DNA from: a virus
DNA: 50,275 bases
IMG/VR virus record: IMGVR_UViG_3300007276_000074
Span: 1 to 50,275 of that record
Reading direction: 5' to 3' (one strand)
Positions within the stretch are counted from its first letter, which is position 1. The number at the start of each line of letters is the position of its first letter. The position numbers and the translations under genes are program-made. The notes below the pieces were generated by a model. That model saw only the letters and a list, made by a program, of their open reading frames with translations, searched no databases and was not told where the DNA came from. This document shows, in pieces, positions 1-50,275 of this stretch.

Positions 1-2
1 AT

Positions 3-245
3 ACTGAGCAATTAACAAGGCACAGACGTAGTAAAAAGCAATGGTGTATTGATTACCTGGGTGGCAGATGTAAGGCGTGCGGATATAGTAAATGTAACGC
101 CGCTCTTGAGTTCCACCATAGAAACCCAGGCGAGAAAGAGTTTCAATTCTCGAAGCACCAGAGAAATTCTTATGCCAAGCTGCAGGTGGAACTGGATAAG
201 TGTGACTTGCTGTGCGCTAACTGTCACAGAGAAGCTCATAATTGA
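3..245 (+). CDS. HNH endonuclease, 5' end cut by the window
   Basis: This reading frame is open from the first bases and has no in-window ATG, so the N-terminus is missing. The visible ~80 residues show a classic zinc-binding HNH fold: a CKAC pair, then the EFHHRNP segment with the catalytic His, then a CANCHREAH end where the second Cys pair and the last His of the motif sit. Such small free-standing HNH enzymes are common in phage genomes as homing-type nucleases or packaging helpers. The gene stops 4 bases before a tRNA gene. The fold call is firm; the role, selfish or useful to the phage, is open. Confidence 0.85.
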   Translation, partial: TEQLTRHRRSKKQWCIDYLGGRCKACGYSKCNAALEFHHRNPGEKEFQFSKHQRNSYAKLQVELDKCDLLCANCHREAHN

Positions 246-249
246 TTAA

Positions 250-336
250 GGACATGATGCATAATAGGAAATGCCCCCGCCTGTAAAGCGGAGCGCGGCT
301 AGTCCGATGTAGGTTCGACTCCTACTGTGTCCACCA
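250..336 (+). tRNA. tRNA-Tyr (anticodon GTA)
   Basis: A 7-bp acceptor stem (GGACATG with TGTGTCC, two G-T wobbles) encloses a D arm, an anticodon loop CTGTAAA with anticodon GTA at 283-285, a long class II variable arm with a CGG/CCG stem as expected for bacterial tRNA-Tyr, and a T arm GTAGG-TTCGACT-CCTAC. The CCA end is encoded at 334-336. It reads ordinary Tyr codons and is not a suppressor. The next tRNA starts 5 bases downstream. Confidence 0.93.
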
Positions 337-341
337 GCTTT

Positions 342-417
342 AGCGCTGTAGCTCAATTGGTAGAGCACCAGGCTTTGATCTTGGTTGTTGTAGGTTCGAC
401 CCCTACCAGCGCTTCCA
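342..417 (+). tRNA. tRNA-Gln (anticodon TTG)
   Basis: The acceptor stem AGCGCTG/CAGCGCT is perfect. The D arm GCTC..GAGC, the anticodon stem CCAGG/CTTGG around loop CTTTGAT (anticodon TTG at 375-377) and the T arm with TTCGACC are all canonical, and CCA is encoded. It pairs with tRNA-Tyr as a two-gene cluster at the head of the rightward arm and reads CAA/CAG codons. Confidence 0.94.
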
Positions 418-426
418 ATTAAATAC

Positions 427-456
427 TTGCATCCAAACAGTAACATGAAGTAGACT
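427..456 (+). promoter_or_regulatory. possible sigma70-like promoter
   Basis: TTGCAT and TAGACT are separated by 18 bases. The expected start point falls at or next to the ATG at 463, so a transcript from here would be almost leaderless. The match is moderate and was judged by eye only. Confidence 0.35.
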
Positions 457-462
457 GCGCTG

Positions 463-699
463 ATGAATACACCACCAATCGAAGAGTATTTGAAGACAGC
501 CGACTCCAAAACGTTGGATGTTCTATTCTGGATGCTGCATAACCGCGGATCCAACAACCAGGTAAGTACGACCCTGGAACACGTCGCAAAGGAATGCGGT
601 GTTACAAAAGTAACCGTCAACCGAACCTTCCAAAAATTGTATGATAAAGGATTTCTTACAAAGATTCGAAACGGTCAATATCAACTTCACAAGGTATAA
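463..699 (+). CDS. small winged-helix DNA-binding protein
   Basis: This 78-residue protein is a single winged helix-turn-helix. Residues about 36-68 run AKECGVTKVTVNRTFQKLYD followed by a GFL turn and a short wing (KIRNGQYQL). The pattern matches MarR/Crp-type and plasmid RepL-type wHTH domains, where the second helix reads DNA. Being first in the rightward arm, it may regulate the divergent control region, but no operator can be assigned. No ribosome site is seen ahead of the ATG. The domain call is good; the regulator role is inference. Confidence 0.75.
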   Translation: MNTPPIEEYLKTADSKTLDVLFWMLHNRGSNNQVSTTLEHVAKECGVTKVTVNRTFQKLYDKGFLTKIRNGQYQLHKV

Positions 700-703
700 A
701 CTA

Positions 704-1048
704 ATGGAAACATACTTCGACATCCTTTATTGGCTGGTAGATAATCCAGCACTTAGCGTCCCCGTACTCTTCGTTCAGTACGCAGCAGCAATGACGATCC
801 ACCACAAAGCTGACAACAAAATCGTTTCAGCGGTAGTTGGTGCGTGGTTTATACCACAGGACTTCATTGTGAATTTAGTAGCTTTTTCATTTATCGGTAT
901 GGAACGGCCGCACGAGTGGTTGGTGACACACAGGCTTAACAGGTGGTTGACGAGTACGGATACTGATCTGTTAGCCAGGTACAGATTCCAGGTGGCGGAC
1001 AAGATATGTATTCTGCTGCATAAATTTGACTCAGGGCATTGTATCTAA
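704..1048 (+). CDS. conserved phage protein, lysis-neighbourhood type
   Basis: The 114-residue reading starts at ATG 704, preceded by AAGG, rather than at an in-frame codon inside the previous gene. It has a hydrophobic first half (LVDNPALSVPVLFVQYAA, AWFIPQDFIVNLVAFSF) and ends in a KFDSGHC tail. That tail recalls small conserved phage proteins, ending in a Phe/Asp-rich HC motif, that usually lie beside holin or lysozyme genes. It overlaps the next gene in TAATG. No biochemical role is known to me for this family. Confidence 0.7.
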   Translation: METYFDILYWLVDNPALSVPVLFVQYAAAMTIHHKADNKIVSAVVGAWFIPQDFIVNLVAFSFIGMERPHEWLVTHRLNRWLTSTDTDLLARYRFQVADKICILLHKFDSGHCI

Positions 1049-1320
1049 TGTTTAGTAAATGCACTCCGCTGGTGAAATACCTGGCAAGTATCGGCACTAT
1101 AATCACAGCTTTGGCACTCATTGTGGGTGTTGCAGCTGCGGCCGGTGATACCCGGTGGGTTACAGTAGTAGCTCAGAATGCTTCGGAACAGAGAGAACTG
1201 CAGCGTGACATCAAGAAATTGGAGATCGAGGAAGAGCAAGGTACCGCTACTCCGGCTGATAAGGCCTATAAACAATTTCTTGAACTCCAGTTGCAAGAAC
1301 TGAAATCGATCGATGGGTAA
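1048..1320 (+). CDS. small membrane protein with coiled coil (spanin-like candidate)
   Basis: The ATG at 1048 overlaps the previous stop, which favours it over an in-frame TTG nine bases earlier. The 90 residues have one N-terminal membrane segment (ASIGTIITALALIVGVAAAA), then a charged helical stretch (SEQRELQRDIKKLEIEEEQ ... FLELQLQELKSI) able to form a coiled coil. This is the layout of an inner-membrane spanin or a small signal-anchored membrane protein. No lipoprotein partner (outer spanin) is embedded in another frame that I can see, so the spanin label is tentative. Confidence 0.6.
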   Translation: MFSKCTPLVKYLASIGTIITALALIVGVAAAAGDTRWVTVVAQNASEQRELQRDIKKLEIEEEQGTATPADKAYKQFLELQLQELKSIDG

Positions 1321-1340
1321 TAGGCTTAGAGTTTAGTTAC

Positions 1341-1754
1341 TTGAGTTTCTTCGCACGCCAGGATAAGGGTAGGATCTATGTTTTGCGTATAGTACTACCT
1401 GATGGTACTGTAGTACACAAGATCGGGATGGTGAATACCAACCGGTCAACCGATCGTATGATGGAGTTGCTGCGCTCGTGGTTTACTAAATACCGTTTTG
1501 TGCCATATACAGAACTAAGACTGGATATGGAAACTCCGTATCCGTTGGAGCTAGAAGCCCACATCCACAACTGCCTGGCGCATAAAGCTTGGGTGCCAAA
1601 TGAGAAGGTAGAAGGGCGCACTGAGATGTTTGAAAACCTGGACGAGTTCCGGGTTTTGCATTATTTGAAGACCTTCAATCATGACCTGATCAGAGATGGT
1701 CTGGTGTTGAACGGGGACGAATACCAAATTATAGGGAAGCTGATATCACCATGA
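1341..1754 (+). CDS. T5orf172/MUG113-type GIY-YIG-fold protein
   Basis: The 137-residue protein opens with the GIY-YIG-like strand pattern IYVLRI (about 12-17) and VHKIGM (25-30), followed by Arg residues on the next helix. It continues with ELEAHIHNCL and GRTEMFE, the acidic and closing motifs typical of the T5orf172/MUG113 branch of the GIY-YIG nuclease superfamily. The proposed start is TTG at 1341; the frame is open further upstream, so the N-terminus is uncertain. It overlaps the terminase small subunit gene by 4 bases (ATGA), so the two are probably translated together. Nuclease activity is plausible but unproven. Confidence 0.7.
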   Translation: MSFFARQDKGRIYVLRIVLPDGTVVHKIGMVNTNRSTDRMMELLRSWFTKYRFVPYTELRLDMETPYPLELEAHIHNCLAHKAWVPNEKVEGRTEMFENLDEFRVLHYLKTFNHDLIRDGLVLNGDEYQIIGKLISP

Positions 1755-2452
1755 CAGAATTATCTCTCGACTTTGTCCAATCTCAACTACCGAAACAGCA
1801 GCAGCTGTTGGTAGGGCAGGAGACAGTAGACGAAATAAACAAGCTGGCAACCGATCCGGATTACGGTGAGGAGTTCCTGACTGCGTACAAGGATTGCCTG
1901 AATGTGCTGTCCGACAGCCCGAAAAATAGCCATCGACAGTATCTCCAGGCAATGAAATTTTTCAGCTTGGTCGAGGTCGGCAACAGCCTGACTGACGCCT
2001 ACATAAAAGTTTTCCCGGAGCGGTACGATGCCAGACTGCGGAATAACCCCGGGGCGGATAAATCCATCATGCGGGGTGAGGCCTCCAGGTTCAACTCGAA
2101 CCGGATGGTCACAGAAATCCGACGGGTAGCTTCTACCCCGGTACAGTTGGTTCATCGCCACCTGCTGCACGAGGCCATTCTCGAGACGGCCAATCTTATG
2201 AAGAACGCACGCAGTGAGATGGTCCGGGCTAAGGCGGCCGACACTCTGATACGAGAGCTCAAGCCTGGAGAGGATACAACGTTGAACGTCAAAGTAGATG
2301 ATAACACGACATCGATAATTGATGAGTTACATAAGGCAACGAAGAACCTGGCTGCGGAACAATACAAGTCGGTCATGGCCGGGGTACCTTTGAAATCCAT
2401 TCAGGCTTCAAGATTGCTCGATAAGGATGAAGAGGAAGTCATAGATGTCTAA
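1751..2452 (+). CDS. terminase small subunit (probable)
   Basis: The 233-residue protein lies directly before, and overlaps by 8 bases, the large terminase gene, the normal position for the DNA-recognition subunit of the packaging motor. Residues about 70-130 (NSLTDAYIKVFPERYDARL ... GEASRFNSNRMVTEIRRVA) match the repeated helix pattern of small terminases, in which a helix-turn-helix is followed by an instruction-like A..LL..N..V segment. The C-terminus is acidic. The family is too diverse for sequence alone to be decisive; context carries the call. Confidence 0.75.
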   Translation: MTELSLDFVQSQLPKQQQLLVGQETVDEINKLATDPDYGEEFLTAYKDCLNVLSDSPKNSHRQYLQAMKFFSLVEVGNSLTDAYIKVFPERYDARLRNNPGADKSIMRGEASRFNSNRMVTEIRRVASTPVQLVHRHLLHEAILETANLMKNARSEMVRAKAADTLIRELKPGEDTTLNVKVDDNTTSIIDELHKATKNLAAEQYKSVMAGVPLKSIQASRLLDKDEEEVIDV

Positions 2453-4244
2453 ATGGACATTAGGAGATAGTGGTCTGGTTGTTCCAGACGACAAGATCAT
2501 AACGATCGAAGAAGAGCTGGGCATGGTGGAATCCTCTGATCCATCTGTTGTAGACCCTGAAGGAAAGCGAGCTGAGATTGACAACCATGGGTACGATTGG
2601 GATGGCCCCTGGATGCTGCCAGATGAAAAAGAAATTATTATTCCGGCGGCTCAGTCGGAGGAAGGCCTGGATCTGGATCTTGATGCCAGACTAAACCGCG
2701 TAGATTACAGCAGGTTTGAAAAGGACTACCGGCCCAGCCTATGGGCTTTGGAGATGGTAAATTTCATCAAGCTCGTCAACGGAGATGAAGGCGAAGAGAA
2801 CGAGTCTCCTATTATACATTACGACATGTATGACCAAGTCCCATACAATAACCAGAACCTGTTCGTCTCCTTCCGTGGATCGGCTAAGACAACAGCTCTA
2901 CACGAGTACGGGATTTTGTATCTGGCAACGTACGGCCACATCCCTGAATTTGGTCAGGTAGATGTTGGTATATATATTAGTGACACGATGGACAACGGGG
3001 TGAAATCAATGAGGACGAACCTCGAATTCCGTTGGAACAACAGTGACTTCCTGCAGAAGTACGTACCCGTAGCTAAGTTTACCGACGTTCGCTGGGAATT
3101 CCAGAATGCCGACGGAAAAAAGCTGTGTTTTCGTGGATTCGGCGCCAGCACTGGTGTCCGGGGATTTAAGGAATACGGTAAACGTCCGACCTGGTGTGGG
3201 TTCGACGATCTCATGTCAGACAAGAACGCTGTGTCACCGACTATCCAAAAGGATATCAAGCACATTATCTACAAAGCTGCACGCCAGGCGTTACACCCGG
3301 CTAAGCGTATGCAGATATGGACTGGTACTCCGTTCAACAAGGCTGATCCGCTGTATGAAGCGGCCGGCAGCGGAGCCTGGAACACCAGGGTTTACCCAAT
3401 CGCCGAGAAGTATCCTTGCACCAGAGAGGAATTCCGTGGTGGATGGGAAGATCGTTTTACATACGAATTCGTAAAAGGAGAGTATGATAACCTTAAGCTA
3501 AGTGGCGAATTGCCCTCTTTCAACCAGGAGCTTATGTTGAGAATTATGTCTGATGAAGATCGATTGGTGCAGGATGAGGATATCATCTGGTACGATCGTG
3601 ATCGTGTCATGCACGATAAATCCCGTTTCAATTTCTACATCACAACGGATCTTGGCACGTCAGACGGAGCTAAGAACGATTTCAGTGTTATATTGGTTTG
3701 GGCCTACAGCAGCAATGGTGATTGGCTCTTGGTAGATGGAATATGCAAACGGCAGTTGATGGACAAGAATATAGCTGACCTATTCCGTTTTGTGTCCGTA
3801 TACAGGCCACTGGAAGTAGGCATCGAGATCAACGGCCAGCAAAAAGGATTCATCCAATGGTTGCGGGGTGAAATGCTACATAAGCATATATTCTTCAACT
3901 TCACCAAACAAGGCTCTGTAGAAGGTGTACGCAGGACTGGTAAGAAGATAGCCACTTTCAAGTTGTGTGTTCCGCTATTCAAATCCAAAAAGATATGGTT
4001 TCCAGCAGAGCTCAAGGGTACACCTTTGATGGATGAAACTTTGGATGAATTGAGATATGCCACAAACGAGGCGTTCAAGTCAAAGCAGGACGACGTAGCA
4101 GACGCTATATCTATGTTGATGGAGATTGACTCCTACAAACCCAGTGCCTACGCTGAGACAGAGAAAACATTCAGTGAAGATGGTAGTTTCGCCTGGTTCA
4201 AGGAAGATGAAGAAGACGTTTACAAAAACAGTACAGTGTTTTAA
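2445..4244 (+). CDS. terL: terminase large subunit (packaging ATPase and nuclease)
   Basis: This 599-residue motor protein pumps DNA into the prohead and cuts concatemers. The ATPase half shows a Walker A-like SFRGSAKTT (F143-T150, catalytic Lys148) and a Walker B-like GFDDLM (D254/D255). The nuclease half shows ITTDLGTSDG with D402 at the end of a beta strand, then GIEINGQQ, and the closing KQDDVADAI motif (D550, D553), the usual RNase H-fold acidic set. Length is normal for the family. The gene is coupled to the small subunit and is followed by a 39-base spacer. Confidence 0.95.
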   Translation: MSKWTLGDSGLVVPDDKIITIEEELGMVESSDPSVVDPEGKRAEIDNHGYDWDGPWMLPDEKEIIIPAAQSEEGLDLDLDARLNRVDYSRFEKDYRPSLWALEMVNFIKLVNGDEGEENESPIIHYDMYDQVPYNNQNLFVSFRGSAKTTALHEYGILYLATYGHIPEFGQVDVGIYISDTMDNGVKSMRTNLEFRWNNSDFLQKYVPVAKFTDVRWEFQNADGKKLCFRGFGASTGVRGFKEYGKRPTWCGFDDLMSDKNAVSPTIQKDIKHIIYKAARQALHPAKRMQIWTGTPFNKADPLYEAAGSGAWNTRVYPIAEKYPCTREEFRGGWEDRFTYEFVKGEYDNLKLSGELPSFNQELMLRIMSDEDRLVQDEDIIWYDRDRVMHDKSRFNFYITTDLGTSDGAKNDFSVILVWAYSSNGDWLLVDGICKRQLMDKNIADLFRFVSVYRPLEVGIEINGQQKGFIQWLRGEMLHKHIFFNFTKQGSVEGVRRTGKKIATFKLCVPLFKSKKIWFPAELKGTPLMDETLDELRYATNEAFKSKQDDVADAISMLMEIDSYKPSAYAETEKTFSEDGSFAWFKEDEEDVYKNSTVF

Positions 4245-4283
4245 GGTGGCGTGTTATATTACTCCAAATTCTGAGAGGTCATT

Positions 4284-4907
4284 ATGTTAGTCAGTGAAGC
4301 CATAGCCAATTTGGCTAAGACAGAACTCAAAATGCTGAAAGTCGCCACAGACAGCGCTGCAGTCATGGGTTACATCAACGAAGCCGTACTCGAACTCCAC
4401 AAGCGATTTAACCTGTGGGAAGCCGAAGCTACCATCACCCAGCCTGATACAACCACGCTGAGTTACACCCTGGACGGGGTAGATGCCAATGTAGATATCG
4501 ATCTGTCAGACAAGATCCTGCTTGTGATAAACAAGATCTGGGATCCGGACGGTACAGAGCTCGAGCTGAATGACGAAGACGACGAAACCAGCCCGGCTAC
4601 ACCCAGGTACAACGTGATTGAGTTTCAAGAAGCCATAGCGCTTGATGCTTACAGCGTAACTTACCGGGCATCTCCGCTCGACAGGGCTCTGGTTACTGAA
4701 ACGATCGAACTTCCACCGTCTCTGTTTGAGGCGATGTACTTCTACGTCGGATTCCGTGCACACGTCTCACAGCGTGGCTCCAAGGAGTTCGAGAATGATA
4801 CCCACTTCAAGCGGTACGACCAGGCATGTGACCGGGTCCAGAAGTTGGGACTGATCGTCGCAGACAGCTACCACTCTCACAAATTTTACGACTCCTGCTT
4901 CCCCTAA
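4284..4907 (+). CDS. head-tail connector / neck protein (probable)
   Basis: The 207-residue protein begins with a helical region (SEAIANLAKTELKMLKVATD ... INEAVLELHKRFNLW), followed by a beta-rich middle and a C-terminal helix (FKRYDQACDRVQKLGLIV). This resembles the gp6/gp7-like adaptor proteins that form the ring under the portal, which typically recognise an N-terminal helical bundle and a beta domain. A good ribosome site (GAGAGG) precedes the ATG. It sits between the terminase and fibre genes, as expected for a tail-completion protein. Assignment rests on shape and context. Confidence 0.6.
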   Translation: MLVSEAIANLAKTELKMLKVATDSAAVMGYINEAVLELHKRFNLWEAEATITQPDTTTLSYTLDGVDANVDIDLSDKILLVINKIWDPDGTELELNDEDDETSPATPRYNVIEFQEAIALDAYSVTYRASPLDRALVTETIELPPSLFEAMYFYVGFRAHVSQRGSKEFENDTHFKRYDQACDRVQKLGLIVADSYHSHKFYDSCFP

Positions 4908-4910
4908 GCC

Positions 4911-6557
4911 GTGGCTAAAAAAATAAGCCGAGCTCTGATTAACAGCCGGGATTATGTTATCCGGCCGTTTTCTCTAAAGGGCCATGAGCACCCTGTGGAC
5001 TACCCAGTCAGTGTGGCTGATGAAACGGCAAGGGATGCTATAACATCTGACCAGCGCGTAGAGGGTATGCTAGCGTACACGCAGGATACTGCCACAACAT
5101 GGCAACTGCGTGGTGGTACGGCGAACGCAAATTGGGAAGTATTGATTCAAGGCGCTCTAACGTCGCATACATTGCTTTTGGATGTTGGGACTAACACACA
5201 CGTCGCTATTGACGCCCACATAGCTGACGCTACTCTTCATTTTACCCAGGCAGAGATATCGATTACTGAATCACAGGTCTCTGATCTGCAGTCTTACGCT
5301 CTGGCCACTCATGACCATGACGCAGATTACCTGGCGATAGCCGGTACAGCTGTTCTGGCCAATGCAATAGCAAGTGCAACTACATCGATCGATCTGGTTT
5401 CAGGTGCGGCTCCTACGGTAGGCCAAGTTCTGATGGCTACCTCATCTACTGCGGCAACATGGCAAGATCCAGCCAGCGGCCTTGGTGACATAGTTCAGGT
5501 CGGGACAATGTCCCAGAATTGGGTTGCGTATTTCTCAGCCGACAAAAATCTCACAGGTGACGTAGGGTTCCAATGGGACACGAATTCCCTGACACTTACC
5601 AGCTCGAGTGGTTGGGCCCTGGAAGTTCTCGGGCCAAGCACCGATATCCGTATAGGGACAGATGATGTTGCCGGCGGAACGACCAGGTCAAATGTTACTA
5701 CTAAAACCGGGCTGATCGCCGGAATGCACTACACCAATGCAGAGGAGGCAGCAGCTGGAATCCAGATCGAATCCAACGCTACCCAAAACATTCTGCGTCT
5801 CGGTGGCGGTTCCGCGGATGTAAACGCATCGACATCGATCGAAGGCTACCTGGCAGCTGATGCGGTAACTGTTACCGGAACAAAAATCCTGGATATCACT
5901 CAAGCGTTATTCACGATCGGTACATTCGTATTCAACATAGATCAGGCGCTAAGCGCATCAGAGGATGGTTATGTCCTGTCTTACGATAACACCAGTGGTG
6001 AAATATCCCTAAGCCCAGCAGGCATCGTACCAACTGGTACCCCGCTGGCTAACGAGATAGCCGTGTTCGACAGCGCAACATCTGCAGGCAGTAGCTCTGC
6101 GTTCACCTGGGATGGATCCATACTCACTGTAGGTGACTTCGTACTGGATAACGCTCTCGACACGCTAACAGCGCCTGGTAGTGCAACGTTCGGAGACCAG
6201 ACTGATGCCAGCGTTGGGGTAAACGTAGATTCAATATTAGCTGGCACACCGTTTTTTCAACTAATGCAAGCCGGCACCGTAAAAGGAATGCTGCGCTACT
6301 ACGATACAGCAGACAGGCTAGAGCTGGCCAGCCCAACGGATGACATAGAGATCAGACCTGGCAACGTAGATACTTACACCTTGAAGCAGGCCACATTCCT
6401 AGCTGGCAATTACTTATTCAATATCGATGAGACAGTCGGTGCATCCCAAGACGGTTATGTTCTGACGTACGACGACGCCAGCGGTGAGATAGGCCTACTG
6501 GCTAGTAGTGGCGGCGGAGATGCTGTAATATCACAACTTTTACTGATAGGAGCCTAG
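4911..6557 (+). CDS. modular tail fibre or appendage protein
   Basis: The 548 residues start at a GTG three bases after the previous stop, with little ribosome site, suggesting coupled translation. The N-terminal 60 residues (DETARDAITSDQRVEGMLAY ... TWQLRGG) resemble the attachment region of many phage fibres. The rest is a run of low-complexity beta modules including two DGYVL-[ST]-YD repeat units and a GTPLANEIAVF module (from residue 376) shared with the second fibre gene downstream. It probably forms an elongated trimer. No enzyme motif is visible. Confidence 0.75.
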   Translation: MAKKISRALINSRDYVIRPFSLKGHEHPVDYPVSVADETARDAITSDQRVEGMLAYTQDTATTWQLRGGTANANWEVLIQGALTSHTLLLDVGTNTHVAIDAHIADATLHFTQAEISITESQVSDLQSYALATHDHDADYLAIAGTAVLANAIASATTSIDLVSGAAPTVGQVLMATSSTAATWQDPASGLGDIVQVGTMSQNWVAYFSADKNLTGDVGFQWDTNSLTLTSSSGWALEVLGPSTDIRIGTDDVAGGTTRSNVTTKTGLIAGMHYTNAEEAAAGIQIESNATQNILRLGGGSADVNASTSIEGYLAADAVTVTGTKILDITQALFTIGTFVFNIDQALSASEDGYVLSYDNTSGEISLSPAGIVPTGTPLANEIAVFDSATSAGSSSAFTWDGSILTVGDFVLDNALDTLTAPGSATFGDQTDASVGVNVDSILAGTPFFQLMQAGTVKGMLRYYDTADRLELASPTDDIEIRPGNVDTYTLKQATFLAGNYLFNIDETVGASQDGYVLTYDDASGEIGLLASSGGGDAVISQLLLIGA

Positions 6558-6558
6558 A

Positions 6559-6882
6559 ATGGCCAGTACCGGACTAGTCCTTGGACAAGCAAACCCAGCA
6601 GCAGCAACACTGACTACGCTGTACACTGTACCGTCGATAACATACGCTGTTGGCAGCAGCATCATAATCTGCAACCGGTCTGCGACACCAACAGAATTCC
6701 GGATAGCTATTCGACCAGCTGGTGCGGCTATCTCAGATGAGCACTATATCTATTACGATATGGAAGTGTACAAGACGTTCATCGCAACTATCGGTTTCAC
6801 ATTAGCAACGACAGATGTTGTGTCCGTGTACGCAACACTCGCAACGCTATCATTCAATTTATTCGGACAGGAAATAACGTAA
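6559..6882 (+). CDS. small beta-sandwich virion protein
   Basis: The 107-residue protein, preceded by AGGAG, has the conserved opening MASTGLVLGQANPAAATLTT and the segment ICNRSATPTEFRIAIRPAG, then DEHYIYYDMEV and a SFNLFGQEIT end. I recognise this as a widespread small phage protein encoded next to fibre genes and predicted to be all beta. It is probably a fibre accessory or adaptor. Its stop overlaps the start of the next fibre gene (TAATG), which supports co-assembly. The exact function is not known to me. Confidence 0.7.
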   Translation: MASTGLVLGQANPAAATLTTLYTVPSITYAVGSSIIICNRSATPTEFRIAIRPAGAAISDEHYIYYDMEVYKTFIATIGFTLATTDVVSVYATLATLSFNLFGQEIT

Positions 6883-8954
6883 TGTCTCAAGGTGAAGCAA
6901 GATCAGTAGCGCTCTACGTCCAGGTTGACGTAGTAGATGACACTACCCCACAGCTTGGCGGAGACCTGGATGTCAACGGCCATAAGATCGTATCCGTCGC
7001 AAACGGTGATATTGATATAGAGCCAAATGGCACTGGCAACATTATCCTCGGAACCGTAACTCTCGACGCAGACCAGGTTGTCGGAGCTGGACAGGATGAT
7101 TACGTCCTGACGTACGATAATGGAACTGGGCTCATAAGTCTTGAAGCCGCTGCTGGCGGAAGCTCATCTCCACTCACCACGAAAGGCGATCTGTGGAATT
7201 TCACAACCGTAGATGCCAGACTGCCGATCGGAACTGATACACATATTCTAACTGCTGACTCATTAGAAGCCAGTGGGATGAAGTGGGCTGCTGTTCCTTC
7301 GTCTTCCTTATCAGACCTGTCAGATGTAACATCCGCTGCGGTCACAGCAGGATTTGCGCTTGTGGCAGACGGAGCCGCCTACGTTGGACGTGCTTTACTG
7401 GAAGCAGATATTTCTGATCTCGGAGCGTATTTAGCTAATATTTCTGAAGATGCCAGTCCGCAACTTGGAGCAGACCTGGATCTTAACGGATCCGACATTA
7501 CAGACACCGGAGCAGCAGCGGTAGCTATCACTAAAACAGGTGCTGGCTCTTTTACTGTACAAGCTGCTGCCGGCGGTCTTGTACTGCAGACTACATCAGG
7601 CAATTCAGATGTTACTGTAAGCGCACACGGTACTGGAAATATTAATATTGGCACATGGACAGTTGACGCTGACCAAACAATGGGAGTTGGGCAGGATGGC
7701 TTTGTCCTGACATATGATAACACTACCGGGCTGGTATCGTTTGAAGCTGCTGCAGGTGGTGGTGGTGGTGTATCTGTTTCCGGTACACCAGTTAACAACC
7801 AGCTAGCACTATGGACAGCAGCGGATACTCTCGAGGGCGATGCTGATCTCACCTATGATGGAACAACCTTTAAAGTAGAAGCTCAGATGTTCTTCGGAAA
7901 CGGTGACGGACTAATGGTGTTATCTGACACTAATGGCCTTTCCGCTACTACTTCTACACCTCAGATCAGGTTTGGCTATGGTGCCAGCGGTACTCAGATG
8001 GGCCTTATTAACTATGCTGCCGTAGCTATCCAGGCAGGGGAAATGGTCTATTCCAACTTTGGTGGTGGTATCGTGCTGTACCCAGGGCGCAGCAGCGGTG
8101 ACGATACCGTATATGTCTACAACGCAAGCTTACAAGTATCACAAGACGTGGTATTTCTGGAGCAAGCTGCTAAGAGTGAGCCTACATCTGCCGGAGAAGG
8201 GTATTTATGGGTAAGGAATGATGCTCCGAACGTTCTCGTATTTACAGACGATGCAGGTACGGATTGGGACTTGAATACTGCTGGTGGTGGAGCAGGTGAC
8301 GTAACAAAGGTTGGCACTCCTGTAAATAATGAGCTGGCGGTATGGACGGGAGACGGCACGCTAGAGAGCGAGTCAAACCTCGCATACGACGGTACCACTT
8401 TGACTATCGACGCTCAGATGACATTTGGTAATTCTGACGGTAAGTTGATCCTCACTGATACCAACGGAGTTAGCTCGACCACCGGAACACCAACCATTCA
8501 GTTGGGATATGGCTCAGGCGGTACCCAGATGAGTAAGATTAGACACGGCGCTGTAGCGGTACAGGCCGGTGAGCTGTGCATTGAGAATTTTAATCAATCC
8601 ATCGTACTACGCCCCGGCGTTAGTGGTGGTACAGACACAGTGTTCGTATACCAGGCAAGTCTCAGGGTAGACCAAGATATATTCCTACTTGAGCAAGCTG
8701 ACCACACTGAAACACCAACAGCGGGTAATGGATATATATGGGTCAAGAGTGATACCCCAAACAATCTGATATACACGGACGACGCTGGGAACGACTGGAG
8801 GCTAAACGGCTTTGCGGCCAGTACCACTGCGCTTGCATCCTTGAATGTCCCACATGGCGCAGCTCCAACGTCTCCTGTTGACGGTGATATATGGACTACA
8901 ACTGCAGGACTTTACGTTAGGATTAACGGATCAACAGTTGGGCCATTGAGCTAA
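6882..8954 (+). CDS. large tail fibre with internally duplicated modules
   Basis: The 690-residue protein starts with TTPQLGGDLDVNGHKIVSVA, a phage tail repeat motif that recurs as ASPQLGADLDLNGSDITDTG. Two DADQ..G.GQD..VLTYDN modules follow, the same module as in the first fibre gene. Residues about 301-477 and 478-650 are a tandem duplication of one ~177-residue unit, each beginning GTPVNN and ending DDAG.DW.LN. The last ~35 residues (SPVDGDIWTTTAGLYVRING) are a typical fibre tip strand set. A role in receptor contact is inferred. Confidence 0.8.
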   Translation: MSQGEARSVALYVQVDVVDDTTPQLGGDLDVNGHKIVSVANGDIDIEPNGTGNIILGTVTLDADQVVGAGQDDYVLTYDNGTGLISLEAAAGGSSSPLTTKGDLWNFTTVDARLPIGTDTHILTADSLEASGMKWAAVPSSSLSDLSDVTSAAVTAGFALVADGAAYVGRALLEADISDLGAYLANISEDASPQLGADLDLNGSDITDTGAAAVAITKTGAGSFTVQAAAGGLVLQTTSGNSDVTVSAHGTGNINIGTWTVDADQTMGVGQDGFVLTYDNTTGLVSFEAAAGGGGGVSVSGTPVNNQLALWTAADTLEGDADLTYDGTTFKVEAQMFFGNGDGLMVLSDTNGLSATTSTPQIRFGYGASGTQMGLINYAAVAIQAGEMVYSNFGGGIVLYPGRSSGDDTVYVYNASLQVSQDVVFLEQAAKSEPTSAGEGYLWVRNDAPNVLVFTDDAGTDWDLNTAGGGAGDVTKVGTPVNNELAVWTGDGTLESESNLAYDGTTLTIDAQMTFGNSDGKLILTDTNGVSSTTGTPTIQLGYGSGGTQMSKIRHGAVAVQAGELCIENFNQSIVLRPGVSGGTDTVFVYQASLRVDQDIFLLEQADHTETPTAGNGYIWVKSDTPNNLIYTDDAGNDWRLNGFAASTTALASLNVPHGAAPTSPVDGDIWTTTAGLYVRINGSTVGPLS
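7782..8808 (+). repeat. tandem duplicated fibre module, period 531 bp
   Basis: Two consecutive copies begin at the GTPVNN codons at 7782 and 8313. They are clearly homologous in protein (FGNGDGLMVLSDTNG vs FGNSDGKLILTDTNG; LRPGVSGGTDTVFVYQASL vs LYPGRSSGDDTVYVYNASL), but the DNA has diverged widely. The duplication is therefore old and kept for structure. Confidence 0.85.
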
Positions 8955-8957
8955 GGC

Positions 8958-8987
8958 TTGCAATAGTTTAGTAAACAATTGTATACT
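8958..8987 (+). promoter_or_regulatory. sigma70-like promoter with palindromic spacer
   Basis: TTGCAA and TATACT are 18 bases apart in the short gap before the gene at 9017. The spacer contains the near-palindrome GTTTAGTAAAC (8967-8976 region), a possible operator or small hairpin. It would drive the lysis cluster and portal onward. Confidence 0.5.
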
Positions 8988-9016
8988 GCGGCCTTACCAA
9001 CCAAACTGGAGTAATT

Positions 9017-9382
9017 ATGAAAGTCTCAACCCTTGTCGGATCCGTTCGTACCCTGGAAAAAGTCGATGCTACAACTCTCAAGTTGTCTACGGCTTACAAA
9101 ATCAACAAGATCTTGGCAGAGTGTAAACTCGCAGTACAGGATTTTGAGCAGCGACGTCTCGAGCTTGCTAAAACTCATGGAGAGTTGTCGGAAGACGGAC
9201 AGATGTACAACTTCACCGATGAAAGCAGGGTTTTGTTTTCAGAAGCTTTGCAAGAAATATTGGATGACGATGTGGCTCTGGATATCAAAAAGATCCCGTA
9301 TTCGGAACTGGAAGACCGGCTCGAAGTTGCACCGGCTGAAATCCAGTTTGTTGAATGGTTTATCGAAGGCCTCGAATTCTAG
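9017..9382 (+). CDS. DUF1617-like small phage protein
   Basis: The 121-residue, helical, acidic protein (MKVSTLVGSVRTLEKVDATT ... YKINKILAECKLAVQDFEQR, later YSELEDRLEVAPAEIQFVEW) resembles a group of small phage proteins related to DUF1617 that start with a similar short motif and lie near tail or lysis genes. The ribosome site GGAG is present. It is the first gene after the 8.96 kb promoter and overlaps the next gene by one base. Function unknown. Confidence 0.65.
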   Translation: MKVSTLVGSVRTLEKVDATTLKLSTAYKINKILAECKLAVQDFEQRRLELAKTHGELSEDGQMYNFTDESRVLFSEALQEILDDDVALDIKKIPYSELEDRLEVAPAEIQFVEWFIEGLEF

Positions 9383-9771
9383 TGAATGTTTACCTCTTTC
9401 GCCAGTATTATACCAGCCATACCTTTGGTATCCTGGTAGCTGGCGTAGAGGTATTCCACACTCTTGAAAGGCCATGGTTATCCAACCGTAGCAACGTATC
9501 ATGTATACCTGCCGGGGAATACGCCTGCAAGTATTTGCCCAAGAGTACGTCTGGCAAGTACAGAAAAGTATGGTGGCTACAGGACGTAGAGGATCGATCC
9601 GGTATATTAATTCATAACGGAAATCTTGTAGACCATACAAAAGGATGTATACTTGTGGGAGAGCGTAAAGGTATCCTCGGCGGCAAGGCAGCAGTACTAG
9701 CTAGCAGAACCGCCATGAGGAAACTCTTAGACGTGATAGGCGAACAAGGTTTCAGCCTCAAAATATTTTAG
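9382..9771 (+). CDS. DUF5675 protein, candidate cell-wall enzyme
   Basis: The frame begins at GTG 9382, overlapping the previous stop. The 129 residues match the DUF5675 family: early TFGIL, a CIPAGEY strand, and the signature SGILIHNGN...TKGCILVG. That signature places His78 and Cys89 in a layout reminiscent of the His/Cys active site of L,D-transpeptidase (YkuD) enzymes. It is immediately followed by two holin-like genes and no lysozyme or amidase is recognisable in the window, so it may supply the wall-attacking activity. That role is inference. Confidence 0.75.
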   Translation: MNVYLFRQYYTSHTFGILVAGVEVFHTLERPWLSNRSNVSCIPAGEYACKYLPKSTSGKYRKVWWLQDVEDRSGILIHNGNLVDHTKGCILVGERKGILGGKAAVLASRTAMRKLLDVIGEQGFSLKIF

Positions 9772-9778
9772 GAGTCAC

Positions 9779-10339
9779 ATGAGCGTTATAACTGAAATTA
9801 TCGGTGGAGTAGCATCTGGTGGATTGATGAATGTGTTTGGCGCAGTCAGCGGCCTCATAGGAGGATGGCTAGCCAAGATCGAGCAACGTAAGATGCTTGA
9901 ACTCGTTAATACCCACGAAGAGAAAATGGCTGACTTCGATTTAAAGCGTGACCAGATCGCATACGACCATACCCTGGCTGTTATCGATAAACAGATTGAC
10001 CAGGCTGAAGCCGAAGGCGCAATAGCCGATGACCTGCGTTCTGCAGATGCTTTTATAGAAAGTATGAAAGGAGAGAGCAACCTAACCGGGTTCGGTGCTG
10101 CTGTCAAATCTGCCGTAAGGCCTCTAATCACTGGAGTGCTGCTTTGGTGCACCTGGGTAATCTACGATCAGTTGAATACTCTAGTAGGCGGTCTTGAAGG
10201 CCTGGATGCAGAACTCTTGCAACAATTATTTATTTACGTTGTACAGGCTATACTTTTTCTCACAATTACAGCTGTAGCCTGGTGGTTCGCCAGTCGAGGC
10301 GACAGAGCAGTTAAATCAATCAAAGGAATGATGTCATGA
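9779..10339 (+). CDS. holin-like membrane protein (3TM holin type)
   Basis: The 186-residue protein has a glycine-rich hydrophobic N-terminus (IIGGVASGGLMNVFGAVSGL), a long charged coiled-coil segment (about 35-95), then two membrane helices (VRPLITGVLLWCTWVIYDQL and LFIYVVQAILFLTITAVAWW) and a basic tail. This is the architecture of the GTA-type 3TM holin family. RBS AGGAG is well placed. It overlaps the next small membrane gene (ATGA). Confidence 0.75.
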   Translation: MSVITEIIGGVASGGLMNVFGAVSGLIGGWLAKIEQRKMLELVNTHEEKMADFDLKRDQIAYDHTLAVIDKQIDQAEAEGAIADDLRSADAFIESMKGESNLTGFGAAVKSAVRPLITGVLLWCTWVIYDQLNTLVGGLEGLDAELLQQLFIYVVQAILFLTITAVAWWFASRGDRAVKSIKGMMS

Positions 10340-10503
10340 CAGAAGGATTTCGTAGTCGCAAGTTTCTCCTAGCTTGTGTATCATTGGGCGCAGCGATTGC
10401 TGGACTTTTCGAAGGATCATTGTCCGAACAATCATTTGTAATTCTCGTCGGTGGAGTACTAGGTTTATATGGTTACCAGAACATACAGCAGGGGAAGATG
10501 TAA
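10336..10503 (+). CDS. 55-residue two-helix membrane protein
   Basis: This short gene, whose ATG overlaps the previous stop, encodes a basic N-terminus (FRSRKF), helix 1 (LLACVSLGAAIAGLF), a short acidic turn and helix 2 (FVILVGGVLGLYGYQN). It stops one base before the next gene. Similar tiny membrane proteins often lie between a holin-like gene and a second holin in phage lysis clusters. It may be a holin partner or antiholin. Confidence 0.7.
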   Translation: MTEGFRSRKFLLACVSLGAAIAGLFEGSLSEQSFVILVGGVLGLYGYQNIQQGKM

Positions 10504-10504
10504 C

Positions 10505-10717
10505 ATGTCACACCCACATCTTCCTCCAACACACCACCTAACGGAACAAGTATCTACGGTAGCGAGCTATGGAGCTTCGGGAGCGGCAGTGTTTTTAGGG
10601 ATAACAGTAGACGAATGGGGAATCATCGGAGTCATGGTCGGTATGGGGCTTGGTATAGCTACCTTCCTATTCAACATGTGGTTCAAGATGAAATACAACA
10701 GGAAACAAAATGACTGA
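10505..10717 (+). CDS. holin, two membrane segments
   Basis: The start chosen is ATG 10505, one base after the preceding stop. The 70 residues have an N-terminal His/Pro stretch, helix 1 (VASYGASGAAVFLGI), a DEWG turn, and helix 2 (IIGVMVGMGLGIATFLFNMW), ending in a basic KMKYNRKQ tail. This is the typical class II phage holin pattern. It overlaps the portal gene by 8 bases. Confidence 0.8.
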   Translation: MSHPHLPPTHHLTEQVSTVASYGASGAAVFLGITVDEWGIIGVMVGMGLGIATFLFNMWFKMKYNRKQND

Positions 10718-12692
10718 AGACGTTCTGAACAGCGACGAACCGAATCGGAAGCCCAGTAAAAAGGATCTTCTGAAAGCATTCAAGCAGGACATGGATTCAG
10801 CGGATACCCTCCGGCTGGAGATGGTCACATGCATCGAAGGCTGGCGTGATGAGTATCACGGCAAGCCGTATGGCAATGAGCAGGACGGCAAATCGGAGAT
10901 AGTGTCCAGGGATATCAAGCGCCAGGACGAGTGGCAGCACGCTTCCGTCAAGGATCCGTTTGTGTCCGACGAAGACATTGTCAAGTGCAAACCGGTTACT
11001 CACGAGGACCGGAAAGCCGCACAGCAGAACCAAATCGTACTGAACCACCAGTTCGTACGCAGTTTCAACCGTTACAAATTCATGACTAATGTCATCAAGC
11101 TATATTACGCTGAAGGCACGGTAGTTGTAAAAACCTCATGGGATTACGAAGATGAGGAAGTCGAAGTTGATATGCCAATCTTCGCTATTGACGCGTTTGG
11201 ACAGCCATTCCAGGCTGGCACCAAGAAAGTCAAGAAGCTCATCGTAAAGGTCAATAAGCCAAACGCTGAAGTCTGTCGTATAGAGGATGTCTACATAGAC
11301 CCTACGTGTAATGGTGATATGGACAAAGCGCAGTTTGTCATTCACCGATACGAATCGGATATGAGCACTCTCAAGAAGTCTGGCAAGTACAAGAATTTAG
11401 GTAGGCTCGCCAAAGATATTGGAAAAGACACCAGCGCAAATCCAGACTTTGACTCAGAAGACGAAACGGAATTTACCTTCAGTGACACAGCCAGAAAGAA
11501 ACTGCTGGTTCATGAATATTGGGGCAACTTCGATGTTGAAGGCACTGGTATCGCCAAGCCTATTGTATGCACCTGGGTAGGTGACACAATCATCCAGCTT
11601 GAGTCGAACCCTTACCCGGACGAGGAAATTCCATTCCTGTTCCTGGCGAACAACTCGATCCCGTTTAAGATCTATGGTGAAGCCAACGCAGAGCTTATCG
11701 GAGACAACCAGAAGATCAACACAGCTATCAAGCGTGGAATCATCGACAATATGGCCAACTCGAATAATGCCCAGAAGGGTATGCGAGTCGGAGCCCTAGA
11801 TCCGCTGAACAAGCGTAGATTCCTCAATGGCAAGAACTTCGAGTTCAACGGTAGTCAGACAGACTTCTTTGAGGGTAGCTACAATCAGATACCAGCCAGT
11901 GTGTTCGGTGTAATGGAGATGACCAACAACGAGTCCGAGTCAATGCTCGGAGTCAAAGCATTCACCGGTGGGATAGCTGGAGCTAGCCTTGGTTCAACTG
12001 CAAGAGCAGCTGGAGGGGTCCTGGATGCCGTCTCAGTACGCCGTCTTGACATCGTGCGTAACATATCGGAGAACCTGATAAAGCCTCTCATGCGTAAGTG
12101 GACGTCCTACAACAGCGAGTTCCTGCGTGAAGAAGAAGTAATCCGCCTGACAAACGACGAATTCGTACAAATAGCTCGTGATGACCTGTCTGGTTCGATC
12201 GATATTGAGATCCAGGTATCTACCGCGGAAGATAATTCCAGCAAAGCCCAGGAGCTCTCATTCCTGCTGCAGACGCTTGGCCAGACTATGGACATGGGAA
12301 TGCGAAACATCCTAATGTCAGAAATAGCTGCTTTGCACAAAATGCCAGACTTGGCAAAGAAATTTGAGACCTATGAGCCAAAGCCAGACCCAATGGTCGA
12401 GAAGATGAAAATGCTCGAACTTCAACTGAAAGAAGTTGAAATCATGGAACGTCAGTCTCGTGCCCAGGAAAATCAAGTCGACATGTTCGCCAAGAAAGCT
12501 AAAGGTGATCTGGATATCGCTCGTACAAAAGATATCCAATCTGGTGCAGATCTTAAGGATCTGGACTTCACCCGGAAGGCTGACGGAACCGAGCATAGCG
12601 AGAAGATGCAGGAGAAGGCTTTCGAGCACGGATCAGTCATGCAGCAGAAAAAACTTGATGTCGTAGCAAAGAACAACTTGACTCAGCAGTAA
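10710..12692 (+). CDS. portal protein
   Basis: This 660-residue protein is the dodecameric vertex through which DNA passes. Recognisable portal features are the N-terminal helix region, the VLNHQFVRSFNRYKFMTNVI segment, the CRIEDVYIDPTCN strand where wing domains are built, PFLFLANNSIPFKIYGEAN, then the long helical stem (about residues 330-500), and a C-terminal coiled-coil, Glu/Lys-rich crown (about 560-655). Length fits the large podovirus portals. It is unusual that the portal lies after the lysis cluster and fibres rather than next to the terminase. Confidence 0.88.
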   Translation: MTEDVLNSDEPNRKPSKKDLLKAFKQDMDSADTLRLEMVTCIEGWRDEYHGKPYGNEQDGKSEIVSRDIKRQDEWQHASVKDPFVSDEDIVKCKPVTHEDRKAAQQNQIVLNHQFVRSFNRYKFMTNVIKLYYAEGTVVVKTSWDYEDEEVEVDMPIFAIDAFGQPFQAGTKKVKKLIVKVNKPNAEVCRIEDVYIDPTCNGDMDKAQFVIHRYESDMSTLKKSGKYKNLGRLAKDIGKDTSANPDFDSEDETEFTFSDTARKKLLVHEYWGNFDVEGTGIAKPIVCTWVGDTIIQLESNPYPDEEIPFLFLANNSIPFKIYGEANAELIGDNQKINTAIKRGIIDNMANSNNAQKGMRVGALDPLNKRRFLNGKNFEFNGSQTDFFEGSYNQIPASVFGVMEMTNNESESMLGVKAFTGGIAGASLGSTARAAGGVLDAVSVRRLDIVRNISENLIKPLMRKWTSYNSEFLREEEVIRLTNDEFVQIARDDLSGSIDIEIQVSTAEDNSSKAQELSFLLQTLGQTMDMGMRNILMSEIAALHKMPDLAKKFETYEPKPDPMVEKMKMLELQLKEVEIMERQSRAQENQVDMFAKKAKGDLDIARTKDIQSGADLKDLDFTRKADGTEHSEKMQEKAFEHGSVMQQKKLDVVAKNNLTQQ

Positions 12693-12707
12693 AGTTTACT
12701 TTATGAT
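12678..12707 (+). promoter_or_regulatory. sigma70-like promoter with palindromic spacer
   Basis: TTGACT (12678-12683) and TATGAT (12702-12707) are 18 bases apart. The spacer holds the 13-base palindrome AGTAAAGTTTACT (12688-12700), which includes the portal stop codon and can fold as a 5-bp stem with an AGT loop. It would drive the scaffold and capsid genes, which need strong expression. Confidence 0.6.
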
Positions 12708-12748
12708 CTGATCTCTTTTATTTAACTAACCAACCACAGGAACTCTAA

Positions 12749-13108
12749 ATGAGCAATTCTGAACAAGAACAGTACCAAAACGAACTCGCAGCAATTGATC
12801 ACCACATCGCCATGGGTGAAGCCTGGAATCGTCTCCAGCGTAACGGCGATTTCAAAAAGATCATCACCAACGGTTATCTGAAAGACAAGGTGCTGGCATC
12901 AGCATCGCTGTTGGCAGTGCCGCAGATCCAGGCTGAAGGAAGACGTGCTGCTATTATGGAAGACATAATTGCTGCATCAAATCTTGGGTACTTTTTCAAG
13001 ATGATCGAAATGCAGTATGAAGGTGCCAAAAATCCAATACTCTCTGACGAAGAGCGTGTAGCTTTCGAAGAAGCTCAGGCTGAAGAAGCCGCTGGAGGTA
13101 TTCAGTAA
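12749..13108 (+). CDS. small helical virion-assembly protein, unknown
   Basis: The 119-residue protein, with ribosome site AGGAA, is mostly helical (QYQNELAAIDHHIAMGEAWN ... ILSDEERVAFEEAQAEEAA) and acidic at its end. It lies between portal and scaffold and overlaps the scaffold gene by one base. In related phages a small gene often sits at this place, but I do not recognise a named family. A head-assembly role is inferred from position. Confidence 0.65.
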   Translation: MSNSEQEQYQNELAAIDHHIAMGEAWNRLQRNGDFKKIITNGYLKDKVLASASLLAVPQIQAEGRRAAIMEDIIAASNLGYFFKMIEMQYEGAKNPILSDEERVAFEEAQAEEAAGGIQ

Positions 13109-14265
13109 TGGTTGACTTGACCGAAGAAGACGTATTCGCGGACGACAAAGATCCTCTTGAAGCCATTCGCCAAATCCGAAGGGATGAAGGAGTAGCTGAA
13201 GACGATCTCCCTGGTAACGACGAAGAACGCTTGGCCGGTCATGCTGCCGGAGACCTTCCGGACGACGAACTCGAAGACGATTCCGACCTCGAAGAAATTC
13301 GGGGTTCGGATGAGTCTGACGAAGAGGAGCCTGCCGCAGATGACAAATCCGCAGACGAAGAGCCGGCCGATGATACTGAGGATGAAACGCCTACTGATGA
13401 TGGTCAGGAAGAAGAAGCCGATACCGAAGAGTCGAAGGCAGATTCCAAAGTAGGGGATACTCTCAAATTCAGGGCTAATGGCCAGGACTTCACCTTCACT
13501 GAAGATGAAATCAAAGAGCAATTCGAAACTGTCTTTGGCCAGGCCATGGACTACACGAAAAAAATGCAGAAGATGGCTCCGTACCGGAAGATGATCTCTG
13601 CAATCGAAGAACAAAACCTCACCCAGGACCAGCTGAACCTGGCCATTGACGCCTTGAAAGGCGACAAAGGCGCCATTGCTCAGATCCTGGAAGTCAATAA
13701 AATTGACAGCTTCGATCTCACCAACGACGACGACCAACCGTCACCGTATGTGCCAGGCAATTACGGAAAAGACGAGAAACAGTTGGAAATTGAAGAAATT
13801 ACAGGTAAGATATCAGCCGATGAAGAGTACAAGATCACTGTAGACGTCATTGACGAGCAGTGGGATCAAAGTTCTCGCCAGGCAATAGCGGAGTCCCCGA
13901 AGCTAATTATGGGTCTCCACAACGACATCAAGAACGGCGTCTACGACAAGGTAGCTCCGATCGCGATGAAGATGAAGGTTATCGATGGAAATTCGAAATC
14001 TGACATTGAGTACTACATGCTTGCAGGCCAAAGGTTACATCAGGCAATGGCAGCCCAACAGGAAGCGGGCTCAACCATAACTGATCTAAACTCTGAGGCA
14101 CAAGATGCAGAATCAAAGTTTGAAGCAGAATCATCAGAAGCCAAGAGGAAGCGTTCAGCGAGATCCACAGGAGCTCGTTCCGATCGCAAAGGTGTTGTCG
14201 ACTATTTAGACGACAATGATGAAGACTTCGACGCATGGTACAAAAAGATACACGCCAATGCGTAA
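13108..14265 (+). CDS. scaffolding protein
   Basis: The 385-residue protein is strongly acidic: residues 1-115 are dominated by Asp/Glu (DESDEEEP, EEADTEESK). A helical middle follows, with a small basic segment near the C-terminus (KRKRSARSTGARSDRKG) that could contact capsid subunits. It lies directly before the major capsid gene, the standard place for the internal scaffold that shapes the prohead and then leaves or is degraded. No protease gene is seen beside it. Confidence 0.85.
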   Translation: MVDLTEEDVFADDKDPLEAIRQIRRDEGVAEDDLPGNDEERLAGHAAGDLPDDELEDDSDLEEIRGSDESDEEEPAADDKSADEEPADDTEDETPTDDGQEEEADTEESKADSKVGDTLKFRANGQDFTFTEDEIKEQFETVFGQAMDYTKKMQKMAPYRKMISAIEEQNLTQDQLNLAIDALKGDKGAIAQILEVNKIDSFDLTNDDDQPSPYVPGNYGKDEKQLEIEEITGKISADEEYKITVDVIDEQWDQSSRQAIAESPKLIMGLHNDIKNGVYDKVAPIAMKMKVIDGNSKSDIEYYMLAGQRLHQAMAAQQEAGSTITDLNSEAQDAESKFEAESSEAKRKRSARSTGARSDRKGVVDYLDDNDEDFDAWYKKIHANA

Positions 14266-14289
14266 AACTTAACTCAATAGGAGGCCGTC

Positions 14290-15615
14290 ATGGTTTCGAA
14301 TGTTTACGGCACGACCAATCGTGCAACTGGTGATTCTACCCACGGGCAGAACACCATTATCCATTACTACGACAAAGCTGGCGTAAAAGCCGCTAACGCA
14401 GTTTCTGTGTACGCACAGTTTGCAGATCGTAGATCAATGCCCTTGAAAATGGGTACCACTTACAAGGTCAGCAAATGGCTGCATATCTTCGATCGTATCG
14501 ACGGTACTGATGCAGACTTCGCTACCAAAGGTTACCTGACCTCTCGCTCTCAGGCAGAAGTTTCGGCCGGTCTTGCATCTGATGCTGCTCTGGCTGAAGG
14601 CGCTGGTGCTGTCAACAAGCAGACCATCAGCAAGGTGACTCTGTCTACCAATTTCGCCCGTTACGGCGAGATGATTGACTACACCGACGAAGTCGAGATG
14701 TTTGCCGAGGACATGGTCCAGGTTCATTACCGCGAAGAGTTGGGCATGTTGGCCAACCGTCGTGCTGAAGACCTGATCCAGCTTGACATGCTGTCAACTA
14801 CCAATGTTCTGTTCGGCGGCGTTGCTACCGAACTGAAGGAACTTGGTGACGCTGACGACGACACTGCAACTGACGGTACCAACGACGATATCGCCCGTGT
14901 AACTTACGACCTGATCCGCAACGCTGTTCGTTTGCTGGTTCGTAATCGTGCCATGAAGAACACTTCCATCGTGACTGGTTCTACCAAGATCGATACCCGG
15001 ACTGTCAACAAAGCTTTCTACGCCATCATCGGCCCGGAAGTGAAGTTCGACCTGGAAGGTTTGACTCGTGGTAACGTTACTGACAACGGTACGACTGAAT
15101 ACGTTTACGTTCCTGCTTACAAGTATGCTGACGCCACCAACCTGGCTGAAGGCGAAGTTGGCGCAATGAACGACGTTCGTTTCATCGAATCCGAGTCTGC
15201 ACTCGTTTACGCTGGTCAAGGTTCTGCTGTAGCTCCTGCAGCTGCTGCTGATCCGACTTACACAGGTACTCTGTCGACTACTACTTTCGCTAATGAAGCG
15301 GCTGTTATCACTGGTCGTGGTGCAACTGCTCAAGTCTGGGAACGTACTGGTGACACCTGGGTTAACTCTGGTGCTACTGTAGCTGCTCTCGAGTACTACG
15401 ATGTGTTCCCGATCCTGTTCCCCACCAAAGGATCATTCGCAACTGTCGGCCTGAAAGGTCATGGCAAGATCAAGTTCAACGCTCAGGCGCCGAGCAAGAT
15501 CGAATTGTCAAACCCCTACGGCACTCAGGGCTTCTTCAGCTACAACATGTGGTATGCAGGTATCATCCTGCGCGAAGAGCGTCTCCTGAAAGTCCTGGTT
15601 ACCGCATCTGCGTAA
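14290..15615 (+). CDS. major capsid protein, N4 gp56-like
   Basis: The 441-residue protein follows an ideal ribosome site (AGGAGG) and is followed by a strong terminator, as expected for the most abundant virion protein. Segments such as VYAQFADRRSMPLKMGTTYK, NFARYGEMIDYTDEVEMF and HYREELGMLANRRAEDL match the N-arm, E-loop and spine pattern of the N4-gp56 family of HK97-fold capsid proteins. DNA here favours clean C-ending codons more than neighbouring genes, consistent with high expression. Confidence 0.9.
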   Translation: MVSNVYGTTNRATGDSTHGQNTIIHYYDKAGVKAANAVSVYAQFADRRSMPLKMGTTYKVSKWLHIFDRIDGTDADFATKGYLTSRSQAEVSAGLASDAALAEGAGAVNKQTISKVTLSTNFARYGEMIDYTDEVEMFAEDMVQVHYREELGMLANRRAEDLIQLDMLSTTNVLFGGVATELKELGDADDDTATDGTNDDIARVTYDLIRNAVRLLVRNRAMKNTSIVTGSTKIDTRTVNKAFYAIIGPEVKFDLEGLTRGNVTDNGTTEYVYVPAYKYADATNLAEGEVGAMNDVRFIESESALVYAGQGSAVAPAAAADPTYTGTLSTTTFANEAAVITGRGATAQVWERTGDTWVNSGATVAALEYYDVFPILFPTKGSFATVGLKGHGKIKFNAQAPSKIELSNPYGTQGFFSYNMWYAGIILREERLLKVLVTASA

Positions 15616-15636
15616 TCCAGTAAAGTAGTAACTGGT

Positions 15637-15665
15637 AGCCCCCCGTTTTGGGGGGCTTCCTTTAA
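15637..15665 (+). terminator. intrinsic terminator after the capsid gene
   Basis: An 8-bp GC-rich stem AGCCCCCC / GGGGGGCT with loop GTTTT is followed by TCCTTTAA. It separates the capsid unit from the downstream late genes and would lower their expression relative to capsid. Confidence 0.88.
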
Positions 15666-15693
15666 CAATTAAACAACCTACGGGATTTAATAC

Positions 15694-16272
15694 ATGAGTA
15701 AGTTCAATCGAGAAGAAATGGTAGCTGAAGCTACTGACCTTGGCCTTGATTTCAAAGGCAACATATCCAACTTGAAACTCGCCGAATTGCTGGCGGATTT
15801 TAAAGGTGAACCGCCTCCTGTCGAGGAAGCTGCACCTGCAGGCCCTGCTGTAAAAGCAGAGGAGCCTTCACTTGCCGATGACCTGGAAAGCCAGGATGCA
15901 ATACTGACATCTGCCAAAGATATCGCCAAAGCCCGAGTTCGTGACAAGTACCAGCGAAAGCGTGCTCAGATTGCTGCAGCCAAAAAGAAAGCTTTCAAAA
16001 CCCAGATTGTAACCATAACCAGTAAAGACACTCGTGAAAACGATGTTGTTACTACAGCTTTCCTCAGTGTGCAAAACCAGTATTTCAAGGTTGCCCGGAG
16101 CGTTCCCCTGGACATCCCTGTTGAACTGGAGCAGTGTTTGATCAACAACGCCGAAAGCGCATTGATTACCCTGCACAAAGACGAAGTGGTCAATGGCCGG
16201 CGTACTGGTAACAAGCAGACTATGCGGGTAAAGAAATACGCTATCAGCTATTCCAGTAGAACGCCTGATTAG
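15694..16272 (+). CDS. HeH/LEM-like domain virion protein
   Basis: The 192 residues start with a helix-extended-helix module (REEMVAEATDLGLDFKGNIS ... LKLAELLADF, about 5-37) of the HeH/LEM/SAP-like type that often binds DNA or RNA. A Pro/Ala/Glu linker follows, then a basic helix (AKARVRDKYQRKRAQIAAAKKKAF) and a C-terminal beta domain that ends RVKKYAISY. Such proteins occur right after capsid genes in several phage groups and probably act in the head or neck. Function is not established. Confidence 0.65.
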   Translation: MSKFNREEMVAEATDLGLDFKGNISNLKLAELLADFKGEPPPVEEAAPAGPAVKAEEPSLADDLESQDAILTSAKDIAKARVRDKYQRKRAQIAAAKKKAFKTQIVTITSKDTRENDVVTTAFLSVQNQYFKVARSVPLDIPVELEQCLINNAESALITLHKDEVVNGRRTGNKQTMRVKKYAISYSSRTPD

Positions 16273-16288
16273 TGTAGACTGTCTAAGT

Positions 16289-16310
16289 ACGGAAGCAATA
16301 CGGCTTCCGT
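16289..16310. repeat. hairpin in the 58-base gap before 16331
   Basis: ACGGAAGC and GCTTCCGT form a perfect 8-bp stem with loop AATACG. No T tract follows on either strand. Just before it lies a small TAGAC-T-GTCTA palindrome (16275-16285). It may be an RNA-processing site or a regulatory structure; it is not a standard terminator. Confidence 0.6.
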
Positions 16311-16330
16311 ATCATCACTAGGCTGTATAA

Positions 16331-17701
16331 ATGTACATAGTTGGTAATGAAATAACAGTAACATTCGTACTGCCACCACAGGACCCTGTTCCTGTAGAAG
16401 CGGATTTCGATGTACAGTTTGTACCGTCTACTCTAGAAGCCTCATACACCAACGCTGGTGTTACGTCGTTTACAGCCCCAACCACAACCGTAGCTGGATT
16501 GCTGACCTACGCGTTTACTCCAGCTTCTCTTGGTCTTTTCCACCTATTTATTTCAACCGGCACAGCTGACAGTTATGAAGTACTGGCAGAGTCACGCTTT
16601 TGGGTATTCCTTGAGGCTCCTGTAACAGCGAACTCGGTTATTGCACATTCACAGCCGTCTATCCCACAATCAATACTTCTTAAGTCAGGTACAGGAGTTA
16701 CTGGCCCCTGGCACGATGTTGGAGCCATAGCTGAAGACCCAAGGGATGAGACTGTGTTCTGGGTAATGGGACAACGACTTTTGGGAGATACAGTAGGAAC
16801 GATTGTAAAATACAGAACTAATACCCAGGCGGTTATTACGGAACAGAAGACTGTAACAACAGCTTATGGCGGAATGCCAGACGTAAGTGGTATGGCCATA
16901 ATGCCAAATGGAAGAATATTAGCGTCTCAGCTCGGAGCCACTACTGGATCGGATTATCTTTGCTTTTATAGTGACGACGAAGGAGCTACCTGGAACACCT
17001 GCGTTTTATCAGGTGGACTTAATAATTTTGGAGGATCTTCAGGTCTTTACTACGACACTCTTCTCGAAGGTGTATGGTGGTATAGCCAAACAAAAGTATG
17101 GTTCTCACCTGATGGCCAAACTTTCTATGCCCAGGAGTACTCGGATTTCACGTTCGGAAGACAGCCTGCACAAGCAATGAACAAGGTCATAAGATACGGA
17201 AGTAACATAATTCTTGGCAATAACGGAAATAACACGTATGTGTCGAACCTACAAGTCCCACCGACAGGTGGAATACCCTGGACTCAGATGTATAACTTTA
17301 TAGGGATGATTGCCAGTAAGCAGCTAATTTTCCTGAAGCCGTCTCCAGATGGCAACAGCCTGGTAGCAATTTCCAGTGATGGATGGGTTGCCATATCATC
17401 TAGTGGAACTGGTGGTTGGAGCATAACAGACCACAGCTCTGTTCTCACAGGAACAATGGAAGAAGGTTGTTCAGTACCCGACTTTAATAAAATGATGGTA
17501 GCAAACTCTGCAGGTACATGGTTTGAAAGTACAGATCAGGGTTTGACATGGGCGCTAAGCACAGACATAAGGTTTACCGCATACCAAATGTCACAAGTGC
17601 CAGGCAACTTTGATACACACTCAAGAGGCTTTGCTAATAGTGGATACGGGTTTGTTGACGTTACTACTCCCCTAGCCGAACGTGTAGTGGTGGTGATATG
17701 A
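16331..17701 (+). CDS. Asp-box (sialidase-like) propeller virion protein
   Basis: The 456-residue protein has two parts. Residues 1-95 form an Ig-like beta domain that is closely paralogous to the whole front half of the next gene. Residues about 115-456 carry sialidase-type Asp boxes, SDDEGATW (214-221) and STDQGLTW (400-407), plus weaker SPDGQTFY repeats, the marks of a BNR beta-propeller. The Arg triad and Tyr/Glu of a true sialidase cannot be confirmed by eye, so it may bind glycans rather than cut them. A receptor or decoration role on the particle is inferred. Confidence 0.7.
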   Translation: MYIVGNEITVTFVLPPQDPVPVEADFDVQFVPSTLEASYTNAGVTSFTAPTTTVAGLLTYAFTPASLGLFHLFISTGTADSYEVLAESRFWVFLEAPVTANSVIAHSQPSIPQSILLKSGTGVTGPWHDVGAIAEDPRDETVFWVMGQRLLGDTVGTIVKYRTNTQAVITEQKTVTTAYGGMPDVSGMAIMPNGRILASQLGATTGSDYLCFYSDDEGATWNTCVLSGGLNNFGGSSGLYYDTLLEGVWWYSQTKVWFSPDGQTFYAQEYSDFTFGRQPAQAMNKVIRYGSNIILGNNGNNTYVSNLQVPPTGGIPWTQMYNFIGMIASKQLIFLKPSPDGNSLVAISSDGWVAISSSGTGGWSITDHSSVLTGTMEEGCSVPDFNKMMVANSAGTWFESTDQGLTWALSTDIRFTAYQMSQVPGNFDTHSRGFANSGYGFVDVTTPLAERVVVVI

Positions 17702-18126
17702 GTTGGTATAAAAAAGATGTAGAGATGACAGTACGGTTTCAGCTGAAGCCTCAGGCCGTACCACTGACAAAACCAGACTATGACATTCTCCTGGTCAAGC
17801 CAGACAAGACAGCAACGTATACAAATGACGGAATCACTGTCCTCACAGCGCCAACGGCAACTGCTCAGGGCGTAGCTGAGTATACTTTTACTCCAGACCA
17901 GGACGGTAGATACCTTATCACCCTGGGCTACGGAACCAGCTCAGATTTCGTAGAGCTTAACTACGTTGAACTAGAAGTCCAGACAGACGGCCAACCTGCT
18001 ATTTCTGCGACTATAGCAGCAAAGCGTACTTCAAAGGACACCAGAACTCTTGAAGCGGTGTCCAGAGCTACGGAAGCACCAAGCCGACCAGTAGAAGCCC
18101 CGGTTTACGGTGGAGTCACAGTGTGA
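17698..18126 (+). CDS. Ig-like virion protein, paralogue of the preceding N-terminal domain
   Basis: The 142-residue protein overlaps the propeller gene in ATGA. Residues 1-95 (MTVRFQLKP...YTNDGITVLTAPTATA...AEYTFTPDQDGRYL) align with the N-terminal domain of its neighbour (VTFVLPPQ...YTNAGVTSFTAPTTTV...LTYAFTPASLGLF). The last 40 residues are a Thr/Ala/Pro/Arg-rich tail likely to be flexible. The shared domain is probably the common docking module to the particle, here without a propeller. Confidence 0.65.
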   Translation: MSWYKKDVEMTVRFQLKPQAVPLTKPDYDILLVKPDKTATYTNDGITVLTAPTATAQGVAEYTFTPDQDGRYLITLGYGTSSDFVELNYVELEVQTDGQPAISATIAAKRTSKDTRTLEAVSRATEAPSRPVEAPVYGGVTV

Positions 18127-18158
18127 TAATGTACGCAAATACTTACAGGTACCAATAA

Positions 18159-18836
18159 ATGACCGTAAAACTTACCGATCTGACGAATGAACTAGACGCC
18201 GCCCCGGGGGATGGCGTATTTGACATTCTCATACAAACTGTCGAGCTCCGTCTGCAAGAGCAGTACGACGAAGGCCGTATTACAGGTTCTGACTTTGCTA
18301 CCGTCTACCTCGGCGCCATACAGTCTGTACTGCAGCAATCCGTACAGTTCCTTCTGAACAAGGACAAGTATGCTTTGGAGCAATCGGTAATCCAGGCTAC
18401 TCTCGAGAAGCAGTGGGGTTATAATGTAGATGTAGACGCTGATGGAGATCTCAGTCTTGGTGGGAATACCGGAGCAGGTCTAATCGACCAACAAGTACTG
18501 GAAGCCACTGAGAAAGTTGAAGTTGTCACAGCCCAGGCTGCCAAAGTGTACGCTGATACTGCTTTGGTTAAGCAGCAGCAAACTACAGAAATAGCGAACA
18601 CTGAAGACGCCACCGGTGGTACTATGAAAGCGAAGCAGGATCTTATCGCTGCACAGACTCTGGGCTTTGTAAGTGATACCAAGCAGAAGGTGCTTAAGCA
18701 GATGCTTGAAGGCTATGCTGTCACATTATCGATCGCCGGTACTGCAACAGCTCCGGACTGCACCAAGGAGCCTCAGATCGATGCTCTATGCGGTGAACTC
18801 TTGACAGATGTTGGATCAGCAGTAACAATACCATAA
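18159..18836 (+). CDS. conserved helical virion protein, unknown
   Basis: The 225-residue protein is helical with long Gln/Ala/Lys-rich stretches (EATEKVEVVTAQAAKVYADT, VKQQQTTEIANTED), and ends with a short Cys-containing segment (PDCTKEPQIDALCGELL). I do not recognise a named family. It stands one base before the acyl carrier protein gene, within the same tight late operon, so a structural role such as a tail or core protein is likely. Confidence 0.6.
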   Translation: MTVKLTDLTNELDAAPGDGVFDILIQTVELRLQEQYDEGRITGSDFATVYLGAIQSVLQQSVQFLLNKDKYALEQSVIQATLEKQWGYNVDVDADGDLSLGGNTGAGLIDQQVLEATEKVEVVTAQAAKVYADTALVKQQQTTEIANTEDATGGTMKAKQDLIAAQTLGFVSDTKQKVLKQMLEGYAVTLSIAGTATAPDCTKEPQIDALCGELLTDVGSAVTIP

Positions 18837-18837
18837 T

Positions 18838-19125
18838 ATGAAACAAGAAATATTAGATCGTCTCAACGAAATAATTGATGACGAAAAAGGTGTGCCTGTG
18901 ACAATGAAGTCAAAGTTCTCCGATGCAGAACTTGATAGTCTGGGCACCGTACTCACCCTTGCCACACTCGAAGCTGAATACCCATTCTGGAAAGACGTCC
19001 CGTCAACAGAGGATGCATACCAGCAGATCGACGTGCAGAACCTCACTATCCGGGAGCTTATTAGAAAATGCGTATCGTCGATTACCACAGCGTGCATGGA
19101 ACAGAGCAAAGAGACGGCTACATAG
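18838..19125 (+). CDS. acyl carrier protein-like protein
   Basis: The 95-residue protein has the acyl carrier protein layout: helix I (KQEILDRLNEIIDDEKGVPV), the signature FSDAELDSLGTVLTLATLE with Ser34 in the DSL motif that takes 4'-phosphopantetheine, an acidic helix II, a loop, and a final helix (VQNLTIRELIRKC). In known ACPs this serine carries a thioester-linked acyl chain for synthases and transferases. No phosphopantetheinyl transferase is visible here, so loading would rely on the host enzyme. The gene overlaps the ketosynthase by 58 bases. Compared with FAS ACPs, the residue after DSL is Gly and the C-terminus is longer by ~15 residues. Confidence 0.72.
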   Translation: MKQEILDRLNEIIDDEKGVPVTMKSKFSDAELDSLGTVLTLATLEAEYPFWKDVPSTEDAYQQIDVQNLTIRELIRKCVSSITTACMEQSKETAT

Positions 19126-19913
19126 CCATACCAGGTCTGAGCCGTGAAGGCTCTTCAGTGTCAGAATTCAGGAAACTGACCAATCTTGATATTACACTCA
19201 CCAGGCCAACAGCGTTCCTTTATGTTGATGGTTTCTCTATCAGCCAGTCCGAAGCAGGCTTAAATGCGAGTACTGGTGACCGTAAGATGCCGATGCTACG
19301 TTCTGGGAGCTCCTATATAGCGCATGAGTGGCTTTACAGGATGAAGGGACGTGAGCATATCAAGCACGTTAATATCATCTCCAGCACTTGTGCAGCGGGC
19401 ATACAGGCCTTGTGGGAGGCTGACAAGTTATTGAAGTGTCCCTCAGGCACTATTGAGGAGGTCATAATCATAGGGGCTGAAAGAACTACCCCGGCAACTA
19501 TCCAGCTGTTCTCTGAACTAAACATCCCTGTCAACTGCGGAGATGGTTTTGCATACATGCGCTTGATACCCGGTATTGATATCAGCCAGGTACAATGGAA
19601 ATTCGCCTTCAACAATAATCCTTTCCAGTTTAACAAGGAAGACATCGACACACTGGCACCAGGTTGCAGGATTGGGTATGTCAAACTGCATGGTACAGGA
19701 ACCAGTGCAAATACGGAGGCAGAGTCCGGATTAGCACAACTTGCTACCCCGATTGAATACAAAAGCAAAATAGGGCACACTCAAGGTGTTAGCTCTCTTC
19801 TCGAAACTTGTATACTATTGGACGATCCTAAGGTCAAAGGTAGGATCCTTGTTACAGCAAATGGCCTCGGTGGCTTTTACGGAGCGTTTTTACTTACGAA
19901 GCAATGGCACTAA
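19068..19913 (+). CDS. compact beta-ketoacyl synthase
   Basis: The 281-residue protein has the thiolase-fold ketosynthase motifs in order: NIISSTCAAG with nucleophile Cys108, VKLHGTGTSANTEAE with His208, EYKSKIGHTQG with Lys232 and His237, and the closing TANGLGGFYGAFLL in place of the usual NSFGFGG. The Cys-His-His triad is therefore intact. In the family this enzyme condenses an acyl group with malonyl-ACP. It is ~130 residues shorter than FabF/FabB: Cys lies at 108 rather than ~163 and the spacing to the first His is reduced, so cap and dimer loops are missing. The start at 19068 follows CGGGAG. It lies directly after the ACP gene, inside the late virion operon. Confidence 0.85.
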   Translation: MRIVDYHSVHGTEQRDGYIAIPGLSREGSSVSEFRKLTNLDITLTRPTAFLYVDGFSISQSEAGLNASTGDRKMPMLRSGSSYIAHEWLYRMKGREHIKHVNIISSTCAAGIQALWEADKLLKCPSGTIEEVIIIGAERTTPATIQLFSELNIPVNCGDGFAYMRLIPGIDISQVQWKFAFNNNPFQFNKEDIDTLAPGCRIGYVKLHGTGTSANTEAESGLAQLATPIEYKSKIGHTQGVSSLLETCILLDDPKVKGRILVTANGLGGFYGAFLLTKQWH

Positions 19914-20392
19914 TAACCGCACATGACATACTTGGCAATTCTAAGCTGATCGACGAATGCACACTGGAAGACATACCAGCGCATTTCGAGTTGATCAAGC
20001 ATTGGGTTCCTGAGGAGGAGCACCAGGAATTCAAGGATCGCATGGCTATTTGCGTGCAAGAAGGCCGGGCTTACACAATGTGCAGCAGCCAGACATTTCT
20101 ATACTATAAACACAGAAGCAAGAACCAGGTAGATGGTGTAGCGCTGTATGGCAAAGAAAGCCCAATAGATCTACTAGCCCTTTTCGCAGGAGTATTCAAA
20201 TACATCGACAGAGACGTGTTCATGATGTATTTCAAACTTCACCCGGGGAAATTCGTGGAAGAGTATAAATCTTTAGTAACACCCATATCAGTCAGGCGCC
20301 AAGGACAAGATCCAGAACGACCACTGGCTATTCGTATTGATAACATCAAAAAGAAAGTGAACCAAATATTCGAGACCAGGGGATTCGAATGA
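19904..20392 (+). CDS. unrecognised third gene of the ACP/ketosynthase cassette
   Basis: The 162-residue protein overlaps the ketosynthase by 10 bases and the following virion gene by 4. It is alpha/beta in outline: DIPAHFELIKHWVPEEEHQE helix region, then a beta stretch (RAYTMCSSQTFLYYKHRS ... VDGVALYGKE), a hydrophobic LLALFAGVFKYI segment, and a basic C-terminal helix (RIDNIKKKVNQIFETRG). The strand pattern is faintly GNAT-like, which would make it an acyltransferase, but I cannot see an acetyl-CoA loop. Its position suggests it uses or delivers the acyl product. Confidence 0.6.
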   Translation: MALITAHDILGNSKLIDECTLEDIPAHFELIKHWVPEEEHQEFKDRMAICVQEGRAYTMCSSQTFLYYKHRSKNQVDGVALYGKESPIDLLALFAGVFKYIDRDVFMMYFKLHPGKFVEEYKSLVTPISVRRQGQDPERPLAIRIDNIKKKVNQIFETRGFE

Positions 20393-23136
20393 GTGCTGTA
20401 TTCGATGCAATCGAAAGCGTATTAAAATCGGTATGGGATGCGATCGAGGAACTTGTCCAAGTTGTATGGGACGCTGTACTGGAGCCTGTACTGGGAGCTA
20501 TATTCGCAATATTTGGTATTGTTGATGAAACAGTAGTTAATGTTGCCAAAGTATCGACTAAGATTTACGGGGATAACGCAGAAGATGTAGTAAAGGCTGC
20601 AATAGTCAGAGCGATATTCAAAAAGATCGATACTGAAACAAGCTATTTTCCAAACTACATGCAGCAGATATATCAGACCAAAGGACAGATACGATCAGCT
20701 TACAATTACGCAGACAGTGGACAGTACATATACGATCTTCCAAGTATGGACGTTACTGGAGCCGCAGCAAACATTGAGGGAATAGAAGCAGCCCTGGATA
20801 ACGACTTCGGGGGTACTAACACAATGCTGTCCGTGGTAACCGGGTACCCTACACCGACCAACTACTACAAGCACGAGCTTCAGTCTACCAACGACTATAA
20901 GCCTTGGCTCAATACTCTAACGGCAAATGACCCATATGGAGTATCCTGGGATGACTGGGAGCTGGGTACAGTAGTATATGTAGTTGGTCCGGACAACTTC
21001 CAGATTAACATTTCCCGTCTGGCGGTTGAGGCACAATTTTGGATAGAAGGCCCTAGCCAGGTAACAGAAGGGGACACTGCAGTATTCACCGTAAAGTGCA
21101 ACAGAACTCTTCCAATCGGAGAGACAGTAGATATAAACTTCGTCTACAGCGGCACAGCGGTGGATCCAACAGACTATGCTCAGGTAGCTTCCGTTACTAT
21201 GCTTGCCGAGACAAATGAAGTCGAAGTAAGTATCGTGACTGTGGACAGTGTGAATGCTAATACCAACTTCACAATTACGATCGACTCCATTACGAATACC
21301 GGGGCTTTCGAGATGGTGACGATACACGCAAACGACAGCAAGACTTGTACTATAACTGATGACGATACATTACGGCTCAACATAGAAGACATCTTAGTTG
21401 ACGAAGCCAATACGACGGTAACTATAGCAGTGACGTTGGCAGACGTCGCACCTTCAGGGGCATTCACTGTCGACTATAATTTTACAGATCTCGGATCTAT
21501 ACTCGGTGGTACCGACTATGACAACACAACGGGCACGCTGAACTTTGCTGGTACATCCGGGGAAGTGCAGAATATATCAGTAGATATTTATGCGGATGTT
21601 GCGGACGATGACAGAGAACAGTTTGAGGTATTCCTGGAGAACTCGAGTGACCTGGACAGTATCGACATATCTGCAGTTGGCACAGTAACAATACTGGACG
21701 GAACCAGTGACCCAGTAGCCGGGAACGCAACGTTAGAACACTCATTTACCATGGCTGCATACACTCCTGAAGATGGACTTTTCGTGACGTACGAGAACAA
21801 TGCAGAGCCCCCGGGGCAGTTTCGGTATTGGATATATGACTTCTCTGCGGGGACATACGCAGGTCTCGATACCGAAGCGAGTACAATACGAAACATGGAG
21901 ATGCTGCCAGTAGCTATTCTACGGCAAGATAAAATCCAGGTAGATGCCAACCAGTTAGACCCGTGGTATATAACCACTCGTCAACTTATGGCCAGACTGA
22001 ACCTTGACATAGAGGAATTTTCGTCTGCCATAGCAGCTAACCCGGATATCACAGATGTGGCGGATGCATACTTGAATTTCTCAATAGGGCCTAATGACAC
22101 AAGCCCAATACTATCCAAGATGTTGTGGATATCCTTCTATGAGATCATTGTCACTTACGGGATAACATCAAACATTGGGGAATACAAAGCCACATTCGAA
22201 GAGGGCCCGGTAAACAATGGAGTTGCCTGGAACGACCATAGTTACACCAGCGCAGTGTCTGGTGTCAAAACATCAGTGGGAGCTTATCTTCATGAGGTAG
22301 TTGGTACTGACTTATATATTTATTACCAGGCGACAGCCACTGAATACGATCAGATAGCTGTAATATCAATGGCGAATATGACAGCAATAGACTACGGCGG
22401 GTACCACCAGGTTGCTCTGGCTGCTCTTGGAGACAGCGAATTCACTATTCCAGTATCCTGGTTCGTCATTAACGAGTTGACAGCTGCAGAACAAATGGAA
22501 GTATACCAATACATCTTTCGTATCGATATATATGCCATAGTGGTAGAAGAGATCGCATGGTATGAAACCTCAGCATTCTTCAGCCTGTTCCAGTTCGCAA
22601 TGATTGTGTTTAGCGTATTCACATTTGGAGCAACTAGCTTTTTAGCGGCTATAGGACAGCTGGTTGTGAACTACGCAATTGCAGAATTAGTAGTGTGGGT
22701 TGCAGAGACTACCGGTAACGCCTTCCTTGCCGCCGTAGTTGGTGTCGTAGTAGGAATAGCGCTCAACAATCCAAAAGCTTTCACTGATAGCACATTCATG
22801 CAAGCAGAGAGCCTTCTGGACTTGGCTACAGAGTTCGCGGATACTTTCAGCGATGTTGAGGGTTACCTGGAAACAGAAGAGCTTAAGGCGTCTATAGAGC
22901 AAGCCCAAAGTGATTTAGAGGCTTCTGCAAAACAAGAGGAGCTAGACGAAAGGAACAATCCAGGTAGTCTGGCGGATGTTCAAGCCATCACTCCTGAGTT
23001 CCTTGTGGCACTTGATTCTCCCAGTACTGGCATAGAAACGTCAATTGCTGGACAATACGGGTATGATGAATTGTATAATTATGATAGTCTTACTACTAAC
23101 TTTCATGATATAAAGCTCCGTATAGGAGTAAACTAA
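20389..23136 (+). CDS. large virion protein with two Calx-beta domains and membrane segments
   Basis: The 915-residue protein starts with an amphipathic/hydrophobic region (LEPVLGAIFAIFGIVDETVV, about 30-50). Two Calx-beta domains follow, about 220-325 (VTEGDTAVFTVKC ... TITDDD) and 328-440 (LVDEANTTVTIAV ... ADDDREQFEVFLEN); this fold usually binds calcium and mediates adhesion. A long hydrophobic stretch at about 729-795 (FFSLFQFAMIVFSVFTFGAT, FLAAVVGVVVGIALNN) looks able to enter a membrane. A particle protein contacting the envelope during entry is likely. Its start overlaps the third cassette gene in ATGA. Confidence 0.7.
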   Translation: MSAVFDAIESVLKSVWDAIEELVQVVWDAVLEPVLGAIFAIFGIVDETVVNVAKVSTKIYGDNAEDVVKAAIVRAIFKKIDTETSYFPNYMQQIYQTKGQIRSAYNYADSGQYIYDLPSMDVTGAAANIEGIEAALDNDFGGTNTMLSVVTGYPTPTNYYKHELQSTNDYKPWLNTLTANDPYGVSWDDWELGTVVYVVGPDNFQINISRLAVEAQFWIEGPSQVTEGDTAVFTVKCNRTLPIGETVDINFVYSGTAVDPTDYAQVASVTMLAETNEVEVSIVTVDSVNANTNFTITIDSITNTGAFEMVTIHANDSKTCTITDDDTLRLNIEDILVDEANTTVTIAVTLADVAPSGAFTVDYNFTDLGSILGGTDYDNTTGTLNFAGTSGEVQNISVDIYADVADDDREQFEVFLENSSDLDSIDISAVGTVTILDGTSDPVAGNATLEHSFTMAAYTPEDGLFVTYENNAEPPGQFRYWIYDFSAGTYAGLDTEASTIRNMEMLPVAILRQDKIQVDANQLDPWYITTRQLMARLNLDIEEFSSAIAANPDITDVADAYLNFSIGPNDTSPILSKMLWISFYEIIVTYGITSNIGEYKATFEEGPVNNGVAWNDHSYTSAVSGVKTSVGAYLHEVVGTDLYIYYQATATEYDQIAVISMANMTAIDYGGYHQVALAALGDSEFTIPVSWFVINELTAAEQMEVYQYIFRIDIYAIVVEEIAWYETSAFFSLFQFAMIVFSVFTFGATSFLAAIGQLVVNYAIAELVVWVAETTGNAFLAAVVGVVVGIALNNPKAFTDSTFMQAESLLDLATEFADTFSDVEGYLETEELKASIEQAQSDLEASAKQEELDERNNPGSLADVQAITPEFLVALDSPSTGIETSIAGQYGYDELYNYDSLTTNFHDIKLRIGVN

Positions 23137-23154
23137 CAGAATGAGGACATTTTA

Positions 23155-23532
23155 ATGCCTACAGGACCCGGAAGAAATATCAATAGCCTTGGACGTGGAG
23201 TCGGAGGAATTATAGGCGGCGGAGGTGGCAGTAACTTCCTGGACATGTTCAAAAGTATTGGCAGTGGTTTAGGGGACATGTTTAAATCCGATGGATTCGA
23301 GAATGCTCTCGATCTGGGTAGCTTGGCACTGCAGGGTTACGGGCTTAACAAAAGTCTCGGAATCGCAGATGACCAACTTGGCATTCTGAAAGACCAAGAA
23401 AACCGTGCAGCTACTGCACAGAATCTGGCTACCAACAACTCATTGTCGTTGGCTGCACAGATGACAACCCCGGGAACAGCTGAACACGCTCAGGTACAAC
23501 AAGCGATCGCAAACGGCACATACGCAGTTTAA
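23155..23532 (+). CDS. small Gly-rich internal virion protein (probable)
   Basis: The 125-residue protein has a Gly-rich start (GRGVGGIIGGGGGSNF), repeated MFKS/GLGDMFKS units, then a helical Gln/Asn/Ala region (DDQLGILKDQENRAATAQNL). Small proteins of this type precede the large internal (ejection) proteins in podoviruses and are packaged with them. The assignment is from composition and place. Confidence 0.6.
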   Translation: MPTGPGRNINSLGRGVGGIIGGGGGSNFLDMFKSIGSGLGDMFKSDGFENALDLGSLALQGYGLNKSLGIADDQLGILKDQENRAATAQNLATNNSLSLAAQMTTPGTAEHAQVQQAIANGTYAV

Positions 23533-23549
23533 CGTCTTAGGAAACATCA

Positions 23550-25268
23550 ATGGCCGGACCTAGAATTTTCGTACAAGGGCCCAGTGTTAACCCTAGCATT
23601 GGCACACCTGCTCAATTCCTAACAGGAATACAGCGGACTATTGGCAACCGAAAGGCTGACAAGCGTGCGAAGGAGCAACTGGAGCAACAGAAGATCTTTC
23701 AAAATAAAGGTCTGCAGCAGCGTCAAGACCAGCTCGACTTCAACCTGGCTGCTCCAGAGCGTGCTGAGCAACTTCGTGTTGATGCCCTGGCTCGAGATGT
23801 AGATAGGACTCAAACTATCGAGAACTACGCCAAAGGCGCACAGTTTGCCGGTGGTGACCGTTTCACAGGGCTCGAAGATCAGCTCATGAAGGACCAGCGC
23901 TACGCTAGCCTGGATGATGCCGGCAAGCTTGCTGCTCGTAATGAGTACATCCTCAATAACCCAACAGCGCTGACCGATCCCAAGACATTCGCCAACACTC
24001 TCCGCAGTGGCCTGACGGCGTCTGGCAAGTTCACTGGTGCTGAGGTTGATGCTGCAGTCGCTGCTCAGGTAGCTCAGAAGTACCCAACTGCTGATAAAGA
24101 TCTCATCAAGTCACAGCTGCTGAGTCCGAAAGATTTAATACCTACCGGAAGTAACACAAACAACTTCAGAATTGGGGCTGACGGCACAGTCAAGTCCACC
24201 AGCGGGTCATTTGCGAATGAGTCCGATTCTACCGACCCTGTAGCTACTGGTGAAATCATTGATCGTCTTCAGGATACGTTCAAGTTCCCAGACTCAGAGA
24301 GCATTAGTGATAGTATATTCGGAGACTTCGGTCAGCATGACGCTACCAAGCAGTCAGTAAGCCAGGCTATGGGATTTCTGGCAGCCAACGGCGTAGTAAG
24401 CCCGACTGCTCAGGAGAATGCTCTGCGATTGGCCTTTACCAGCCAAGCAGACGCTACAGTTAAGGACGATTTCAACTGGAATACAGAAAAAGGCCGAACC
24501 AAACTGCTGGAGGAAGCCACCAAGATTCAGAATGCGGAGCGTGCTAAATTTAACAAAAAAACTGGAGGTGATCTATCTCAGTCCGGACAAGCTGGTGCAG
24601 GTAGAATTTTTACCCCGTCCGATGCTGTAAATGCAGCAGCATTACACAACGAACGACTCCTGAGCCGAACAGTTCCAAAGAACCTCAGCGATACTCAGGT
24701 ATTAGAATCATTTCTTAATCGCTTAGGCCCGGCGCCTGGAGCGGTAGCACCAGACACAACCCGGCAAGGTGTGGTCAGCCCAGGGGATGGAGCACAAGTG
24801 GCTCCTCCTCCTGCGGCTGTTTTGCCTCCTGCCCAAACTAATACATTGCCACCTGAAGCTCTCGGGCTCCAAAACCTTACTGATGTCACAGGCGGAGATA
24901 CACTACCAGCGCCCACTGTTGGTCCTGTAGTACAACAACAAGTAGGTGGCCAAGCGCCGGAGGAAGTTGTTATGCAACAGCTGCGAGCTGCTCTAGAGAA
25001 TACACCTGCTGGAATGCTAGCCTCTAGTAACGCTAATGCAGCAAATGAAGTTGGAAAACTTCTTAGCAATATGGCACCTGCTGCAGGAAATAATATTCTT
25101 ACTCCCCCAAAACGTAAGCCGGCAGCGCAAGCAGAGAAGGACTTATCAAGAGTAGCAGACGTACAAGCGGAACTGGATGATCTTCCTCCGCCTGGACAGC
25201 GCACACTCCTGCAAAAAGCTTACGCAAGTGATCTGGAGCAAGAGCTCAAAGAACTGAAGCGGAAATAA
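23550..25268 (+). CDS. internal virion (ejection) protein
   Basis: The 572-residue protein has a basic, Gln-rich helical start (GNRKADKRAKEQLEQQ, KGLQQRQDQLDFNLAAPERA), a helical middle, a Pro/Gln/Val-rich linker (about 400-480) and a second helical region. This long, helical, low-cysteine build with disordered linkers is typical of the proteins stored in the head core and ejected ahead of the genome. No lysozyme or transglycosylase motif is seen. It is followed after one base by the next core protein. Confidence 0.65.
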   Translation: MAGPRIFVQGPSVNPSIGTPAQFLTGIQRTIGNRKADKRAKEQLEQQKIFQNKGLQQRQDQLDFNLAAPERAEQLRVDALARDVDRTQTIENYAKGAQFAGGDRFTGLEDQLMKDQRYASLDDAGKLAARNEYILNNPTALTDPKTFANTLRSGLTASGKFTGAEVDAAVAAQVAQKYPTADKDLIKSQLLSPKDLIPTGSNTNNFRIGADGTVKSTSGSFANESDSTDPVATGEIIDRLQDTFKFPDSESISDSIFGDFGQHDATKQSVSQAMGFLAANGVVSPTAQENALRLAFTSQADATVKDDFNWNTEKGRTKLLEEATKIQNAERAKFNKKTGGDLSQSGQAGAGRIFTPSDAVNAAALHNERLLSRTVPKNLSDTQVLESFLNRLGPAPGAVAPDTTRQGVVSPGDGAQVAPPPAAVLPPAQTNTLPPEALGLQNLTDVTGGDTLPAPTVGPVVQQQVGGQAPEEVVMQQLRAALENTPAGMLASSNANAANEVGKLLSNMAPAAGNNILTPPKRKPAAQAEKDLSRVADVQAELDDLPPPGQRTLLQKAYASDLEQELKELKRK

Positions 25269-25269
25269 A

Positions 25270-28125
25270 ATGCCCTTATCACCCGATGAGATTCTGCAGC
25301 GTAGACTGAGCGATCCTTACTACGGCATTGCAGAAGAAGCACTTGGAATATCTCTCTCCGAGCAGAAAAAAGCAAACCTGGCCTCCGCCTCTGTAGAGAA
25401 GCGGCGTAAGTTAGATCCTGCTGCTCAAGCGTCGGATGAAGCTCAACAGTCTCTTGCTGACGCATACTCACATATGAATGCTGGTGGAGGAACTGGGTTA
25501 CTCGACATAGCACAGTCCGCTCTATTCCAGAGCAGAGAGCATCTATTCGATATGGTGCCTGGTAGCCCAGAGATGCCAGAAGGTGTCGATCGTAATAAAC
25601 AGATCCAGGAGCTTGGAGATTTCCAGGCTGGTGTCACACCTGAAACTCGTGAACGCTTGGTAGGAGCTCCTCAGCAGAAAGTTGTCGAGTCATTAGCCGC
25701 CGGCAATTATGGTGACGCTGCTCTGCAGTCATTGGCAGCAGCCCCGGGCACACTGGCAGATAGCGCCGGAGTTTTACCTGAGCTAGCTCTTGGCGCATTA
25801 GCTACGTACGTTACTGGTGGTGCAGCAGCTCCAGTGCTGGCCAGACGTGTCCAGAAAGGAGCTCAAGCCGTAGGCAAGATTACTGACGCCGTTAGCCAGG
25901 TCCAGGAAAAGAACAAACTATTCTCTCGTGCAGCAAAGGCTATCGAAACTGGTGTGAAAGCTGCACCGAAAGCTGCCGGCCAGGTGTCAATAGCTACCGC
26001 TGATATCACCCAGAGACAGATCAACGACTTCAAGCAGGAGCACGGTGTAGATCCTACTCGAGCTGAAGCTACCCAGATGTACGCACTGAACATGCTGACC
26101 ATGCTGCCACAGCCATCGATTATCAAGAATCTGTTAATCCCCAAATTCACCAAGGAGATCGGAAAGGAGATCCGGACGATCGGAAAGAACCTGGTTGGAG
26201 GATCCAACTTCGGATCAATCGTTTCACGGATCTTCGACGGAACCAAGAAAGTTGCCACGGCAGGTGGAGCGGAAGCAGCTCAGGAATATTTCCAGACCTG
26301 GGCCGAGAACCTGAACGTTGGAATGGGACCAGAGCAGCGGAAGAACTTCGCAGCCAGCCTGAAGGACATCGTACAGAGTGAAGATGCACAAATGCAAGCA
26401 CTGGTAGGCGCCTTCCTTGGTGGTGGTGCTGGAGCAGGAGCTCGAGGAGCCATCACAGTTCCAGCAGTAGCTGCCGGCACAGCAGTAGACGTCGTTAAAG
26501 GCACAGCGAAGACAGCCGCCAATATCGCCAAAAACCAGGCCAACAAGGCCAGCCTGAAAGTCCTCAGCGAGGAGGACCGGGAAATACTGAAGAGCGAGCA
26601 CGAAAGTCGGAAGGTAGTAGCAGCAGCCAAGATCTCTGATATCGATACCAACATCGAGATCGTAAAGAACGCTACTGACCTGGCAGGCCTGAAAGGGAAT
26701 GAAGGGACAGCAGAGCTGGCCAACGCCCTCCAGGTAAAGAAAGAGCTCACCGATGAGGATCTGAAGGATCCGGGCACACTCCAAAGTTTCAAGAAGGAGC
26801 TCGAGCGGACTTACAAAGCTGACAAGCTGACGATCCAGACCGAGGTGGAAGCCAGCAATATAGCTGCTATAGCCGCCCAAGCCGGCAAGAACGTGAAGGA
26901 CAAGTCAGTACAGGCAGCAAAAGACGCCGTAGCTGCATTAGACGTAGATGTTGACCAGATCGTAGAGAAGACCAAGCAGTATGGCTCAGCCACAGTAAAC
27001 GCTGTCAAAGGTATTGAGTCCAGCGTAGGCCTTGGTGTGATAGAGCTAGCCGGACGGAAGACGAAGCAAGGATCCGCCACTGCACTCAAAGCAGCTCAGG
27101 ACCTGTCGCTCACTGACCTGAATGCAGTATCAGCCGTAGTTGGGCAGATAGATCCCAAGATGGGAAAGAAGCTGAGGCGGATGGCCAAGAAGAAAGCTGC
27201 AGCACTGAAGCGTTCAGGCCTGAAGCGAACTGACCTCATTGCTGAAGGTGATCTGCCTCAGGTAGTTACCGACATAAACACGTCGGGTAACATCAAGGAG
27301 CAGGACGCAGGTGCTGGAGCAACAGCCCTCAACCGGGTGATCGCCTCTAACATATCCGACGTAGATACCCTCAACACGATCGAAGGCGCCTTGAAAGCGT
27401 ACAAGGACTCGGACGTGTTCAAGAACCAGACAGCTGGATCCGGAGTTATGAGCCCGCAGTCCATGGCCGCACTCGAAGCCAAACTGGCCCGTAAAGGCAA
27501 CAAGCTACGGAAGCCCGGCAAGAGAAGGGTTCTCAAGTTCATGGCCAAGATTAAAAGAAAAGGCATAATCCCTGTACTGAATGAAACCGGTGCGGCTAAA
27601 CAGTTGGCTGAAGCGTACAACAGCGATACGGCTAAAGGCATCATCCAGAAGATGAAGGATGTAACTCCGGATCTCATCGACTTCAATGATCCGGAAGCTG
27701 TTGCCGCTCTCGAGAAGAAGATAGAAGCTGGACTGACAGATACAGTAAAAACTGTCAAGAAAACAGTTGTGGGCCCTGAAACGGCTCAGGAAGCTACCGC
27801 GGTAACTGTCACCCCTGAGCTTGCCGCTAAGCTGAGAGCGGTAGAGGAGACGACCAAAGACCCGGTAGCTGCCAAAGTTCTCGTAGGTAAGGTCGACAAT
27901 ATATATAACGCACTGAAAAAGAATGGTATTGAGTCACGAGACCAATGGAACGACGTACTTAAAGATTTCCCTGGTCTGCAGAATGACAACACTTTTTTCA
28001 CAAAACTTGATCATAAGTTTCCAAACCCTATGGCTTTTGAAGAAAACACTGATACACTGGCCACCACTGAAGCTGATGTCAAAGAAGCTTACAACAAAAT
28101 GAACCCCCCGGAGTGTAAAATTTAG
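25270..28125 (+). CDS. large internal virion (ejection) protein
   Basis: The 951-residue protein is Ala/Lys-rich and largely helical. Glycine-rich hydrophobic stretches near 155-190 (LADSAGVLPELALGALATYV) and near 375-405 (LVGAFLGGGAGAGARGAITV) could cross a membrane. Around residue 335 the segment GGAEAAQEYFQTWAENLNVG is typical of very large core proteins of podoviruses. It probably helps form the trans-envelope channel. The last ~60 residues are less Lys-rich. It ends two bases before the RNA polymerase gene. Confidence 0.65.
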   Translation: MPLSPDEILQRRLSDPYYGIAEEALGISLSEQKKANLASASVEKRRKLDPAAQASDEAQQSLADAYSHMNAGGGTGLLDIAQSALFQSREHLFDMVPGSPEMPEGVDRNKQIQELGDFQAGVTPETRERLVGAPQQKVVESLAAGNYGDAALQSLAAAPGTLADSAGVLPELALGALATYVTGGAAAPVLARRVQKGAQAVGKITDAVSQVQEKNKLFSRAAKAIETGVKAAPKAAGQVSIATADITQRQINDFKQEHGVDPTRAEATQMYALNMLTMLPQPSIIKNLLIPKFTKEIGKEIRTIGKNLVGGSNFGSIVSRIFDGTKKVATAGGAEAAQEYFQTWAENLNVGMGPEQRKNFAASLKDIVQSEDAQMQALVGAFLGGGAGAGARGAITVPAVAAGTAVDVVKGTAKTAANIAKNQANKASLKVLSEEDREILKSEHESRKVVAAAKISDIDTNIEIVKNATDLAGLKGNEGTAELANALQVKKELTDEDLKDPGTLQSFKKELERTYKADKLTIQTEVEASNIAAIAAQAGKNVKDKSVQAAKDAVAALDVDVDQIVEKTKQYGSATVNAVKGIESSVGLGVIELAGRKTKQGSATALKAAQDLSLTDLNAVSAVVGQIDPKMGKKLRRMAKKKAAALKRSGLKRTDLIAEGDLPQVVTDINTSGNIKEQDAGAGATALNRVIASNISDVDTLNTIEGALKAYKDSDVFKNQTAGSGVMSPQSMAALEAKLARKGNKLRKPGKRRVLKFMAKIKRKGIIPVLNETGAAKQLAEAYNSDTAKGIIQKMKDVTPDLIDFNDPEAVAALEKKIEAGLTDTVKTVKKTVVGPETAQEATAVTVTPELAAKLRAVEETTKDPVAAKVLVGKVDNIYNALKKNGIESRDQWNDVLKDFPGLQNDNTFFTKLDHKFPNPMAFEENTDTLATTEADVKEAYNKMNPPECKI

Positions 28126-28127
28126 CT

Positions 28128-31100
28128 ATGGCCTGTCAAGATTTTGATGCGTTTAAAGAGTTCATCCTGCAATTCGACCAGAAGGTCGAGATCGACAAAG
28201 CGAAGGATAAACCCCTCCGGTACAACGTATGGGAGACCACGCAGCAAGAGGTCATGGACCTAACAGCCAGGCTGGACACTTCAGTACTCGAGAACCCCAA
28301 CCAATCTCCGCACATTCTGCGTAGAATGGAGAGTGCTATTCTCCGCATAAAGGAATCCAGCAAGAGTGGTAAGCGCTTCCAGAAAGACATATTTTCAGGT
28401 GACTTCGTCATTGAGAAGTCGATCGCACTCCATGAACTCATGGAATCCGTCAAAGGCGAATCTGACAAGGCGAGGAACCTCGGTATTGAAGTATCAGCCA
28501 TCAGTGACACCGGGGTATTGCCGGCGTTACCTCTGAGCCGTATTGCTGCAAGCATCGGCCGGAAGATTGCATTCCAGAAAGGGTACCGCTTCAAGCGTGC
28601 CACAAACGAAGATTCCGCAGCCAAGATTGAAGGTCTCTATTACGATTTGGGCAATGAAGCCCTCATCCAATTAGAGAAGTCTGGGTATGCGAAGCTTCAT
28701 GATGACGTCCCGACCATCATGGACTATGTATTGAAGGAGGACCTAGATCCTGCATCAAGAAAAGTAAGGGATAACATTAACACGGATGTTCTATCAGTAT
28801 CGTTGGACGAAGGTGCGTTCAAGATAAGGAACGGTTACCCGGAAGCTGATTACTTCCTGGACCGTACCCAAGCGGACTTGAGCAATACAGATCTCGGTGT
28901 AGCAACCGACATGCTGCGCTTGTCACGCTATATCACGCAAGCTTCCACAATCGTACTGCCTGATACCAAGCCTACGATGAGTGAGGAGGAGCTCGCTCAG
29001 TGGGATGACGGAATAGATAAGGTAGACCCGAAGACTGCAGAGGCCAGAAAGGCCATGTACGATAAGCCATTATTTGTACATGACAGCCTGCACGATTTGA
29101 TGACTCTTCTCAACCAAGAGGCTCTGGATACCGGACAATCCGCAACAAAGATTATCACCGACACATTCGGTTCCAGGAAGAATATGATCAACAGCCTATT
29201 CGGGCTGAAGAGATCTGACAACTACTCGATCGACAAGAAGGAATCGGTTGCCGGACAGAACATGTCAAAAACCACTCCCTTGGATGACCTGGTCGAATAC
29301 TACGACGTAATCAACGAAGGATTCGATGGACCTGCACCTCTCCATATGCCTCAGAAGATTGGCAGAAATGCCAGGCTCTACTACCTGAACAGCGTGCTGA
29401 ACCCACATGCCTCGAAGCAAAGCCGCTACATGTTGACGCCGGGCAAGTACACCGTAGATATAGGATCCGCTGACTACGGATACCTGGCGTACCAGGTTGG
29501 CCAAGCGCTGGATAGCAACCTGACGATGGGTGATATCACCGGTGAGACGAACAAGCTCAGCGAAGCGCTGGCTGCGTACGAGGGCTACCTGAACGCTAAG
29601 ACCCTGGACAAGAAGCTGAAAGCTATGGGCCCAATGGCTCGGGCATTCCCAGGTGTCGACTATGTACAACTCCTCACGTCGCTTCAAGCAGTGCGTGACA
29701 TTCGTAGTCCGGTAGATGGGAAAGTAACCACACAATTCACAGTATCCGCTGATGCTACCGCCTCAGGTGGCACATTGACATTCCTTCAGGCACTGGGAAC
29801 AAACGAGAACGTTACGGAATTCTTCCAACGTATCGGGATGTTCAAAGCCGAAGGTGATGTCACAAAAGATTTGGACGACCTTTATGGTTTGATGTCAGAC
29901 GCAATTTCAGGTTTCGTGTCAGGAACCGGTACCGGAATTGGTCCGGACATTGGCGGACAGGACACCCAGGCATTGATGCAAGATACTCTAGAGATGTTGT
30001 TCCTGAAGCAGGGAAAGGACGTTCGAGAGCTTTCAAAAGACCCAACCATGACGTTTGTCTACGGCCAGGGCAAGAAAGGAGCCACACAGACGCTGTCTCG
30101 CAGCCTGGCTGATCGAATTATCGACAACCTGGATAACCCGGAAACCCGGAACTATATGGCACGCCTACTGGGCGATGACAAGTACAAACGCCTGGATAGC
30201 AGAGACCTGACCAACACTCGTGGGCTGTACAAGGACATTGTAGCTGCCCTGGTTGACCAAGAGCTACCACAGCAGTTGTTCGAGCTGATGAAGGACACCG
30301 TCAAGGACGAGTACCTGAAGCAATACCAGCAGCGTTCCGAGAAAGTATGGAACCTGGTGAAGAAGATGGACCCGAAGTCAAACTTCAAAGTCCTTCCGGC
30401 CGGCGCTGTTCTGGCTGGCAAAACTGCCGCGGCAGATCTGGCTGAGTATGGTATGCCAATCAGTAAGAAGGTTGAGGTGCTCAACACAGTCAAGGGACGA
30501 CAGGACACTGTCCTGACACGTCGGGACAAAGTCCAGAAGACGGTATTCGACGTCTCGACTGTCCACGGTATTGACGCTGCTCAGATGTTCCACTCAATAG
30601 CAGACTCACAACTGTCCGCAGGCATTATGTCGATTCATGATGATATAAGAGGCACGGTAGCTGATGTACGCGCTATGGAGGCTCAGTACGCCAAGACGAC
30701 ACTCGACGTTGTACGGAAATATGACGTACACCAGCAGATGATGGAAGCAATAGCAGCACAATCACCTGAGATTGCTGCCACCAAGGAATTCATCGACCTC
30801 AAGGCACAGATCGACGCTGACGTAGCTGCCAAGAACGAGATACTGGACTCCGGTGCTTTCAACGAACAGACTGATGCGCTCATCGGTGACGGAAAAGCCT
30901 ATGAGGATTTCTCCGGATTAACTTCTGAAAAAGAATTAACTTCGAGAGGTCGTGCAAGGCCGGAGGCCGCCGCTAAGACCGAAGAAGTCAATTCTTTATC
31001 GGAAGTTAATGACACTAATGTAGAGCCAGAAGCAGCTGGGACACAGCAGTCCGACAGGACTGTTGCTACCCCGAATCAGTCCGACAGGACTGATAAGCCG

Positions 31101-33782
31101 GCCACACAAACCGGTAAAAACTTAGGGTTTGCTGAGCCGAAGAAAGTTGTAAATGGAGCTAACGCCAAGCCAGAGCCTGAAGCGAAAGCCGAGGAAGCTG
31201 CTCCACAACCAGAGCCGACTCCAAAAGCCAAAGCCAAGGAGCAAGAAGATTACCGCCAGGCTTATGACGGTGTCTACGAGAATAAACTCTCGATGGACTA
31301 CCTGAATTTCGCAGTAGCGTCGATGATTAACAGCAAACTGGAACGTGCCGGCAAGAACTTTTCTAAGAACGTCCATGACGCTCTGTCCGCTCGTTTCCCG
31401 GTATACACCGATGTCGCTGACAAGATCCGCGGTATCTACGATGGATCACCTGCACTGCAGCAGCTGCTTCACACAGTAACCGGTGAAGGCGTCGACAAGA
31501 TGAAAAAGGCTGACATACTGGCTCAAATGGCTGCAATCAACTCACAACGTACTGAGATCATTAATGACCAGGTATCGCAGTTGAATACGCTGTCCAGGGA
31601 CCTCAGCGACAAGGATAAGATCACCCTTGACGTACTTACCTCACAGACTCCGCTGCACCACTACTTCACAATGGCGTCAGAATTCCAAAGTGCTGACGCA
31701 ATCAACGAAGAATCTACGCGATTACGTGCTGAGCTATGGAAATTGAACGCAAGAGCTGTGCGTGACATCGAAGACCTGGTGGACCTGAATCTCAAAAAGC
31801 CTGGCAAGGTAAAATATGGCCAACATTACAACATGGATGCTCTGCCAAGCATTCCGAAAACTGGCGATTTCGCCAACAGGCTGAAGAAGTATTACGCTTT
31901 GAGGTCGATCGAGGAAGTTGGGGCCAAGAAATTCGAGAAGCTGCTGGAAAACACTGAGCTCATGAACGTCATCAAGGACAACTCAGTTGCGAACGCTATA
32001 TCAACGCTGCAGAACGAAGGCACTAGCAACGTTCGTGACAGCCTGGTTCAGGACTACTGGAAAGAGCCTCAGGAACTGAGAGCTGTCGACCAGAAAGAAT
32101 TCCGCTTTTATGAGTTTGGTGACAACAGCGGCTGGAAAGTGCTGGAAGCTCCGACACCTGGCAAGCTGGGCATCGTATATAAGCCAATAATCGACTCTTC
32201 AGACATTGCTGGCGCCTACACAGACACAAAGCTGGCGAATACTGACATCACGGTTGACGAGAAGTACCGCAAAATGAACGGAGTCTACAAGACGGCCAAT
32301 GGTTACAAGCTGGTTTTATCAAAGCAGCAGAAGCGTGACCTTGGCCTGATCGAGGACTTTGCTCAGGGCCTGGTACGCTCAGCTGCTCACAGCATTGCGA
32401 TCCAGGAGTCACAGATCATCCGTGACAGCCTTTTAGTAGGAGAGACTCACCTTGATATCGCTTCACAAAAGAACGTCGACAAGCTGCAGGATATCATCGC
32501 TGCGGACAACGTTGATAACCCATGGTTCTTGAAACTCGGTGATACCCCGTATGGGAAGCTGCCGAAAGAGATCCGGGCTAAGTACCAACCGGTACAGGGC
32601 CGGGCTTCAAACGTTAAAGGCTTCGACGAAAACGTTGACCTGGTACGCAAGGATATTTCACACTGGCTCCTTGGAGCTAGCGCCAAGTCGTTGTTCCAGA
32701 ACCCTCAGCTCAAGTGGGCTGTAAGGATCCTGAAGAACCTGGTTTCTGGTGCCAAAATTGGCATGGTGGTGTTGAATCCGTTGAAGATTGCAAACGACAA
32801 TCTGTCAAACCTGACGTACCTCGGTGTGCTGGGCGTTAGCCCTGCTTTCATAGCACAAAACTACCACGAGATATCGAAGGACTTCGCTGACTACTCTAAT
32901 CTGCAACGCCAAATCTTCCAGATGAAGCTGCAGTTGGTAAGCCGGCCGGAGAGCGATGGCCTCAAGAAGGAAATTGGTGTGCTGCAGAAGCGATTGAAGC
33001 AGAACTCTATCGGAGATATCGGAGATAAAGGGTTCGTGAATTCCTTGGGTTCAGACCTTGTTTCTCGGAGTGCAGACACACTTTCCGGTTTCCAGGCAGA
33101 CATGCACAAATCGCTTGAATACCTGTTAACGAAGAAGGACGGGACGAAAAACCATCTCTCGAAGTTCATTGTTAAACTTCAGGATCTGGGATTCCAGGGC
33201 GAAGGTTTCTTTGACTACATCGCCAATATAGCTGGAAGATACGACAGTACCAAGTTGATACAGCAAGAGCTCGACCAGGTGGCCAATCGTCTCCGCGAAA
33301 TTAGAACGGATGAGGACGTTATCAACTACGTGTCACAGATCACCACCAGCCCAAGCAGTGAGCTTGTACGGGTTGGTTCAGCAATGACTGACCTGACAGA
33401 CGTCCTGGCTAAAGAAACGCTCTACAGGCATTTTGTGAAGAATCAAGGTATGAGTCCAGAGGATGCAAGAATCAAGGTCTTGGACTCGTTCCCGGATTAC
33501 AAGGAGAACATGCCGTTGGCAGTAAAAGAGTTGAGCGACGTAGGCATTATTATGTTCCCCAGCTTCTGGCTACGTATTCAGAAGGTTATTTACCGCATGA
33601 TGCGTGACAAGCCGATCAACCTGGCATCGGAATTGATGATACAGGAGATGCTTGGTTCGGATATCAATACGATATTTGAAGCGAACGTAATCAATAAATC
33701 GAATACGTTTGGAGGTCTGATCCATCCGCCATTTGAACCCGTTGGAATCAACAGTGTGTTACCTAAGGAGATCTTTGGCTAA
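28128..33782 (+). CDS. virion-packaged single-subunit RNA polymerase (N4 vRNAP-like)
   Basis: The 1884-residue protein contains all core motifs of T7/N4-type RNA polymerases with T7-like spacing. The DxxGR-type motif is GRNARLYYLNSVLNPHAS (R416, compare T7 RGRVYAVSMFNPQG). Motif A is SADATASGGTLTFLQALG (D542). Motif B is RELSKDPTMTFVYG (R633, K637, Y645, same spacing as T7 R627/K631/Y639). Motif C is SIHDDIRGT (D838, compare T7 IHDS). Catalytic Asp spacing is 296 residues (275 in T7). A disordered Pro/Ala/Glu linker (about 935-1035) joins a ~840-residue C-terminal helical domain that probably handles packaging or entry. N4's enzyme is ~3500 residues, so this is a compact version. It is the last late gene. 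Confidence 0.85.
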   Translation: MACQDFDAFKEFILQFDQKVEIDKAKDKPLRYNVWETTQQEVMDLTARLDTSVLENPNQSPHILRRMESAILRIKESSKSGKRFQKDIFSGDFVIEKSIALHELMESVKGESDKARNLGIEVSAISDTGVLPALPLSRIAASIGRKIAFQKGYRFKRATNEDSAAKIEGLYYDLGNEALIQLEKSGYAKLHDDVPTIMDYVLKEDLDPASRKVRDNINTDVLSVSLDEGAFKIRNGYPEADYFLDRTQADLSNTDLGVATDMLRLSRYITQASTIVLPDTKPTMSEEELAQWDDGIDKVDPKTAEARKAMYDKPLFVHDSLHDLMTLLNQEALDTGQSATKIITDTFGSRKNMINSLFGLKRSDNYSIDKKESVAGQNMSKTTPLDDLVEYYDVINEGFDGPAPLHMPQKIGRNARLYYLNSVLNPHASKQSRYMLTPGKYTVDIGSADYGYLAYQVGQALDSNLTMGDITGETNKLSEALAAYEGYLNAKTLDKKLKAMGPMARAFPGVDYVQLLTSLQAVRDIRSPVDGKVTTQFTVSADATASGGTLTFLQALGTNENVTEFFQRIGMFKAEGDVTKDLDDLYGLMSDAISGFVSGTGTGIGPDIGGQDTQALMQDTLEMLFLKQGKDVRELSKDPTMTFVYGQGKKGATQTLSRSLADRIIDNLDNPETRNYMARLLGDDKYKRLDSRDLTNTRGLYKDIVAALVDQELPQQLFELMKDTVKDEYLKQYQQRSEKVWNLVKKMDPKSNFKVLPAGAVLAGKTAAADLAEYGMPISKKVEVLNTVKGRQDTVLTRRDKVQKTVFDVSTVHGIDAAQMFHSIADSQLSAGIMSIHDDIRGTVADVRAMEAQYAKTTLDVVRKYDVHQQMMEAIAAQSPEIAATKEFIDLKAQIDADVAAKNEILDSGAFNEQTDALIGDGKAYEDFSGLTSEKELTSRGRARPEAAAKTEEVNSLSEVNDTNVEPEAAGTQQSDRTVATPNQSDRTDKPATQTGKNLGFAEPKKVVNGANAKPEPEAKAEEAAPQPEPTPKAKAKEQEDYRQAYDGVYENKLSMDYLNFAVASMINSKLERAGKNFSKNVHDALSARFPVYTDVADKIRGIYDGSPALQQLLHTVTGEGVDKMKKADILAQMAAINSQRTEIINDQVSQLNTLSRDLSDKDKITLDVLTSQTPLHHYFTMASEFQSADAINEESTRLRAELWKLNARAVRDIEDLVDLNLKKPGKVKYGQHYNMDALPSIPKTGDFANRLKKYYALRSIEEVGAKKFEKLLENTELMNVIKDNSVANAISTLQNEGTSNVRDSLVQDYWKEPQELRAVDQKEFRFYEFGDNSGWKVLEAPTPGKLGIVYKPIIDSSDIAGAYTDTKLANTDITVDEKYRKMNGVYKTANGYKLVLSKQQKRDLGLIEDFAQGLVRSAAHSIAIQESQIIRDSLLVGETHLDIASQKNVDKLQDIIAADNVDNPWFLKLGDTPYGKLPKEIRAKYQPVQGRASNVKGFDENVDLVRKDISHWLLGASAKSLFQNPQLKWAVRILKNLVSGAKIGMVVLNPLKIANDNLSNLTYLGVLGVSPAFIAQNYHEISKDFADYSNLQRQIFQMKLQLVSRPESDGLKKEIGVLQKRLKQNSIGDIGDKGFVNSLGSDLVSRSADTLSGFQADMHKSLEYLLTKKDGTKNHLSKFIVKLQDLGFQGEGFFDYIANIAGRYDSTKLIQQELDQVANRLREIRTDEDVINYVSQITTSPSSELVRVGSAMTDLTDVLAKETLYRHFVKNQGMSPEDARIKVLDSFPDYKENMPLAVKELSDVGIIMFPSFWLRIQKVIYRMMRDKPINLASELMIQEMLGSDINTIFEANVINKSNTFGGLIHPPFEPVGINSVLPKEIFG
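31047..31092. repeat. two identical 16-base hairpin repeats inside the polymerase linker
   Basis: CAGTCCGACAGGACTG occurs at 31047-31062 and 31077-31092, exactly 30 bases (10 codons) apart. Each copy is itself an inverted repeat with a 6-bp stem and GACA loop. They encode two QSDRT pentapeptides in the low-complexity linker. Confidence 0.85.
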
Positions 33783-33798
33783 ATAGGATTCAGGATCC

Positions 33799-33848
33799 AC
33801 CCCGACACCCGAACTTCGGGGTTGACTCGGGGTTTCTCCTGATTTTGT
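33799..33848 (+). terminator. late terminator between the convergent arms
   Basis: ACCCCGA (33799-33805) pairs with TCGGGGT (33827-33833), enclosing a second hairpin CCCGAA-C-TTCGGG (33808-33820). The 3' side continues TTTCTCCTGATTTTGTT. It ends rightward late transcription after the RNA polymerase gene, before the last gene of the leftward arm. Confidence 0.8.
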
Positions 33849-34042
33849 TACTCGGTATCTTCGTACTCAAACCAGGCTGAGACGGTTTCCCGTGAGCTGT
33901 AGAAGTAGGTTAAAGCACCTACCACACCCAATACGAGAAGTATTAACAGCAGATAGGCAAAGTAGAAGGAGGCAATAACCATCCCACACACTATGACAGC
34001 TGTGAGGATGGTCTTTACTAATATCAGTAAAGTTCGCCCCAT
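33848..34042 (-). CDS. small two-helix membrane protein
   Basis: The 64-residue protein (start MGRTLLILVKTILTAV) has two adjoining membrane helices and a short polar tail ending EYEDTE. It begins five bases after the stop of the SSB-like gene, with GCGAGTAG between, and is the last gene of the leftward unit. No family is recognised. Confidence 0.65.
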   Translation of the reverse strand: MGRTLLILVKTILTAVIVCGMVIASFYFAYLLLILLVLGVVGALTYFYSSRETVSAWFEYEDTE

Positions 34043-34047
34043 AGGCG

Positions 34048-34746
34048 CTACTCGCCTTTGCCTTTACCGAAACGGCGCTTCGTGAACGAAGGAGCTTCCG
34101 AAGAACCACCTTTCGAACCACCACCAGAACCACCAGAATCAGCAGTACCGGAGGGACGCTTTGCAGCGATCCATTCGTTAACCTGCTCTTCTGTCAAATC
34201 GTCCTTGTAGGTGACGTTGTCCACGTACTTCTGCTCACGCTCGAAGCCTTTGCCAGGAGCAGTTTCGTTCACGATTTCTTCCGCGGTAGCATTGTCATCA
34301 GCCCGGAAGAAAGCTTTGATCACTTTCTTTTCCTGGATGCTGCCATTGTACGCGCTGTACTCCATCTGAGTCCGCATGAGGACATCGATGTCGGCCAGGT
34401 CTTCGAGGACTGAGCAATCTTCCATCTTGCCACCCTTTCCGATCGGAAGTTCCGCATCGATAGGATCAGCAACGTCTTCCAGACCGGCAATGATCACCAG
34501 TTGGTTGAAGATCTTGGCACCGATCTTGTTGCTCGAACCATCGTTGTTGGTAAGACGAAGATTACCGTAAACGATTTGCTTTTGACCCTGGTGCTCGACG
34601 TACAGGTCAACAGATTGCGAACCGCCTTTGGAAACGTTGACGACAGGGGCCAGAATCGTTACGGGCCAGATACCTGACTTCGTAATATAGCTGGATCCGC
34701 CTTGATTGACGTCTTCGCTTTTCTTACTTGCGTTGAAAAATGACAT
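34048..34746 (-). CDS. single-stranded DNA-binding protein-like
   Basis: The 232-residue protein resembles the phage SSB-like family with an OB-type beta core: GSSYITKSGIWPVTILAPVV, SVDLYVEHQGQKQIVYGNLR, a helix after KIGAKIFNQL, then AFFRADDNATAEEIVN and KYVDNVTYKDDLTEEQVNEW. The C-terminal 40 residues are a Gly/Ser linker followed by a basic SFTKRRFGKGKG tip, not the acidic tip of bacterial SSB. In N4 the SSB is needed for replication and for late transcription by host polymerase; a similar double role here is inference. GAGG precedes the ATG. Confidence 0.75.
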   Translation of the reverse strand: MSFFNASKKSEDVNQGGSSYITKSGIWPVTILAPVVNVSKGGSQSVDLYVEHQGQKQIVYGNLRLTNNDGSSNKIGAKIFNQLVIIAGLEDVADPIDAELPIGKGGKMEDCSVLEDLADIDVLMRTQMEYSAYNGSIQEKKVIKAFFRADDNATAEEIVNETAPGKGFEREQKYVDNVTYKDDLTEEQVNEWIAAKRPSGTADSGGSGGGSKGGSSEAPSFTKRRFGKGKGE

Positions 34747-35048
34747 ATTTTAACACCTCACAGTGGTTAGTTTTAGGGTGTCACCCCTATTAATGACGCA
34801 ACAGATGATTTCTGTTACGAAGATTTGAATGGGGCAGTAGTTTAGTACTGGCAGCTGTTAATCTCACCGATTACAGGCACGGGGATCTTACGATCACTCA
34901 ACCTACGGAAAGCTCAATCACGAGAGATGGTTTGCTGACTGGACCAGGGACTACTGCTCCTGCGTTTGATGGGAGATAAAGAATAGATCAACAACTTGGC
35001 TCTAACATAAAGAGTCCGTTTTGCCTGACTCTGTTCAGAATTCCCGTG
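34747..35048. other. 302-base gene-free gap with several small hairpins
   Basis: No ORF or tRNA is supported. The gap contains GGGTGTCACCC (34776-34786), AACAGA-N5-TCTGTT (34800-34816), CAGTA-N6-TACTG (34835-34850), and AGAGTC-N10-GACTCT near 35010-35031, which is followed by TTTATG on the minus strand and may be a weak terminator for the Sak4-like gene. It is the largest gap in the leftward arm, so it is a candidate for an origin or for SSB control elements. Confidence 0.5.
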
Positions 35049-35711
35049 TTAGAGACTCCATTTAGCAGCGTCGTTACGCTTGCTTTGGAGTAGTTCGATG
35101 TGGTCTTGCAGATTAAAATCTTCTGCAGGCATTGAGTCTTCGAGTTCGGACATGGTAGTCCTGGAAGCCATCTTCGAGTTGCGGAAATGAATGATCCGCT
35201 TCTTCGAACGCAGCTCCAGAAAGATAGCTTCATCTACCTCGGACAGGATTCCACCTTTCTTGCCATAGCTTCCGCCGGCATTAACCAGGTTGTATCCACC
35301 GGTGTCTTCGTTGTACATGGCATGGGATACCAGTACGACGTTGAAGTTCGGGCATACGTCACGCTCGATGAAATCGACGAAGCGCTTGATCTCGGTATTG
35401 ACCTTTCCGTATGGAAAAGATTTCACCTGGTCAAGAACGTAGCCTTCGATGTCCAGCAGGATTTTCGAGATTGAATCGATTACGATTGTCTTTGGCATAG
35501 AACCGAATTTGGCTTCGTATGCATCGACTTTTTCGAACACTGTATCAATCAGCGTACCGATGTCAGTGAAGTCGTCGATGTTCACATGAGCTTGTTCGAA
35601 GGGATAGCGCTTTCCGTCTCTTGCAATGACGAGAACGTCAGTCAAGGATTGCAGCAGTGTGGTCTTACCGATGTTGGTCAGACCAGATACGAGAAGTTTT
35701 ACATTACTCAT
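35049..35711 (-). CDS. Sak4-like RecA-fold recombination ATPase
   Basis: The 220-residue protein has a single RecA-like core: Walker A GLTNIGKTT (10-18), Walker B TIVIDS (D79), and the VVLVSHAM strand (about 125-132) acting as a motif-3/sensor segment. Lack of the RecA N-terminal domain and its short length fit the phage Sak4 single-strand annealing recombinases, often called AAA_24 ATPases. It is encoded with an SSB-like gene, as usual for Sak4. It probably promotes annealing during replication and repair. Confidence 0.82.
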   Translation of the reverse strand: MSNVKLLVSGLTNIGKTTLLQSLTDVLVIARDGKRYPFEQAHVNIDDFTDIGTLIDTVFEKVDAYEAKFGSMPKTIVIDSISKILLDIEGYVLDQVKSFPYGKVNTEIKRFVDFIERDVCPNFNVVLVSHAMYNEDTGGYNLVNAGGSYGKKGGILSEVDEAIFLELRSKKRIIHFRNSKMASRTTMSELEDSMPAEDFNLQDHIELLQSKRNDAAKWSL

Positions 35712-35713
35712 TA

Positions 35714-35944
35714 TTAGTTTCCAGTTATAAGTTTGGCGAAGAATAAAAGTCCGCTGAACGTCAGTCCAGCAACAGCAGCGGTTGCCATTCCGCTGAAGGT
35801 TCCAAAGAACAACCAGGCAAATAGTACAGCGAAGACGAGATCAGTCTGCCAGTGGTACTCGCAGAACAGATCGATGTTGATTTTCCATATCAGAATGAAT
35901 GCTCCAAGAGCCGTCACTGCCCCCATTAGCATTATACTATACAT
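35714..35944 (-). CDS. small membrane protein
   Basis: The 76-residue protein has helix 1 (MLMGAVTALGAFILIWKI), a polar loop, and a long hydrophobic region (LVFAVLFAWLFFGTFSGMAT and AGLTFSGLLFFAKL). The pattern FAWLFFGTFSGMATA recalls a small membrane protein found in the early or replication regions of many podoviruses. Function unknown. Confidence 0.7.
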   Translation of the reverse strand: MYSIMLMGAVTALGAFILIWKINIDLFCEYHWQTDLVFAVLFAWLFFGTFSGMATAAVAGLTFSGLLFFAKLITGN

Positions 35945-36120
35945 TGCTCTTCCTCGCTAAAAGTTCTCTCTAAAGCGTATCCTCTGGATCTGTCCAGGGC
36001 TACACATCGACTACAAAGAAATGCAGTCATGGTATTCTTGATTAGATGGCATTCCAGGTAACGGTATTCACACGCATCATCCTTGTGCGTGTGAGGTACC
36101 CTCTGGCCTTCACAAATCAT
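35932..36120 (-). CDS. small Cys/His-rich protein, possible zinc finger
   Basis: The start chosen is ATG 36120, which overlaps the upstream stop in ATGA, giving 62 residues (MICEGQRVPHTHKDDACEYR ...). Cys and His are clustered (C3, H10, H12, C18, C25, H26) with a later CSRC pair, so a metal site is possible. It overlaps the next membrane gene by 13 bases. Confidence 0.6.
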   Translation of the reverse strand: MICEGQRVPHTHKDDACEYRYLECHLIKNTMTAFLCSRCVALDRSRGYALERTFSEEEQCIV

Positions 36121-36317
36121 TGCGTGTCGATGTAATCGAAAGCCTTGGCGACTAGTAAGTCTTCCAAGTTGCTGCAATCGATTTCATCACCTAATTGGTT
36201 GGGTGTCATTACTACCACTACGCATCCGGCATATTTCAACTCTTCGACTGACCAGACGCTAATGTCTTCTTCGACCCAGTTAATTTCCTCGCGTTCATCA
36301 CCTCGTTCAATATCCAT
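36117..36317 (-). CDS. small acidic hypothetical protein
   Basis: The start chosen is ATG 36317 (MDIERGDEREEINW), just inside the end of the upstream gene. A GTG at 36356 is the longer alternative. The 66 residues are acidic with one central hydrophobic strand (CVVVVMTPNQL). No family is recognised; the tight overlaps on both sides support it being translated. Confidence 0.55.
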   Translation of the reverse strand: MDIERGDEREEINWVEEDISVWSVEELKYAGCVVVVMTPNQLGDEIDCSNLEDLLVAKAFDYIDTQ

Positions 36318-36732
36318 TTTTAAAATCCACAAAATGTTTAAACTTTGGTTGAACACCAGAATTGGCTTTTGCCTCGTCGTTCAACGCACACTGTAATCTG
36401 AACAGGGCGTTCACAGCTACTTGGGCATCGTGCCGGAGCTTGCCTTTGAACGGTGCTCCTTCTTCCGTATCGTAGAACGGATCACCAGCGTCATACTTGG
36501 CATTCTTCTCCTGGAAGTAATGGCGAAGCATTGCAGCGCTGTACCGGGTTTTTGCCTGAGGCACATCCGCAAATCCGCCCCTGGTGTATTTGGTCTGGCC
36601 GTAGTCCATAACTCGGCAGACTTCAGTCAGTGCATCACCGATCAACTCAAGCAAGCTCATGTCGATCTTATCTGCATCCATCTTGGCGCCAGTGGTGTGC
36701 TGGTCGATACCGTTTGGGTCTCGTGTACTCAT
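36307..36732 (-). CDS. dATP/dGTP pyrophosphohydrolase-like protein (MazZ-type domain)
   Basis: The 141-residue protein matches the phage dATP/dGTP diphosphohydrolase N-terminal family. The segments are SLLELIGDALTEVCRVMDYG, the QTKYTRGGFADVP loop, RYSAAMLRHYFQE, DPFYDTEEG and KLRHDAQVAVNALFRLQ. The helices carry the Glu/Asp residues used for metal binding in MazG-like folds. In some phages such an enzyme supports base replacement of adenine, but no PurZ-like synthetase is visible here, so a nucleotide-pool cleaning role is more likely. Confidence 0.75.
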   Translation of the reverse strand: MSTRDPNGIDQHTTGAKMDADKIDMSLLELIGDALTEVCRVMDYGQTKYTRGGFADVPQAKTRYSAAMLRHYFQEKNAKYDAGDPFYDTEEGAPFKGKLRHDAQVAVNALFRLQCALNDEAKANSGVQPKFKHFVDFKNGY

Positions 36733-37523
36733 GACTTGAGCCTCGGATCGTGCCAGATAACGTGATTCAGCTCTGGGTGAGCTTTACTGGCCAACATTGT
36801 GTCAACGCACAGATCCAACAAGCCTTCAATGAAGTCGAAATCAGACGGCTCAATTGTCTCTGTGAGCGGTGTAACTTCTGGCGGATAGCTCTTCAGAGGC
36901 TTGTTGGTCTTCTCGCTAATACCTCCATCGATATTGCGGTTGACGTACACCAGGCGAATGCGAGTAACGTTGTAACCGAGCTTGCGTAGTATCCATGCGT
37001 ACGTCAGTAGCTGGTACTTGTAGTTAGCCGGGATAGCTTTGGGTTTGGTCTTCGAATTGTACGTCTTGTAATCGGTGATGCAGCAGTCAGTCTTGACTCC
37101 CTGCAGAGCATCGATAGTTCCTCCGACGTAATAACCGTCCTTGATTTCGACAACATGAGATGTTTCGATTTCCAGGAAGTCCTGTTGTTCCAAGACATAG
37201 TCGTTGACGATAGTCTCAGCCATCAAACGGAATTGGGCGGAAACGATATCTGGATCGTATTCTTCATGGCGTTCCTTGCTCCATATGTAGTCATTAACGT
37301 GATCCATGTTGACTTCTTCTTCCTTGGCCACACACTCACAGCAGTAGTGAACGATCGTTCCGATCACACTGGACGTGTTGTACGTGAAAGGATTTTCTCC
37401 CAGGACTTCGTCACGGTAGAAATTGTGCGGGTACTGGATGAATTTTGCGAATGATGAAGGACGGATCTTGAACACGCCTCCATCAGGCATCGGGGTTGTT
37501 ACATAGTCTAGCGGATTGGTCAT
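36729..37523 (-). CDS. RecB/Cas4-type PD-(D/E)XK exonuclease
   Basis: The 264-residue protein has the family motifs in order: RPSSFAKFIQYPHNFY at the start, GTIVHYCCE (H59), GGTIDALQG (D138), ITDYKTYNSK (D151, K153) and the QLLTYAWIL helix (Q171, Y176). It lacks the four-Cys iron-sulfur cluster of Cas4. It should degrade DNA ends and probably works with the Sak4-like protein in recombination, or in host-DNA breakdown. Its stop overlaps the downstream start (ATGA). Confidence 0.85.
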   Translation of the reverse strand: MTNPLDYVTTPMPDGGVFKIRPSSFAKFIQYPHNFYRDEVLGENPFTYNTSSVIGTIVHYCCECVAKEEEVNMDHVNDYIWSKERHEEYDPDIVSAQFRLMAETIVNDYVLEQQDFLEIETSHVVEIKDGYYVGGTIDALQGVKTDCCITDYKTYNSKTKPKAIPANYKYQLLTYAWILRKLGYNVTRIRLVYVNRNIDGGISEKTNKPLKSYPPEVTPLTETIEPSDFDFIEGLLDLCVDTMLASKAHPELNHVIWHDPRLKS

Positions 37524-37777
37524 TATTCTTCCTCGTCGTTATCGGGTATGTGTTCTTCTTCATCGACGAACACGTCGTAGTCGTGCTCAATTTCTGAAAC
37601 GTAGTAACGTCCAGTTCTATTAACTAAATGGTTGCCTGAAGCTATGGACCAGAAACCATCAGATTCAATTTCAGTCCATAGAAACTTAGGATCTACTCCT
37701 GTAGGGAAATCTTCAAGGACCTCACCAGGCTTGAACTCAGCTTCCCACTCGTCTTCTGTTAAGAATCGATCAGTCAT
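37523..37777 (-). CDS. small acidic hypothetical protein
   Basis: The 84-residue protein (MTDRFLTEDEWEAEFKPGEV ...) is rich in Asp, Glu and Trp/Phe and ends HIPDNDEEE. Acidic small early proteins of this kind often bind host enzymes or mimic DNA, but nothing specific supports that here. One-base overlap with the nuclease gene. Confidence 0.6.
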   Translation of the reverse strand: MTDRFLTEDEWEAEFKPGEVLEDFPTGVDPKFLWTEIESDGFWSIASGNHLVNRTGRYYVSEIEHDYDVFVDEEEHIPDNDEEE

Positions 37778-37989
37778 AGTGTCTCCAGCATATGTCTACG
37801 CTCAACTTCTAGCTGTTTGGCATCGATATCCAGGTAGTCATAAACGATTTCCTGTACAGTTCTCTGCTCCGGATGCAGCCGTCCGTCGTTATAGTTAGCC
37901 AAAATGAATCCACCGTGGGTAATAAACTCAGATAAAATTATAACGTCAGTTTGGAGTTCCTTCAGCTTTTCACATTCAGTGTAATTCAT
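37774..37989 (-). CDS. small helical hypothetical protein
   Basis: The 71-residue protein (MNYTECEKLKELQTDVIILS ...) is helical, with a central GGFILANYND turn and a DYLDIDAKQLEVERRHML end. It overlaps both neighbours by 4 bases. I recognise only that similar short phage proteins occur beside replication genes; function unknown. Confidence 0.6.
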   Translation of the reverse strand: MNYTECEKLKELQTDVIILSEFITHGGFILANYNDGRLHPEQRTVQEIVYDYLDIDAKQLEVERRHMLETL

Positions 37990-39773
37990 AGTGTCTCCAA
38001 GACAGCTGCTATTTCAGCAACGGTTGCCTGATTAGGTATTTTGTGTAGGTCAGCCCAGTTACGGCCGATCTCTCCAGTTGCTTCGTTCGGCAGTATCTGG
38101 TCTTCCAGGTATTGGACACACATCACTTCGATCATGTTGTCGTTTACCCACTTTACGATCTCTGGGTTATTAAGGGCGTAAGTGTAGATGCTGTCGTAGA
38201 TAGTCGAGCAGACAATAACCTCATTTTCAAGATTCTCTTCTCGTATGCGGTGGTTAAGCTCGTTGATAGCTATGAGCGTCAGTATGCTCCAGAACTGCAC
38301 CGTAGCATTATTCAATGTTCGTATTGCCTGGTGGGGATCATCCGAATACATCCTGCATCCAAGGCCGAGGTGGATGTATCCTTGCCGACATGCGGTCGGT
38401 AGAACGTAGCCTTCCCTGTATTCAGTGATTCCCGGGTACAACACATTATGGTAACGATCGAATATTTCCTGGGTGATAACACCACCCTTATCGTAATCGG
38501 GGAAACCCCCGTATGCTAACTTGAAGGTTGGAGCCTTCGAGTCGAACCTGATTTTCTTCAACTCGGTGTTGCCGTAGTTCTCCACCAGGTCGTAAAATGT
38601 TTTAACGTATTCCACGTTATCGAGATTCTTGCCCATGATCTTTTCAATCACATCAGGAAAGTACCCACAAGCATTCAACGAATGTCCATCAAGACCTTCC
38701 AGGAAGATATCCAGCTTGTTTTCATCACCAGACAGGTTGGCAATTACCCGATCTTCGAGTGCTGCCAAGTCTGCAGTGTAGATAATATAGCCGTCAGGAG
38801 CCGTAAAACACCGTTTAAGAGGTTTTGCGTATATCGAACGTGAGCTAGGGGCGTTCAGCAGATTTGGGCTGTTAGACGTATTACGGAAGCTCTTGGCACC
38901 GAAAATGCGGATGTTACCGTGAAGCACACCATCAATCGTGTATGAATCGAATGCTTTTAGGAAGTTGTTCCTGATTATAGCGCTGAACGAGTAATCGATC
39001 ATCGCTTCCAGGACGTCGATAAGATCTTCGTCAGTCTGCTGCTTCATCAATTCTTCGAGCTGATCTCTTCCCCAGGAAGCCTCACCGGTCTCCTTGCTCC
39101 TTGAGAGGGGCCGTATGCCCATCAGAGCGAAGAACTCAGTCTTCTGCTTAGCAGAGCCTGGATTGAACACTTCGAGCTCTACAGGCTCCTCAGCTTTCTC
39201 CAGACGTGGACGGTTCCACAGATCGAGCTTGTAATTAGCCAGGTTTAACATTCCAGAGAGTACGGCAGCGTTATCGTTGGTCAGCTTTCGCTTCTCAACT
39301 ATGGCGCCTATGAATGCATCCTGTAGGAACACGTTGTATTTCTTGAGATCCTTCAATGGCCATTTGTCCCTGCAGTCACCATCTTTGTTGATGTGCTTCA
39401 GGTAGGTGTTGACCACCCAGGTCCTGTGAGTCATATCACTCGCTTTGAATTCCTTCATGTAGTAATCACGAGTCCGAAGCGAGATGGTAGCTTTCTCAGC
39501 ATGAGCCTTCTGCGCTTCAGGGAGCCGACTGTTCTGGTATTCCTTGATCAGCACGTTAGCTTCGAGACGAGTAGCTACGGATTCCAGCACGTTGTTTATC
39601 GTTTCACGGAGTTCCTCAACAGCTTTGTCGTCGATATACAGGCCTGCGTCCATCATCTGGATCATGTCCGGGATAAACGCCTTGACGAAATTCTTGTAGA
39701 AGAAAGCCGGATCCTCTACGCCAGGATCGAAATCCTTAGGCATTGGCATCGGCAATCTTTCATATGGTCTCAC
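37986..39773 (-). CDS. family A DNA polymerase, polymerase domain only
   Basis: The 595-residue protein carries the palm and fingers motifs. Motif A is TADLAALEDRVIANLSGD (D335), motif B is RFDSKAPTFKLAYGG (R409, K413, F417, Y421, like the PolI O helix), and motif C is STIYDSIYTY (D527). Motif C reads YDS where most family A enzymes read HDE, so the usual last Glu is missing. There is no 3'-5' exonuclease domain in this chain: the first ~330 residues hold no DxE/YxxxD set, and a separate exonuclease gene lies ~0.7 kb upstream. Replicates the phage genome. Confidence 0.92.
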   Translation of the reverse strand: MRPYERLPMPMPKDFDPGVEDPAFFYKNFVKAFIPDMIQMMDAGLYIDDKAVEELRETINNVLESVATRLEANVLIKEYQNSRLPEAQKAHAEKATISLRTRDYYMKEFKASDMTHRTWVVNTYLKHINKDGDCRDKWPLKDLKKYNVFLQDAFIGAIVEKRKLTNDNAAVLSGMLNLANYKLDLWNRPRLEKAEEPVELEVFNPGSAKQKTEFFALMGIRPLSRSKETGEASWGRDQLEELMKQQTDEDLIDVLEAMIDYSFSAIIRNNFLKAFDSYTIDGVLHGNIRIFGAKSFRNTSNSPNLLNAPSSRSIYAKPLKRCFTAPDGYIIYTADLAALEDRVIANLSGDENKLDIFLEGLDGHSLNACGYFPDVIEKIMGKNLDNVEYVKTFYDLVENYGNTELKKIRFDSKAPTFKLAYGGFPDYDKGGVITQEIFDRYHNVLYPGITEYREGYVLPTACRQGYIHLGLGCRMYSDDPHQAIRTLNNATVQFWSILTLIAINELNHRIREENLENEVIVCSTIYDSIYTYALNNPEIVKWVNDNMIEVMCVQYLEDQILPNEATGEIGRNWADLHKIPNQATVAEIAAVLETL

Positions 39774-39800
39774 TTGTATCCTCGCAGTTCATTAATTATT

Positions 39801-39956
39801 TTATTTAGCATTATAAATTCTGTGGATAAACCGAAGTGCGGCTATAGCCCACTCGTCATCACAGTCCCAGCAGAATTCTTCTTCGTCCATGAGATCGAAA
39901 CCATTCGCTTCCATCCAAGATTTGATCTCGGCGTGCAACTTCTCTAATTCAGTCAT
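39801..39956 (-). CDS. 51-residue acidic protein
   Basis: A short gene starting at ATG 39956, overlapping the upstream stop by 8 bases. Sequence begins MTELEKLHAEIKSWMEANGF and has an acidic, aromatic centre (DEEEFCWDCDDEW) before a helical end. No family is recognised. The overlap and its fit into an otherwise empty space support it as real. Confidence 0.6.
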   Translation of the reverse strand: MTELEKLHAEIKSWMEANGFDLMDEEEFCWDCDDEWAIAALRFIHRIYNAK

Positions 39957-40182
39957 ATCGTGCTCGTTCTTCGCGTTCATAGAATAAGTCCACGGCTTTA
40001 AACATCAGTTTTGATGATAGCCAGTATCGTTGTACTTCAAGCCACCCGATTGGGTACATGTGCATTGCTTCCTTCTGAAGCTTACGCATCGGCTTGTTTG
40101 GAAATTTCTCCATTAGATCCAGGAGCCAGTCCATACGGACGCCCCAATTGTAGTCGTAACTGCGGTTGTCGTTATACGCCAT
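39949..40182 (-). CDS. hypothetical protein
   Basis: The 77-residue protein (MAYNDNRSYDYNWGVRMDWL ...) is aromatic and basic-helical, with the segment FPNKPMRKLQKEAMHMYPIG. It overlaps both neighbours by a few bases. No family is recognised. It stands between the separate polymerase and exonuclease genes. Confidence 0.6.
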   Translation of the reverse strand: MAYNDNRSYDYNWGVRMDWLLDLMEKFPNKPMRKLQKEAMHMYPIGWLEVQRYWLSSKLMFKAVDLFYEREERARYD

Positions 40183-40454
40183 CAGCTGAAGTCCGGAGGA
40201 TCGAAGCTAGAGTCATCGGTACAGTCATCTTCGTGAATGTAGATAATAGCAAACGCTCCATCTTCATCAGGCTCTGATCCATACCATCCTTTTTCTTTGA
40301 AGAACTCTATACCTTTCACCCGGAGAGGGTAGTTGGCTCCAAAGTACGCCGTGGTGATTGGAGAAAAGGACACCGGCAGGTTACCGGGTAGATCTTTGAG
40401 GAGTTCTCGTATATCCCCGACAGTACGGAGTATCGGTTCGTCTTTATCAGTCAT
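40182..40454 (-). CDS. hypothetical protein
   Basis: The start taken is ATG 40454 (MTDKDEPILRTVGDIRELLK), which overlaps the exonuclease stop by 8 bases; a longer frame runs inside that gene and is less likely. The 90 residues begin with a VGDIRELLKDLPGNLPV segment common in small phage proteins that control access to an adjacent fold, followed by beta strands and an acidic end. Function unknown. Confidence 0.6.
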   Translation of the reverse strand: MTDKDEPILRTVGDIRELLKDLPGNLPVSFSPITTAYFGANYPLRVKGIEFFKEKGWYGSEPDEDGAFAIIYIHEDDCTDDSSFDPPDFS

Positions 40455-41100
40455 TGAGGTGCTCCAATAAGTTTTGGTAAAGGTAGTACGTAGCTGCTCC
40501 ATCTGTAGCTGCGTAGTTCAGGAATTTTTCATCCTTCAGGTTGTCTGGTTCGTACTTGTCATACAGAGCCCACTCCGGGGCGTAGTACTCACCCATGACG
40601 TCTTTCAGACCTACTTTGGCCTTCCATGTGTCAGCATTGTTGATGAGGCTTTTCAGCAGAAGCTGAGTGTCCTCGTAATTCTGAGGTAACTGGCCTGTCC
40701 GCACATACATGATCTTCAGATCGAATAGTGCGTTGTGTATGACGAGGAGGCCTTTGAAGTTACACAACCATCTCCACACCTGCATTTCTTTCTGGTGTGT
40801 GTCAGTGACAAATATGACAGAATGGTCTATTCCAGTGCCAAAAATAAAGTGCGTAGTCTCCGTCACAGACGGAAAGCTCAAGCCACTGTTATTGGCTACG
40901 ACAGAAGCTAGCTTATGATCAGCTATTTGTGTGTCCAGGCTAAGTAGCTGCAAAGCGTGCTTTCGTTGAGCTGGTGTGTACAGCCCTGCTGTTTCCACAT
41001 CGAATGACAAAAGGTCAACCGCATCCAGGCTTTTGAGCCCCTGGTTTATGGCGTACGTACTAGCGTAAAGCGAGTAATAAACATCGATACAGTTGTTCAT
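40447..41100 (-). CDS. 3'-5' exonuclease (DnaQ-like), separate proofreading subunit
   Basis: The 217-residue protein has all DEDDy exonuclease motifs: LLSFDVETAG (D34, E36), VIHNALFDLK (H122, N123, D127) and NYAATDGAATYYL (Y196, D200). In most family A phage polymerases this domain is fused to the polymerase; here it is a free protein encoded upstream of it with two small genes between. It probably pairs with the polymerase for proofreading. ATGA overlap with the previous gene. Confidence 0.88.
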   Translation of the reverse strand: MNNCIDVYYSLYASTYAINQGLKSLDAVDLLSFDVETAGLYTPAQRKHALQLLSLDTQIADHKLASVVANNSGLSFPSVTETTHFIFGTGIDHSVIFVTDTHQKEMQVWRWLCNFKGLLVIHNALFDLKIMYVRTGQLPQNYEDTQLLLKSLINNADTWKAKVGLKDVMGEYYAPEWALYDKYEPDNLKDEKFLNYAATDGAATYYLYQNLLEHLND

Positions 41101-41357
41101 GCTTTTAGTATCTCCATAAGTCCAGAAAGTCCTAGAGGACTCTGCAAAGTGTCTTCATCGTGGATCTGTTTAGCTACAGCAGAAAGCTCTACGTAAACGT
41201 CACGGCTTCCAATCTTGGCAAGGTCCTGACCGCTAATCGATTTGGACTCATCACCCTCTTCATGTATGAACCACCCAGATCCACTTTTGTACCTGGCGTA
41301 CGGGTAAATAGTGACAGCGTACTTCGGAAAAAGTCGACTGACGTATTTCCTTTTCAC
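41097..41357 (-). CDS. hypothetical protein
   Basis: The 86-residue protein (MKRKYVSRLFPKYAVTIYPY ...) is basic and beta-rich at the start, with a GSGWFIHEEGDESK turn and a hydrophobic SGLMEIL end. Coupled to the exonuclease gene by ATGA and to the upstream gene by one base. No family is recognised. Confidence 0.6.
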   Translation of the reverse strand: MKRKYVSRLFPKYAVTIYPYARYKSGSGWFIHEEGDESKSISGQDLAKIGSRDVYVELSAVAKQIHDEDTLQSPLGLSGLMEILKA

Positions 41358-41608
41358 TATAACGGCCTGAAGCCATCCCAGAACGCATCGAATACAGATT
41401 CGATCGGTGTACCGCCTTGGAATTGACTAAGGTCTTTGCAGTAGTTTTTGAAACTGATAGCAATATCCTTGTAGTGATCCCGTTCAGCTTCCCAGTCGGA
41501 AAGTTGATCAGTAACACTAGCTATGCTGATGGTTGCTTTGCCGTCGGCTAATGCTTCTCTGGCCTCAGCCAACATTGCTTGCTCCCAGCGCTGTTCTCTA
41601 GTCTTCAT
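41357..41608 (-). CDS. helical hypothetical protein
   Basis: The start chosen is ATG 41608, preceded by GAGGTGAGCAAG, a strong ribosome site; an upstream ATG at 41701 lies within the nuclease gene and has none. The 83 residues are helical (MKTREQRWEQAMLAEAREAL ... SDWEAERDHYKDIAISFKNY). No family is recognised. Confidence 0.65.
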   Translation of the reverse strand: MKTREQRWEQAMLAEAREALADGKATISIASVTDQLSDWEAERDHYKDIAISFKNYCKDLSQFQGGTPIESVFDAFWDGFRPL

Positions 41609-42017
41609 CTTGCTCACCTCGGTCCAGTAAACCATCCAGGGAATTCTTAAAGAATGTCCCGGAGATGTTCTCGTTAATAAAACGTTGTTTGAATATCGCA
41701 TCAGAGTCCACCAGAGTTACCATTTCCAGGTACGTGGAAGTCTTGCGACTACTGCATTGGTACAGGATCTCCTTTTGAATTGCAGTAAGATTCTTCTCGT
41801 TTTCAAAGCTACCTTGGTAGTTCTTGAACGGCAGATTCTTCATCTTGCGCCTGCAGCGCTTCTTGCCTTTCAGAGGAGGGTATTTCCTCATGGCACGAAC
41901 AGCCTTCTTACCAATATATTGGATACCGCCATCAAAGGTGATGACGTAAACGATGTCTGTGCATTCAGGGTAAAGGTCGTCATGAGACTCGATCTTCCTG
42001 CCTTTATAAGTCCACAT
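41598..42017 (-). CDS. GIY-YIG-type nuclease-like protein
   Basis: The 139-residue protein has the strand pair VYVIT (23-27) and IQYIGKK (32-38), a basic segment (KGKKRCRRKMK), and a helix with a candidate catalytic Glu (YLEMVTLVDSDAIF, E98), followed by INENISGTFF (N117). This order matches phage GIY-YIG nucleases of the segE-like kind. It could be a free-standing homing nuclease or a useful DNA-processing enzyme; it is fully embedded in the operon, favouring the second. Confidence 0.7.
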   Translation of the reverse strand: MWTYKGRKIESHDDLYPECTDIVYVITFDGGIQYIGKKAVRAMRKYPPLKGKKRCRRKMKNLPFKNYQGSFENEKNLTAIQKEILYQCSSRKTSTYLEMVTLVDSDAIFKQRFINENISGTFFKNSLDGLLDRGEQDED

Positions 42018-42250
42018 TATGGTAGCTTTGGAATTGGTTGAGCAGTGTCCATGAAGTCTTTTAAAACTTTAATATGGCCTTCAATAAGATCACGTTGAGT
42101 TTGTAGTTTTTCCAGATCACGTACCATTTGAAATCCTGTACGCGGTATAATACCACCACCACATGCAATCCAAGGTCTTATATTCCCTTCGGTGTCGGTA
42201 TGTGGGATACCACTAACGTTAAAAGTTCTTTTCAAAAAAGATGTATACAT
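42017..42250 (-). CDS. hypothetical protein
   Basis: The 77-residue protein (MYTSFLKRTFNVSGIPHTDT ...) ends in a helix (FQMVRDLEKLQTQRDLIEGH) and a Pro-rich tail. Its ATG shares a base with the upstream TAA. No family is recognised. Confidence 0.6.
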   Translation of the reverse strand: MYTSFLKRTFNVSGIPHTDTEGNIRPWIACGGGIIPRTGFQMVRDLEKLQTQRDLIEGHIKVLKDFMDTAQPIPKLP

Positions 42251-42429
42251 TATTCCTCCAAGAAAGGTTCAAGTTTTCCCAAAAAATTCTCGAAAGTGTA
42301 TATACTACCCATACAGTCCATGGCGTAATTTCTGCCATCTGCTACCATGGCATACAGCTCATCACCTTCTTCGGCAGTTAGTACAATACAAATGTCAGGT
42401 CTTTTTTTACCAACGTGTTTAATATCCAT
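42250..42429 (-). CDS. 59-residue hypothetical protein
   Basis: A short gene starting at ATG 42429, preceded by GGAGAG and just after the primase stop. It begins MDIKHVGKKRPDICIVLTAE and continues with EGDELYAMVADGRNYAMDCM and an acidic end. Its TAA overlaps the next start (TAATG). It has the outline of a small alpha/beta protein, unknown function. Confidence 0.65.
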   Translation of the reverse strand: MDIKHVGKKRPDICIVLTAEEGDELYAMVADGRNYAMDCMGSIYTFENFLGKLEPFLEE

Positions 42430-42431
42430 TA

Positions 42432-44642
42432 TTACTCTCCGATTTTACGTAGAACTGGAACCAACAGAGTTCGCTGTAAACGAGCCTCATCCATTGGGTT
42501 TATCCATGATTGATTAATTTCGTTAGCCAGCTGGCGAATATAATCGCCATCAGCTCCGAGATCTATAGAATGTACCAACGCTCGGTACATACAGTTGGAG
42601 CGTTCACCAGGTTCAGCAGCAAATGCGTAGTTGAATGTTTCCTGGGGATCATTAAGCTGCTCTGCCTTGACAGTGGACGGCAGAGACCTGGCTGGCTTCG
42701 GCTTGTTCGCCTGGCGAATAGCAGCCTGCTCCAAAAGATATTTGGTTTTCAGCGGCTGTCCTTCCATTTGTGACAGAACATTTCTGCCTTTGAATGACAG
42801 AAAGATTTGACTCTGAGGTAACACGTCGATTACCAGTCCAAGTTCTGCGGATATTTCCTGGATAAACGACTTCCATGTCCGATCGTTCACATCAACCATG
42901 GCATCAAGTTCCAGTATTACCCGGTACTTGAATTCGTTGTCTGGATCCGATGTGCGAACAACATAATGGTTATAGTTGTTCAACAGAACGTGTACCTCTT
43001 CGTCAGTGATTTGTGACTTGTCGACATCGAGCACTACAAACTTCGTACCGCCTACCAGGTTATCCTTATTGCGGATACCGTCCTGGAATGCGAACGAGCT
43101 GTAGCAGGCGTTCTCGCGGAGAAGCAATTCGAGCTCTGCGAAATTGGTTTCGTAAAAATCATAGCCTTCACTGGAATTGGTGGCCATATGTTCTTTTAGG
43201 GCAGCGCCTTTCAATTCAGTTTCGAATATCTTATAGGAAACTCCCACGACTTTCGTCTTGATCATTTCTTTATACTGGATACCACCTTCCTGGGTGCTGT
43301 AGGAGCCATTCTCGTCGTAGCTATTGGCCAGGACGCAAAGCTCTTCAACCTTGTGCTTGCTCGAACCGGTTCCACCGATGTACGACAGCTTGCGCAGTTC
43401 GTGCAGCGATAGGAAGAATTCACCGTCTTCAGCTTTGTACCGACACATGTCTGCCAGCTGCTCATACGGCTCCTTTACCAGCTCACGCTCGAACTCAGCC
43501 AGGGATTCAGTAAGGAACTCGACTGTGTTGATGGCGTACGCATAGTTCTCTTCGTCCACATTATCAATACCAGCTAGGATAGCGTAGCTTCCAGCTAACT
43601 TCAGAGCCAGCCATTGCTTGTGCTTCCGGCTGAGCTTGGAGATTTGATACTTGTTGGACATCTCCTCGGAAAGAATGTTATTGTATTCCAGGTAGATGTC
43701 GAACAGCTTGCTCGCTCCGATAGTCATCTTCAAAGGTTCACGACTGGTATTTTCAACCAGGTGAGCTGTCAGCTTATTCAGGGTGTCCTGAGCTTCCAGT
43801 ACACGCTGACGCTCTTTTTCCTTCATCTCGTATAACTCGTCTATAGAAGTTATTTCGAGCTGTACGGGCTGCTCAGGCGTGTAGGTGAAGATACTACGGC
43901 GTGCAAGCTGGGTGTTGAACACCATCTTGAATTTCGTCTTGATCTCGTTGTTGAACAACAAGGCTTCCTGGCTACCGAAGAACAGGGCGTTCACCGGGAG
44001 ATTCTTGATCTCACCGGTCTGGTTTTCGAATGACTTGACGATTTTCGGAGGAATATTCCCCAGATCGTAGGCCACAGAGATTGTCTTGATGATATCGGTG
44101 ATAGACCCATTGTTCTGGAGCTCAGATCCGATTTCAGACGTCATGATACTGCCGGCACCTATCGGGTTTTCAGCGATATCTGCGAAATGGTGCATCAGGC
44201 CTTCTACAGTACCGAGTCCGGTCTGCAGAGGTTTTGGTTGTTGGTAGTGTTTCTGCCAGTTTTCGGCTCCATCACCTTCCAGGATAGCAATCTTTTCAGC
44301 TTTATCGCGTGCGTACTCCTTGCGGTACTCTGAGAGCTCCTCATAGCCCGTTGACAGGGACTTACGAACAGCGTTGAGTGACTTATCCTTTGAGGTACCA
44401 GAGGCGCTAAGAGCGAATACAATCGCATTGGTGGGCACCAGTGTTCCGTCGAACAGTTCGATCGGTTTACGTAAGTGGGAGGAGAATGTGATCAGCTCAG
44501 ACAGCGTGATAGCCAGCTTAAGCTTAAATGGCACTTCTCCGGCGATTGTGTTGATGCCACGCTCTACAATCTTAGGATACGGACCCAAGTGTGCGGTACG
44601 ATCCTTGATGTAGTTGTCGAGCAGTTCCTTAGTTCCCGTCAT
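42432..44642 (-). CDS. AEP-type primase with N-terminal DUF3987-like region
   Basis: The 736-residue protein has two parts. Residues about 1-400 resemble a DUF3987-type ATPase, but the P-loop region reads ALSASGTSKDKSLN (about 77-90) and lacks a standard GxGKS, so ATP binding may be lost. Residues about 480-650 show the archaeo-eukaryotic primase core: KFVVLDVDKSQ (D539, D541), YRVILELDA, and VLPQSQIFLSFKGR. The C-terminus is helical. It probably makes primers for the family A polymerase. Coupled to the upstream gene by a 14-base overlap. Confidence 0.78.
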   Translation of the reverse strand: MTGTKELLDNYIKDRTAHLGPYPKIVERGINTIAGEVPFKLKLAITLSELITFSSHLRKPIELFDGTLVPTNAIVFALSASGTSKDKSLNAVRKSLSTGYEELSEYRKEYARDKAEKIAILEGDGAENWQKHYQQPKPLQTGLGTVEGLMHHFADIAENPIGAGSIMTSEIGSELQNNGSITDIIKTISVAYDLGNIPPKIVKSFENQTGEIKNLPVNALFFGSQEALLFNNEIKTKFKMVFNTQLARRSIFTYTPEQPVQLEITSIDELYEMKEKERQRVLEAQDTLNKLTAHLVENTSREPLKMTIGASKLFDIYLEYNNILSEEMSNKYQISKLSRKHKQWLALKLAGSYAILAGIDNVDEENYAYAINTVEFLTESLAEFERELVKEPYEQLADMCRYKAEDGEFFLSLHELRKLSYIGGTGSSKHKVEELCVLANSYDENGSYSTQEGGIQYKEMIKTKVVGVSYKIFETELKGAALKEHMATNSSEGYDFYETNFAELELLLRENACYSSFAFQDGIRNKDNLVGGTKFVVLDVDKSQITDEEVHVLLNNYNHYVVRTSDPDNEFKYRVILELDAMVDVNDRTWKSFIQEISAELGLVIDVLPQSQIFLSFKGRNVLSQMEGQPLKTKYLLEQAAIRQANKPKPARSLPSTVKAEQLNDPQETFNYAFAAEPGERSNCMYRALVHSIDLGADGDYIRQLANEINQSWINPMDEARLQRTLLVPVLRKIGE

Positions 44643-45474
44643 GTCCTACGGCCTCCATTACAGTTTGAAAGAATTCTATTTCATCGAACTTGGTACCAAT
44701 ATTCATCGCTCCCTCGATATCGGTTAAGGCGTAACCTTTGTGAGGACAAATATTATCGCCATAGAAATCTTCCATCAGCGCAAAGTAAAACTTACGTAAC
44801 AGCCGATCGTTAACTACGGCGGACATTGTCTCAACCGACTTTGGTTCCTTGTGGGAGAACAGTGGAATGGACGACATGAAGTGTCCTCCTTTTATCTCAC
44901 AGGACTGGATCGGGCAGATCAGTGTGACCTTGATGAAGATGTGCTTGCGCTCGAGCTCTTCCACGGTGGCCAGGAGCTTGGCAGCATTGTTACGCACATC
45001 AGCATTCGATATGAAGTACGGGTAGCTGACGCTGACGTAGAGCTCGTAGAAGAAGTCGATGTACTGACGAGTCGGAGTGATGACACAGTCAGATTCGCCA
45101 GCGGCGTATTTAGCTATGTCCACACCAACCTGGGTACCTTCAGAAGCATAACGATAATTCTCGTATACCTCCTCGGTGATCAGTCCACGCTTGTGTAAGT
45201 TCGAGCGTACCAGGTTGCGGATACTGGAACGTTCCTTCTCCGGGAAGTCAGACTCAGAACGGAGTAATTTGCCCAGGGCCTCAGCGTATGACATATCGCA
45301 GATCATGTCGTCTGCCTGAGTCAGCTTGCTCACTACGTGACGGAAGTGATCCAGGTTACGGAATTCCAGGTAGCTTCGCTTATCGAAGATATCAAAGAAT
45401 GACTTCGGAAATACGTCAGGGTATGAAGCGTCTCCGTTCAGCTTTGCTACAGTAGAATGTTTATTGGGATTCAT
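44629..45474 (-). CDS. unknown partner of the MoxR ATPase (VWA-like candidate)
   Basis: The 281-residue protein follows the MoxR-like gene after 11 bases. Features seen: LDHFRHVVSKLTQADDMICD, a helical EALGKLLRSESDFPEKERSS region, then an alpha/beta half with YIDFFYELYVSVSYPYFI and RKHIFIKVTLICPIQSCEIK. MoxR ATPases of N4-like phages are encoded beside a VWA-type protein, and the strand-helix alternation would fit that. I cannot see a clear MIDAS (DxSxS) motif, so the label is tentative. Confidence 0.55.
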   Translation of the reverse strand: MNPNKHSTVAKLNGDASYPDVFPKSFFDIFDKRSYLEFRNLDHFRHVVSKLTQADDMICDMSYAEALGKLLRSESDFPEKERSSIRNLVRSNLHKRGLITEEVYENYRYASEGTQVGVDIAKYAAGESDCVITPTRQYIDFFYELYVSVSYPYFISNADVRNNAAKLLATVEELERKHIFIKVTLICPIQSCEIKGGHFMSSIPLFSHKEPKSVETMSAVVNDRLLRKFYFALMEDFYGDNICPHKGYALTDIEGAMNIGTKFDEIEFFQTVMEAVGHDGN

Positions 45475-45485
45475 AGTTGTGTCTC

Positions 45486-46262
45486 TCAGGTTGATTTTCC
45501 AGATTGCATCATGGCAACTTCGATCAAGTCGTCTATGTTAGTACAATCCGATTGTGATACTTGATTAGGCATATTTGCTATGGCGTCGTTATACTTGTCA
45601 AGAATGAGTTCGTTTCCGTCTACCAGGTTAAATACAAAATCGTCAAGAAGGCTAAGCTCTTTGCGTTTTTGGTAGCGAATACTATCACGCATCGAGATAG
45701 TTTGTGTGGCGTTATGGTCCTTCATTATTTTACGCAATACTTCCATTTTTCGGAAGGTATCTGAATCTACCAGGCTTTGCTCCAGGTTCTCGTCCCTGTC
45801 CAGAGGGATTCTATCGAACCTGTCCTCTGTTGCAGCGTCGAGCTTTGCTCTGCCGGTGTATTCAGCATGTTGGTTCTTCGGATTGGCAGCAGCCATAAGA
45901 CGGAATTCCGGGTGTACTTCTACCATCTTATCCGGGAACGTAATGTAACCGTTTTCGATCGTGTTGATCGATAGAAGTACGTTAGGATCTCCAGCATCGA
46001 TTTCATCGATCAGGAATAGCCCACCGTGCTCGAATGTATGACGGAGATGAGATGGAATATACACACCGTTTACGTTAATGAAGCCCAGCAAATGTCCTAG
46101 CGTTGTTTGCCTGGTCATTCCGATTACCATGAAGTCACGGTTTTGTTCTTCAGCTACTTGTCGAGCCAGGGTAGTCTTACCAGATCCCTTTTCGCCCATC
46201 AGCAGCACAGCCATGTTGTTATCTACGAGTTTAGATATCTCGTTAAATTTATGGTGTTTCAT
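45486..46262 (-). CDS. MoxR-type AAA+ ATPase
   Basis: The 258-residue protein has Walker A MGEKGSGKT (23-30), Walker B GGLFLIDEID (D86, E87), the sensor-1 stretch RLMAAANPKN (N127) and TEDRFDRIPL with the arginine-finger region. The GYITFPDKMVEVHPEFRL stretch with pore-like loops is typical of the MoxR/NorQ branch, which remodels partner proteins, often with a VWA protein. N4-like phages carry a comparable ATPase near the replication genes. The partner is probably the next gene. Confidence 0.9.
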   Translation of the reverse strand: MKHHKFNEISKLVDNNMAVLLMGEKGSGKTTLARQVAEEQNRDFMVIGMTRQTTLGHLLGFINVNGVYIPSHLRHTFEHGGLFLIDEIDAGDPNVLLSINTIENGYITFPDKMVEVHPEFRLMAAANPKNQHAEYTGRAKLDAATEDRFDRIPLDRDENLEQSLVDSDTFRKMEVLRKIMKDHNATQTISMRDSIRYQKRKELSLLDDFVFNLVDGNELILDKYNDAIANMPNQVSQSDCTNIDDLIEVAMMQSGKST

Positions 46263-47215
46263 TACTTGAACCTCACCTTATGTGCATCATTAGTGCTGAA
46301 GGGTGAGTCGGTATCGATTTCACTTAACGTGATCATATAAAGACACCAGCTTTTAAATTCGTCGGCAGTCTTGAATTCTACTTCTTTCCCGTCGTCGGCA
46401 AACTTCAGGTGGTCACTGATAAACTTGAATATGTGTTCCATGTCGATAGCATGGTCCAACGGCAACGAAGTGTATTCTGATAATGGTAACTCGTTGCTAC
46501 ACAACGGAAACAGGAATTGAAATACCTGCTCAGGGCTGAGATCAACTGTTACATCATTATAGACATGCTCGTTAAGCATTGACTTGCTACAGTACTTACA
46601 CATTCCGGTGAATATGCGTAACAGCTCGTTGTCGACCCTGTAGTTCGGATGCATATCCATTAATTTGGCGTAGAGATCCGTAGTGTCCATATCTGGTAGC
46701 TGCTTTGACTCAGTGCGAAGTTTCTGTACTCCGTAGTTCATAGTTAAATTGAACATTGAGACGATGAGTCCGTGGTCCATGCCCTTGCTCCTGGCCAGGA
46801 TAGTAGTCCAGATGCTTAACGGAGTCGATGACTCAACGATAAACGGTAAGAATTTATTAGACATTTGGTGTAGTTCTCTCTTGGCTTCTCGGGATTGTTT
46901 TATACGATCGAATACAGAGGCCTGATAGCTCATAGCATCTGCAGCGTCATCAAAGCGTGAAGGAGGAAGTTCCGGTTCGTAGAAATCGTCCATAGTGTAA
47001 CGGTCGAAATCTTTATTTATGCCGCGGACTCTGTCTTCCAGTGGGCTAAAGTTTCCTTGGTACTTTTCAATCAATTGGGACCCTGTTTGGATTTCCTCTT
47101 GAATAGCTTTCAGGTATTCTGCTTTATCGGTTTCTTCCCATGGATCTTTGGGTTTATGACTTTTGCCTTCAACGTGCTCTTTATACCAGGCTTGAAACTC
47201 ATCCTTACTCGTCAC
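46262..47215 (-). CDS. hypothetical protein upstream of the MoxR pair
   Basis: The 317-residue protein is helical and acidic, with a helical middle (RIKQSREAKRELHQMSNKFL, WTTILARSKGMDHGLIVSMF) and a C-terminal part containing CKYCSKSM, a possible but incomplete metal site. It overlaps the MoxR gene by one base. It may belong to the MoxR complex; no family is recognised. Confidence 0.6.
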   Translation of the reverse strand: MTSKDEFQAWYKEHVEGKSHKPKDPWEETDKAEYLKAIQEEIQTGSQLIEKYQGNFSPLEDRVRGINKDFDRYTMDDFYEPELPPSRFDDAADAMSYQASVFDRIKQSREAKRELHQMSNKFLPFIVESSTPLSIWTTILARSKGMDHGLIVSMFNLTMNYGVQKLRTESKQLPDMDTTDLYAKLMDMHPNYRVDNELLRIFTGMCKYCSKSMLNEHVYNDVTVDLSPEQVFQFLFPLCSNELPLSEYTSLPLDHAIDMEHIFKFISDHLKFADDGKEVEFKTADEFKSWCLYMITLSEIDTDSPFSTNDAHKVRFK

Positions 47216-47224
47216 AGGAATCTC

Positions 47225-47258
47225 CAGGGAAAGGGATCCCCTGACAAGAGGGGATCCC
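47225..47258 (-). terminator. intrinsic terminator after the 47.3 kb gene
   Basis: A perfect 10-bp stem GGGATCCCCT / AGGGGATCCC with a 6-base loop lies at 47233-47258. Read leftward it is followed by TTTCCC, a weak T tract. It would lower read-through from the abundant 114-residue gene into the MoxR group. Confidence 0.7.
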
Positions 47259-47279
47259 AGTTACTACTTGAAATGCGCC

Positions 47280-47624
47280 TTAGATGTAGGCGAATTTCGT
47301 ACCGGCGTCGATGTTTGTGAACATACCGTTGATAGCGATGAGTTCTTCAATCTTGCGATTGAGGTCTGCGCCTTCGGTGTGCTCGACATACTCGACAGCT
47401 TGGGACTTCACACGGGCAACTTCCGCCTGGAGTAACGAAACTTTCGAATCGTCATCAAGGTGGATGAAGCTCATGCTACCGTTGGTGGTGCTCACTTTCG
47501 GTGAGGCAACTTCGGCGTCTTCGTTACCGTACGCTTTACGTGCAGCTGAAACGATAACTGCGACGTTGGTGAGTTTTTCGCCTGAATCGACGTCTTTCTC
47601 GGCAAGGATTTTGGTAATTGACAT
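47280..47624 (-). CDS. small protein, possibly highly expressed
   Basis: The 114-residue protein (MSITKILAEKDVDSGEKLTN ...) has an ideal ribosome site (GGAGACATGAC) and its own terminator, which suggests strong production. It is helical, with VSLLQAEVARVKSQAVEYVE and RKIEELIAINGMFTNI. No family is recognised; an abundant early protein or host-takeover factor is possible. Confidence 0.65.
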   Translation of the reverse strand: MSITKILAEKDVDSGEKLTNVAVIVSAARKAYGNEDAEVASPKVSTTNGSMSFIHLDDDSKVSLLQAEVARVKSQAVEYVEHTEGADLNRKIEELIAINGMFTNIDAGTKFAYI

Positions 47625-47701
47625 GTCATGTCTCCTTCATGGGCTCGCAACTTGGTGGATCATTGGCTGTGCGAGTATCAGCTAATTTGGGAAATGGGCT
47701 A

Positions 47702-49105
47702 TTAGTAGCTCAGTGCTTTCGCGTTCATCAGATTGCTGCCGGCACGGCTACAGGCGACGTAATAGCATCGGAATGCTACCAGGTCTTCATGAGTCCGTAT
47801 TCCGCCGTTGGCAAGGATAGTTTCGATACGGCCATTGAGATCGTCGTCTATGTAGACGGTTTCGAACTCCAGGCCTTTGGATGTGAACACAGTAGCTATG
47901 GTGTAATTGAAATCCACCGGAGCGTCCTGGGCTCGTTTATACAGATCGAAGATGTTGACGCCTTTTCTTCCCAATGACACCAGTAGATTGACTGCTGTTT
48001 TGGTTTCTTGGTCGTCAACGTGTTCGAGTAAATACTGCAGAAAGCTTACGCCTTTTTGACGAGTCTGATCCCAGGCTTCGTATTCATCTTCCAGGAATTT
48101 GTATTGTTTCTGATATACTTTTTTACCACGGCTTGCTCCCATGATAGCCATCGGGTACGCAAATATATCTTTCAGATCCCGCAGTAGCTCGAAGCCTTTA
48201 CCGGCAGATAAGCGCTCATTGATCTCTTTGATGATCTTGCCATTCGTGGATGTGCAATGTAAATACTTTCCATTCTCGACAGGCTCATCGGTTCCTACGA
48301 ACTCGAATTCCTCGTCGACATTGCGGTGCCAGAATTTAGTGATCTTATTGGCGATAATCTCGCTGCAACGGAAGGACTGGGTCAGCTTCATTATTTTCGC
48401 TTCATCAGCCAGCAGTTCAAATCCGTCTACCAGATTCAGGAAGTCGTAGATAGCCTGGTTGGGTTCGCCCAGGCCAATCTTCTTCGGCGCCTTGATCAGC
48501 TTGAATATCTCGAGAGCTACAGCAGTTGTATCATTGATCTCGTCAAGTATGACCAGATCGTATTCCAGGACAATACTGCCTTCACTTAGTAACAAGTGTA
48601 GATATTTAAGCATGAAATTGAAACTGGGGTCTAATGTCTTGTCGACCATCTTTTCCACATACTTAACAGCGAGTTCGACCATTCTTTCGTCAACGTCGTC
48701 GTCCGGTGTGCGGAAGTAATCTTCGAAGAACTCCCACATGTCCGTACTGGCTGACACATAGAAATCATTGATTCCTTTGATGAGAGCAGCCTTCTTGGTG
48801 TACGTGAGATTCTCAGTAATGCACTTGTAGCTGATATCACTAATGTTCTTTGGCTTGACAGCCTGGTACGCAAGTGAGTGCCACGTCCTGCATTCGATGT
48901 TAAGGCCTTTGAATCTCGGAATGCCTTCCTGGACTATCGCTTTATTGAAAGCGGTGTACAGAGCTCGTTTTGGCTGCAGGACTTCAGTTACTTCCCTGGA
49001 CATGAAAGACTTACCTGTTCCAGCACCTGCTTTGATAAGTACAATGCCGTCGTTGGCAGGTATCCAGTCCAATAGGTCATGCTGTTCAGGTGTATATATT
49101 TTCAT
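47702..49105 (-). CDS. SF1 (UvrD/Rep-like) DNA helicase
   Basis: The 467-residue protein shows helicase motif I KAGAGTGKSF (26-34), Ia-type ALYTAFNKAIV and TWHSLAYQ, motif II VILDEIND (D188, E189), motif III GEPNQAIYDFLN, motif IV-type LTQSFRCSEIIANK, motif V VFTSKGLEFETVYIDD and motif VI YYVACSRAGSNL. It is short for UvrD (~720), lacking large 1B/2B inserts, similar to phage replicative or recombination helicases. It is the first gene after the tandem terminators, with a hairpin upstream that may be a promoter. Confidence 0.9.
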   Translation of the reverse strand: MKIYTPEQHDLLDWIPANDGIVLIKAGAGTGKSFMSREVTEVLQPKRALYTAFNKAIVQEGIPRFKGLNIECRTWHSLAYQAVKPKNISDISYKCITENLTYTKKAALIKGINDFYVSASTDMWEFFEDYFRTPDDDVDERMVELAVKYVEKMVDKTLDPSFNFMLKYLHLLLSEGSIVLEYDLVILDEINDTTAVALEIFKLIKAPKKIGLGEPNQAIYDFLNLVDGFELLADEAKIMKLTQSFRCSEIIANKITKFWHRNVDEEFEFVGTDEPVENGKYLHCTSTNGKIIKEINERLSAGKGFELLRDLKDIFAYPMAIMGASRGKKVYQKQYKFLEDEYEAWDQTRQKGVSFLQYLLEHVDDQETKTAVNLLVSLGRKGVNIFDLYKRAQDAPVDFNYTIATVFTSKGLEFETVYIDDDLNGRIETILANGGIRTHEDLVAFRCYYVACSRAGSNLMNAKALSY

Positions 49106-49145
49106 TTAATAGTCCAAGGTTGCTTTGAGTCTCAATCCGCTCCAG

Positions 49146-49158
49146 CGAAGCAGCTTCG
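49146..49158 (-). promoter_or_regulatory. candidate N4-type hairpin promoter for the helicase operon
   Basis: CGAAG-CAG-CTTCG forms a 5-bp stem with a 3-base loop on the plus (template) strand. N4 virion polymerase recognises such template-strand hairpins, for example GAAGC-GGA-GCTTC, and starts ~11 bases away. Here that would be near 49141, giving a ~36-base leader before the helicase ATG at 49105. Loop centre is A, while N4 has G, so specificity would differ. Confidence 0.4.
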
Positions 49159-49197
49159 GCAGTACGAGCATGATTATTTCATTAATAGGCTAGCGCG

Positions 49198-49232
49198 AAA
49201 AAAAAGCCCCCACTGCGTCAAACAGTGAGGGC
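49198..49232 (-). terminator. second of two tandem leftward terminators
   Basis: Reading leftward, GCCCTCACTG (49232-49223) pairs with CAGTGGGGGC (49215-49206), with one mismatch, and is followed by eight T (49205-49198). This is a textbook rho-independent terminator. Confidence 0.9.
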
Positions 49233-49234
49233 CT

Positions 49235-49272
49235 AAAAAACAGCCGGACTAAGGGAGGAGGATCCGGCTGTT
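49235..49272 (-). terminator. first of two tandem leftward terminators
   Basis: A perfect 10-bp stem AACAGCCGGA / TCCGGCTGTT (49239-49248, 49263-49272) with a 14-base pyrimidine-rich loop (leftward strand) is followed leftward by TTTTTTA. With the next hairpin it isolates the three right-end genes from the helicase operon. Confidence 0.88.
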
Positions 49273-49347
49273 GGGGCATTTGAATCCCATTGTGGCTCAC
49301 GCAGGGAATGACGTGGAGAAAACCTGCTATACAGGCAAGCCGGAAAT

Positions 49348-49665
49348 TTAGATTCGTTTTGCGATTCGGTTAAAAAGGCCTTTGCCCATAAGGGCGCTAT
49401 TGCCTCCACCACCACCACGGCTAGCACTACGCTTACCACCAGAATCTGGTCGTCTAGCACGGCTACCAGTAGGCGATCGTCTATCTACAGGTCCTTGTTT
49501 TCCAGGAACTTTGACAGCTTGTACCGGGGGTGTTTTAGATACGTTGATTTTTGGCTTTGCAGCGTTATCAAACATTTTATTGACTTTTCTGCCTGCTGCT
49601 TCAGCTACGGAAGTCTTGATTGCTTGAGGCTGAGCCAGGCTTTTACTGAAATCGAGTAAAGGCAT
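49348..49665 (-). CDS. basic, disordered protein
   Basis: The 105-residue protein has a short helical start (MPLLDFSKSLAQPQAIKTSV), a Lys/Pro stretch, and a Gly/Arg/Ser-rich end (SRARRPDSGGKRSASRGGGG) followed by FNRIAKRI. Such tails bind nucleic acid or pack in virions. It is followed by tandem terminators. Function unknown. Confidence 0.65.
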   Translation of the reverse strand: MPLLDFSKSLAQPQAIKTSVAEAAGRKVNKMFDNAAKPKINVSKTPPVQAVKVPGKQGPVDRRSPTGSRARRPDSGGKRSASRGGGGGNSALMGKGLFNRIAKRI

Positions 49666-50033
49666 TATTTAGCCTGCTGTTGTTGTTGCATACGCAAGAA
49701 ATCCCGGGTGGGGACTTTTGGTATAGTACCATCGACAAAATAAGCTTCAATTTGTGCGTTGCTTTTATCACGATCAGATCCTGAAGCAACGTAATTATTC
49801 AGTTGCTCGGGAGATCCCATCAATCCAGCTAACCCTTGGGCTACTTTGTTGCCGGCGTTGCCAATGGCAGCCAGGATAGGATTTTGATACTGGACATTGT
49901 TTCGTATGGGAATACCATGCTGAGAAACAGCGTTGTTCTGGGCCCGGATGTCCTGGCCATCGAGTACAGTCGCACCAGCTAGGCTGTTTACATACTGTTT
50001 TGCGTTTGTTCCTGGGTTGAAAATACCGGGCAT
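49665..50033 (-). CDS. small protein, possible virion component
   Basis: The start chosen is ATG 50033, with ribosome site GAGGAAAG; the longer ATG at 50060 lies in the upstream gene and has none. The 122 residues (MPGIFNPGTNAKQYVNSLAG ...) are Gln/Asn-rich and low in charge, with a GNAGNKVAQGLAGLMG segment like internal virion proteins and a poly-Gln tail. TAATG overlap with the next gene. Its late or early class is not clear. Confidence 0.65.
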   Translation of the reverse strand: MPGIFNPGTNAKQYVNSLAGATVLDGQDIRAQNNAVSQHGIPIRNNVQYQNPILAAIGNAGNKVAQGLAGLMGSPEQLNNYVASGSDRDKSNAQIEAYFVDGTIPKVPTRDFLRMQQQQQAK

Positions 50034-50034
50034 G

Positions 50035-50205
50035 TTACTTTCCTCTTTGAATTGGTTCATCTTTCAATTCCTGGATAGTATCAGGTGGTGTGACGTCTTT
50101 CAAGGCACAACGGTTGCAAATATCGCCGAATATGTCGTCTTTCTTCATTTGATGTCCACATACCCAACAACGTCGGATGTAGTCATCAAGCCGTTTAGCG
50201 TTCAC
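50035..50205 (-). CDS. 56-residue zinc-ribbon protein
   Basis: Starts at GTG 50205, preceded by AGGTGAAAA. The sequence has two Cys pairs, CWVC (C13, C16) and CNRC (C30, C33), the spacing of a small zinc ribbon, then a Pro-rich acidic-helical tail (VTPPDTIQELKDE). It ends two bases before the next start. Probably binds nucleic acid or a polymerase. It is the first gene of the leftward arm. Confidence 0.75.
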   Translation of the reverse strand: MNAKRLDDYIRRCWVCGHQMKKDDIFGDICNRCALKDVTPPDTIQELKDEPIQRGK

Positions 50206-50275
50206 TTTTCACCTACTTTAGTGCTGCTCTGTTTAGAGCATGTGTTGCTAGTTTGATATAGTGCGACTCAGTTGC
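50206..50275. promoter_or_regulatory. right-end control region with a hairpin
   Basis: This non-coding stretch holds TGCTCT-GTTT-AGAGCA (50225-50240), a 6-bp stem with a 4-base loop, 20 bases before the GTG of the zinc-ribbon gene, and a leftward TATATC that may be a -10. If the window ends are joined, this is the divergent control region between the two arms. Confidence 0.4.

Follow-up and report, generated by a model that had tools for sequence, protein, structure and literature searches.

The closest described counterparts of the gene arrangement reported here are the RTX toxin-activating acyltransferases and CdiC, an RTX-type acyltransferase that is encoded beside its substrate CdiA and lipidates CdiA for binding to the outer membrane (PMC8510554). 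In these systems a small single-domain enzyme, whose gene adjoins that of its substrate, draws on an acyl-ACP donor, and the attached lipid is proposed to insert into the membrane (PMC8510554). Among phages, two proteins of ~140-150 aa, P22 gp14 (DUF2824) and T7 gp13 (PF11090), are encoded directly before the ejection genes for gp7 and gp14, respectively. Acyl carrier protein (ACP) and ketosynthase (KS) genes in phages have been assigned elsewhere: in the excerpts of the two accounts covered here, the ACP of phage R22Y (gp30) is listed as an AMG for host fatty-acid metabolism (PMC11705849) and fabG-acpP-fabF clusters of roseobacter prophages are read likewise (PMC8224337). Short-tailed phages use hydrophobic ejection and plug proteins to breach the outer membrane, by a mechanism that is still an open problem. 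The term acyl is absent from a review of ejection proteins (PMC8954989), and we found no relevant report of virion acylation in tailed phages in the open-access literature, although such an absence is not proof. Here we describe a cassette of ACP, usually KS, and a GNAT-fold protein, followed by a gene for an N-terminally tagged protein; its parts have known folds, and the system is undescribed in the open-access literature searched.

The window—the whole stretch of DNA analysed—is a virus record of 50,275 bases with an N4-like (Schitoviridae) gene block, in which PHROG matches identified a major head protein (phrog_1357), a gp54-like protein (phrog_2050) and a gp53-like protein (phrog_2220). 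In N4, gp54 is the tail tube and gp53 the tail plug (PMC12633501). Placement in Schitoviridae draws on the major head protein, the gp54 tail tube, the gp53 plug and a vRNAP (28128-33782; weak RNA_pol match, E 0.0036). All features of the locus lie on the plus strand. The gp54-like tail-tube gene (18159..18836; phrog_2050 virion structural protein, E 2.4e-35) stands directly upstream of the cassette and marks its insertion point. It is followed by a phage ACP of 95 aa (18838..19125), with its predicted phosphopantetheine serine, Ser34 (codon 18937-18939), in the motif DAELDSLG; by a FabF-type KS of a short form (281 aa; 19068..19913), with Cys108 (19389-19391), His208 (19689-19691), Lys232 (19761-19763) and His237 (19776-19778); and by a third gene, which we call T (162 aa; 19904..20392), predicted to encode a GNAT-fold acyltransferase. 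The next gene (20389..23136) encodes a 915-aa protein, the proposed acyl acceptor, which matches phrog_2220 (E 5e-32) and 9ze4_M (N4 gp53-like; E 0.015) and is 33% identical over its full length to its R22Y homologue. ACP and KS overlap by 58 bases, as they also do in the relative L098, KS and T by 10, and T and the 915-aa gene by 4; a preliminary description of this DNA had given these three overlaps exactly, and the ORF coordinates and lengths are likewise confirmed. Its label for the 915-aa protein, ‘Calx’, found weak support, with no Pfam Calx-beta match and Na/Ca-exchanger chains at E 0.3, and on its profile matches the protein is an N4 gp53-like tail plug, not generically a Calx protein.

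Taken alone, the window ACP had no Pfam match and the window KS was marginal (Ketoacyl-synt_C, E 0.0033, below the Pfam cut-off), and identification relied on relatives. An eight-member profile of N4-type ACP relatives matched solved ACPs (best E 2.3e-5) with the DSL serine aligned, a 26-member profile matched ACPs in the PDB (E 2.8e-7), Pfam found PP-binding in 11 of the 26 relatives, and Ser34 (the DSL/DSM serine) is invariant across aligned ACPs. For the KS, an alignment of 30 members yielded Ketoacyl-synt_C in all 30 (best 1.6e-20) and ketoacyl-synt in 28, a profile matched FabF structures (E 3e-27) with the catalytic residues in register, and Cys108, His208, Lys232 and His237 are invariant in 71/71 aligned sequences, the window included. 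By these comparisons, the first gene almost certainly encodes an ACP and the identity of the second as a ketosynthase is likewise close to certain, which bears out the DSL serine and the complete Cys-His-His triad reported earlier. The pair resembles FabF/KAS-II and AcpP in active-site residues and profile matches; unlike FabF/KAS-II (412 aa), the KS is short (281 aa in the window, ~370 aa in the main family), overlaps both ACP and T and is accompanied by no reductase or dehydratase. A scan of bacterial genomes for the KS gave one weak locus, in a Campylobacterales MAG, and therefore identified no host donor. On one N4-like contig (L101:3514-4371) the KS has HSTFT for the HGTGT motif and keeps the Cys and both His.

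Searching deposited phages with the KS by tblastn returned a single match, ctpbd312 (MW202545), which has the same order (ACP-KS-146 aa-639 aa). Alignments of the plug protein and of the KS served as the queries that recovered cassette relatives, and 72 distinct KS loci came from scans of viral contigs, with ctpbd312 and the window counted in. Where an ACP is in view, it overlaps KS in 71 of 71 loci; the start of T falls before the KS stop or at most 3 bases past it in 65 of 65. A scan based on T, blind to KS, confirmed 423 relatives; among the best 80 of these 423 loci, which partly repeat the earlier KS contigs, KS lies directly upstream in 79 (L126 being the sole exception), ACP is present in 76 (three of the four remaining loci are at the end of a contig) and the next protein carries a wider form of the tag described below, M[GSATP][AGS][VIA], in 77/79. 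Hundreds of uncultivated phages appear to carry an ACP, usually a KS, and a GNAT-fold protein before an N-terminally greasy virion protein. That the trio is a real, conserved cassette, not a stray metabolic gene, is nearly certain, and the earlier suggestion that a minimal acyl-transfer unit is coupled to a particle protein, as opposed to a metabolic gene acquired by chance, gains support from this conserved order across many contigs and from the invariant triad.

In several tested cases the genes upstream of the cassette are virion genes (e.g. phrog_3287, phrog_1645). At L015:3932-4882 the gene before the ACP is glycosyltransferase-like (phrog_24687, E 4.8e-46), not a virion gene, and L016 has the same ORF positions. 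A KS locus on a 67.7 kb virus contig (L001:7260-11048; also L043) was set aside as a cassette member and left out of the 72 for its different arrangement: the KS precedes a hexapeptide-repeat acyltransferase (PF00132, E 2.7e-14), with an AMP-ligase-like ORF on the other strand, and represents a second kind of phage acyl locus.

Single-sequence Pfam and PHROG searches with T gave no match. The AlphaFold model of the main-family T (36 sequences) reached a pLDDT of 95.7, with the GNAT element order a1-a2-b2-b3-b4-a3-b5-a4-b6-b7, and Foldseek matched it to GNATs in the PDB at probability 1.0. For the window T (4 sequences), pLDDT was 78 and the element order the same; almost all of its listed Foldseek PDB matches are GNATs, at weak scores (best E 6e-3), and they include the N-terminal acetyltransferases Ard1, NatE, Naa50 and NatA. 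On these models, we predict that T is a GNAT-fold protein, with high confidence for the main family and moderate confidence for the window. The KS and ACP, by profile, and the third gene, by AlphaFold, accordingly have folds that suit the acyl unit of the preliminary description, in which the third gene had been left unassigned. Window-type T relatives occur in R22Y, PT11-V19 and L098-L100, and a degenerate-pattern scan with three window-type sequences as queries confirmed no relative. Since hhalign detected no sequence homology between the window and main families, a role common to both rests on fold and position.

A motif scan showed that the acyl-CoA pyrophosphate loop, R/Q-x-x-G-x-G/A at b4-a3, is conserved in neither T family: the motif occurs in 4/36 main-family sequences as chance matches elsewhere in the protein, and in the window T (residues 75-80) and the L098 T (73-78) it falls in b4. 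For this reason we treat T as a GNAT fold and not as an acetyl-CoA GNAT, and the missing loop would fit an enzyme fed by ACP. T resembles eukaryotic N-myristoyltransferase and N-terminal acetyltransferases in its predicted fold and in the proposed acceptor, an N-terminal Gly, Ser or Ala exposed by Met removal; unlike T, those enzymes use acyl-CoA, and the likeness comes with no demonstrated sequence relationship.

The same missing motif would also suit a non-enzymatic assembly module, in which T would be, like P22 gp14, a chaperone or scaffold with a GNAT fold and the ACP a structural or regulatory partner, as it is in several host complexes. Annotated as a head morphogenesis protein, P22 gp14 is encoded right before ejection gene 7, and T7 gp13 right before gp14; a DUF2824 protein is among the fold matches of the main-family T, and GNAT-fold proteins of this kind next to ejection genes may serve in assembly alone. 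However, the invariant KS active site (71/71) and ACP serine point to catalysis, and profile comparison of T with P22 gp14 by hhalign gave no homology (probability ~0.1%), so that we consider an assembly module improbable. Membership of T in the P22 gp14/DUF2824 family was itself rejected on that comparison and for lack of a DUF2824 Pfam match, leaving a resemblance of fold. P22 gp14 and T7 gp13 have no adjoining ACP or KS, and the N-termini encoded downstream of them bear no tag. LuxI-type synthases also have a GNAT fold and take 3-oxoacyl-ACP as substrate, which would allow the cassette to make a diffusible product such as an acyl-homoserine-lactone-like signal; T has no Pfam match to the autoinducer synthase family, though, and a signal would leave both the virion-embedded position and the tagged neighbour unexplained, making this the most remote of the readings considered.

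The protein encoded after T is variable, at 300-1,900 aa and in ten clusters that are unrelated by BLAST when compared after residue 100. Its start is not: M[GSA][AGS][VIA] opens 50 of 59 distinct downstream proteins versus 2 of 330 other ORFs from the same loci, a crude background comprising every ATG ORF of at least 200 aa. Residue 2 is Ser in 25, Gly in 23 and Ala in 6 (54/59 together), and amphipathic V/A-rich repeats follow. In the window, the tag (MSAVFDAIESVLKSVWDAIEEL...) spans residues 1-43 of the plug protein (20389..20517), which starts MSAVFDAIESVLKSVWDAIEELVQVVW; over residues 2-43 the mean hydrophobic moment is 0.459, against 0.175 ± 0.052 for shuffled sequences (0/2000 as high). 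An origin of the tag as a by-product of overlapping frames was rejected, because the T overlap is usually no more than 4 bases and the tag is unchanged where there is none. Used as a tblastn query against cultured phages, the tag consensus found no match.

HlyC, CyaC and CdiC, which depend on acyl-ACP and are encoded adjacent to their substrates, modify internal lysines (PMC8510554), and the same cassette might place its acyl group on an internal Lys or Ser of the downstream or another virion protein, with the tag as a membrane-active or docking helix. Our comparison of the cassette with CdiC is by analogy: T is not a HlyC family member by Pfam, the cassette has its own ACP and usually a KS, and its presumed substrate is a virion tail-plug or ejection-type protein. 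Against internal acylation, the element common to otherwise BLAST-unrelated downstream proteins is their extreme N-terminus, with its small second residue, and the fold matches of the window T include N-terminal acetyltransferases; we regard an internal site as unlikely. The tag could also serve membrane insertion or assembly without any acylation.

Two genomes deviate from the tag, PT11-V19 (MGKL) and L099 (MCNP). At L099:5417 and in L126 the downstream proteins start MCNP or MCSIV, with Cys at position 2 in place of Ser, Gly or Ala; L099 has no KS and L126 neither KS nor ACP, and a different acceptor chemistry is possible in these two on account of the Cys and the missing genes. The virion-block proteins of ctpbd312 and its relatives (L002:15783-18944; L012:5851; L145) are strikingly Cys-rich, including a 412-aa ORF with long CCSCCC runs, and have Cys within the N-terminal amphipathic tag.

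N4-like phages allow the tag to be compared in homologous proteins with and without the cassette. In Vibrio phages 1.025.O, 1.097.O and pVa5 and in pYD6-A (annotated as Schitoviridae), gp54 is followed directly by gp53; the same holds for PT15-A5, 98PfluR60PP and EcP1, and D454 has a tiny ORF between the two. As the sampled cultured relatives mostly lack it, the trio looks like a cassette inserted between gp54 and gp53. In an alignment of gp53, an N-terminal amphipathic extension of 40-odd residues is present in five cassette-bearing members (the window, L098, L100, R22Y and PT11-V19) and missing from all eight sampled cassette-less homologues, in a comparison that takes no account of descent. 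The gp53 proteins of L099 and L101 also have an N-terminal amphipathic stretch. In the cassette-less L104, L105 and L106, gp53 starts MGLFSSK or MGLFSRP, that is, with Gly2 followed by hydrophobic residues.

In the main family KS is hardly ever missing, and three N4-like genomes—L099 and the cultured Alteromonas phages R22Y and PT11-V19—have ACP and T without it. On this evidence we take the ACP-T pair to be the core of the cassette in N4-like phages, with KS adding a tailoring step; these three genomes show that condensation is not always needed. The ACP-KS-third-gene order of the preliminary description holds as a conserved order, but KS is not obligatory in N4-like phages.

These genomes also bear on the AMG reading, in which ACP and KS would, ahead of lysis, boost or modify fatty-acid synthesis or the membrane lipids of the host. 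It has in its favour the published interpretations cited above, as far as the excerpts covered go, and R22Y gp30, described there as an ACP, matches the cassette ACP; the same excerpts contain no mention of a GNAT-fold neighbour or a tagged plug protein. The cassette, however, sits among virion genes as a chain of overlapping ORFs, contains ACP, KS and T but neither reductase nor dehydratase, and stands fixed before the tagged gene. Its GNAT-fold partner is near-obligate, tag and cassette co-occur, and R22Y itself has no KS. We consider a role in host lipid metabolism quite unlikely for the cassette in general, and unlikely for the R22Y ACP.

The preliminary description had left three possibilities: acylation of a virion protein, alteration of host lipids, and supply of a small molecule. 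The evidence favours the first, because T has a predicted GNAT fold, the downstream proteins have a common N-terminal tag, and tag and cassette co-occur in N4-like phages. Sequence comparison and modelling show the gene order, the conserved active sites, the folds, the tag and the joint occurrence of tag and cassette; from these we consider it probable that the cassette acylates the neighbouring virion protein. Our working model, to which we incline somewhat, is a late, tightly coupled protein-acylation cassette in which T moves an ACP-borne acyl chain onto the N-terminus of the next protein and KS sets the chain; taken by itself, the N-terminus as the site of attachment is evenly poised.

In this model, a host phosphopantetheinyl transferase would convert the phage ACP to its holo form, and the ACP would take an acyl chain from host fatty-acid synthesis. 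Where KS is present, its Cys-His-His site would set the chain, most likely by one condensation to give 3-oxoacyl-ACP; that the transferred chain is 3-oxoacyl is conceivable but doubtful. T would then pass the chain on from ACP to the product of the following gene, the acceptor most likely being the alpha-amino group of residue 2 (Ser, Gly or Ala) after removal of the initiator Met. In the window, the acceptor would be the N4 gp53-like tail plug. Residues 29-56 of N4 gp53 belong to the hydrophobic knot corking the tail tube (PMC12633501), which puts the N-terminal end of gp53 at the tail tip. There, the amphipathic N-terminus, once acylated, may serve as a lipid anchor or as a greasy cork that contributes to sealing of the tail tube or to the hold on the host outer membrane while DNA is ejected. 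More broadly, and more tentatively, we propose a widespread self-contained system in which a (3-oxo)acyl chain, made by a dedicated ACP and KS, is placed by a CoA-independent GNAT on the N-terminus of plug or ejection-type proteins, providing a tail-tip anchor for engagement of the outer membrane. If so, lipidation of the plug by machinery that the phage itself encodes would add a new post-translational step to virion assembly, and genes filed as host-metabolism AMGs would become virion-maturation genes.

Two further features of the window lie outside the cassette. The ORF at the vRNAP position has just 1,884 aa, compared with ~3,500 in N4, and is preceded by a 951-aa ORF (25270-28125) without a Pfam match; in this virus the giant polymerase may be divided or shortened. 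Between the gp55 and gp54 positions (16331-18126) are a 456-aa BNR/Asp-box protein (PF02012, E 2.2e-5) and a 142-aa protein whose N-terminal domain resembles that of its larger neighbour, and comparable modules occupy this position in R22Y, L098 and L099.
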